Below, in pieces: positions 1 through 46,331 of a stretch of 46,331 bases of DNA. The stretch spans positions 1 through 46,331 of the forward strand of contig JACQGN010000136.1 of NCBI GenBank assembly GCA_016199545.1, written 5' to 3'. A model generated the notes under the pieces. That model ran no database searches, was not told where the DNA came from, and was given only the letters and a program-made list of their open reading frames with translations. How positions within the stretch are numbered: position 1 is the first letter of the stretch; each line of letters starts with the position of its first letter. This stretch comes from Betaproteobacteria bacterium. Its GTDB lineage: Bacteria > Pseudomonadota > Gammaproteobacteria > Burkholderiales > SG8-41. The translations under genes were made by a program, and so were the position numbers.

Positions 1-80
1 GGACTTCGCTCGGTGGGAAGCGGTGCCCACAGCCCCAAGTGTTCGAGGATGCGCCGGATCGCGCCCGGCTCCTCGATCAA
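1..80 (-). pseudogene. Possible C-terminal remnant of a transposase (reads ...LIEEPGAIRRILEHLGLWAPLPTERSP)
   Basis: Minus-strand reading open to the window edge; the IRRILEHLGL tail resembles ends of putative transposases; truncated by the window. Confidence 0.3.
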
Positions 81-188
81 CTACGATAGAATGCCCGCGT
101 GAGGCCACCGATCGAAAGTCTGGACAACTTCCCTTCGCGGGGGAATAACCGCTTTTGAACCCGGCACTGTATACGATAAGCTTCTTCC

Positions 189-1256
189 ATGATGCAACGG
201 GCTGAAATCCACCATGTAGATTCGCACGATAACTTCGTCGAGCTCGCGTACGAGCAAGGATGGACTGACGGACTTCCAGTATTTCCACCGACGCGCAAGC
301 TCGTCGAGGCGATGATCGCATATGTCGGTCGTGATCCCGGCGAAGTGCTCGGCACCGTCTTCCCGGGTGACGGGGAAGCATCGATCGAAAAGATTGCTGC
401 GAACTGCGTGATGGCGGGATGCCGCCCGGAATATTTTCCTGTCGTGCTCGCCGCAGTTGAATGTATCGTCGATCAGACGCTGCTGCTCAATCCGACGCAG
501 TCCACCGGGGCATCCGGCGTGTTCACGCTCGTGAGCGGCCCCATCGTCGGCACGCTCAAGTTCCATACGCGCGAATGGCTTTTCGGCCCCAACGGAGGAC
601 GCGCAAATGCCACGATTGGCCGGGCTATCAGGCTGGTTCTGTGGAATATTGGACATGGCTATCCGGGCAAACTCCTCAAGGGCACCATGGGTCATCCAGC
701 AACGTGGAGCTACTGCATTGGTGAAGAGCAGGAGATTTCGCCGTGGGAGCCAGTGCATGTGGACATGGGGCTAGCGGCGACCGATAGCGCCGTCACCGTG
801 ATGAAAGCCGGGGAGCAGACCCAACTCACTGTGCCGCTCAACACGGTAGGGTTTAACGAGTGCATCACGCTGCTCGCTCGGGGAATCGGACGCCTCGGAA
901 TCCCTACGAGCGCAGGCAAGCGCGGCTACATCTTCGTCCTTAATCCGAGCCTCGCGCAGGCTTTTGCTCGCGCTGGCTATAACCGGATGCAAGTCAGGGC
1001 CGCCATCGCCGAACGGGCACGAAGACATATGTACGACTGGCAGCACGATCGCCATGATGATGCAGTGCCCTGCGCCGACCCCTTCACGGCATTCGCCAGC
1101 GAGCGTCCTGTTTTCGTTGGACGTGTCACGCCTGAAGAAATCATCATCGTGGTAGGCGGGGGCGAATCGGCGCAGATGGGTCAATGCGTGGCTATCGCCA
1201 GCCGAAGCTCGGTTGGTCAGCCGCTGGTCACAAAAAAGATCCGCAGTACAGGCTAA
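189..1256 (+). CDS. Conserved uncharacterised protein, UGSC-partner family (copy A)
   Basis: 355 aa ORF; motifs WTDGLPVFPPT, NCVMAGCRPEYFPV, RANATIGRAIRLV and PWEPVHV shared with four other proteins/domains in the window; directly upstream of a TGA-containing UGSC gene. Confidence 0.85.
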   Translation: MMQRAEIHHVDSHDNFVELAYEQGWTDGLPVFPPTRKLVEAMIAYVGRDPGEVLGTVFPGDGEASIEKIAANCVMAGCRPEYFPVVLAAVECIVDQTLLLNPTQSTGASGVFTLVSGPIVGTLKFHTREWLFGPNGGRANATIGRAIRLVLWNIGHGYPGKLLKGTMGHPATWSYCIGEEQEISPWEPVHVDMGLAATDSAVTVMKAGEQTQLTVPLNTVGFNECITLLARGIGRLGIPTSAGKRGYIFVLNPSLAQAFARAGYNRMQVRAAIAERARRHMYDWQHDRHDDAVPCADPFTAFASERPVFVGRVTPEEIIIVVGGGESAQMGQCVAIASRSSVGQPLVTKKIRSTG

Positions 1257-1269
1257 GCAAGGAGGCCAT

Positions 1270-1803
1270 ATGCTCGAACTCGTCGATCCAGTTGGCATCC
1301 CACGGCGAGAGTCCCAGGCACAGCGCCGCAACCTCGATACGCCAATTGGCCGGCGCGTCGGCTTCATCTGGAATCAGTATCCGACCACAAGAAACTTCTG
1401 GACGCGTTTCGAGCGGGCGCTCGAGGCGCTATGCACGCCGCCGCACGTAGCGCGCGCGTATAAACCGAACACTTGGTCGCCGCTCGCGTCCGAAACTTTC
1501 AAGAAGATTTCGGGAGAGGTCGACTACTTCGTGGTCGGTGTGGGAGCTTGAGGTTCTTGCACGGGCGCCGCCGTGCGCGACGCGTTTGCGGCCTGGAAAG
1601 TCGGTATGCCAGCAGTAGTCCTGGTGCATCAGCCCTTCGTGAATCTCGCGAAGGCTCAACTTCATGCACTGGGGGCGAAGGACCCAACGATGCTGGTTTA
1701 TGAGCAGGATGCCCCTGCGCTCGAATCGGATGAAAAGACCGAGGAGAAAGCGCGCAAGGCTGCGGCTGAGTTGGTTATCTTGCTGAGCCGCGGGACCGCT
1801 TGA
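1270..1803 (+). CDS. Putative selenoprotein, UGSC family (copy 1); TGA 1549-1551 read as Sec (VGVGA-U-GSC)
   Basis: ORFs 1213-1551 and 1573-1803 are in the same frame and separated only by TGA; ATG 1270 preceded by aaggagg; motif U-G-S-C; hairpin downstream of TGA. Confidence 0.88.
1558..1577 (+). promoter_or_regulatory. Candidate bSECIS hairpin, copy 1 (tGCACGG-gcgccg-CCGTGCg)
   Basis: 6 bp perfect stem plus one terminal T.G pair, 6 nt loop, starting 6 nt after the TGA. Confidence 0.5.
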
Positions 1804-1817
1804 AGCGTGTTACGTCA

Positions 1818-2771
1818 TCACTTCTCTTCCCGAATTCCGGTCTCCCTGATCACCTTCTCCCATATCTCGATCTCGGATCTAATTTTCGCTGAGAACTTTT
1901 CGGGCGAGCTGGCAACGACTTCGGTGCCGGTTCGGAACACGCGTTCCCTGATATCCGGGCGGCCGAGAAGCTTCACGATTTCCTGATTCAGTCGATTGAT
2001 GATTGTGGAGTCCGTCTTGGCGGGCGCGAAGATGCCGAGGATCAAGGACGATTCATAACCGGGCAGACCCGACGCGGCGACCGTGGGCAAATCGGGTGCG
2101 AGCGGCGAGCGTTGCGCACTCGTGATAGCCAGCGACCGGATGCGGCCGGCCTTAACATGCGGCGCCACGATCGGTGCGCCGGCGAACATCATGTGCACTT
2201 CGTTGGCGATCAGTGCATTCAGGGCGGGTCCCATCCCCTTGTATGGAATACGCACAATGTTCACGCGAGCCATGGCCCTGAAAAGTTCGCCGGCGAGATG
2301 TGCGGCGGACCCCGCAAGGCTTGATGCGTAGTTTATTTCTCCGGGCTTCGACTGGGCGAGCGCCATCAATTCCGTCACCGATCTGACCGGCACGGAAGCA
2401 TGAACGACCAGAATGTTCGGTGAACTTGTCGTCCACGAGATCGGAGCGAAGTCGCGTGCGAAATTCCACGTCACGTGCCCCCTTAACAGCGGCAGCATCC
2501 ATAGCGGTGTCCCGTAGGAGAGCAGCGTGTGTCCATCGGGTGCTGCTCTAGCGACGATCTCGATGGAAAGGCTGCCGACGCGGTTGTCGACGATGACCTG
2601 CCGTCCAAGGCTGGTGGTCAGCTCCTGGGCGATGATGCGTGCAAAGTAGTCGTTGGTGCTCCCTGAGAGGGAGGAGAGAATGCGAACCGGTCTTTGTGGA
2701 TACGTCTGGGCAATTGCCGCTGCTGAGACTAATGTCGCCGTGACACAAAACAAGAGTGCGCGGTTAAACAA
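1818..2771 (-). CDS. Bug-family tripartite tricarboxylate transporter (TTT) substrate-binding protein
   Basis: AQTYPQRPVRILSSLSGSTNDYFARIIAQEL... Bug signature; ORF runs to 3098 but the N-terminal extension is not Bug-like; start uncertain (TTG near 2771 plausible). Confidence 0.85.
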   Translation of the reverse strand: MFNRALLFCVTATLVSAAAIAQTYPQRPVRILSSLSGSTNDYFARIIAQELTTSLGRQVIVDNRVGSLSIEIVARAAPDGHTLLSYGTPLWMLPLLRGHVTWNFARDFAPISWTTSSPNILVVHASVPVRSVTELMALAQSKPGEINYASSLAGSAAHLAGELFRAMARVNIVRIPYKGMGPALNALIANEVHMMFAGAPIVAPHVKAGRIRSLAITSAQRSPLAPDLPTVAASGLPGYESSLILGIFAPAKTDSTIINRLNQEIVKLLGRPDIRERVFRTGTEVVASSPEKFSAKIRSEIEIWEKVIRETGIREEK

Positions 2772-3112
2772 TGTATCGAAATATGTGCGATTTCTCGGCT
2801 TGGAGCAACGTTTTTGCCCATAGAACTGTTGCTCTCTTCCGCACGGCGACCGGCAGCTTCGGCCGAAAGCCGCCTCAAGCGCGACTGTTTCGTCACGAGC
2901 ATTCACGATGCTTTTGTCTACTTGCGCAACCTGCGGTGTAGCGAGCATCAGTCGATGCGCGCACCCGTGTGCTTGACCACTTTCGCCCACATTATCGACT
3001 TTGCGCCTAATGAACTGCCCCAACTCCTCGGGCGTGCTGCCGATCGGATCGGGCCGGCGCACCCCGGCTATGCGAGCGCCCGCGGCGCTCTGATGCAATC
3101 AGTCAAGCAAGG

Positions 3113-4192
3113 CTACTCGGCCTGGATGTTCGCTTCCTTGATGATCTTGGCGTACTTGATGATGTCCGCCTTGAGGATCGCGGCCGTTTGCTCGGCGTTG
3201 TTGTAAAAGGGTACGAACCCCTGGGCATCGAGCTTTTCCATGGTGTCCGGCATGGCCACGAGTTTCGCGACTTCGGCCGATATCCGGTCGATGATGATCT
3301 TTGGCATGCCGGCCGGTCCACCCACGCCTTGCCAGTTTTTCAACGAACCCCCCGGGAGCCCTGCCTCGTTGAAGGTGGGAATTTCAGGAAGCGTCGTCAG
3401 GCGCGCCTCCCCGGAAACCGCGAGTGCCCGCAGCCTGCCGGATTTGACATGAGCGACGATGTTCACGGGCACGGCCAGGATGAAATCGACGTGGCCGCCG
3501 ACCAGGTCAATGACCGCCGGTCCGCCGCCCTTGTAGGGGATCTGTTGTGTCTTGATGCCCGCGACGCTGTTGAGCAGGGCTGCCGCAAGATGCGTCGATC
3601 CCCCGTGGCTCGATGTGGCGTAGTTGAGCTTCCCCGGCCGAGCCTTCGCCAGCGCGATCAGTTCTTTCAACGTCTTGACGGGTACGGACGGGTGGACAGC
3701 CACCAGGTTCTCGTAACTGGAGACGGTGGCGATCGTGGCGATATCTTTTATCGCGTCATAAGACGTTTTCAGCAAAGTCTGGTTGGCGGCGAGCGCGCCG
3801 CCTATATACACGAGGGTGTAGCCATCCGGCTTCGATGTCACCGCAGCCTGCGTACCGATCACCGTATTGGCGCCGGGCCGGTTATCGATGATCACCTGCT
3901 GGCCCCAGGCTTCGGTCAGCCTCTGACCGACCAACCGCGAGGTGAATGTTGTACTCCCGCCGGGAGAATAGGGGACTATGTAGCGTATCGGTCGGTTCGG
4001 ATAATCCTGCTGCGCGAGGGCGCCGCCGGCAAGTATTGTCAATACACCTGCAAGTAATGTCGTTGCCACTGTGGAGTCAGTGAGAACTTCGACCACCCCG
4101 AATGTCCTCTCGCGGGTCCAGCGCATTGCGTTTCCGAACGGCTCCTTCACGGGATAGACAAGCGAGTAGGTCTTGACGTCAATGATTTTCAT
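3113..4192 (-). CDS. Bug-family substrate-binding protein with an N-terminal enolase-superfamily-like extension (chimeric ORF)
   Basis: QQDYPNRPIRYIVPYSPGGSTTFTSRLVG... Bug domain preceded by MKIIDVKTYSLVYPVKEPFGNAMRWTRERTFGVVEVLTD; possible native Bug start GTG at 4067-4069. Confidence 0.85.
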   Translation of the reverse strand: MKIIDVKTYSLVYPVKEPFGNAMRWTRERTFGVVEVLTDSTVATTLLAGVLTILAGGALAQQDYPNRPIRYIVPYSPGGSTTFTSRLVGQRLTEAWGQQVIIDNRPGANTVIGTQAAVTSKPDGYTLVYIGGALAANQTLLKTSYDAIKDIATIATVSSYENLVAVHPSVPVKTLKELIALAKARPGKLNYATSSHGGSTHLAAALLNSVAGIKTQQIPYKGGGPAVIDLVGGHVDFILAVPVNIVAHVKSGRLRALAVSGEARLTTLPEIPTFNEAGLPGGSLKNWQGVGGPAGMPKIIIDRISAEVAKLVAMPDTMEKLDAQGFVPFYNNAEQTAAILKADIIKYAKIIKEANIQAE

Positions 4193-4234
4193 ATGTGTGA
4201 GTGCAACATTGGTCGGTTTAACTATCGTGGCGAG

Positions 4235-5245
4235 TTACTTCACCATGCCGAGGTCGCTCAACATCGCTCGCAAGCGTCCGTATTCCCTATCGAGCTGACT
4301 CGGAAGCTCGCTTGCGCCGATCAAATCGATGGTCCAATTATTCGCGTCGAAAAACTGCTTCGCTTCAGGCTGGCGGACTGCTTTGCCGATTGCGTCCTCC
4401 CAGAAAGCGACTTGTGCGGGCGCAACGCCCTTCGGGCCGAACACCGCAAACCATGTCGGGACAACCACGTCGTAGCCCTGCTCGCGCAACGTCGGCAAAT
4501 TCGGAAGCTGGGGCAGCCGCTGGCTTGCGATTGCTCCGATCAATCTCGCTTTGCCTGTGCTGACCATCGCGTGCGCGCTCCCCGAGCTGGAAACGCCGAT
4601 GCTGATGTGTCCGCCGGCGACCTGAGTCGCCGTGATGCTCCCTGATGCATTCACGACCATCCGGAGCTTGCGCGGATCGAAGTCTGCAAAGCGCGCCAAC
4701 TGGGCGAGTGCGATATGCGAAGCGTTTCCCGCTGAGGTGGAAAACCCGAAGCTGTAGGAAGACGTTCCTTTCTTCAGGCCGTCGACCAGGTCCTTGATGG
4801 AACGAAGCGGCGAATCGACGGGGACAAAGACGACAAGGTCGGTGTCCACGACCTTCATGATGGGCGTGAGATCGCGGTGCGTGCTCGTGCTGCCGGTCGT
4901 AATCGCAGTGGTCACCCAGCTTGAGCCAAGGATGAGCAGGTAATGCGGGTCCCCCGGGTGCGAGTTCACGTAGACAACGCCCAGCGATTGGCCCTGGCCC
5001 GGTTTGTTCATTACCGTCATCGACATCGAGGCGGTGTTATCGGCAGTCAGGATCTTCTGCAGCATTCGGCCCATCCGGTCGTTGGCGCCCCCCGGTTGTG
5101 CGCCAACCACCAGTTCAACGTTCTTTTGCGGCTTCCAGGCGGGCTGCGCCGCATGCGCACCCGACCACACTGTGGAAACCGCTGGCAGCATGCCGATCAG
5201 CGAGAGGCTGATTGCGCGGCTGAGGATTCGCAGAATGGTTGACAT
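4235..5245 (-). CDS. Divergent Bug/TTT-type substrate-binding protein
   Basis: AWKPQKNVELVVGAQPGGANDRMGRMLQKIL; signal peptide from internal Met MSTILRILSRA. Confidence 0.8.
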   Translation of the reverse strand: MSTILRILSRAISLSLIGMLPAVSTVWSGAHAAQPAWKPQKNVELVVGAQPGGANDRMGRMLQKILTADNTASMSMTVMNKPGQGQSLGVVYVNSHPGDPHYLLILGSSWVTTAITTGSTSTHRDLTPIMKVVDTDLVVFVPVDSPLRSIKDLVDGLKKGTSSYSFGFSTSAGNASHIALAQLARFADFDPRKLRMVVNASGSITATQVAGGHISIGVSSSGSAHAMVSTGKARLIGAIASQRLPQLPNLPTLREQGYDVVVPTWFAVFGPKGVAPAQVAFWEDAIGKAVRQPEAKQFFDANNWTIDLIGASELPSQLDREYGRLRAMLSDLGMVK

Positions 5246-5300
5246 GAGTTTTTGATTGTGGGACAAGGCGTGTGAACAAGTCAATCGTTCCTGGCACGCG

Positions 5301-6725
5301 ATGTCCGCGAATCCTCAAGCGAAGACGCTCGTCGAGAAGATCTGGGAGAGCCATGTGATTGCCGAGCTCTCGGACGGGCGAACGTTGCTGCATGTCGATC
5401 GGCATTTCCTGCACGACGGCACCAGCCGGCAGGCGTTCGACGGCATGCGGCGGATGCGGCGCCCCGTGCGCAACCGCGATCTCACTTTCGCTGTGGTCGA
5501 TCATATCGTTTCAACACTGCCGGGCAGAACCGGTGAGTCGCACCCGCCCGGCCGCGAGCGCATCCACGCCTTGCGCGACAACTGCCGGGAATTCGATCTG
5601 GAGCTCTACGATGTGGACAGTCCGCACCAGGGCATCGCGCACGTCGTCGCGCCCGAGCGCGGCATCACTCTGCCCGGCTGCACGCTCGCGTGCGGTGACA
5701 GCCACACCGCAACCAATGGCGGTCTGGGCGCGCTGGCGTGGGGCATCGGCACGACCGAGGTGATGCACGTGATGGCGGCCCAGGCGCTTCTGCAGCGCAA
5801 GCCGCAGCAGATGCGGATCTCATTTAGCGGCAGCATCGGGCCAGGGGTATTCGCGAAGGATCTGATCCTGTATTTCATCGCGCGTCACGGCGTGGCTGCC
5901 GGCAGCGGATGTGCCGTCGAGTACGCAGGCGCCGCCATTCGCTCGGCTCCGATCGAGGCGCGCATGACGATCTGCAACATGTCGATCGAGCTTGGCGCGC
6001 GTTTTGGTATCGTCGCGCCCGACGAAGTGACATTCGACTACGTCGCCGGCCGGCCGTTTGCGCCCACGGGGATGCAATGGGAGCGTGCGGTTGATGCGTG
6101 GCGCAAGCTCGGAACCGATCTCGACGCCCGCTTCGATCGGGAGTTCGAAATCGATTGCGCAGGGATCGCGCCGCAAGTTACGTGGGGAAACTCGCCGCAG
6201 GAGGCCGTCGGCATCGACGATGCTCTCCCGAATCCGGCGGACATTCCGGAACCCGGCCGGCGGCAAGCAGTTGAGCGCGCCTACACGTATATGGACCTCG
6301 AACCCGGGAGAAAACTCGAAGGCGTGCCGATCGACTTCGCCTTCATCGGCTCGTGCACCAACGCGCGGCTATCCGACCTGGAAGCCGCGGCGCGCGTTCT
6401 GCGGGGCCGCAAGGTGAAGGACGGGGTCACGGCGCTGGCGGTGCCAGGATCAATGGCCGTGAAATCAGCGGCGGAAGCGGCTGGCCTCGACAAAGTGTTC
6501 ATCGAGGCGGGATTCGAGTGGCGCAATGCGGGCTGCTCCATGTGCGTAGGCAGCAATGGCGATCTCGTGCCACCCGGCAAGCGTTCGATTTCCACCACCA
6601 ACCGCAACTTCGAGCACCGCCAGGGCCCGCACAGCCGAACACACCTCGCGAGCCCCGCAAGCGTTGCGGCGGCGGCGGTGAGCGGGTGTATTACCGATGT
6701 CCGCAGGTTGCTGGATCGGCGTTAG
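5301..6725 (+). CDS. leuC: Aconitase-family / 3-isopropylmalate dehydratase large subunit-like protein
   Basis: LPGCTLACGDSHTATNGGLGALAWGIGTTEV, FIGSCTNARLSDLEAAARVLRGRKV, NAGCSMCVGSNGD Fe-S ligand motifs; could be a catabolic paralogue rather than true LeuC. Confidence 0.88.
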   Translation: MSANPQAKTLVEKIWESHVIAELSDGRTLLHVDRHFLHDGTSRQAFDGMRRMRRPVRNRDLTFAVVDHIVSTLPGRTGESHPPGRERIHALRDNCREFDLELYDVDSPHQGIAHVVAPERGITLPGCTLACGDSHTATNGGLGALAWGIGTTEVMHVMAAQALLQRKPQQMRISFSGSIGPGVFAKDLILYFIARHGVAAGSGCAVEYAGAAIRSAPIEARMTICNMSIELGARFGIVAPDEVTFDYVAGRPFAPTGMQWERAVDAWRKLGTDLDARFDREFEIDCAGIAPQVTWGNSPQEAVGIDDALPNPADIPEPGRRQAVERAYTYMDLEPGRKLEGVPIDFAFIGSCTNARLSDLEAAARVLRGRKVKDGVTALAVPGSMAVKSAAEAAGLDKVFIEAGFEWRNAGCSMCVGSNGDLVPPGKRSISTTNRNFEHRQGPHSRTHLASPASVAAAAVSGCITDVRRLLDRR

Positions 6726-6735
6726 GAGCGGCACG

Positions 6736-7350
6736 ATGGAAAAGTTCACCGTAGTTACAGGCATCGCCGCTCCGATGATGATGCCGAACATCAACACGGA
6801 CGCGATTTCTCCGATGGCGGCGGGGCGCTCGACAGCGACTGATCTCGGCGTGATGCTGTTCGCGAACTGGCGCTACCGGCTCGATGGCAGCGAGATCGGC
6901 GATTTCGTGCTCAACCGGGAGCCGTTCCGGCGCAGCAAGACCATCGTCGCCGGGGAGAACTTCGGCTGCGGCAGTTCGCGCGAGCGCGCGGTGTGGGCGC
7001 TGATGCGCTTCGGCATCCGCTGCGTGATCGCTCCCAGCTTCGCTGACATCTTTCGCGAAAACGCCTTTCAAAACGGATTGCTCCCTGTTGTGGTTGGCAC
7101 GCAGGAGTGCGCAAGCCTTGCCGCGGCGCTCGAATGCGCGCAGGAGCCGCTGGTGACGGTTGACCTGGAGCGCTGCGTTGTTCAAGGACCCGAGGGCTGG
7201 ACAAGTTCGTTCGTTGTCCCCACGGAACGCCGCACGGCGCTATTGGAAGGCCTGGATGAGATTGACGTAATCCTGCGCATGGCGAAGGATATCGACGCCT
7301 TCCAGCGCCGCGACCGCGAACAGCGCCCCTGGATCTACCTCGAGCGATAA
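6736..7350 (+). CDS. leuD: 3-isopropylmalate dehydratase small subunit-like protein
   Basis: NINTDAISP, AGENFGCGSSRERAVWALMRFGIRCVIAPSFADIFRENAFQNGLLPV; immediately downstream of leuC-like gene. Confidence 0.9.
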   Translation: MEKFTVVTGIAAPMMMPNINTDAISPMAAGRSTATDLGVMLFANWRYRLDGSEIGDFVLNREPFRRSKTIVAGENFGCGSSRERAVWALMRFGIRCVIAPSFADIFRENAFQNGLLPVVVGTQECASLAAALECAQEPLVTVDLERCVVQGPEGWTSSFVVPTERRTALLEGLDEIDVILRMAKDIDAFQRRDREQRPWIYLER

Positions 7351-7382
7351 GTGCTGAACAGTCGTTGAGCTGAAGCGCCCTG

Positions 7383-7861
7383 ATGGAATTCTCGACCGCT
7401 GTGAAGCGATTACTGAGCGGGAGCCTGCTGATCGCGCTCGCCGGCGTGGCCGCGGCGCAGCAGCGCTACCCCAGCAAGCCGATACGCTTCATCCTGCCCA
7501 ACGCGCCGGGGGGCAGCAACAGCTTCGTCGCGCGACTTGTCGGAGAGAAGCTCACGGCGGATTGGGGACAACAGGTGATCGTGGACAGCCGTCCGGGCGG
7601 CAACAATGTGATCGCCGCCGAAGCGTTGCTGAGATCCAATCCCGATGGGCACACGATTCTCCTGGTCGAGATCGCAAGAATTCAAGCCATGCCGGACTTC
7701 AAGGAGAAGCTCGCTTAAGGAGTGTGTCAGGACAAAGTCCGGCACACTCCTAGGGCGTGGAACCCTTCGTCTCCGGGCTCGAGCCGTTCGCCGCGTTTAT
7801 CAAGGCCGAGATGGCGAAGTACGCGAAGATCATCAAGCTCGCGAACATCAAGATTGAATGA
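7383..7861 (+). pseudogene. Decayed Bug-family substrate-binding protein gene
   Basis: N-terminus (RYPSKPIRFILPNAPGGSNSFVARLVGEKL) intact; central region missing; after a palindrome the C-terminal remnant VEPFVSGLEPFAAFIKAEMAKYAKIIKLANIKIE follows. Confidence 0.8.
7718..7751. repeat. Imperfect palindrome AGGAGTGTG-tcaggacaaagtccgg-CACACTCCT
   Basis: 9 bp perfect outer inverted repeat plus inner GGAC/GTCC, lying in the Bug pseudogene. Confidence 0.75.
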
Positions 7862-8003
7862 AGGTTGTCGGGGAACGCTGCGCGTACCCCGACATCCGTT
7901 ACGCGTTAGGTAGCCGTCGATCCGGCAACCTGACGTCTGGCCCTCCCTGGTCAAAGAGGCGGGAATCGCGTTTATTGACGCAGTAGAATTTGATGAGGAT
8001 CAC

Positions 8004-9254
8004 ATGTCCGACGATATCGCACGGCAATTTGACGCAGTAAACGGGCACGAACGGGTGCGAAAGGGACTCGCGTTCCTGCAAAGTGACGCGCCCAGGACCC
8101 TGGAAGAACAGAAGGCGATGACGGTCATCCCGGCGCCGCCGTTCAAGGAGCAGGCGCGCGCGGAGTATTTCCGGGACCGCCTCGCAGGCGCAGGCGTCCG
8201 TAATGTGCGCATCGATGCCGAAGGCAACGTGATCGGCGTGCACCGTGGAAGCGGCGGGCCGACGCTCGTGCTCTCGGCGCACATCGACACGGTGTTTCCT
8301 GAGGGCACCGATCTCACCATCACCGAGAAAGACGGCCTGCTCATTGCGCCCGGCATCCGGGATGACAGCCGGGGGCTCGCCGCGGTGCTGTCGGTTGCGC
8401 GCGCATTCGCCGAGACGGGATTGAAGACCGGAGGCGACATCTGGTTCGTCGGCACGGTCGGTGAGGAGGGTCTGGGCAACTTGCGCGGGGTGCGGGCACT
8501 ATTTCGCGACCACGCGGCGATCGGCGGATTCATCTCGATCGATGGCGGGGACATGGGGCGCGTGGTAACGGGCGCCACGGGAAGCCGGCGTTATCGCGTG
8601 ACATACAGGGGGCCGGGTGGCCACAGCTTCGGTGCGTTCGGGCTGCCGAGCGCGGTGCATGCCCTGGGCCGCGCGATCGCGAAGATTTCCGAGATGCGCA
8701 CGCCGCAGGACCCCAAGACCACGTTCAACGTAGGCCGGGTGCGTGGCGGAACCGGCGCGACCGCGATCGCGGAGGATGCCGTGATGGACCTCGACCTGCG
8801 TTCGAACTCCGGCGAAGAACTGGAAAAGATCGCAGCGCGTGCGCTCGTGCTGATCGGCGAGGCCGCGGGGGAAGAAAACGCGCGCTGGAACTCCGATCGT
8901 CTCACCGTGGCGACGGAAGACCTCGGTGCCCGGCCGGCCGGAGCACAGCCCACGGATCTCCCGATCGTGCGCGCTGCCGTCGCATCCCTCAATTCGCTGG
9001 GCGTGAATGAAATCCAGTATGTCGCGAGCTCGACCGATTGCAACATACCGATCAGCCTCGGCATCCCGGCGGTAGCGCTGGCTGGCGGCGGAAAAAGCGG
9101 CGGCAACCATTCTTTGACCGAGTGGTACGACCCGCGCTTAAGCCATCTCGGGCCGCAGAATGCGTTTCTCACGGTCCTGACCCTGGTGGGTCTCGAGGGT
9201 GTGACGCAACCGGCATTGCTGCGGCGGTCCGACGCGAGAATTTCGCGCACATGA
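8004..9254 (+). CDS. M20-family metallopeptidase/deacylase
   Basis: LVLSAHIDTVFPEGTDLTI, GIRDDSRGLAAVLSVARAF, GTVGEEGLGNLRG, GGHSFGAFG motifs. Confidence 0.88.
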   Translation: MSDDIARQFDAVNGHERVRKGLAFLQSDAPRTLEEQKAMTVIPAPPFKEQARAEYFRDRLAGAGVRNVRIDAEGNVIGVHRGSGGPTLVLSAHIDTVFPEGTDLTITEKDGLLIAPGIRDDSRGLAAVLSVARAFAETGLKTGGDIWFVGTVGEEGLGNLRGVRALFRDHAAIGGFISIDGGDMGRVVTGATGSRRYRVTYRGPGGHSFGAFGLPSAVHALGRAIAKISEMRTPQDPKTTFNVGRVRGGTGATAIAEDAVMDLDLRSNSGEELEKIAARALVLIGEAAGEENARWNSDRLTVATEDLGARPAGAQPTDLPIVRAAVASLNSLGVNEIQYVASSTDCNIPISLGIPAVALAGGGKSGGNHSLTEWYDPRLSHLGPQNAFLTVLTLVGLEGVTQPALLRRSDARISRT

Positions 9255-9332
9255 AAGCAATTTATCGCTGATGTCAGCTTGGATTGCGGTTTTCTCAAAG
9301 GGGGGCAGCATGAACATAAGCGAGCACGGCAA

Positions 9333-10763
9333 ATGACAAGAGCAGAGAAGCAGGAAACGGTCGATCAGGAGCTCGTCGACATTGCGAAATACGTCTGCGA
9401 GTACAGGGTCGAAGATCCAAACGCCTATGCGGCGGCGCGCAGGTGTCTCGTCGACGCGCTGGCGTGTGCGTTCTGGGCATGGGAGCACCCCGAGTGCACG
9501 AAGCTGCTTGGCCCGATTGTGCCGGGCGCGACGGTCTGGCGCGGCGCCCGCGTGCCGGGCTCGAGGCTGGAACTCGATCCCGCGAGCGCCGCTTTCAATA
9601 TCGGCACGCTCGTGCGCTGGCTCGACTACAACGACACGTTCACCGCGGCACAGGGCAGCCACCCGTCCGACACGCTCGCCGGCATTGTGGCGACTGCCGA
9701 TTATCTGAGCCGGGGGCGGCTCCTCGAGCAGCGCCCGCCGCTCACGATGAAAGACGTGCTGGAGGCGCTGATCAAGGCCTACGAGATCCAGGGCTGCATT
9801 GCGATCGAAAACGACTTCAACGCGATCGGCGTCGATCACATCATACTCACGCGCGTCGCCGTGGCTGCCGTCGTGACGCGGCTGCTCGGCGGAACTTACG
9901 ATGAAGTCTTCAGCGCCGCATCGAACGCCTGGATGGATCCGAACCTGCGCGTCTACAGACAGGCGTCCGGCACCGGCCCGCGCAAAGGCTGGGCGGCAGC
10001 CGATGCTTCCGCGCAGTCGGTGCGCCTCGCGTACATGGCGTTGCGAGGTGAGCCCGGCTACGCACAGGCGCTGTCGGCAAAAAAATGGGGCTTCTACGAC
10101 GTTTTGATGCACGGCGAACGCTTCAAGTTCCAGCGCCCGTACGGCGAATACGTCATCCAGAACGCGATGCTGAAGTTCGTCCCGGCCGGCATGCACGGAC
10201 AGTCCGCGGTCGAATGCGCCTTCCTCCAGCATCCGCGCGTGAAGGACCGCCTCGGCGACATCGATGGAATCCAGATCTTCAGCCAGCGCGCGCTGATGGG
10301 CGTCATGGACAAGACGGGCCCGCTCAGGAATCCCGCCGACCGCGACCACTGCGTGCAGTACGTCACCGCGATCGGCCTCATCTCCGGCAAGCTGCACCCG
10401 CTGGACTACGAAGATGATGTCGCAGCCGATCCGCGCATCGATGCGCTGCGCGAGAAAATGACCGTCACCGAGGACCCGCGCTTCACTCAGGGCTTCTACG
10501 ACCCCGCCAGGCGCTCCAGCGCGAACGGGCTGCAGATCCTTTTCAAGGACGGCACCAGCACGCCGCGCGTCGATGTTGAGTTTCCCGCCGGGCATCCGCG
10601 GCGCCGCAACGAGACCGCCGGGATTTTCCGCCGCAAGTTCGTCGATTCGCTGAACCTGCGCTTTGCGCCGAAGCAGAGGGACCGCATACTAGAGTTCTGC
10701 GACGATCAGGCGCGATTCGAAGCGACGCCCGTGAACGAATTCATGGACGCGTTTGTCGTCTGA
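9333..10763 (+). CDS. MmgE/PrpD family protein (2-methylcitrate dehydratase-like), copy 1
   Basis: ALACAFWAWEHPEC..., WLDYNDTFTAAQGSHPSDTLAGI, GWAAADASAQSVRLAYMALRG. Confidence 0.85.
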   Translation: MTRAEKQETVDQELVDIAKYVCEYRVEDPNAYAAARRCLVDALACAFWAWEHPECTKLLGPIVPGATVWRGARVPGSRLELDPASAAFNIGTLVRWLDYNDTFTAAQGSHPSDTLAGIVATADYLSRGRLLEQRPPLTMKDVLEALIKAYEIQGCIAIENDFNAIGVDHIILTRVAVAAVVTRLLGGTYDEVFSAASNAWMDPNLRVYRQASGTGPRKGWAAADASAQSVRLAYMALRGEPGYAQALSAKKWGFYDVLMHGERFKFQRPYGEYVIQNAMLKFVPAGMHGQSAVECAFLQHPRVKDRLGDIDGIQIFSQRALMGVMDKTGPLRNPADRDHCVQYVTAIGLISGKLHPLDYEDDVAADPRIDALREKMTVTEDPRFTQGFYDPARRSSANGLQILFKDGTSTPRVDVEFPAGHPRRRNETAGIFRRKFVDSLNLRFAPKQRDRILEFCDDQARFEATPVNEFMDAFVV

Positions 10764-11726
10764 TCAGTCGATGCGGACGTTGGCCTTGCGGATGATGTCG
10801 CCGTAGAGCTTGAATTCCCGGCGTAGATACTCGGCGTACGCTTCCGGCGTGCCCGCGACGATCTGCATGCCCCGGTTGCTCAGCGGCTCGCGCACGCCCG
10901 GCTCGTTGAGTATGCGCACGATCTCGCGGTTGAGTCTTTCGACGATAGGCCGCGGCGTGCCGGCAGGCACCAGCACGCCGAAGCACGTGACCGCCTCGTA
11001 GCCCGGCACCCCCGCTTCACGCATCGTGGGGATGTCAGGCGCCATGGACGAGCGCTCGAGCGAGCCCACACCCAGAATCTTCAACCTGCGGTTGCGGGCA
11101 TGCAGCAGCACGACGGGAAGATTCTCGAATGTGAGCTGAACCTCTCCTCCCATCAGCGCGGTCGTCGCCTGCGCACTGCCTTTGAACGGGACGTGGACGA
11201 TGTCCGTGCCGGTGAGCAGCTTGAATTGCTCTCCTGCCATGTGGCCCGTCGCTCCCGTCCCCGAGCTGCCGAAAAGCAACGAGCCGGGTTTGGCTTTCGC
11301 CAGCGCGATCACGTCTTTCACGGAGTTCGCGGGAGAAGACATGCTGGCAGTGAGCGTGAATGGGCTCAACGTCGCCTGGACCACTGGCGTGAAATCGCGA
11401 GCAGGATCGTAGGTGAGCTTCCCGAGGTGCGGATTGATGCTGAGCGAGCCCGGGGAACCGAGCAGCAGCGTGTGCCCGTCTGCCGGCGCCCGCGCCGCGA
11501 TCTCGCTCCCCACTATGCCGCCTGCGCCGCCGCGGTTGTCCACCACCACGGGCTGCCCGAGTGCTTCACGCAGCCGGGTGGAAATCGTTCGCGCCAGCAG
11601 ATCCGTGCCGCCGCCCGGCGGAAACGGCACGATGAAGCGGATGGGGCGTGACGGATACGGCTGAGCAGCACAGGCGAAAGACAGAACGAGCGCTGCCACG
11701 GCTACAACGAATTTCACGGACTTCAT
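10764..11726 (-). CDS. Bug-family TTT substrate-binding protein
   Basis: AAQPYPSRPIRFIVPFPPGGGTDLLARTISTRLREALGQPVVVDNRGGAGG. Confidence 0.95.
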   Translation of the reverse strand: MKSVKFVVAVAALVLSFACAAQPYPSRPIRFIVPFPPGGGTDLLARTISTRLREALGQPVVVDNRGGAGGIVGSEIAARAPADGHTLLLGSPGSLSINPHLGKLTYDPARDFTPVVQATLSPFTLTASMSSPANSVKDVIALAKAKPGSLLFGSSGTGATGHMAGEQFKLLTGTDIVHVPFKGSAQATTALMGGEVQLTFENLPVVLLHARNRRLKILGVGSLERSSMAPDIPTMREAGVPGYEAVTCFGVLVPAGTPRPIVERLNREIVRILNEPGVREPLSNRGMQIVAGTPEAYAEYLRREFKLYGDIIRKANVRID

Positions 11727-11811
11727 GCCTGCTCCCGCCTCCTCACAAGAAAACCGCGATAATTGTTCGCGCAGGGTTGCGGCCGCGCTGAGGCCGCGCC
11801 CACGCGGACAG

Positions 11812-12603
11812 CTACAGTCCTAATCCGCCATCAAGAAGTATGGTCTGCCCCGTCATATAGTCCGACGCACTCGATGCAAGGTACAGCGCCAGCAGTCCAA
11901 CTTCGCGCAGCCGTCCGGGCCGTTTGAGCGGCACTGTTTGCTCCGCGCGCTGCGTGCTTTGCCGGAAGCGCTCTTCTCCTGAGGTGACGATGTCCGGAAA
12001 CATGCCGGGCGCGATGGCGTTGACGTGCACGTTGTAGGGCGCCCATTCGAGCGCCTGCGCGCGCGTGAATCCGGCAAGCGCAGTCTTGGCCGTAGTGTAG
12101 AGCACCATGTCCCGGCCGCCCTGATGCGCGGTCCACGCCGCGATGTTGATGACCTTTCCGGAGCGGCGGGCCAGCAGGTGCGGGCCGACGGCGCGCGTGC
12201 AAAGCAGCGCCTCCGTCAAATTGATGTCCATGATGGAGCGCAGGTCATCATCTGAAGCACCCGTGCTGCCCTCTTTGCCCGGCAACGCAACCAGCGGCTT
12301 GCGGATGGCGTCCCCCAATGCATTGACCAGCACGTCGATGCGCCCGAAGGTGGAAAGAACGGAATCCACGGCCTTCTTCACGTCGTCCGCCTTCGTGACA
12401 TCGGCGATGACCGGAACGACACGCCTGCCGGATGCCTTGGCGATCTCCGCCGCGGTGCCGTTGACGTACTTGGGCGTCAAGGCATTCAGCGCCACGTCGG
12501 CACCGGCTTCGGCGAGTACCTGCGCGATACCTTTGCCGATGCCCCGCCCGGCTCCCGTGATGAAGACAACTTTCCCTGTGACATCGTATTCGGCAGGCAT
12601 CAT
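11812..12603 (-). CDS. SDR family oxidoreductase
   Basis: GKVVFITGAGRGIGKGIAQVLAEAGADVALNA, DVLVNALGDA, YTTAKTALAGFTRAQALEWAPYNVHVNAIAPG, GQTILLDGGLGL. Confidence 0.93.
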   Translation of the reverse strand: MMPAEYDVTGKVVFITGAGRGIGKGIAQVLAEAGADVALNALTPKYVNGTAAEIAKASGRRVVPVIADVTKADDVKKAVDSVLSTFGRIDVLVNALGDAIRKPLVALPGKEGSTGASDDDLRSIMDINLTEALLCTRAVGPHLLARRSGKVINIAAWTAHQGGRDMVLYTTAKTALAGFTRAQALEWAPYNVHVNAIAPGMFPDIVTSGEERFRQSTQRAEQTVPLKRPGRLREVGLLALYLASSASDYMTGQTILLDGGLGL

Positions 12604-12666
12604 GGCGCAATCTCCAATCTATTGATTGTCGTGCAAATGCCTGACAATCCATTTGCACCTCGAATT

Positions 12667-12704
12667 CCCCCTCTCCACTCGGGAGAGGGGCACGGGGTGA
12701 GGGG
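12667..12704. repeat. CCCTCTCC-actc-GGGAGAGGGG-type hairpin repeat, possible terminator or REP-like element
   Basis: CCCCTCTCC/GGAGAGGGG inverted repeat in the intergenic gap between the SDR gene and the enolase-superfamily gene. Confidence 0.5.
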
Positions 12705-12793
12705 ATGAGCTTCGTCAGGCATTATCACGATGCTCATTAGGTTGGCGGAAAGGTTACACTGACGCTGTTTGCAGGACAAGCAAGGGGAAGGAA

Positions 12794-14008
12794 ATGAAGA
12801 TCACCAAACTGGACACCCTCATCGTCGATGGCGGCTGGCGCGCGTGGACGTACGTGAAGGTGGAAACGGACGAGGGCATCACCGGCTGGGGCGAGTGCTC
12901 GGATACGCGCGTGCCGCACGCGGTCGAGGGCATGGTGCGCGATTTTGCAAACGTGCTGATCGGACAGGATCCGCGCGCGTTCGAGACCCGCTTCATCGAC
13001 ATGGCGCGGCTCACGCGTTCCAGCCCCGGCGGCATTGCCGCACGGGCGATGGCCGGCGTCGAGTGCGCGCTGGTGGACATCGCAGCGCGTGCGCGCAATA
13101 TTTCCGTGACCGAACTTCTCGGCGGCCCTACGCGTGACCGGGTGCGGCTCTACTGGTCGCATTGCGGCACCACGCGCGTGCGCCATCACAACCTCGTCGG
13201 CGCGCCGCCGATCAAAAGCTGGGATGAGGTGACAGCGCTCGGCAAGGAGGTGGTGGCGCGTGGCTTCACGGCGTTGAAGACCAACATTGTGATGCCCGGC
13301 AAGGGCGGCACCTGGTTCAGCGGCTTTGACGGCGCCATGGGGCCGACCGACGAGTGGGCGCCGAACTGGCTCATCGCGCACATCGAAAAACACATCGGCA
13401 CGCTGCGTGACGCCGTCGGCCCCGATGTGGATATCAATCTTGACCTCAACTGGCATTTCAAGCCCGAAGCATGCACGCGCATCGCCAAGGCGCTGGAACC
13501 GTTCAACCTGCACTGGCTGGAAATCGATACCACCAATCCGCAGGCGCTGGCGCAAATCAGGCAATCGAGCGGCACGCGCATCTGCACCGGCGAGACGCTC
13601 ATCCACATGAAAGAGTATCTGCCGTTCTTTCAGTGCAACGCCGCCGACGTGTATATGCTCGACGTGCCCTGGAACGGCATCGCGCAGGGCAAGAAGGTCG
13701 GCGACCTCGCGGCGACCTTCCAGGTGAACGTCGCGCCGCACAACCACTACAGCCATCTCTCCACGCACATGAGCGCCGCTCTGTGCGCGACGCTGTCCAA
13801 CGTACGCATCATGGAGATCGACATCGACGACGTGCCGTGGAAAGACGAGTTGGTAACGCACGCGCCGGAAATCAAGGACGGCTACATGACGATACCCAAG
13901 CGGCCGGGCTGGGGCACTGGGATCAACGAGGAAGTCGCACGCGCGCATCCCTGGGATGCACGGAAGTCGCTGCATACCAAGAATCTGTCGCCTATGAAGA
14001 GCTATTAA
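12794..14008 (+). CDS. Mandelate racemase/muconate lactonizing enzyme (enolase superfamily) protein
   Basis: MKITKLDTLIVDGGWRAWTYVKVETDEGITGWGE; DINLDLNWHF; GTRICTGETL; APHNHYSHLSTHMS. Confidence 0.9.
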   Translation: MKITKLDTLIVDGGWRAWTYVKVETDEGITGWGECSDTRVPHAVEGMVRDFANVLIGQDPRAFETRFIDMARLTRSSPGGIAARAMAGVECALVDIAARARNISVTELLGGPTRDRVRLYWSHCGTTRVRHHNLVGAPPIKSWDEVTALGKEVVARGFTALKTNIVMPGKGGTWFSGFDGAMGPTDEWAPNWLIAHIEKHIGTLRDAVGPDVDINLDLNWHFKPEACTRIAKALEPFNLHWLEIDTTNPQALAQIRQSSGTRICTGETLIHMKEYLPFFQCNAADVYMLDVPWNGIAQGKKVGDLAATFQVNVAPHNHYSHLSTHMSAALCATLSNVRIMEIDIDDVPWKDELVTHAPEIKDGYMTIPKRPGWGTGINEEVARAHPWDARKSLHTKNLSPMKSY

Positions 14009-14028
14009 GCGTAGTCGGCGCGGCAACG

Positions 14029-14274
14029 TTACTCCCCGCGTATGCCCGCCTGCTTGTTGACGCGGCCCCAGCGTTTCGTCTCGGCGCGGACGTGCGCGGC
14101 GAATTTGGTAGGCGAGCCGCCCACTGCTACCGAGCTGTCGGCCCTCAGGCGTTTACCCAGCTCGGGCGAGTGAAACGCGCTCGCGATCTGCTTCGAAAGC
14201 CGCTCAACCAGCGCGGTCGGCGTGCGCTGCGGGGCGATGATGCTGTGCCAGTTGAGGACCGCGACGCCGTTCAC
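14029..14274 (-). pseudogene. C-terminal fragment of a Bug-family substrate-binding protein
   Basis: MNGVAVLNWHSIIAPQRTPTALVERLSKQIASAFHSPELGKRLRADSSVAVGGSPTKFAAHVRAETKRWGRV. Confidence 0.7.
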
Positions 14275-14289
14275 GCCACCTTCCGCGAA

Positions 14290-14650
14290 AGTCGGCGCCT
14301 CGGAATGCGTCGGTATACGCTTTGGTGAAGAGCGGTCACGCCCCCGCCCTGATCCTTGTAACTGATCATGCGCCGGCTCGCGTCGTAGCCGAATTCGACA
14401 AAGCGGCGCGCGGGGTCCGTGATGCGCGTGATGAGCGGGGGCGTGCCAGTCTGCCGCGTGAACAGGTAGACCTTGCCCGCGGCGTCGGTCAATCTCATCA
14501 GGAAGCTCAAACCGTCAAGCTACAGCGTGGTGCGGTTGCCGGCGAGATCCCTCAGCGCAAGCAGGCGCCCGGCAGCGTCGAACGCATACTGCGTGCTGTC
14601 CGCCACTTTAAGTGTTCTGCCGCTCGCGGTGGGCGTCACCTCCATCTCGA
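14290..14650 (-). pseudogene. RHS/YD-repeat protein fragment
   Basis: Minus-strand reading STQYAFDAAGRLLALRDLAGNRTTL*LDGLSFLMRLTDAAGKVYLFTRQTGTPPLITRITDPARRFVEFGYDASRRMISYKDQGG contains YD/RHS-type repeats with an internal TAG. Confidence 0.6.
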
Positions 14651-15130
14651 TTATCGGTTTATCGGTGCTATAAAATCGGCTTTGCCGCGCAATCTAAAGT
14701 TCACAGCCCAGCACCGGCGTTAAGTGCCGCCTTCATGCGGCTGACGGCGTCCATCGGCGCGTATGTTCACTGCGTCCCATTACGAAAAGCATTTTGCGGC
14801 ACGTCGAGAAACTCAGCGGGCGGGCCGTTCACTTAATGAAGGACGGCCCCCATTCATTGCTTGCCACTACCCAATCGCGCGTCACACCCATGCGGCAGTT
14901 GTGCGCGGGTGACGGAAAGACGGTGGGGGCAACTATGAGGGCAGCGCGCGCTATTTGATCGCGGTTTTTCCGCTATGATTCGATAGTGCCCTTGGCATTG
15001 TTTTCAGCAAGCTCCGGGTTAGTCAGCGCTCATGCCGAAGCACGCCAAGGTTTGAGCTAGGTTATAGTAGCCGATCGAAAGGGCGAGCAGGGGGCTGTCT
15101 GACAAGAGCGGAAAGGAAAGGTTTCATATT

Positions 15131-15658
15131 ATGAACATTCTTGATCCAACCATTGCGACGGCGCGGGACCATATCGACTACGTGGCGCGCCCGAAGAGCC
15201 TTGCGGGATTGCGCATCGGACTTATCGAAAACACCAAGAAAAACGCAGAAGCCGTTTTGCGGAAGGTGGCCGAGAGACTGGAAGCCTCCCATGGCATGAG
15301 CTTGGAAGTGTTGGTGCGCAAGCCCCAGCGTGCGCCGCTCAAGGACGCCCAGATTGCCGAACTCAAGGGAAGAACGGACTTCGTGATCGCGGGAGTCGGT
15401 GACTGAGGGGCATGTTCGTCGGGCAGTTTGCTCGACGCGGTCATACTCGAAAAAGCAGGAATTCCGGCGGTCCCGATCATAACGGATGCTTTCGAAGCCA
15501 CGGCCAAGGAAATGGCCGGCCTGTGGGGCGTACCGGATTTCCGCTTTGTGATGATGCCACATCCGCTTGCCAGCCTGACGCTGGGCGACCTTGAGCGGCG
15601 CACCGATGGGTTGCTCAACCAAGTGCTCAAGTTGTTGCAGGAAGGCCAACCGGATTAA
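15131..15658 (+). CDS. Putative selenoprotein, UGSC family (copy 2); TGA 15404-15406 read as Sec (GVGD-U-GAC)
   Basis: ORFs 15131-15406 and 15428-15658 in the same frame; DFVIAGVGD-U-GACSSGSLLDAVILEKAGIPAVPII; strong hairpin after TGA; partner family gene directly downstream. Confidence 0.92.
15417..15437 (+). promoter_or_regulatory. Candidate bSECIS hairpin, copy 2 (CGTCGGGCA-gtt-TGCTCGACG)
   Basis: 9 bp stem (one G.U), 3 nt loop, stem begins 10 nt after TGA. Confidence 0.75.
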
Positions 15659-15696
15659 CACGGGGCAGATGCGGAAATCCGTGAGGAGGAGAAGAA

Positions 15697-16770
15697 TTGG
15701 CAAGCACAACAGGCGCGACGTCAGGGCTTACCGAGGCTGAAGGCGAAGCTTGTATTCCGGTGAATGCTTCGGAACAGATCGAGTTTTGCTTCACGCGTGG
15801 GTGGACCGATGGTTTGCCAGTAGTTCCGGCGACACGCGCATTGGTCAACGACATGCTCGAAGGGGGCGGTCTGAGGCCCGAGACCGTGATTGCCGAAATG
15901 CCATCGCGGAAAGTTTCCGTCACCGCGGAAAAAGTGGCCATCAACGCGGTCATGGCAGGCTGCAAACCGGAATACATGCCAGTTGTGAGCGCCGCGGTGA
16001 AAGCGCTCGCAGCACCCGAGTTCGGCCTCCATCACGTCGCCTCGGCGCTGGCCGGGCCGACGATCGTGATCCTTGTTAATGGCCCGATTGCAAAAAAACT
16101 TGGGATCAATGCCGCCGGCAATCTGTTTGGCCCAGGAGTCCGCGCGAATGCAACCATCGGTCGAGCACTAAGGCTGGTGCTGCTTAACTGCCTGAAATAC
16201 AGCCCCGGAATTTCCGACCGCGCGACCATGGGCACACCTGGCAAGTATACGTGCTGTATCGCCGAAAACGAGGAAGACCACCCATGGGAACCATGGCACG
16301 TGGAACGGGGCTTCAATCGGGAAGACAGCACGGTCACGCTGGTTGCGGCGAACACCATGATCCAGATCTGGAATTACGGCAATCATGAACAGTTGCTGCG
16401 CTCCGTCGGTGATGCCCTGTCGTACTTGGGATCGATTGCGATTCTCGGGCAAACACCGGGCGCTGTCGTGTTGGGCGGTGAGCACGCGGAACTCTTGCGC
16501 GCGAGCGGCTGGTGCAAGAAACAAGTTCGCGAGTTCATCGTTCAATGCACGGGGCGCAGCGTGGCCGATCTCAAGCGTACCGGTCGTGTGGACGGCGACG
16601 TCGTTTCAGACGATGAAGTGACGTTGCACTATGCCATGGATACGCCAGAAGACTTAATGCTCATTTGTGCCGGCAGCCCCATTGGCGCGCTTTCCATGGT
16701 GCTGCCGGGATTCGGCTCATCGAAGACGGCGGGACGCAGTCCGGCGATTTTGATCGATGCTCCTCGCTGA
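15697..16770 (+). CDS. Conserved uncharacterised protein, UGSC-partner family (copy B)
   Basis: WTDGLPVVPATRALVNDML, NAVMAGCKPEYMPVV, VRANATIGRALRLVLLNC, YTCCIAENEEDHPWEPWHV. Confidence 0.85.
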   Translation: MASTTGATSGLTEAEGEACIPVNASEQIEFCFTRGWTDGLPVVPATRALVNDMLEGGGLRPETVIAEMPSRKVSVTAEKVAINAVMAGCKPEYMPVVSAAVKALAAPEFGLHHVASALAGPTIVILVNGPIAKKLGINAAGNLFGPGVRANATIGRALRLVLLNCLKYSPGISDRATMGTPGKYTCCIAENEEDHPWEPWHVERGFNREDSTVTLVAANTMIQIWNYGNHEQLLRSVGDALSYLGSIAILGQTPGAVVLGGEHAELLRASGWCKKQVREFIVQCTGRSVADLKRTGRVDGDVVSDDEVTLHYAMDTPEDLMLICAGSPIGALSMVLPGFGSSKTAGRSPAILIDAPR

Positions 16771-17011
16771 GAGATAGAGTGGGCGGGGGCGCCGATTCGG
16801 CCCGCGCGGGAGCAGGAAGGCGCTTCGAGATTTGCTGGCCGCTGACGAAACGCTCGCGGGAATCGCGGCATTCCGTGGTACGCGTCGGGCATGCTCTTTT
16901 TGGGAAGCCTGCTGAACGTGACAAAGGAACGACGCAATGGAACGCAAGACTGGGCCGGTCAGCCAGCCACATTGATCTGTGGTTTCGCATCGTTGTTATG
17001 ATGGCAAGCTG

Positions 17012-18319
17012 ATGAGACCGATGGCTGCAAGGAAGTCGGGCACACCATTGCACGAGCTTTCCGCCGCCGAAATTATTGAGGCCGTTGCAACCGGCGATAC
17101 GACTTGCGAAGCAGTCGCACGCGCGTGCCTGGACCGGATTGCCGCGCGCGAGCCGCATGTGCAGGCTTGGCATTACCTCAATCCCGAGCAGGTGATCGCC
17201 CAAGCGCGGGCCCTCGACAAAAGCGGCAAGCGCGGGCCACTCCTCGGCGTGCCATTCGGCGTCAAGGACATCATTGATACTTGCGACATGCCGACCGAGT
17301 ACGGCTCGCCGATCTATGTCGGGCATCGACCAGCGAGTGACGCCGCCTGCGTTGCGCTGAGCCGCAAAGCCGGCGGTGTGTTGATGGGCAAGACCGTGAC
17401 CACCGAGTTCGCGAATCGGCACCCCGGGAAGACCCGCAATCCATTGGACCCTGCGCGCACTCCCGGCGGATCCTCGAGTGGGTCGGCGGCTTCCGTCGCT
17501 GACTACATGGTCCCGGTTGCCCTCGGTACCCAGATCACGGGATCCACCATCAAGCCTGCGTCGTTCTGCGGCGTATTCGGTTATCGCCCGACCTACGGCG
17601 ACTTGCGTTGCGCCGGCGTCAAGGAAGCCTCAGGCTCTCTCGATACACTTGGGTTGTATGCGCGTTCGATTGAGGACATCTCGCTATATCGCGATGTCTT
17701 ACTCGGCATCGAACCGGAGCCGATCCCGAGTGATGTGCCCGTTCCCAAGGTCGGTTTCTGTCGCACTACGTTATGGCATACCGTCGAGCCGACGACGCAG
17801 AAGCTGCTCGAAGATGCGGCACAACGGCTGGCGCGAGCCGGTTCCAGGGTCGAGGACGTGAACCTGCCGCCCGAGTTCGGGGGTATTCCGGAGGCGCATC
17901 GCTGGATTTCAAGCTTCGAATTCTCCCGAAATTTCACCTGGGAGATCGAGAATTATTGGGGCAAGATCAGCGAAACCTTGCGCAATGGCCGCTTGAAGCA
18001 TGGTCTGTCGTGCACCTTTGACCAATACCGCAGAGCCCGAGAGTTCGCTGCGCACTGCCGGCGCCAGCTCAGAACCGCTTTTGATCAGCATGACGTGCTG
18101 CTTACGGCACCCGTGGTTGGCGAGGCGCCCATCGGCTTGGACGATACCGGCAACTCGGCTCTCTGCGCGATCTGGACGACCGTGCATGTGCCGGTTCTGA
18201 CCGTTCCGGCATTTACCGGTTCGAACGGCCTGCCAATCGGTGCGCAGCTCATTGGCAGGGGCGGTGACGACCGCAAGCTCTTCGCGAACGCACACTGGAT
18301 CTATCGCCAACTGCGTTAA
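17012..18319 (+). CDS. Amidase (amidase signature family)
   Basis: GVPFGVKDIIDT, DPARTPGGSSSGSAASVADYMVPVALGTQITGSTIKPASFCGVFGYRPTYG. Confidence 0.93.
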   Translation: MRPMAARKSGTPLHELSAAEIIEAVATGDTTCEAVARACLDRIAAREPHVQAWHYLNPEQVIAQARALDKSGKRGPLLGVPFGVKDIIDTCDMPTEYGSPIYVGHRPASDAACVALSRKAGGVLMGKTVTTEFANRHPGKTRNPLDPARTPGGSSSGSAASVADYMVPVALGTQITGSTIKPASFCGVFGYRPTYGDLRCAGVKEASGSLDTLGLYARSIEDISLYRDVLLGIEPEPIPSDVPVPKVGFCRTTLWHTVEPTTQKLLEDAAQRLARAGSRVEDVNLPPEFGGIPEAHRWISSFEFSRNFTWEIENYWGKISETLRNGRLKHGLSCTFDQYRRAREFAAHCRRQLRTAFDQHDVLLTAPVVGEAPIGLDDTGNSALCAIWTTVHVPVLTVPAFTGSNGLPIGAQLIGRGGDDRKLFANAHWIYRQLR

Positions 18320-18533
18320 TCGGACGCTTCCTTTTGACCCATGGCTATGCAAGTGCTAGTTTAGGGTACGTGGCAGAGTGTCGTACTCACTTCCCTCGGC
18401 TGCGGGTGAGGTTAAGGAGGGAAGTAATTCTGTCATACGCTCTTGGCACTTAGAGTTCCCGAGCGCATTGAGATGGAGCGGCGCGGCACCCACTCGAACT
18501 GAACGGATCGCATATCAACGTGAAGGAGAGTCT

Positions 18534-19475
18534 GTGGACACCGGCGTGAAAGGCGAAAGCGGGACGGCAACCACGAATTGGGGCGGCACGATACCCTATA
18601 TCGATCCGCATGTTCATATGGCCGATCTCGGTTGGGACGCGCTGGAATCGATGGGCATAGGCGGCATGGCCGCTGCGGTGAACCCGATGGCGCGGCCGGA
18701 CGTCGTTATCAAGAAGCGCTCCGGCGCGTTCGACGCAGACGACATATTGCGCTGCTGGGACCACATGCTGTGGTTGGCGGAGAGGTTCGAGAAGACGTTT
18801 TTCTACAAGGTTTATGTTGCCCTGTCCTGGGGCTCGAATTCGCGTGTTCACGATGTCGATCGGCTTCATCGTGCGCTGGCGGATTATCTCAAGCATGGAC
18901 GCGTGGTTGCCGTGGGAGAACTTGGGTTGGATCCCTATCAATGGAGCACCACTGTGTCTCAGGAGGACTCGGAGGCGATCATCGCGGAGCAGCTGTCGGT
19001 GGCAAAGGACCTGAACGTGCCTGTGGTGTTACACAGCCCCATGCTCAAATCCAGTGCGCACTATATCGAGGGGCCCAAACTTCCAGACGGTGCCCCGGCC
19101 TGGCCGTTCAAGGTCTCAACGGCAAAACGCACCTTCGCGATCGCGGAGAGAGTGGGGCTCGACCACACGCAGGTGGTCATCGACCATTCCGACAATGACC
19201 TGATCCAATGGGCTCTGGAGAACACCAACGCATATGTCGCCATCAGCGGAGCGTGCGTTTGGCGCGGGATCGCCCCATGGCAGGCCGCGCAGTGGGTCCA
19301 GAAATACGGGCCCGAGAGGATCATGGTCAATTCAGATGCGCATCAGCATCTTTCCATGGATGCTTTGTGGCTTCCCCGCACTATTCGGGAGATGCGCCGC
19401 GTGGGGTTGGAGGAACCAATCATCCGGCGTGTCGTTTACGAGAATCCGAAGAAGTTCTACCGGCTTTCGATTTAG
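18534..19475 (+). CDS. TatD-like amidohydrolase/metal-dependent hydrolase
   Basis: YIDPHVHMADLGWDALESMGIGGM, VAVGELGLDPYQWS, VVLHSPM, VVIDHSDNDL, INAG-like MVNSDAHQH; probable GTG start after aaggaga. Confidence 0.8.
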   Translation: MDTGVKGESGTATTNWGGTIPYIDPHVHMADLGWDALESMGIGGMAAAVNPMARPDVVIKKRSGAFDADDILRCWDHMLWLAERFEKTFFYKVYVALSWGSNSRVHDVDRLHRALADYLKHGRVVAVGELGLDPYQWSTTVSQEDSEAIIAEQLSVAKDLNVPVVLHSPMLKSSAHYIEGPKLPDGAPAWPFKVSTAKRTFAIAERVGLDHTQVVIDHSDNDLIQWALENTNAYVAISGACVWRGIAPWQAAQWVQKYGPERIMVNSDAHQHLSMDALWLPRTIREMRRVGLEEPIIRRVVYENPKKFYRLSI

Positions 19476-19780
19476 TAGCTTACTCTTGGGAACGAGTAGG
19501 AAGTCGGGTGCCACGTTACCTGTTCGCGTTAAAGGCAGATGGGCTGATCCGGAGCGGCTCGCGCCCGTCGAACGGGTCGGGCGGCACCTCCAGTTCTCCG
19601 ACGCGGCAACTGTTTGCCTCAAGAGTATGCCAAAAGGGACGAACATCGATATGCCGATTTCACGATCTCTTGGTACTACGGTTTCGCTGGGCAGGAGACG
19701 GCGCGGCGGGCGCGGTTAATGAGCTTGCGCGAACGCGAACGGCACGCGACCGATGATGGACGAACTGAGAGGAGGCTGAT

Positions 19781-20803
19781 ATGGAGACGAGGTACTGCAG
19801 TGACAAGCGAATTTCGCGAAGCGTAACGCTCGGATTGGCAGTGCTCGCGGCAGGGTGGGCGGCCGCTGGCGCCGCGCAACCAGCGGCGTGGACTCCGGAA
19901 AAAGCTGTCGAGCTCATCGCGCCCAGCGGCCCGGGCGGGGGCACCGACAGGACCGCGCGGCTTATACTGAAGATCTGGCAGGACAAGCGCTTCCTTGAGG
20001 TGCCGGCGGGAGTGGTAAACAAGCCCGGTGGCGGTGGCGCGGTGAGCCTTGCGTATCTCAAGCAGCACACTGCCGACCCGCATTTCTTGCAGGTGGCGCC
20101 CGCGCTCCTGCTCACCAACCATATAAGCGGCAGGAGTCCCCACCATTACACCGACTTCACTCCGCTCGCATTGCTCAACAGCGAGTACGTTGGCTTCGCG
20201 GTCAAGGCGGACTCTCCGATCAAGACGATCCATGATCTCTCCGCGCGGCTGCGCCAGGATGCTTCCGCCGTCAGCATCGCGGTGGGCACCAGTCTCGGCG
20301 GGGCGAATCATATCGCTGCCGCGCTGGTTGCGCGGGCGGGCGGTGGCGACATGAAGAAGTTGAAGACTGTCGTGTTCAAGTCGTCGGCGGAATCAATGGT
20401 CGCTGTCTTGGGCGGGCACGTCGATGTGGTTGCCTCGAGCGCTTCTTTGATCCTGCCTCACTTCAAGTCTGGAGCGGTGCGCATTCTTGCGATGTCGGCG
20501 CCGAAGCGCGTGAGCGGCGTGCTTGCGACGGTTCCGACATTGAAGGAGCAGCAGATCGATGCGGTCGTTGACAATTTTCGCTTATTGATTGGAGTTTCCG
20601 ACTTGCAACCTGCGCAAGTCGCCTACTGGGACGGCGTCATGGCGCGGCTGACGCAATCCGATGAGTGGCGCACAAATCTCGAGCGGAACCTTTGGGAGAA
20701 TACGTATATGAACAGTCGCGACACCAGAAAATATCTCGACGCCCAATATCCGGAGCTGAAAGAGATTTTGACCGAACTGGGAATGGTGAAAGCGGCGAAG
20801 TGA
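19781..20803 (+). CDS. Divergent Bug/TTT-type substrate-binding protein
   Basis: AWTPEKAVELIAPSGPGGGTDRTARLILKIWQDKR; similar in type to the 4235-5245 protein. Confidence 0.82.
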   Translation: METRYCSDKRISRSVTLGLAVLAAGWAAAGAAQPAAWTPEKAVELIAPSGPGGGTDRTARLILKIWQDKRFLEVPAGVVNKPGGGGAVSLAYLKQHTADPHFLQVAPALLLTNHISGRSPHHYTDFTPLALLNSEYVGFAVKADSPIKTIHDLSARLRQDASAVSIAVGTSLGGANHIAAALVARAGGGDMKKLKTVVFKSSAESMVAVLGGHVDVVASSASLILPHFKSGAVRILAMSAPKRVSGVLATVPTLKEQQIDAVVDNFRLLIGVSDLQPAQVAYWDGVMARLTQSDEWRTNLERNLWENTYMNSRDTRKYLDAQYPELKEILTELGMVKAAK

Positions 20804-21193
20804 CGGTGAAAGCGAGTTGTGCGTGGAAATCCATGCGGCAGAGGGGGCAACGATCGGCACGCGCGGAGTTTTCGATAAATCGCAGAAGCGGCCTGTAACA
20901 GAGCGGGTGAGATCGATGCTGGAGCAGCCGTGGGCGCCTTATGTCCAGAGTTGCCAGTCTGCGCGCCGTGAACTCCCGCAACACGGCGGGCAAACGGTAA
21001 TGTTTGCGGTGCGGTGTGGTGAGCCGCGGCGCGAAGTGTCAGCCGCTCTACGCGCGCACCGGACGCTGGATGAGAATCTGGGGAGATTCAAACAGGATCC
21101 CGTCAAGGGCGACCGGTTTTTTTGCGTCGGTGTCCGGAGGGATACAAGAGCTCGTGCTGTTATGGCCGGCGCCTTCATTGGGGGCAGCGCGCA

Positions 21194-22687
21194 ATGAGCT
21201 TCTTCTGGCAGGGTAGATTCGAAGAGAGTCCGAGCGACCTTCTAAAGCACTATTACGCCGACGCATTGCGGCAGCCGATCTTCCTCGAGGCCCTTCACGC
21301 ATGGGACAAAGCACAGATCGTCATTTTGGCGGAACAGAAATTGGCGCCGCTGGACTCTATCGAATGTCTGGTGAAGTCGCTGGACGCGATGGAAAAGGAA
21401 GGTGTGGTAAGCGCTCGATCCAAGGAATGGAACGTGATCCACGGCGGCGAAGAATACATGCGGCGGACCTGCGGAGAAGAACGATCCGGTTGGCTACACG
21501 TCGGGCGATCCAGCGCGAGCATCCGCTCCGTGGCCTCGCGCGTCGCGTTCCGTAAGTTGCTTCAGGAGGTCATGGCGTCGACGATTGAATTAAGGTCGTC
21601 ACTGATGGAAGCCGCACGGGAGCACATAGAAACCGTGATGCCTGGATACAGCTATATTCAGCAGACCGAGCCCTGCACGCTTGGTTTCTATCTTATGTCG
21701 TGGGTCGGTCCTCTGGAAAGAGATTTTCGAAGATGCCTCAATGCCTACCGCAATACGAACATCAGTTCCGTGGGAACAGGCGGCGGCTTCGGCATCGAGT
21801 TCAACATCGATCTGGAACGTCTTGACGAGCTATTGGGTTTCGACGCCGCGCCGTCAAATGCCCGCGACGCGGTCCGCAATTACGATTACCTGATAGAAAC
21901 CTACACGGTACTCGCGCTTCTGCACAATACGATCGGGCGCATGGCCATGGACTTACTGATCTGGCACAGCGCGGAATTTTCCGCAATTCAATTGCCGGAT
22001 CGGCTGTGCATCACATCGAGCATATCTCCTCAAAAGAAGATTCCATACGTGCTGGAATTCATCCATGGCACCAGCGGACTGATTACAGGGCGGCTGGTGG
22101 AAGCCCTGGCAATCAACAAGACGGCTTCCGACCAGCTGGAGGGGGCGACAATGCTTCCGGCGGAGTTCTGGTTTTGTGCACAGGAATCCCGCTACGCAAT
22201 ATCGGCTTTATGCGATGCCATTCAGGGAATGAAGGTAAACAAGGAGCGGATGTCTCAACTAGCCAATGATCACTGGGCGCAGGCAAGTTCCTTGATCGCA
22301 TACTTGGTGAAGGAGGAAGGTATGTCCTACCGCACGGGGCATCAGATATTGTGCAAGCTCATGCAGCGGGTCATGGATAAAGGCGTAAAGCCTTCGGACG
22401 TTTCGGTAGAATGGGTTGAACAGGCGGCGTTGGACTACACTGGCAAGAAGCTTGGACTGACCCAGATTACGGTGGACCGCATCCTCGATGCGGCCAATTG
22501 CATCCGAGAAAAGAAGTACCGTGGAGGAACCTCGACGGAACGCGTTGTGGATCATATTCGGGAAGCAGGTAAAGAGCTTTCTGCAGACAAGGCTACCATG
22601 TTGTCTCTGTCAGATCGCGTGCTCTCGTCACAGCACAAGCTTGAAAGCGCATTTGCAGCCGTCAGACACGCTGTGTTGCAGGGCTAG
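21194..22687 (+). CDS. Argininosuccinate lyase-like (fumarase/aspartase superfamily) protein
   Basis: MSFFWQGRFEESPSDLLKHYYADALRQPIF; VIHGGEEYMRRTCGE; HVGRSSASIRSVASR; GYSYIQQTEPCTLGFYLMSW; SSISPQKKIPYVLEFIHGTSGLITG. Confidence 0.75.
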   Translation: MSFFWQGRFEESPSDLLKHYYADALRQPIFLEALHAWDKAQIVILAEQKLAPLDSIECLVKSLDAMEKEGVVSARSKEWNVIHGGEEYMRRTCGEERSGWLHVGRSSASIRSVASRVAFRKLLQEVMASTIELRSSLMEAAREHIETVMPGYSYIQQTEPCTLGFYLMSWVGPLERDFRRCLNAYRNTNISSVGTGGGFGIEFNIDLERLDELLGFDAAPSNARDAVRNYDYLIETYTVLALLHNTIGRMAMDLLIWHSAEFSAIQLPDRLCITSSISPQKKIPYVLEFIHGTSGLITGRLVEALAINKTASDQLEGATMLPAEFWFCAQESRYAISALCDAIQGMKVNKERMSQLANDHWAQASSLIAYLVKEEGMSYRTGHQILCKLMQRVMDKGVKPSDVSVEWVEQAALDYTGKKLGLTQITVDRILDAANCIREKKYRGGTSTERVVDHIREAGKELSADKATMLSLSDRVLSSQHKLESAFAAVRHAVLQG

Positions 22688-22831
22688 CCGCCTGTCAGGC
22701 TGAGCCGGCGGGTCGTCATCGCGCGGGTACGTTAATCGACATAGGCATACGGCATATCAGGGGGCGAGTCTTGACACATTTCTTGACGGCACATCCAATC
22801 GCTGGGGGTGCGTGGCGCGGGCGAGGCCACC

Positions 22832-22978
22832 GGCGGACAAGTCGTTGCCGACCTGTCCGAGCGCATCGAAGTCTTCTACAATCAAAGTTGCCGCCGCCCC
22901 AGGCTCGGCTCGCGCTTGCTGATTCAGTTCCTGCGGGACTGAATCATGCCTTAGCATGAGCCGCAGTTGGCGGATAGA
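22832..22978 (+). pseudogene. Possible C-terminal remnant of an IS3-type transposase
   Basis: Forward reading GGQVVADLSERIEVFYNQSCRRPRLGSRLLIQFLRD*IMP resembles the IEVFYNxxRRHxxLG tail of integrase-core transposases, with stop codons. Confidence 0.4.
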
Positions 22979-23033
22979 GGCCACGCGCTTGGCAGACGAA
23001 AGACAGAGTCAAGCTTAGGCTGCACTGATACCG

Positions 23034-24122
23034 TCAGTAGATCTTTAGCATGCGCTGGATCTGGGCCGGGTCCCCCGTGCACGTGAGCGCAAGCATCAGC
23101 AGGATGCGGGCTTTGCGCGGCAGCAAGTTGTCGGCAAACAGAAATCCACGCTCCGCCGCCGCCCTGCGAGCCATGGCGCGGCCGCTGCCGGCCTGACTCG
23201 TTACGACGACCGGCACGCCGGCTTCCGTCACCTTGCCCAAGGCGTCGAGGAACGGCCTCGGCGCCCCGCCGCTGCCGAGGCCCGCCGCTACGAGGCCCTT
23301 GCAGCCGGCCTGCGCGAGCGCAGCCACGGCCGTTCCGTCCACTCCTGCGTACGCAAAGGCGATCTCCACACGCGGCAGCGTCTTGATGCCCTCCACGTTG
23401 AACTCCGTTCGATAGGTGTGCAGGCGCGTCGTGTCGCGATAGAAAACCACTTCGCCATCCGAGTCGGCATAGCCGAGAAAACCCAGGTCCGCTGATTTGA
23501 ACGTGTCCAAGCGTGACGTGCTCGTCTTCGTCACCTCGCGCGCCGCCTGGATCTGATTGTTGAGAACGACCAGCACCCCCCGGCTGCCGGCGTGCTCCGT
23601 CGCCGCGACCCGCACGCAGTCGAACAGGTTCAGTTCCGCATCGTTGCTCATGGCGGTCATTGGCCGCATCGCGCCCGTCATGACGATCGGCTTTCGGGTC
23701 TTGACGGTCAGGTTGAGGAAGTACGCGGTTTCCTCGAGCGTGGAGGTGCCATGCGTGATCGCGATGCCTGCCGTTTCAGGCGCCTCGCGCAGGATCGCGT
23801 TGATGCGCCGCGCGAGCTCTACCCAACGCTCCGGAGAGACCTCGCCGCCGTAGGCGTTCATGAACTGTTCGGAGCGCAGCGACGCGATTTGCCTAAGTTC
23901 CGGAACATGCGCGATCATTTCATCGATCGTGTAGTGCCGGGCGCCATAGTTGTAATCGAGTAAATCGGTGCGGGAAGTTCCGATGCACGAAATACTGCCG
24001 CCGGTGCCAACGACGTGAACAATCGGCAGCGAGGGTGCACTTCCTTCGCGTTTCACACAGCGCCTTTCATCCGGAATCAGTTCGCCAGCGGGACCTTTGC
24101 TGCGGTGATCGCCTTGCGCCAT
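23034..24122 (-). CDS. Asparaginase
   Basis: VVGTGGSISCIG, ITHGTSTLEETAYFLNLTVKTRKPIVMTGAMRPMTAMSNDAELNLFDCVRVA. Confidence 0.9.
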   Translation of the reverse strand: MAQGDHRSKGPAGELIPDERRCVKREGSAPSLPIVHVVGTGGSISCIGTSRTDLLDYNYGARHYTIDEMIAHVPELRQIASLRSEQFMNAYGGEVSPERWVELARRINAILREAPETAGIAITHGTSTLEETAYFLNLTVKTRKPIVMTGAMRPMTAMSNDAELNLFDCVRVAATEHAGSRGVLVVLNNQIQAAREVTKTSTSRLDTFKSADLGFLGYADSDGEVVFYRDTTRLHTYRTEFNVEGIKTLPRVEIAFAYAGVDGTAVAALAQAGCKGLVAAGLGSGGAPRPFLDALGKVTEAGVPVVVTSQAGSGRAMARRAAAERGFLFADNLLPRKARILLMLALTCTGDPAQIQRMLKIY

Positions 24123-25060
24123 TTCACGATCTCTGCCTGAATGAAACGCAGGAATTCCTCAGGCGTCCCACCGGCAGGCTGCGCACCTTGCTGCGCCAAC
24201 GCGGCCTTGAGGTCCGCGGAGTCCAGCGCCCGCGTCGCGTCGGCATTCACCTGCCGCACGATATCAGGCGGCGTACCTGCCGGTGCGAGCAAGCCATACC
24301 ATGAATCCGTCTGGAAACCCGGATAGCCCGATTCCGCGATCGTCGGCAGGGCGGGCACGAGCGGCGAGCGCGTCAGGCTCGAGATCGCGAGCGGGCGCAC
24401 ACGGTTCGCTTTCATCTGCGGCAGCAGGACGGGCATAGTCGCCATCATGAGCTGCGCTTCACTGCCGACAAGGGCGGTCATGGCCGGACCCGCTCCCCTG
24501 TAGGGCACGTGCAAGAGCTCGATGCCGGCGGCGGCGCGGAATACCTCGGCGGCCAGATGGGACACGCCGCCCACGCCGGACGAGGAAAAGCGCAGCCGCC
24601 CCGGTTGCGATTTCGCCAGCGCGACGAGATCCTTTACCGATTTTGCAGGCACGCCCGGGTGGACCACCAGCACGTTCGGGACGCGCACGGTCAGTATGAT
24701 CGGTTCGAAGTCCTTGATCGTGTCGTAAGGCAGGGTGCGGTAGAGCGTGGCGTTGATCGCATGCGACATCGAGGTAACGCCCATCGTATAGCCATCGGGC
24801 GCCGCTTTCGCCGCGATGGCCGTACCCACCGTCGAACCCGCACCCGGGCGATTGTCGACCACCACGGGAACGTCCCAGAGATCGCTCAGTTTCCGCGCGA
24901 GCAGCCGCCCGGTGATATCGGTGCCGCCGCCGGGCGCGAACGGCAGAACGAGCCGCACGGGCTTGCTGGGATAAACCTGCTGGGCTGCGGCGGAGCCGGC
25001 AAGCGCCATCAAAACGCCTAGTGCTCCTACCCGCGCCACTACGGGGCAACGCTTCATCAT
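24077..25060 (-). CDS. Bug-family TTT substrate-binding protein
   Basis: AAQQVYPSKPVRLVLPFAPGGGTDITGRLLARKLSDLWDVPVVVDNRPGAGSTVGT. Confidence 0.95.
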   Translation of the reverse strand: MMKRCPVVARVGALGVLMALAGSAAAQQVYPSKPVRLVLPFAPGGGTDITGRLLARKLSDLWDVPVVVDNRPGAGSTVGTAIAAKAAPDGYTMGVTSMSHAINATLYRTLPYDTIKDFEPIILTVRVPNVLVVHPGVPAKSVKDLVALAKSQPGRLRFSSSGVGGVSHLAAEVFRAAAGIELLHVPYRGAGPAMTALVGSEAQLMMATMPVLLPQMKANRVRPLAISSLTRSPLVPALPTIAESGYPGFQTDSWYGLLAPAGTPPDIVRQVNADATRALDSADLKAALAQQGAQPAGGTPEEFLRFIQAEIVKWRKAITAAKVPLAN

Positions 25061-25511
25061 GATGCCTCCTCGGTCAATGTCTTGTTGTGTCGTCATTACT
25101 TCTCGCTGGCGGAACCAACCGACCATCGCGTCCATATGACAGACCGAGACTACATGCGGGCGCCTGCCTTGCCAAGTCATAGTCCTGCCGAACACGCTGA
25201 CGCCGGCAACCAGACCAGCTGCTGTGCAATGGCCTTAGTAGGCGATGCTCTCAAAAAGCGAACCGCTGCCAATGGTCCAGCGTTCAACCCAATCCATTCA
25301 CTCGGATAACTATCCTCGATATGCCAAATTCACACCGGACGTTCAGCGAAACGGATTGAGTTTGCGTCGGTTGACTTCGTTGACAGCAACGCGGCTCCGG
25401 TGGTAGTTTTCAAACGATCTACTGCGTCCGGTTACACAGCGGCATGTGGCCGTCGTCGGGATTGTCCGCACATGTCCACACATCCCGAAGCAGCGTCCAA
25501 AGGAGAAACTC

Positions 25512-25931
25512 ATGCACGTTGATGGCGCTTGTCATTGTGGTCACATTACCTACTCGGCCGAGATTGATCCGGCGAAAGTGATTATCTGCCACTGTACCGA
25601 CTGCCAGGTGCTGAGTAGCTCGGCGTTCCGTATGGTGGTGCTTGCTGAGAAAGGCAGCTTTCGGCTGCTGGGCGGCAAACCGACAATTTACGTCAAGACG
25701 GCTGATAGTGGCAGAAAGCGCGCACATGCTTTCTGCCCCGCGTGCGGCACACAGATGTACGCCACTCCCGTCGTGGACATTCCGGAGCACTATGGATTGC
25801 GCGTCGGATCCATACGCCAGCGTGCACAATTGCGCCCTTCGCGGCAACTCTGGTGCCGCTCCGCGTTTGGCTGGCTCAACGACATTTCGACGCTACCGCA
25901 GAGCGAGAGCAGCAGCTTGACTCCGCCATAA
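25512..25931 (+). CDS. GFA-family (glutathione-dependent formaldehyde-activating enzyme-like) protein
   Basis: GACHCGHITYSAEIDPAKVIICHCTDCQVLSSSAFRMVV...FCPACGTQMYA Zn-binding Cys pattern. Confidence 0.88.
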   Translation: MHVDGACHCGHITYSAEIDPAKVIICHCTDCQVLSSSAFRMVVLAEKGSFRLLGGKPTIYVKTADSGRKRAHAFCPACGTQMYATPVVDIPEHYGLRVGSIRQRAQLRPSRQLWCRSAFGWLNDISTLPQSESSSLTPP

Positions 25932-26260
25932 CGCGTTGTCAGTACGATCCTTCCTCGCCTATTGTTTGATCCGGCGCGCGAGACCGCGTTGCGCGCGCTG
26001 AACGTCGATCATCTGTTCGAGGCGCACCGGGCGAACCTCGCAATCAGGAAAAGCCGCTGCCTGCGCAAGGTCGAGTTCGATGTCATGCGGTTGCTGACGC
26101 CCACGCTTGATCGACGTCCGGTGGAGCAAGCCCTGGCCGCGTCTCGAGCATAACGAAACGCTATAGGTTAAAGCCGACTGCTCTTGCCCGCCCCGGTAGG
26201 CCCATGTAAGGTTGAGTTTGTGTGCCAGCAGCCGTGTTCAACGCGCACGATGGAGGCATC

Positions 26261-27244
26261 ATGAAAAGAGTCGAGACACGCAAGAGAAGGCAGTATCTGA
26301 CAGTGCTTGCGATCGCCTGCTGGACTCAGGCGCCGGCGGCGTCAGGACAAGACTATCCGACCAGGCCGATACGGATGGTGGTCGGCTTCCCAGCGGGTGG
26401 GACGGCTGACATCATCGCGCGGATACTGGGGCCCAAACTGAGCGAGCGTTTTCACCAGCCGATCGTGATTGATAATCGGCCTGGCGCAGGCAGCAGCATC
26501 GGCTCGAATATCGTGGCGAAAGCCGCCGCCGATGGCCACACTGTACTCATGATATCCAGCGCTCATGCCATTAACGCGGGGCTCCGCAAGGACCTGCCTT
26601 ACGACTCGCAAGAGGATTTCGAAGGCGTCGCGTTGGTTGCGGCAGCCCCGCTGGTCCTCGTCGTCCCCAACGGGCTCGCTGCAAAGTCCGTCACCGAGCT
26701 TGTAGCGCTTGCACGCGCCAAGCCGCGGCAACTCAACTTCGGCTCGAGCGGCGGCGGCGGCACCAGCCATCTCGCGGCGGAATTGTTCGAATGGAAAGCG
26801 GGGGTGAACCTCACTCATATCCCGTACAAGGGCGCGGCACCGGCGCTCGCGGACTTGATGTCGGGGCGGCTGCAGCTGCTGTTTCCGTCGTTGCCGACAG
26901 CGATTGCGCAAGTCAGGGCCGGCAGAGTGCGGGCAATCGGTGTTACGTCGGCGAAGCGCGCGCCGTCGCTGCCTGACGTGCCGGCGATTGCCGAAGCGGT
27001 GCCCGGCTACGAGGCAACGAACTGGTACGCGCTGTTGGCGCCTGCGAGAACGCCTGGGAAGATCGTCAAGGCACTGAATGCGGCGACGGTGCAGGCCCTG
27101 CGCAGCGTTGAAGTGAACGAGGCAATCGTACGCCTGGGCGGCGAGTCGACGCCTGGCTCACCCACCGAGTGCGACCGCCATCTCAAGACCGAGATCGCCA
27201 AATGGACGGCGGTCATCCAGAAGGCGGGAATCCGTCCGGACTAG
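26261..27244 (+). CDS. Bug-family TTT substrate-binding protein
   Basis: GQDYPTRPIRMVVGFPAGGTADIIARILGPKLSERFHQPIVIDNRPGAGSSIGSNIVAKAAADGHT. Confidence 0.95.
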   Translation: MKRVETRKRRQYLTVLAIACWTQAPAASGQDYPTRPIRMVVGFPAGGTADIIARILGPKLSERFHQPIVIDNRPGAGSSIGSNIVAKAAADGHTVLMISSAHAINAGLRKDLPYDSQEDFEGVALVAAAPLVLVVPNGLAAKSVTELVALARAKPRQLNFGSSGGGGTSHLAAELFEWKAGVNLTHIPYKGAAPALADLMSGRLQLLFPSLPTAIAQVRAGRVRAIGVTSAKRAPSLPDVPAIAEAVPGYEATNWYALLAPARTPGKIVKALNAATVQALRSVEVNEAIVRLGGESTPGSPTECDRHLKTEIAKWTAVIQKAGIRPD

Positions 27245-27309
27245 GCACGGCGACTCCTGTTGCGCCTGCGGCGACGCCCTTCCGCCCGCCGGCAGCGATC
27301 GATAGCGGG

Positions 27310-28374
27310 TCATTGAATCAGTATCGGGCGGCTGCGGCCTGCGGCCTTCGATCCGCCGAAGCCCGGAAGCACCATTGAAAGCAGGCCGATCGGACTTCCC
27401 GCGCAAATCAGCATGAGTTCCTCGGGCGCATCGAGCGCGTAGTGGAATTTCGTTTCGTCGGCGGCCGTGATCTCGCCGTCGACGCGGCCCGCGCGCTTGA
27501 GGTCGGCCACCGTGCGGCCGCTATGCGCCACGATGAATTCGCGAATCTGTTTCTTGTTCCAGCCGCTCCGGCGCAGGAGTTGCGCATGCTCTCCGCCGAA
27601 AATGACTGCGCCCGGCGTCTGGCTCGTAATGGCGATCGATCCCAGGAACGACATGGCGTCGCCGACGCAGCGCAGCAGCTGCTCGTGTTCGCTGAAGTTC
27701 CAGATCTGCGTCATCGTGCTCGCCGCGAGCAGGGTGACTACACTGTCCTCGGGTTTGAAGCCGCACTCGACGTGCCATGGTTCCCAGGGATGGTCGTCCT
27801 CGTTTTCGGCGATACAGCAGGTGTATTTCCCCGGGGTTCCGAATGTCGCTGCGTCGGCCGTCGCTGGGTGATAGCGCAGACAATTCAGCAGCACCAGGCG
27901 CAGCGCACGCCCGATCGCCGCATTTGCGCGCACGCCCGGGCCGAACAGATTGTTCTTCGCGTTGATGCCCAGCTTCTTCGCGATCGGACCATTCACCAGA
28001 ATGATGGTGGTTGCCCCGGAGTGACCGGACGCGACGTGATGCAGCCCAAATTCCGGGGCCGCCAGACCCTTCACGGCCGCGGCCACCACGGGCATGTATT
28101 CCGGCTTGCAGCCTGCCATGACCGCGTTGATGGCGACTTTTTCTGCGGTCAGCGAGACGTTGCGCGAAGGCATCTCGGCCAGCACGGTGTCGCCTGCCAA
28201 GCCCGCGGCCTCGAGCATGTCGTCGACCAGTTCCTGCGTTGCCGGAATGACTGGCAGCCCATCCGTCCATCCGCGGGCATGGCAAAACTCCACCTGTTGC
28301 GCAACACTGAACGGAATACACGCTTCGCCCTCACCGGCGGCAATGTCTGGGGCTGGATCCTGCGTCATCGCCAT
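27310..28374 (-). CDS. Conserved uncharacterised protein, UGSC-partner family (copy C)
   Basis: WTDGLPVIPATQELVDDML, NAVMAGCKPEYMPVV, VRANAAIGRALRLVLLNC; its ATG directly abuts the stop of the upstream UGSC gene. Confidence 0.85.
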   Translation of the reverse strand: MAMTQDPAPDIAAGEGEACIPFSVAQQVEFCHARGWTDGLPVIPATQELVDDMLEAAGLAGDTVLAEMPSRNVSLTAEKVAINAVMAGCKPEYMPVVAAAVKGLAAPEFGLHHVASGHSGATTIILVNGPIAKKLGINAKNNLFGPGVRANAAIGRALRLVLLNCLRYHPATADAATFGTPGKYTCCIAENEDDHPWEPWHVECGFKPEDSVVTLLAASTMTQIWNFSEHEQLLRCVGDAMSFLGSIAITSQTPGAVIFGGEHAQLLRRSGWNKKQIREFIVAHSGRTVADLKRAGRVDGEITAADETKFHYALDAPEELMLICAGSPIGLLSMVLPGFGGSKAAGRSRPILIQ

Positions 28375-28944
28375 TCAAGTCTCCAGCCGGCGTGGTTCGG
28401 GTGGGCAAAGCATTTGGGTCGGCTGGCCGTGCTGCAACAGTCCGAGAACCCTGCCGAGCAACTCGTCTGCGCCATTGTCGATCTCCTCGGGCGTCAGGTA
28501 CGCGAGCGGGTGGGGCATCATCACGAAACGGAACTCCGGAACTCCCCACAGCTCCGCCATTTCACGGGCTGCAGGCTGAAAAACGTCGGTGATGATAGGC
28601 ACCGCCGGAATGCCGGCCTTTTCGAGGATCATGGCGTCGAGCAGACTGCCCGACGAGCACGCCCCTCAGTCTCCGACGCCAACGACCACAAAGTCCGTTC
28701 TGCCCTTGAGCTCTGCGATCTGCGTGTCCGTAAGGGGCGCACGCTGAGACTTGTGCACCAGCACTTCCATTTTCATGCCATAGGCGCTCGCCCCTTTCTG
28801 CGCCAGCATGCGCAACACGGCCTCGGAATTCTTCTTAGTGTTTTCGATGAGACCGATACGCAGTCCGTCGAGCGCGGCCGGGCGCGGCACGTAATCGATG
28901 CGCGTGCGCGGTGCGGCAACCGTTGGATCAAGTATCCCGAGCAT
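28375..28944 (-). CDS. Putative selenoprotein, UGSC family (copy 3); TGA at 28668-28666 read as Sec (GVGD-U-GAC)
   Basis: Minus-strand ORFs 28944-28666 and 28632-28375 in the same frame; DFVVVGVGD-U-GACSSGSLLDAMILEKAGIPAVPII; aaggagg upstream of ATG; hairpin after TGA. Confidence 0.92.
28635..28655 (-). promoter_or_regulatory. Candidate bSECIS hairpin, copy 3 (CGTCGGGCA-gtc-TGCTCGACG)
   Basis: 9 bp stem, 3 nt loop, stem begins 10 nt after TGA, same stem as copy 2 with a changed loop base. Confidence 0.75.
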
Positions 28945-29240
28945 AAAGCGTGTGCCTCCTTCAAACTGGCCGCGACGAAACGCCCCTGTGGTCGAAGCAG
29001 TATATTACAGGAGTGGAATCACCATGGGCTGGTCGTGCCCAGCGAACAGCATAACAAAGGGCTATACCTTATAGCCGGGGGTTCTTGTCCCCGCGACATG
29101 GATGTTGCTAACATGACTTGCCCTGGACAGGCATGAGATGCTGCCCATGGCAGCGGGGATGTACACAATTATCTTGATAGCGAGTACGCAGGGCGAAGAG
29201 TGCTGCTGACAGCTATGGGAATGGCAAACTAAGAAGTTTC

Positions 29241-30647
29241 ATGAGCACTTCAGGAACGATCGAGGCGAATAATAAGCCGCTCGCGGCACACGTGGCGGAA
29301 TTCGTCGCGAAGACGCACTACGGGGACCTCCCTGCCGAGACCGCGCGCATTGCGAAAAAGCATGTGCTCGATACAATCGCCGTCGGGCTTGCCGGTGTGC
29401 CGGCTGAAGGCAGTGTGATCGTGCGCCGCTACGTGGAGCAGCTCGGGTGCGGCAGCAGCATTGCGACCGTTTTCGGCACCGCGCTTCGCACCATCCCGCG
29501 CTTTGCGGCACTGGCGAATGCGAGCGCCATGCATGCCGATGACTACGACGACACCTACCATCCCACGAGATTCCACCCGTCCGCGCCTGTGCTTGCCGCA
29601 GTGTGTGCCGAAGCCGAGCGAACGGGCGCCTCCGGTCGCGACGTGCTGACTGCATTCGCGGTCGGCACCGAGGTTTCCCTCAAGCTGAGTCATACCATCG
29701 ACAAGCAACACTATCTGCGCGGCTTTCACATGACGAGCACCTGCGGCGTGTTCGGCGCCACCGCAGGCGTATGCAACCTGCGCCGCTTCCCCGCGGGGAA
29801 AACGATGGCCGCGATCGGCATCGCGGGCAGTGAATCGTCCGGCTTGCGTGAAAACTTCGGCACCATGGTGAAGCCGCTGCATTCGGGCCGCGCGGCAGAG
29901 AATGCGGTATTCGCGGCGTCGCTGGCCGACATGGGCTTTACCTCTGCGCTCACCATACTCGAGGGCGCGCGGGGTTATTTCATGACCGGGGCCGGCGGCT
30001 ATAACGCCGGTGAGCTGGTCGGCGCGCTCGGTAATCCCTGGAACTACGTCGCCAAGCGCGTGGCGATTAAACCCTATCCGTGCGGCAATTTGCAACAACC
30101 TGCCATGGACAGGCTGCGGGAGCTCGTGCTGGCGCATGACATCAAACCCGACCAGGTCGAGCGCCTGGCGGTCAAGAGTCACCGCCTGATGCCCCTGAAC
30201 CTCACCTATCATCGCCCGACGACGGGGCTCGAGGGCAAGTTCAGCATGGAGTTCAGCCTGGCTTCGATACTCGTGTTGCGGCGCGCCGGACTGGCCGAAT
30301 ACAGCGACGAAGTGGTAAACCGGTCGGATATTCAGGACGCGATCGGGAAGATCGACTATACGGTGTTCAGCGATGAAGAAGCGGAGGCGAACGGCTACGG
30401 TCTGCTCACGACGTTTCTCGACATCACCCTCAAGGACCGCCGCAAGCTCTCGGCGCGCGTGGATGCCGCGAAGGGCAGCGCGTCGATGCCTATGACAGAG
30501 GACGAAGTGGCGGAGAAGTTCCGCGACTGCGCGCGCTTCGCCGGCTGCCCCGGCGACCATACGGAAAAGGTGATCGACTTGGCGCTGAAGCTCGAGACCG
30601 TGAGCGACATACGCGAGCTCACCGGCCTGTTACGGGCCGACGCTTGA
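29241..30647 (+). CDS. MmgE/PrpD family protein, copy 2
   Basis: KKHVLDTIAVGLAGVPAEG, ANASAMHADDYDDTYHPTRFHPSAPVLAAV, KPYPCGNLQQPAMDRLREL. Confidence 0.92.
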   Translation: MSTSGTIEANNKPLAAHVAEFVAKTHYGDLPAETARIAKKHVLDTIAVGLAGVPAEGSVIVRRYVEQLGCGSSIATVFGTALRTIPRFAALANASAMHADDYDDTYHPTRFHPSAPVLAAVCAEAERTGASGRDVLTAFAVGTEVSLKLSHTIDKQHYLRGFHMTSTCGVFGATAGVCNLRRFPAGKTMAAIGIAGSESSGLRENFGTMVKPLHSGRAAENAVFAASLADMGFTSALTILEGARGYFMTGAGGYNAGELVGALGNPWNYVAKRVAIKPYPCGNLQQPAMDRLRELVLAHDIKPDQVERLAVKSHRLMPLNLTYHRPTTGLEGKFSMEFSLASILVLRRAGLAEYSDEVVNRSDIQDAIGKIDYTVFSDEEAEANGYGLLTTFLDITLKDRRKLSARVDAAKGSASMPMTEDEVAEKFRDCARFAGCPGDHTEKVIDLALKLETVSDIRELTGLLRADA

Positions 30648-32306
30648 ATGCAGCCCGGCTCTCTCACGATCGCTGAGGCATCCGCTCTCATTCGAAAGCG
30701 AGAGTTGTCGCCCGTTTCGCTGGTGGAAGCGCTGCTCGAGCGCATCAGCGCGCTCGATTCGCAGGTAAACGCATTTATCACGGTCACGGGCGAGCGAGCG
30801 CTTGACCAGGCGAAACTGGCAGAGCGGGAAATCGCCGCCGGTCGCTATCGCGGCGCGCTTCACGGCATCCCCTTCGCGTTGAAGGATGTCATCGGAACTG
30901 CTGGGATCCGCACGACAGCCCACTCGCGCGTTCTCAAGTATAACTATCCGGCCCGTGATGCCACCGTCGTGAAGATGCTGTACGACGCGGGCGCCATTCT
31001 TCTCGGCAAAGTCGCGACGCATGAATTTGCGCACGGCGGCCCCTCGTTCGACCTGCCCTGGCCGCCGGCGCGCAACCCATGGGATCTCGCTCGCTTTACC
31101 GGCGGCTCGAGCAGTGGTTCTGCTGCGGCGGTCGCAGCCGGCTTCGTTCCCGGCGCGCTCGGCACGGACACGGGCGGCTCGATACGAATTCCCGCAGCAC
31201 TTTGCGGCGTCACGGGCCTGAAGCCAACATATGGGCTGGTGAGCCGCCATGGAGTCATACCGAACTCTTACACCTTCGACCATTGCGGCCCGCTCGCGTG
31301 GACCACGGAGGACTGCGCACTTGTTCTCCAGTCGATCGCGGGACATGACCCGCGGGATCCCGCGAGCGTGCGTTGCTCCGTGCCGGACTACGGAAAAGCG
31401 CTACGGTCGGATCTGAAGGGCCTGCGCATTGGTCTCATCGGGCATTTCTGGGAAGAGGATCTGCCGGTCGCTCCGGCAGTCGCCTCCGCGCTCGAACGCG
31501 CCGTCGCAGTATTGCGCGGGCTCGGCGCGATTGTCGACCCGGCGCGCGTGCGGCCGCTGCAGGAATACACGGACGTAAAAAACACGATCTCCGAGGCCGA
31601 GCTATTCAGCGTGCACCAACAGTTGCTGGCTGAGCGGGCCGGAGAGTTGGGCGAGATCATGCGCAGCCGCATACTCGCCTTCTGCTTGTTCCAGGCGTCG
31701 GATTACGTGCAGGCGCAACGGCAGCGCCGGTGCCTCGTTCGGCAGGCGGAATCACTGTACGGCGCACACGATCTCTTCCTTACCGCCGGCCCCGGCCCGG
31801 CCTCACGGCTCGATGCGCATCGGGAGATCGGCCTCAACGATAAGTGGGAAAAGCCCAAGTTCACCGCGTTTGCCTCCGTTACCGGCGGGCCCGCGCTGGC
31901 GCTGTGCAGCGGGTTCGACGAACAGGGCATGCCGCTCGCGATTGAATTCAGCGGACGCCCTTTCGATGACGCCACTGTGGTGCGGGCAGGATATGCGTAT
32001 CAGCAGGCTACGCCGTGGCGTCTTCGACGCCCCACGCTTGTGCCCGGTGCGAGCGTACCCAGTTTGGTGGCTGTCCGGCCGGGCCCGGTTTTGCCTGCGC
32101 TCGAGGAACGTACTCGAGTCTATGTCGACATGATGGCCGAACGCGCTGGTCTGCGGCTCACGCCATCCCAGAAGGCGCAACTTTATGAAGCAGCCCCCTA
32201 CGCGCTTGCCATGGCAAACCGCATCCGGCGCGATTTCGACTGGGACGATGAGCCGGCAAACGTCTTCGTGCACCGGGACTTGGCTGAAAGCGGAGTGCCT
32301 GGGTAA
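30648..32306 (+). CDS. Amidase (amidase signature family) with C-terminal helical extension
   Basis: GIPFALKDVIGT, NPWDLARFTGGSSSGSAAAVAAGFVPGALGTDTGGSIRIPAALCGVTGLKPTYG; C-terminal DMMAERAGLRLTPSQKAQLYEAAPYALAMANRIRRDFDWDDEPANVF. Confidence 0.93.
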   Translation: MQPGSLTIAEASALIRKRELSPVSLVEALLERISALDSQVNAFITVTGERALDQAKLAEREIAAGRYRGALHGIPFALKDVIGTAGIRTTAHSRVLKYNYPARDATVVKMLYDAGAILLGKVATHEFAHGGPSFDLPWPPARNPWDLARFTGGSSSGSAAAVAAGFVPGALGTDTGGSIRIPAALCGVTGLKPTYGLVSRHGVIPNSYTFDHCGPLAWTTEDCALVLQSIAGHDPRDPASVRCSVPDYGKALRSDLKGLRIGLIGHFWEEDLPVAPAVASALERAVAVLRGLGAIVDPARVRPLQEYTDVKNTISEAELFSVHQQLLAERAGELGEIMRSRILAFCLFQASDYVQAQRQRRCLVRQAESLYGAHDLFLTAGPGPASRLDAHREIGLNDKWEKPKFTAFASVTGGPALALCSGFDEQGMPLAIEFSGRPFDDATVVRAGYAYQQATPWRLRRPTLVPGASVPSLVAVRPGPVLPALEERTRVYVDMMAERAGLRLTPSQKAQLYEAAPYALAMANRIRRDFDWDDEPANVFVHRDLAESGVPG

Positions 32307-32786
32307 GCAGGCCAAACCCGGGTGTTCTTTACTCCATGGGCTGAGATGAATGAACTGCGCGGCGCCGTCGGGCGATGCGGCATGCCCGGCAAGCGGCGAG
32401 CGCGATTCCTGGAATTGGCGTGCGTATCTGCCATATATTGGCTGACGATTCGCGTGAGATGCCAAAGGCGGACACCGTAAGCGGCCACAAGTTGCTGCCA
32501 TCAGCGCTACCAATCCGAGATGATTTCACATGATCCAGCGTCGTCTGCACCAACGCTCGTCTGAGGAAAACAAGAGCTTGCCTCACGCAGGATCATCTAA
32601 GTTAATTTTTTGCTTACCCCAAGCTTACGAAACGGCAAAAAACGGGATTTCCCGTGCTTTTCCAACCTCGTCGTTGCGCATCTGCAACATCGTAGAGCAG
32701 CGATTCGCAGGTTGGGCTGAACGCGTCGCCAGCCGACGCGAAAGCGGAGGATGCCCAGCGATCCCGACCGCCAGCATCGTTCCTAT

Positions 32787-33258
32787 GCGAGCGGTTCGAG
32801 CTCGCCGAGCAACGTCGGTATCAGCTCCGTGACGGTCGGATGAATGTGCACCGTGCGCTGCATGACGGTGTACGGTTACGCCGGCGTACATGACGTTCAG
32901 AATCGAGTGAATCGCCTCGTCGCCTTCGATACCGAGTATCGCTGCGCCGAGGATGCGCTTGCTTGCCGCGTCCGTTCACTTCGCCGAGCGCCCATATTCC
33001 CGGCACGTTGGTGCGAAGCTCGTCGTCCACCGTGATGTAGCCGCGCGCGTCGGTCTCAACGCCCGCCTTGTCGAGACCGAGATCGTCGGTGTTCGGCGTG
33101 CGCCCCACCGCCAGCAATACATGCGATTTCGCGCGGCTCGTCCTCGCAGTCGAGCTTCACCGCCACACCGCGACCGCGTTTCGCAACGCTGAGGCACTTG
33201 GCGTTGACCCGGATCGCCACATCTTCCTTTTCGAGGATGGCCTGGACCGTCTACCCGC
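32787..33258 (-). pseudogene. Truncated, frameshifted pyridine nucleotide-disulfide oxidoreductase (mercuric reductase-like) remnant
   Basis: [50 protein letters not shown] plus [29 protein letters not shown]-terminus in a different frame; N-terminal half missing. Confidence 0.75.
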
Positions 33259-33264
33259 TCTTTC

Positions 33265-33304
33265 TAGCAGCCTGTCGGACCGGTAAGTCCGACAGGCTGC
33301 TAGG
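33265..33304. mobile_element. Perfect 17 bp inverted repeat CTAGCAGCCTGTCGGAC-cggtaa-GTCCGACAGGCTGCTAG, IS-end-derived minimal element/scar
   Basis: Arms identical to the end sequence preceding the transposase fragment at 45995. Confidence 0.7.
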
Positions 33305-33345
33305 ATCACTGCAGCCGGACGAGCCGCGCCATACGCAACGGTGGA

Positions 33346-34260
33346 TCACCGGTGGATTTTCACGCCGAACAGGCTGCCCGCCGCGTTCTTGAGGATGTCC
33401 TTCAGGCGCCGAGCGGTCGGCGACAGATAGGCATCCTTGCGATAGCTCACCGCGATGCGGCGCGTCCACTCCAGATCCTTCACCCGGAGATCGGCGAGCG
33501 AGTACGGCGCGGCCGCATAGTCGAGCGCGCGCCTCGCGCAGAACCCGAGCAGGTTGGACGAAGCGACCATCGGCAAACGCAGCGACGTCGGGCCGATTAG
33601 CGTGACCATCGGCGGCGCGAGGCCGTTTTCCTCGAATGCGCGGCGCATCCACGCCCACGAGCGAGCGTGGACCGCCGACAACGCCCAGCGCTCGCGCGCA
33701 ACGTCGGCGAGGGTGACCTGCTTCTTGCGCGCCAGGCGGTGCCGCGTGGAGGAAGCGACGATCATGATGTCGTCGAACAGGTACTCCTGGGCGAGGTGCG
33801 GGTGGGCCGGCGACTCCATGACCGAAACGACCAGGTCGAGTTCCCCGTCGAGCAGCAGCGGCACCAGGCGCTCGGTAACGTCGACGGTAAGATGCATTTC
33901 CACGTCCGGTGCCGACTTGAGGTACGCTCCATAGCCGGCGGAAAGCAGGTCGCCCGCGATCACGGCGCCCGCCCCCACTCGTAGCCGCCCCGCCCGGCCG
34001 GCGCTTACGTCCGAGACCGCCCGCCGCACGTCGTCCGTCGATAAACGCAGGCGGTCGACCTGCGCGAGCAGCGTCTCCCCCGCCGGCGTCAGCGAGACCC
34101 CCTTCGGGTGGCGGTCGACCAGCCTGACCTGCATGGTCTGCTCCAGGCGGCGCAGGCTCTTGCTGAGCGCCGGCTGGCTCAGCCCGAGCGCTTCCGCCGC
34201 GCGACCCACGTGGCCGTGCCGGGCGACAACCGCGAAGTACTCCAGGTCACGCAATTCCAT
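33346..34260 (-). CDS. LysR-family transcriptional regulator
   Basis: MELRDLEYFAVVARHGHVGRAAEALGLSQPALSKSLRRLEQTMQVRLVDRHPKGVSLTPAGETLL. Confidence 0.95.
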   Translation of the reverse strand: MELRDLEYFAVVARHGHVGRAAEALGLSQPALSKSLRRLEQTMQVRLVDRHPKGVSLTPAGETLLAQVDRLRLSTDDVRRAVSDVSAGRAGRLRVGAGAVIAGDLLSAGYGAYLKSAPDVEMHLTVDVTERLVPLLLDGELDLVVSVMESPAHPHLAQEYLFDDIMIVASSTRHRLARKKQVTLADVARERWALSAVHARSWAWMRRAFEENGLAPPMVTLIGPTSLRLPMVASSNLLGFCARRALDYAAAPYSLADLRVKDLEWTRRIAVSYRKDAYLSPTARRLKDILKNAAGSLFGVKIHR

Positions 34261-34264
34261 CCCG

Positions 34265-34331
34265 ATAACCGGAATTCATGGAGCGATGAAGACCGCATGA
34301 TTGCAATGCGCAATGCGCGGTGTCAACATGA
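34265..34331. promoter_or_regulatory. Putative LysR operator/promoter block with TTCAT-N6-ATGAA dyad (34275-34290)
   Basis: Inverted repeat between lysR and the divergent enolase-superfamily gene; matching 67 nt block at 38961-39027. Confidence 0.6.
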
Positions 34332-34521
34332 CCCGCAATCTTGAATGGGGCAGTCGTGAAGTGCAGCGGCCGGAGAAGGCCCTGCGCCGGGGGTACCGAG
34401 GATCGCGGGGCACCGTTTTGTGGCGAGTCCAGAATCCTATCCGCGGTTCATCCCGCCTTGCGCCGTCGTGGCGGGGAATGCTTGCGGTGTACGGGCAGTA
34501 CAAGACGAGAAGAAAAATCAC

Positions 34522-35682
34522 ATGAAAATCACCTCAGTCGTCCCGCTCCTTGTCAACGTGTCCCCAAAGACGAATTGGTTCTTCCTGCGCGTCGAAACGG
34601 ACCAGGGACTGGAAGGTTTTGGCGAAGCCACATTGAGCCGCGGGTGGGAATCGGTTCAGCTGGCATGCCTTGACCGCCTCCGCCCCCATTTACTGGGAAA
34701 GCGCATCGAGGAAGTTCTCCCGATACTTCAGGTTTACCCGCATTCGCCGGGCGGGCTTTCGGCCAATTCGGTCGTCAGCGCGGTGGAGCAGGCATTAGTC
34801 GATGTCCGCGCGCGCGAGGCGGGGGTGCCCGTGCATGCGCTCTTCGGACAACCACTGAGAGACTCGATCAGGGTCTACGCGAACCTCAATCGCATGACGA
34901 ATGACCGCTCGCCCGCGGGGTTTTCGCTGAGCGCGAGGGCCAAGGTGGCGGAAGGGTTTACGGCCGTGAAAATCGCGCCCTTTGACGGCGTGTTTTGGCC
35001 CGACCTCGACACGGCCGACGGGAAAAAGCGCCTGGCTCTGGGCATCGACCGCGTGCTCGCGGTGCGCGATGCGATAGGTCCCGAAAACGACCTCCTCATC
35101 GATTGCCATTGGCGGTTTGACGAGAGCACTGCCTGCGCGTTGCTCCGCGATCTGCAGCAGGCAAGACTGTTCTGGGCGGAATGCATGGTTTCCGAACGCC
35201 CCGTATATCATGCGGCGCTCGCCCGCGTCCGCGCTTTTGCGGCCGAGCGCGGAGTGAAACTAGCCGGTGCCGAGAAGCAGGCGGGCTGGTTGGGCATCGA
35301 GGCGTTCGTGCAAGGCGGATTGCTGGACGTGGTAATGCCCGACATCAAATATGCCGGCGGTTATGGCGAGATGCTGCGGATTTCCAGGAATGCGGCTCAG
35401 GCGGGGATAGAAATTTCACCACACAATCCGAGCGGCCCCGTCTGCACTTTCGCCAGTCTGCATTTTTGCGCGCTGATACCCAATTTTCTGATCCTCGAGC
35501 ACCAGACCGAAGGCAGCCGCTACCAGGACATCATCATCGGGCAACATCCGCGTCCGGTAAACGGTTGCTTTGCGGTGCCGAAGGGGCCGGGCATAGGGGT
35601 CGAATTGAGGATGGATGAAATCGAAAAATATCCTTTCCGGATACCCGTCGCCGAGGCGTGGGCGGATTCGAGGCTGGGGTAG
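34522..35682 (+). CDS. Mandelate racemase/muconate lactonizing enzyme (enolase superfamily) protein
   Basis: MKITSVVPLLVNVSPKTNWFFLRVETDQGLEGFGEATLSRGW; LLIDCHWRFDE; LDVVMPDIKYAGGYGEMLRIS; ISPHNPSGPVCT. Confidence 0.92.
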   Translation: MKITSVVPLLVNVSPKTNWFFLRVETDQGLEGFGEATLSRGWESVQLACLDRLRPHLLGKRIEEVLPILQVYPHSPGGLSANSVVSAVEQALVDVRAREAGVPVHALFGQPLRDSIRVYANLNRMTNDRSPAGFSLSARAKVAEGFTAVKIAPFDGVFWPDLDTADGKKRLALGIDRVLAVRDAIGPENDLLIDCHWRFDESTACALLRDLQQARLFWAECMVSERPVYHAALARVRAFAAERGVKLAGAEKQAGWLGIEAFVQGGLLDVVMPDIKYAGGYGEMLRISRNAAQAGIEISPHNPSGPVCTFASLHFCALIPNFLILEHQTEGSRYQDIIIGQHPRPVNGCFAVPKGPGIGVELRMDEIEKYPFRIPVAEAWADSRLG

Positions 35683-35873
35683 ACGGGAAGCGAAATCCTA
35701 AGCGTCGCTATTGATGATATCTCGTTCATAGGCGCGTCATGGAAAGTGGCCTCTGGAAATGGCCTCTCTCCCGTCAGGGAGCAACGTGGATCCGGTTAGG
35801 CGCGTGCGCAGGTCGACCGCTGCCACGGTGTTCGACGCGATGATTAAACCTTTTTCGGGTTTTGAACCATCAT

Positions 35874-36716
35874 ATGCCCAACGCCAAGATTACGCCTGAT
35901 CTTGAAATGCACTACGAAGTAGACGACTTCGCCGACCCTTGGCGCCCGCATGAAACGAGCTTATTGCTCCATGGGAACGCCGAAAGCGGCGCCGTCTGGT
36001 ACGGCTGGGTGCCATATCTTGCGCGGGAATTCCGCGTCGTGCGGCCCGACATGCGGGGCTTCGGCGCGTCAACTCCGATGCCCCGGGATTATCCGTCCTG
36101 GTCGCTCGATCAAGTCATTGATGATTTCACGGCGCTCATGGATCAACTGCGCATCGACCGGTTCCATCTGGTGGGGGCAAAGGTCGGCGGAACGATTGCA
36201 TTGCGCTTTGCCGCGCGTCACCCCCAACGTATAGCCACGCTGACGGTGATTGCTCCCCAAGTGCGGGGGAAAGCCGAGCCCGAGCGCTACCGCGCCTGGG
36301 CGGAACATATGGAAACGTACGGAGTGGAAAGCTGGGCCCGAATGACGATGAAAGGGCGCTTGGGCAGCGGATTCCCGCCCGCGGGAGTCGAGTGGTGGGC
36401 CAGGCTCATGGGGCGCACCGCGCTTTCGACCCAACTTGGGTTCATTTCCTCGGTTTCCGGCGTGGACGTAACCCCCGACCTGGCCAATATTCTCTGCCCG
36501 ACGCTGGTTATCGCGATGCAAGACAGTTCCCTGCACTCGGTGAAAAAAGTGGGTGAATGGCAGTGCAAGATTCCGCGGTCGGAGCTACTGGCGCTGCAGG
36601 GCGATGCGTATCATGTCGCGGCGGCGGTCCCCGAACGTTGCGCTCGGGCAACGCTTGATTTCATCCGTCGCGTTTCCGCGGAAGCGGCAATTCAACGTTC
36701 TTACGACCGCTCATGA
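35874..36716 (+). CDS. Alpha/beta hydrolase
   Basis: LLLHGNAESGAVWYGWVPYLAREFRVVRPDMRGFGAST; VGAKVGGTIALRFAARHPQRIATLTVIAP. Confidence 0.9.
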   Translation: MPNAKITPDLEMHYEVDDFADPWRPHETSLLLHGNAESGAVWYGWVPYLAREFRVVRPDMRGFGASTPMPRDYPSWSLDQVIDDFTALMDQLRIDRFHLVGAKVGGTIALRFAARHPQRIATLTVIAPQVRGKAEPERYRAWAEHMETYGVESWARMTMKGRLGSGFPPAGVEWWARLMGRTALSTQLGFISSVSGVDVTPDLANILCPTLVIAMQDSSLHSVKKVGEWQCKIPRSELLALQGDAYHVAAAVPERCARATLDFIRRVSAEAAIQRSYDRS

Positions 36717-37723
36717 AATCAAATTCGGCAATTTGTTCTCTGCGCGTTGTGCTCACCGCCCTTGCGGCCCTTGGAAGTACCGGAAATGTTCCCGCACAAA
36801 CCTCCTCCACGGGCGCCGCGCAGGACTATCCAATAAAGCCAATTCGTCTGGTTTCGCCGTTTACTGCAGGCGGATCCTCGGATACGCTCGGCCGTTTGAT
36901 CGGAATAAAACTCGCCGAGACATGGAATCAACAAATTGTCGTAGAAAATCGCCCGGGAGCCGGCGGCGTCATCGGTACGGACTTCGTCGCCAAGGCCGCG
37001 CCCGACGGATACACGATCCTGCTGACCTCCTCCAGCACGGTCGCCGTTGCTCCGGCCTTGGGGGTCAAGCTGCCCTACGATTCCCTGACGGATCTTGCTC
37101 CGATAACCCAAGTGGCTTCGGCGCATCAGATACTGGTAGTCCACCCCTCCTTGCCGGTTAAGTCGGTACGGGAACTGATCGCGTTTTCCAAATCGAGACC
37201 GGGCGAACTCGCCTTCGCCACCAACGGCAATGGCACCCCCTCGCATATTGCCGGCGAATTATTCGAGCAAATGGCGAAAGTCGATATGCTGGCCGTGCCG
37301 TACAAGGGCGGCAGCCAGGGTTCGATCGCGGTGGTGAGCGGCGAGGTATCGCTGACGTTCGGGAGCCTCATCAGCATGCTGCCCTACGTGAGGGGGGGCA
37401 GGCTCAGGGCATTGGCTGTGACCGGCGCCAAGCGGTCGATCGCGTTACCGAGTCTTCCCACGGTCAGCGAAGCGGGTCTTCGGGGCTACGAGGTAAACAA
37501 TTGGTATGGGATGTTTGCTCCAGCCGCGACGCCCCAAAACATCATCGCCAAGCTAAACGCCGCAATTGTCAGGGTCATGCATCTGCCGGAAGTGCGGGAG
37601 CGGCTTTTAAACCTGGGGGTTGAGCCGGTGGGGAATTTGCCCCGGGAGTTGGCCGCATACATGAAGACGGAGATCGCCAAATGGACGCAGCTTATAAAAT
37701 CTTCGGGGGCGCGCAAGAATTGA
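36713..37723 (+). CDS. Bug-family TTT substrate-binding protein
   Basis: AAQDYPIKPIRLVSPFTAGGSSDTLGRLIGIKLAETWNQQIVVENRPGAGGVIGTDFVAKAAPDGYT; ATGA overlap with upstream gene. Confidence 0.95.
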   Translation: MKSNSAICSLRVVLTALAALGSTGNVPAQTSSTGAAQDYPIKPIRLVSPFTAGGSSDTLGRLIGIKLAETWNQQIVVENRPGAGGVIGTDFVAKAAPDGYTILLTSSSTVAVAPALGVKLPYDSLTDLAPITQVASAHQILVVHPSLPVKSVRELIAFSKSRPGELAFATNGNGTPSHIAGELFEQMAKVDMLAVPYKGGSQGSIAVVSGEVSLTFGSLISMLPYVRGGRLRALAVTGAKRSIALPSLPTVSEAGLRGYEVNNWYGMFAPAATPQNIIAKLNAAIVRVMHLPEVRERLLNLGVEPVGNLPRELAAYMKTEIAKWTQLIKSSGARKN

Positions 37724-37813
37724 AGCCGCGAGAACGCCGGGCGGCATACGGGCCAGAGTTCGCCACTTGCGAACATTTTGTGAACTGGTGGTTTGCGGCC
37801 AGGGACATCGGAA

Positions 37814-38704
37814 TTACGTTGCGGCGGCGGGTGGCGACGGCAGCGCCCATCCCAGCCATTCGCACAGGCCGCGTCCCATGATCCACTCCTTGTCATCGGC
37901 CGTAAGCCATGGGATTTCTTCGGTAATCATGGTGATCGCCTCGCGATAGGAGCACGGTAGCTTCGTCAAATCAGTGCCCCAGAACAGGCGTTTCGGGCCA
38001 AACGCATCGTAGACACCGCGCAGATAGCGATGAATGCGGCGATAGGGGTAGCGGTCGCTGGTGTAATAGGGTAGCGACGTGGCTTTTACCGCGACGTTCG
38101 GCCGCCTGGCCAGCGCCAACAGCCTGTCCAGATCGGCGAAAGCTTCCTCGTCTTTCGCACCCGAAGGCAGGCAAAGGTGATCCATCACGAGCCTCAACCC
38201 GGGATAGCGCTCGGCAATCCGGTCGATGGCGGGAATCTGGTCGGGGTAGACCATCACCATGATTGGCACGCCGGCTTCCCCCGCCTCCGCCCACAGCCAA
38301 TCGGCGCGTCCCTCTGCGAGTATCGGACGGTACGCCGGTCGGTGAAAAACAAGGCGCAGTCCAAGCATGCCGGATTGCTGACGCCACGCCGCCATCAGAC
38401 CGCGTGATGTCGGCGACCGCACGTCGAGTCGGCCCATGACGGCAAAGCGGTCCGGATGGTGTCGCGCCGCTTCCAGCCCCAGATCGTTACGGTAACCTTC
38501 CCATGATGGCGGCACAATCACCGCGCGATGCACGCCCGCGACGTCCATTTCACGCAGCAGGTCGTCCTTCGAGAACGGCACTGACTTGTGCGGCTCGCGA
38601 GCCGCCAGCGGCCAGGGACGGTCGGGAGTATTGGCACCCCAGATATGGACTTGGGCGTCGACGATGTAAATGCCGTTTCTCTTTCGATTCCCGTGAGTCT
38701 GCAA
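37814..38704 (-). CDS. Amidohydrolase family protein (TIM-barrel, amidohydrolase 2 type)
   Basis: IYIVDAQVHIWGANTPDRPWP; RAVIVPPSWEGYRNDLGLEAARHHPDRFAVMGRLD; LRLVMDHLCLP; RLFWGTDLTKLPCSY. Confidence 0.9.
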   Translation of the reverse strand: MQTHGNRKRNGIYIVDAQVHIWGANTPDRPWPLAAREPHKSVPFSKDDLLREMDVAGVHRAVIVPPSWEGYRNDLGLEAARHHPDRFAVMGRLDVRSPTSRGLMAAWRQQSGMLGLRLVFHRPAYRPILAEGRADWLWAEAGEAGVPIMVMVYPDQIPAIDRIAERYPGLRLVMDHLCLPSGAKDEEAFADLDRLLALARRPNVAVKATSLPYYTSDRYPYRRIHRYLRGVYDAFGPKRLFWGTDLTKLPCSYREAITMITEEIPWLTADDKEWIMGRGLCEWLGWALPSPPAAAT

Positions 38705-38960
38705 CGCCGCCGGCCCCGCCCATAGTCAGGATGCGGTGCGGCCCGTGGGCGTAGTGACCATGCTAACACGACATTCCATGCCGCTGCGCGGATCGCGGAG
38801 GCGTAAGGCCCCTGACTGCAGTGCTACTGTGCGATCGCCATGCCGGCTCCGATGCGATGGTGGTCTGGAAAAAATTGCTCGCGTTACCGAGGTCGAATTC
38901 GCCGGTTTAATGGCCGGCGGCGACATCGAGGTAACGCTCGTTGCTGGCTGACCCATTCCA

Positions 38961-39027
38961 ATAACCGAAATTCATGAGGCTATGAAGTTTGTTTCTTTGC
39001 AATACACACGCAGTGGTGCCAACATGA
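38961..39027. promoter_or_regulatory. Second copy of the putative LysR operator block with TTCAT-N6-ATGAA dyad (38971-38986)
   Basis: Same length and spacing as 34265-34331 (ataaccg.aattcatg...atgaag-N9-ttgcaat-N15-gtcaacatga-like), upstream of the fused UGSC gene. Confidence 0.55.
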
Positions 39028-39107
39028 ATGCGGCTTGAACTGTCGTGATACAGACGAAGCTTCGCGGACAGGCTAGCAGATCGAAACCGAAACGTTAGAA
39101 ATTCTTC

Positions 39108-40877
39108 ATGAGGACGGGTCCGATGCGCTCAGGAATTCATGGCCCTCGTTACGAAGTGCTATGGCCCCTGGCCAAGAAAGCGGTGCGTGCGCAAAGCGCC
39201 GCGCCGCGATTGCCCGACCTTTCCGGCAAGACCGTCGGGGAGCTATGGGACTATATCTTCCGGGGTGAGGTCGTCTATCCGATGATACGCGAGCGGCTCC
39301 GCGCGCGTTTCCCCGGCATCAAGTTCATCGAGTATCACGAGTTCGGCAATTTTCACGGCGCGCGGTCCCGGGAAATCGTTGCCGGGCTGGCCGACAAGAT
39401 GCGTACGCGCGGCTGCGATGCGATCATCTCGGGGATAGGCGCCTGAGGAAACTGCGCGCCCGCCGTGTTGCGGGCGAGTGCGGTGGCCGAAAAGATCGGC
39501 ATACCGACCGTATCGATAATCGGCTCGGCGTTCATGAAACAGGCGGCGGTCGTGTGCCGGGGCCTGGGCATTCCGTTCGCGCTCGCCGAATATCCCGGCG
39601 CACCCATGGTGGACAGCGACGCGGAGTTGCGCGCCAAGGTCGAAACGAACCTGCTACCAGCGATCATCGAGGGGCTGACCGCGGTTTCCGGCCCGGCCAT
39701 GGGAGAAGCATTGACGGAACCCGAGATCGGGTCGGTCGTGTTCAAGGGGACGCTTGACGAGGTCCAGGAGCATTTCCATCAGAACCTGTGGAGCGACGGC
39801 TTGCCCGTCATCCCGCCGACCCGCGAGTGGGTCGATGCTTTTCTGAAATTCACCGACCGCGACCCACGGGATGTGATACGTGCGCTCCCGCAGGAGGGAC
39901 GCGAAGCGAGCATATTGAGCATTGCCGTAAACGGTGTCATGGCGGGCTGCCGGCCGGAATACATGCCGCTGCTCGTCGCAATCGTGGAGGCGATTTCCGA
40001 TCCGAATTTCCGTATCGAGGCAGCCGGGTCAACGCCCGCGTGGGAACCCCTGGTCGTCGTAAGCGGCCCCATCGTCGAGGAGCTTGACTTCAACTACGGC
40101 CAGGGCGTGTTAAAGGTCGGACGCCAGGCCAACTCCAGCATCGGCCGGTTCGCGCGGCTCTACATGCGCAACATTTGCGGCTACCGTATCCCGCCAGGGA
40201 CTGGCGACAAGGGAAGCATAGGGTACACTTTCAACGTTGCGCTTGCGGAAGACGAAGAGTGGTCGCGCAATATCGGCTGGCCCACCTTTTCCGAAGACGC
40301 CGGTTTCGGCCCCGGCGATAACGTCGTCACGGTTCAAAGCGTGGTGACTAGCAGCCCACCGACCTACAGCGCTGGCGATACCGCGATCAGGCACGTACAG
40401 CAATTCGCAGATGTCTTCGTGCGCGCGTTCTCATATGGCTCACATTCGGGAGTAAAGCGCGGCTACTGGCACCCTCTGGTCGTAATCGGGCCGAGCATCG
40501 CCAAGGTCATCGCGCGAGAGTGGACCAAGGATGACGTTCGGCGTTTTCTGTGGAAGACAATGACGATCCCGGCGTCCCTGATGCGCCATTTCTGCGCGCA
40601 GACCGCGGCGCAGGACATGGATTTTGCAAAGCTTGTCGGCGAAGGAACGCTGCCGGCCCACTACGCGCCATCGGACGATCCGGATCGACCGGTCCCGATT
40701 ATCGTCAAACCCGAACATATCGGAATACTCATAGCCGGGGACCCTGGGAGAAACCAGTCGCGCGGCTACATGTCGAACAATGCGCAGGGGGCGCGCACCA
40801 GCCGACGCGTCGCGCTTCCCCGCGAGTGGGAGAAGCTGCGGGCGCAACAGAGAGGACCGGCACTTGCGCAACGATGA
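39108..40877 (+). CDS. Putative fused selenoprotein: UGSC-type domain (TGA 39444-39446 as Sec, GIGA-U-GNC) plus UGSC-partner domain (copy D)
   Basis: ORFs 39108-39446 and 39465-40877 in the same frame; downstream part carries SDGLPVIPPTREWVDAF, NGVMAGCRPEYMPLL, RQANSSIGRFARL; hairpin after TGA. Confidence 0.88.
39457..39476 (+). promoter_or_regulatory. Candidate bSECIS hairpin, copy 4 (CGCCCGC-cgtgtt-GCGGGCG)
   Basis: 7 bp perfect stem, 6 nt loop, stem begins 10 nt after TGA. Confidence 0.7.
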
Positions 40878-41865
40878 TTTCCGGCTCCGGGACCAAGAGG
40901 CCTTGGGAACGATCCTTCGCCTTGCCGTAGCGCTCGCGGTATATGCGTTGTCGGCGCCAGTTCCGGCGCAGCAGTACCCGGCAAAGCCGATCCGCGTGAT
41001 CGTCCCATTTGCGCCGGGAGGCGCGACCGACTCCCTCGCGCGCATACTGGCATTGAACCTGAGCCACAACTTGGGACAGCGCGTCATCGTCGACAACCGG
41101 CCGGGAGCCGGAGGCACCATCGGAACCGAGATCGGCGTCACGTCGAGCCCGGACGGCTATACGTTCGTTGTGGTGTCGGCGGGATATTGCGTCAATCCCA
41201 GTTTCTACAAACTCAAGTTCGACCCCGTGGAACACATCACGCCGGTCGCGCGGATTGCCAAGGGGCCGCTGCTTTTGACGGCGCACCCGTCGGTTCCGGT
41301 GCGACGACTTCGGGACCTGATCGATTTGGCAAAGGCGAAGCCCGAGCAGATGACCTACGCGACAAGCGGGCGGGGCAGCATGGGACACATGACGGGCGAG
41401 CTGATTCAGTACATGACCGGGATAAAGCTGGTGATGGTCCCATACCGGGGCACGGGCGCGGCGATAGTCGATACCGTGGGCGGCCAGACCTTTCTGAATC
41501 TCAGCGGCATAACCTCGACGCTGTCGGTCGTGAAATCCGGAAAGCTTCGCGCCATTGCGGTGACGAGCGCGCAGCGGATTTCCGAGGCCCCCGGCATCCC
41601 CACCGTGGCCGAATCGGGACTGCCGGGATTTGAGGTAACGAGTTGGCAGGGACTCATTGGACCGAAGGGACTTGCTCGCGCGGTCGTCGACCGGATCAAT
41701 CGCGAGGTCGCATCCGTCATCAGGCAAGAAAATGTCCTGGAGCGTTTCAGGGCGAGCGGCATCGTTCCCGAGGGTGGCGCGCCGGAGAAATTCGCGGCCG
41801 AAATCCGCAGGGAAATCTCGCTGTGGCGGAAGATCGCGGTCAAGGCCGGAATCCACGTGCGGTGA
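40863..41865 (+). CDS. Bug-family TTT substrate-binding protein
   Basis: PAQQYPAKPIRVIVPFAPGGATDSLARILALNLSHNLGQRVIVDNRPGAGGTIGTE; start uncertain (ORF extends to 40780, overlapping the upstream gene). Confidence 0.93.
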
Positions 41866-41894
41866 CATACCGTTCGTCGGCCCGGAAACGATTC

Positions 41895-42935
41895 ATGAGT
41901 GAGCGTTCGGGCATCGCCGAAACTGCAGACCTCGAAGTCCCTGACGACATCGACGCGATGTTCGACGCGCTATACGAGCGCGGCGTGACGGACGGGCTCC
42001 CGGTCATCCCGCCCACGGCGGCCCGCGTCGGGACCATGATGGCCGCCGTGCCGCTCGACCCGGGCCATGTGCTGGCCGAGCTGCCGCCGCGCGGCGGCCT
42101 CGCGACCGTCGAGAAAGTCGCCGTCAACGCCGTCATGGCGGGCTGCCGCCCGGATTATTTCCCGGTGGTGGTCGCCGCGGTGGAAGCACTGGTGCAGCCG
42201 CAGTTCAACCTCACTGGCATCCAGACCACTACCAATCCGGTGGCGCCGCTGGTGTTGATCAACGGCCCCGTCCGCAATCGCATCGGCGTCAACTGCGGCG
42301 CGGGCGCGCTCGGTCCGGGCTGGCGCGCCAATGCGACCGTCGGTCGCGCGCTGCGGCTCGTCATGGTCAACGTCGGCGGCGCAACACCGGGTGACGTCGA
42401 CAAATCTATCCTCGGGATGCCGGGCAAGTACACGCTGTGTCTTGGCGAGCTTGAGGAGCTGAACCCGTGGGAGCCGTTCCACGTCGAGCGGGGTTACGCG
42501 CCGGGCGAGAGCACGGTGACGCTGATCAGCGTGCAGGGCACGCAGAGCTGCGCGGCATCCTACACCGAGCCCGAGCCGATCCTTAGGATGCTCTCGAACG
42601 CGATGACCGCCTTTGGCGCCAACAGCTACACCAAGGGCAACGGCAATCCGGTCGTGATCCTGCCGCCGGCGCACGCGCGCATCTTCGCTGGCGCCGGCTG
42701 GGACAAGAGGCAGATCAAGCAGGCGCTCTTCGAGCGCACGATGTACCCGCAGGCGGAGTTCCCGATGCGCCTGCTCGACACCACCGCGCGGCAGCAGATC
42801 CACGACGGCAGGGTGTGCATTTGCCGCCGGGCGGAAGACATCGTCGTCATCGTCGCCGGCGGCCCGGAATTGAACCACATCGGGTTTCTTGCGAGCTTCG
42901 GCAACGATCTCGCGATCAATCCGATTCGATACTGA
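41895..42935 (+). CDS. Conserved uncharacterised protein, UGSC-partner family (copy E)
   Basis: VTDGLPVIPPTAARVGTMM, NAVMAGCRPDYFPVV, WRANATVGRALRLVMVNVG, YTLCLGELEELNPWEPFHV. Confidence 0.85.
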   Translation: MSERSGIAETADLEVPDDIDAMFDALYERGVTDGLPVIPPTAARVGTMMAAVPLDPGHVLAELPPRGGLATVEKVAVNAVMAGCRPDYFPVVVAAVEALVQPQFNLTGIQTTTNPVAPLVLINGPVRNRIGVNCGAGALGPGWRANATVGRALRLVMVNVGGATPGDVDKSILGMPGKYTLCLGELEELNPWEPFHVERGYAPGESTVTLISVQGTQSCAASYTEPEPILRMLSNAMTAFGANSYTKGNGNPVVILPPAHARIFAGAGWDKRQIKQALFERTMYPQAEFPMRLLDTTARQQIHDGRVCICRRAEDIVVIVAGGPELNHIGFLASFGNDLAINPIRY

Positions 42936-42953
42936 TACCAGGAGGGCCAGCGG

Positions 42954-43499
42954 ATGAAGATACTGAATCCCGTCGGGGCGCCGCGCACGAGCGGAGAACG
43001 CGCGTTGCTTACGGTCTCCGGAATCGCCGGGCTGCGGCTCGCCATACTCACCAATCACTGGAAGAGCATGGACCGCATGGCGCGGCGCATGATCGCGCGC
43101 GCCAGCGAGCGCTACGCGGCGGTCGGAGTCGAGCTCTACGATATCCCGATCAACGGCCCGATGGCGGAGGCGGTCGAGCACGGCGTGCTGCAAGACTGCG
43201 ACGCCGCGATCGTCGGGCTCGCCAACTGAGGCTCCTGCACGTCGTGGAGTGTCCACGACGCCAGCAGGCTGGTCTCGGCGGGCAAGCCCGCAGTGGTGCT
43301 CGCGACCGAGGCCTTCGCGAAACTCGCGAAGGTGACGCTCGACGCGCGCAGGCTGCCGGGCACGCTTGCAATCGTGATCAGGGGCAACCCGGAATTCCTC
43401 GACGAGCCCGCATTGGCGCAGGTTGCCGACCGCGTGCTCGACGAGGCCGTGCGGCGGCTGACGACGGGCGCCGGCTCGATAGAATCGCTCATCGGCTAA
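42954..43499 (+). CDS. Putative selenoprotein, UGSC family (copy 5); TGA 43227-43229 read as Sec (GLAN-U-GSC)
   Basis: ORFs 42954-43229 and 43293-43499 in the same frame; CDAAIVGLAN-U-GSCTSWSVHDASRLVSAGKPAVVLATEAFAKLAKVTL; strongest hairpin of the set. Confidence 0.92.
43240..43260 (+). promoter_or_regulatory. Candidate bSECIS hairpin, copy 5 (CGTCGTGGA-gtg-TCCACGACG)
   Basis: 9 bp perfect stem, 3 nt loop, stem begins 10 nt after TGA; additional outer CCTGC/GCAGG pairing possible. Confidence 0.8.
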
Positions 43500-43562
43500 G
43501 ACGCCACCCCGGCAAAAGCGGCACAGGCACCGCGTGACATACAACATGATCGAGGAGGCAAC

Positions 43563-44543
43563 ATGCAGAACGTGACGAAACAGCTGCTCGCAGTGGGCAC
43601 GCTGAACTTCGGGCTGGCGCTCGCGCCGCTTCCCGCGGCAGCCGCGGACGGCTACCCGGCACGGCCGGTGCGCGTGGTGGTCGGCTTCTCGCCGGGTGGC
43701 GGGGCCGATGTCGTGGCGCGCATCGTCACCCTGAAGCTGACGGAAGTCCTGAAACAAAACGTCTTCGTCGAGAACCGGCCGGGGGCCGGCGGCTCCATCG
43801 GCGCAGCGCTCGTCGCCCGCAGCGCGCCCGACGGCTACACCATGATGCTCGTCTCCAGCAGCTACTCGGTGATCCCGACTCTCTACAAGAACCTGTCGTT
43901 CGACGCGGTGAAGGACTTCGAGACGGTCAGCCTGATCGCGCAGGCGCCGCTCCTCGTCGTCGTGCACCCGTCGCTCCCGGTGCGCTCGGTCCGCGAGCTG
44001 GTCGCGTTCGCCAAAGTCCGGCCGGGACAGTTGAATTACGGCTCCGGCGGCAACGGCACCTCCGGCTATCTGGCGGGCGAGCTCTTCAAGACGCTCGCCG
44101 GCGTCAGCATCGTCCATGTGCCTTACAAGGGCGCCGGTCCCGCGCTGACTGACGCCGTCGCGGGGCAGGTGCACATGACCTTCTCCAGCGTGCTGTCGGC
44201 GCTGCCGCACGTGAAGAACCAGAAGCTCCGCGCGGTGGCCGTGACAAGCGCCGCGCGCTCCGCGGTGCTCCCGGAGTTGCCGACCGTCGCCGAAGGGGGA
44301 GTCAAGGGCTACCGGCGGACCACCTGGTACGGGATGCTCGCGCCCGCGCGCACGCTGGCCGCGATCGTCTCCGCCATGAGCACGGCAGTCCAAAAGTCCG
44401 TGGGCGCGCCGGACGTCCGGCAGCGCTTTCTTTCCGACGGCGCCGAGCCGGGGGGCGGCACGCCGAGGCAATTCCACGATTACCTCGTCGCCGAGATCGC
44501 GGTGGCGAAGCAGATCGTCGAGAAAGCCGGCGTTGCGAAATAG
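43563..44543 (+). CDS. Bug-family TTT substrate-binding protein
   Basis: AADGYPARPVRVVVGFSPGGGADVVARIVTLKLTEVLKQNVFVENRPGAGGSIGAALVARSAPDGYT. Confidence 0.95.
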   Translation: MQNVTKQLLAVGTLNFGLALAPLPAAAADGYPARPVRVVVGFSPGGGADVVARIVTLKLTEVLKQNVFVENRPGAGGSIGAALVARSAPDGYTMMLVSSSYSVIPTLYKNLSFDAVKDFETVSLIAQAPLLVVVHPSLPVRSVRELVAFAKVRPGQLNYGSGGNGTSGYLAGELFKTLAGVSIVHVPYKGAGPALTDAVAGQVHMTFSSVLSALPHVKNQKLRAVAVTSAARSAVLPELPTVAEGGVKGYRRTTWYGMLAPARTLAAIVSAMSTAVQKSVGAPDVRQRFLSDGAEPGGGTPRQFHDYLVAEIAVAKQIVEKAGVAK

Positions 44544-44627
44544 GCACGACACAGGGGCATCGGGCAGCCCACGGCGCGCGGCGCGGGCGTTCCATAACGA
44601 GGCGCCGTCAGAACAGGGAGAGCGAAC

Positions 44628-45998
44628 TTGAGCGAGCGCGGCAGCATTTCACCATTGATGCAGGAACTGAGCCGGCACATGGCGGGCGCGCTGAAGCGCA
44701 GGCTGCCGGTCGAGGTTGCGGAGCGCGCAAAGCTCCACCTCGTCGACACCTTCGCCGCGATCGCCTCCGGCACGCGGCTGCTGCCGGGCAAGCGGGCGAT
44801 CGCCTACGTAAAGCCCTTCGGCGGCCGGCCCGAGGCGGGCATCATCGGCACGCGCCTCGTCACCACCACCCTCAATGCCGCACTGGCGAACGCCATGTCC
44901 GGGCACGCCGACGAGACGGACGACACTCACCCGGCGACCCGAACCCACCCCGGCACCAGCGTGATCCCCGCGGCGCTCGCGATCGCGGAGCGCGACCACC
45001 TGCCCGGCGAGCGGATGCTGCACGCGATGGTACTCGGCTACGAGCTCTGCGCGCGTACGCTGCTCGCGATCAAGGCGATGCCGCTCATGAAAACCGGGCA
45101 TCACGCCGGCGCCCGCGGTCAGCTCTTCGGCGCCGCCGCGGCCGCGGGCGCGCTGCTCGGGCTCGACGCGACGCGGATGCGGCACATGCTCTCCTACTGC
45201 GCCCAGCAGGCCTCCGGGCTTTACACGCTGCTGCGCGACACCGAGCACATGGAGAAGGCCTTCGCGATGGGCGGCATGCCGTCGCAGCACGGGCTCGCCG
45301 CCGCACTGATGGTGAAGTCCGGCTTTACCGGCGTGGAAGACGTGCTCTCGGGCGAGTACAACTACATCGACACCTATTCGAAGGAACCGGACTGGGACGC
45401 GCTCACGCGCGGCCTCGGCAGCGACTACGAGATCATGCGCGGCGGCATCAAGCGCTGGCCGGTCGGCGCGCCGATCCAGGGGCCGCTGCACGTGCTGCAC
45501 GAGCTGATCCGCGAGCACCGCTTCGGCGCGGACGACGTCGAGAAGCTGGTCGTGCACATACCCGAGCGCGAGCTGGGCGTGGTCAACAACCGCGAGATGT
45601 CCGACATCTCGCTCCAGTTCCTGCTCGCGGTGATGCTGATCGACGGCACCGTCGGCTTCAAGGCCGCGCACGACACCCGGCGCATGCGCGACCCGCGCGT
45701 GCGCAAGCTCTACCCGCGCATCATTCCGGTCGGCGACCCGGCATTGACCGATCCCCTGCGGCGCTGGCGCGGCATCATTACGATCACGTTGAAAGACGGT
45801 CGCACGTTCTCGCACCAGACGCTCGCGGCGAAGGGCACGTTCCAGAACCCGCTCACGCGCCTGGAAGTCGAGGAAAAATCGATGGACTTGCTCGCCCCGA
45901 TACTGGGAAAGCAGCGCAGCCTCGCGCTGATGGCGGCGCTGTTCGACATCCAGCGCCTGCGTGACGTGCGCGCGCTACGCAAGCTTTATGCAGCCTAG
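44628..45998 (+). CDS. MmgE/PrpD family protein, copy 3
   Basis: AKLHLVDTFAAIASGTRLLPGKRAIAYVKPFGG, ALANAMSGHADETDDTHPATRTHPGTSVIPAALAIAERD; stop codon lies within an IS-end CTAG. Confidence 0.92.
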   Translation: MSERGSISPLMQELSRHMAGALKRRLPVEVAERAKLHLVDTFAAIASGTRLLPGKRAIAYVKPFGGRPEAGIIGTRLVTTTLNAALANAMSGHADETDDTHPATRTHPGTSVIPAALAIAERDHLPGERMLHAMVLGYELCARTLLAIKAMPLMKTGHHAGARGQLFGAAAAAGALLGLDATRMRHMLSYCAQQASGLYTLLRDTEHMEKAFAMGGMPSQHGLAAALMVKSGFTGVEDVLSGEYNYIDTYSKEPDWDALTRGLGSDYEIMRGGIKRWPVGAPIQGPLHVLHELIREHRFGADDVEKLVVHIPERELGVVNNREMSDISLQFLLAVMLIDGTVGFKAAHDTRRMRDPRVRKLYPRIIPVGDPALTDPLRRWRGIITITLKDGRTFSHQTLAAKGTFQNPLTRLEVEEKSMDLLAPILGKQRSLALMAALFDIQRLRDVRALRKLYAA

Positions 45999-46331
45999 CA
46001 GCCTGTCGGACTTACCCGGCCGAAGCACCCCGAGCGACCGGAACGATAGGCGGATGAGTTCGTCATAAGTGTATCCCGTTTGAAGATGCCGAGAGTGTAG
46101 CCATGGTGAATTTCCGTCCGATCGATCGCGCCACGCCCTATCTGTTGCCGCCCTCGGTCGAGGAATGGCTGCCCAAGGATCACCTGGCGCGCTTCGTGGT
46201 CGATATCGTCGATCAGCTTGATCTGTTGGCGCTCACCCGGCAGTACCGTGGCAGCGGTTCCGCTGCCTATCACCCGACGGTGATGCTTGGTTTGTTCATC
46301 TAAGGCTACGCCACAGGCGTGTATTCGAGCC
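45995..46331 (+). mobile_element. Left end and start of an insertion sequence (IS1182-like transposase gene), truncated by window end
   Basis: End motif CTAGCAGCCTGTCGGACTTACC followed by transposase N-terminus MVNFRPIDRATPYLLPPSVEEWLPKDHLARFVVDIVDQLDL; in-frame TAA at 46301-46303. Confidence 0.75.

Follow-up and report, generated by a model that had tools for sequence, protein, structure and literature searches.

Does the TGA at positions 1549-1551 end the open reading frame that starts at position 1270, or is it decoded as selenocysteine (Sec), and what would the full-length product do? The frame had been predicted from its letters to be copy 1 of a UGSC selenoprotein gene, with a hairpin behind the TGA that was atypical for a bacterial Sec insertion element (SECIS). 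Since 2008 UGSC proteins have been listed as one of the most frequent groups of environmental selenoproteins, and no function has been assigned to them (GOS survey, PMC2398784). The window analysed here, the whole stretch of 46,331 nucleotides, is contig C69 of draft genome G000 (4.41 Mb in 349 contigs, 78.7% complete). The features around copy 1 are as follows.

189..1256, + strand: partner gene A, 355 aa, directly upstream of copy 1; conserved family without a Pfam or NCBIfam model
1259..1265, + strand: Shine-Dalgarno sequence AAGGAGG, seen in the sequence
1270..1803, + strand: UGSC selenoprotein gene copy 1, 177 aa, with predicted Sec94 and Cys97 (U-G-S-C); from frame translation, Pfam/NCBIfam matches and an AlphaFold model
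1549..1551, + strand: in-frame UGA, predicted to be decoded as Sec; one in-frame TGA in 30 of 32 paralogs, Cys in other homologues

Reading frame and family membership

Translation of 1270-1803 gave a single frame, as had been claimed, in which the only stops are TGA 1549-1551 (U94) and the terminal TGA 1801-1803. The latter is most likely the true stop, because two sibling copies in the source genome, C80 and C198, end in TAG near the equivalent position. The start codon, ATG 1270-1272, lies 13 nt downstream of TAA 1254-1256 of partner gene A, and the good Shine-Dalgarno site proposed for it is indeed present.

Copy 1 matched the Pfam family UGSC (PF24696) with an E-value of 1.6e-29 and 103.7 bits (gathering cut-off 25), residues 3-172 aligning with positions 1-170 of the 172-position model. 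The match spans the TGA, so that the parts before and after it belong to one domain. The motif reads VGVGAUGSCTG and contains the U/C-G-S-C signature (alignments A1 and A7). In its full-length domain, U-G-S-C and UGA-encoded Sec, copy 1 is like the UGSC family described by PF24696, by NCBIfam UGSC_fam (NF041046) and as the UGSC-containing protein of the GOS survey (PMC2398784). Unlike the typical family it has a short-spaced SECIS, and its NF041046 score (70.6 bits) is below the equivalog cut-off of 125, so we regard it as a divergent member; it is 17-40% identical to most relatives and about 64-71% identical only to its own small subgroup.

Predicted selenocysteine decoding of the UGA

The source genome encodes SelA (586 bits), SelB (438 bits), SelD (410 bits) and a tRNA-Sec with anticodon tca (77.6 bits). 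The selA and selB genes are adjacent, and the SelD gene itself carries an internal TGA. A TrxB-like gene (phmmer, 9e-48) shares the small contig C258 (L059/L046) with selA and selB. The Sec position is occupied by Cys in homologues from Natrialba and Geodermatophilaceae and in plasmid copies from Arthrobacter and Variovorax. The UGSC selenoprotein reading is thus supported by the PF24696 match, the Sec machinery, the 30 paralogs with a TGA and the Cys homologues, and judging from these comparisons the UGA of copy 1 is almost certainly decoded as Sec. SelA, SelB, SelC and SelD of the host would decode UGA 1549-1551 as Sec94, and the decoding signal would be the hairpin directly 3' of the UGA, a bacterial SECIS variant with short spacing.

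1558..1577, + strand: SECIS hairpin of copy 1, minimum free energy (MFE) fold; 7 bp, TGCACGG (1558-1564)/CCGTGCG (1571-1577), loop GCGCCG (1565-1570)
within 1558..1577, + strand: alternative SECIS fold, TGCAC-[G1563]-GGC-GCC-GCC-GTGCG, with a 1-nt bulge and loop 1567-1569; compatible with the orthologs

The published bSECIS model has a loop of 3-9 nt with G in the first two loop positions and a stem of 4-16 bp (PMC13188914 Fig. 2), a UGA-to-loop distance of 16-37 nt and an MFE of at most -7.5 kcal/mol (PMC13188914). The MFE fold of copy 1 agrees with the hairpin that had been described, starting 6 nt after the TGA with a 6-nt loop, and the fold compatible with all six orthologs has its loop 15 nt after the UGA. 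The spacing is 13 nt in the MFE fold (about -11.1 to -12.5 kcal/mol) and 15 nt in the ortholog-compatible fold (-8.5 kcal/mol), both below the 16-37 nt of the model; in all other respects the conserved hairpin falls within it. Copy 1 therefore shares with the bSECIS consensus (PMC13188914 Fig. 2) a hairpin just after the UGA, a small loop starting in G and at least 4 bp, but its loop lies at 13-15 nt and is without GU. C80, C198, L071, L072 and G127 have C in place of G1563 and pair as TGCAC-[C]-GGC-GCY-GCC-GTGCG with a 3-nt loop and a spacing of 15.

Most paralogs are more regular. The bSECIS model is satisfied by 26 of the 29 testable copies in the source genome, where about 8.7 are expected from synonymous recoding, and the typical paralog has an 8-bp stem (e.g. 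GUCGUGGA/UCCACGAC) with the loop GUN 19 nt after the UGA. The outliers in this genome are copy 1 and its siblings C80 and C198, so the description of copy 1 as the least typical SECIS of the set holds jointly with these two (spacing 13 or 15). Among 300 genomes of the order, the short-spaced motif occurs only in the source genome (three copies) and in G127; it is a rare subtype. An Rfam search of the window gave no match.

The energy of the copy 1 hairpin is not significant by itself, as 12.7% of synonymous recodings of this GC-rich stretch are as stable, and the case for the hairpin therefore rests on codon freezing among orthologs. Across six orthologs (64-86% identical), synonymous identity in codons +3 to +10 after the UGA is 0.917, whereas the best of 149 other windows stops at 0.732, and invariant codons make up 6 of 8 in the stem versus 9 of 75 elsewhere (Fisher p=3e-4). 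Such freezing of synonymous sites points to conservation at the nucleotide level precisely at the hairpin. It is very unlikely that Sec is inserted by means of some other downstream structure or a tolerant SelB and not through this hairpin: copy 1 does meet the bSECIS model by way of an unrelated second hairpin (spacing 27, -7.7 kcal/mol), but 68% of recoded controls equal that score, and the frozen codons centre on +3 to +10, where the first hairpin lies. It is hardly credible that the UGA is a real stop, leaving a 93-aa truncated product or a decaying pseudogene, since the off-model hairpin of ordinary stability that would favour it stands against a domain match running past the UGA to residue 172, a frame with no further stop before the terminal TGA, and a UGA, UGSC motif and frozen stem codons that are all kept in the six orthologs. 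With Sec insertion at the first hairpin as the preferred reading, a single SelB serves about 30 natural SECIS elements within the same cell. Copy 1 marks the edge of this set, which is a ready panel for measuring SECIS tolerance.

Expansion of UGSC in the source genome and its relatives

The source genome gave 32 UGSC matches. Exactly one in-frame TGA is found in 30 of them, at the UGSC residue wherever this is readable; the other two are a Cys form (CGTS, C261) and a contig-end fragment. Median pairwise identity among the copies is 26%; given this strong divergence, they are not a recent tandem array. Four further copies lie in the window.

15131..15658, + strand: UGSC paralog of the GVGDUGACSSG type; partner downstream at 15697-16770
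28375..28944, - strand: UGSC paralog; partner at 27310-28374 (-)
39108..40877, + strand: UGSC-partner fusion paralog with a UGNC motif, one reading frame
42954..43499, + strand: UGSC paralog, SECIS loop GUG at 19 nt; partner upstream at about 41895-42935

All 74 genomes examined of the bacterial family to which the source belongs contain UGSC, with 1 to at least 40 matches per genome. In an order-wide sample UGSC was present in 11 of 100 genomes, and multiple copies occurred in three families only. The largest bacterial selenoproteome cited in a 2016 survey, that of Syntrophobacter fumaroxidans, comprises 39 genes of many families (PMC5029168). With 30 Sec copies of a single family at 78.7% completeness, the source genome approaches that record, as do relatives with at least 40 matches.

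On plasmid p2-T1 of Acidovorax sp. T1, an IncP plasmid, the annotation of a UGSC gene (L181:8640-8930) stops at the Sec TGA and gives a short hypothetical protein. The gene has a standard-looking SECIS, and its neighbours are genes for a TctC receptor and an isocitrate lyase/PEP mutase, near IS1071.

The partner protein

Copy 1 had been placed directly after a partner gene. This arrangement proved to be general: the partner adjoins or is fused to UGSC in 29 of the 32 source-genome copies, the remaining three being cut by contig ends, and a genome search that used just the partner as query gave 80 loci, 71 of them with UGSC nearby. The partner may lie upstream or downstream of UGSC or be fused to it C-terminally, and nine source-genome UGSC copies have open frames of more than 540 aa. 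Another example of a UGSC-partner fusion is L026:6451-8040. Partner loci span Betaproteobacteria, Chloroflexota/SAR202, Rokubacteria, Binatia, Poribacteria, Nitrospinota, other Proteobacteria, Bacillus and Natrialba. Residues D27 G28, A76 G77, G117 P118, R145, E179, W186 and G324 are invariant (alignments A2 and A4).

Partner A matched no Pfam or NCBIfam family at E<=0.1. PDB sequence searches with the UGSC and partner profiles gave chance-level matches only, and no solved structure resembling the partner was found by Foldseek of the fused model or by PDB profile search. A UGSC/Unknown_1 fusion has been known since 2008 (PMC2398784), and the partner is probably this Unknown_1 domain.

Predicted fold

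The AlphaFold model of copy 1 is confident (pLDDT 88, pTM 0.83). It consists of five beta-alpha units in alternation, and Sec94 falls after strand 86-92 and before helix 95-110. Its best PDB structure matches are flavodoxin-like, at the level of topology only (TM about 0.45). The predicted fold of copy 1 is thus a (beta-alpha)5 domain of flavodoxin-like type, in which Sec sits at the strand 3 tip and the helix 3 N-terminus. A fused UGSC-partner protein was modelled as one unit with very high confidence (pLDDT 95, pTM 0.93).

Two other assignments were rejected. A thioredoxin-like fold was proposed for UGSC in 2008 (PMC2398784), but the model has the (beta-alpha)5 arrangement and flavodoxin-like best matches in the PDB. 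Kinship with PALP/cysteine synthase (including 5xem) was weak, below cut-off and confined to a glycine-rich strand-loop, and was treated as convergent.

Probable relation to GrdB and PrdB

GrdB is the substrate-binding subunit of glycine reductase, and PrdB is homologous to it (PMC13188914). Aligned by hhalign, the UGSC profile matched GrdB with a probability of 85.9% (E 5e-6, score 43.9, shuffle maximum 29.1) and a PrdB-like family with 54% (E 1.3e-4, score 34.3, shuffle maximum 19.8). Both alignments place U on U and C on C, though the match is weak and covers about 80-116 columns. When the U and C columns were masked, the same alignments were recovered with scores down to 29.5 (GrdB) and 26.5 (PrdB-like). 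PF07355 (GrdB/PrdB) gave no match to copy 1 at E<=0.1. On these profile comparisons, the Sec domain of UGSC is probably a remote homologue of that of GrdB/PrdB.

GrdB, the Sec subunit of glycine/sarcosine/betaine reductase (PF07355), resembles UGSC in that its C-terminal region, which bears the Sec, has U-G-T/S-C-T, a helix and E..G-(I/V)-P-(A/T) at equal spacing, and each of the two adjoins a second protein. UGSC differs in being without the long N-terminal region of GrdB and in having a partner that is not GrdE-like. The PrdB-like selenoprotein (short GRDB family, L155) shares with UGSC the pattern DAVLLTPV-U-PNC-T, a helix of equal length and a G-I-A-T strand, but it has an extra N-terminal segment, belongs to a separate Pfam family, and no UGSC partner was noted for it. 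The partner showed no profile similarity to GrdE (probability 0.4%) or to GrdB, and so does not match the GrdE/PrdA-type pyruvoyl partner of glycine and proline reductase. As it is not GrdE-like and is without a solved relative, pyruvoyl chemistry is not implied for UGSC.

The PrdB-like selenoprotein is present in one copy in the source genome (L155:1216-1956, - strand, contig C298), with a TGA at residue 155 in DTVFLVPIUPKC; U is kept in more than 20 relatives (L157-L179). A relative (L156, G049 C148) carries a full-length GrdB gene with an in-frame TGA (STUGTCTRC); the gene after it is GrdE-like, as judged by eye. The locus is a candidate for a glycine/betaine-type reductase in this betaproteobacterial family.

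Genomic context and proposed function

TctC/Bug receptors account for 33 of the 111 proteins neighbouring UGSC, followed in frequency by MmgE/PrpD, amidases and HpcH/HpaI aldolases. Because TctC genes are abundant genome-wide (150 scored, 307 candidates), their proximity to UGSC is to be read as enrichment only. In the Cys-form operon of Arthrobacter sp. ERGS1:01 the gene order is trxB-trxA-partner-UGSC, and a UGSC cluster of Variovorax SRS16 contains trxB; trx genes lie near few UGSC loci and are not general neighbours.

By sequence and comparison, copy 1 is almost certainly a genuine selenoprotein gene. We propose that its product supplies the Sec half of a reductase made up of two proteins, linked to thioredoxin and related to GrdB/PrdB, whose substrates would be small carboxylates. 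This functional reading has a probability of roughly 0.5. The reductase part is based on the GrdB/PrdB profile link and on trxB/trxA beside some relatives, and the substrate class on the TctC, MmgE/PrpD, amidase and aldolase neighbours. The UGSC domain would be the selenolate half, while the 355-aa partner would bind the substrate. Sec94 would attack the substrate, and Cys97 would resolve the intermediate, giving a Se-S bond that thioredoxin would reduce again. Substrates would probably be small carboxylates imported via TctC/Bug receptors, and the UGSC paralogs may have diversified toward different ones.

A non-reductive enzyme, in which the Sec/Cys pair serves nucleophilic or acid-base catalysis of a racemase, lyase or transferase type on a partner-bound carboxylate with no net redox, is unlikely. 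The place of the active residue, where strand 3 and helix 3 meet at the tip in a flavodoxin-like fold, would suit it, as would the dehydratase, isomerase and aldolase neighbours and the aconitase X/DUF126 genes near relatives in Vibrio and Sporomusa; however, the second Cys of UxxC is nearly invariant, as in redox selenoproteins, and some relatives have trxB/trxA in their operon. The UxxC motif is also what would be expected of a general thioredoxin-like thiol-disulfide oxidoreductase with the partner as an accessory, as suggested in 2008. We consider this quite unlikely, since the predicted fold has five beta-alpha units and is flavodoxin-like, not thioredoxin-like, the profile similarity leads to GrdB/PrdB, and a constant single partner among catabolic neighbours indicates an enzyme with a defined substrate.

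The activity of the proposed two-protein reductase is directly testable, given the predicted fold, the constant partner, the remote reductase link and the redox context. Tentatively, UGSC-partner pairs might stand next to glycine and proline reductase as a third, large branch of reductases that depend on selenium, widespread across bacterial phyla with Cys forms in haloarchaea and raised to at least 40 copies per genome in one betaproteobacterial family for different small molecules, copy 1 being a case in which the Sec machinery would tolerate a SECIS loop at 13-15 nt. The literature searched yielded nothing on UGSC function or on a UGSC-GrdB relation; the family itself is already known, and the SECIS subtype, expansion, fold and GrdB link are additions not found in that literature.

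On plasmid pVEu of Vibrio europaeus (L184) and on pSPTER of Sporomusa termitida (L185), a long protein with a UGSC partner domain is encoded next to aconitase X and DUF126 genes, which gives a hint of a hydroxy-acid substrate. Within the window, positions 5256-10763 hold a LeuC/LeuD pair and PrpD (2-methylcitrate dehydratase) in a TctC-rich block, outside any leucine operon seen there. At 46104-46331, a frame cut by the contig end resembles, by eye, the N-terminus of an IS transposase (MVNFRPIDRATPYLLPPSVEEWL).
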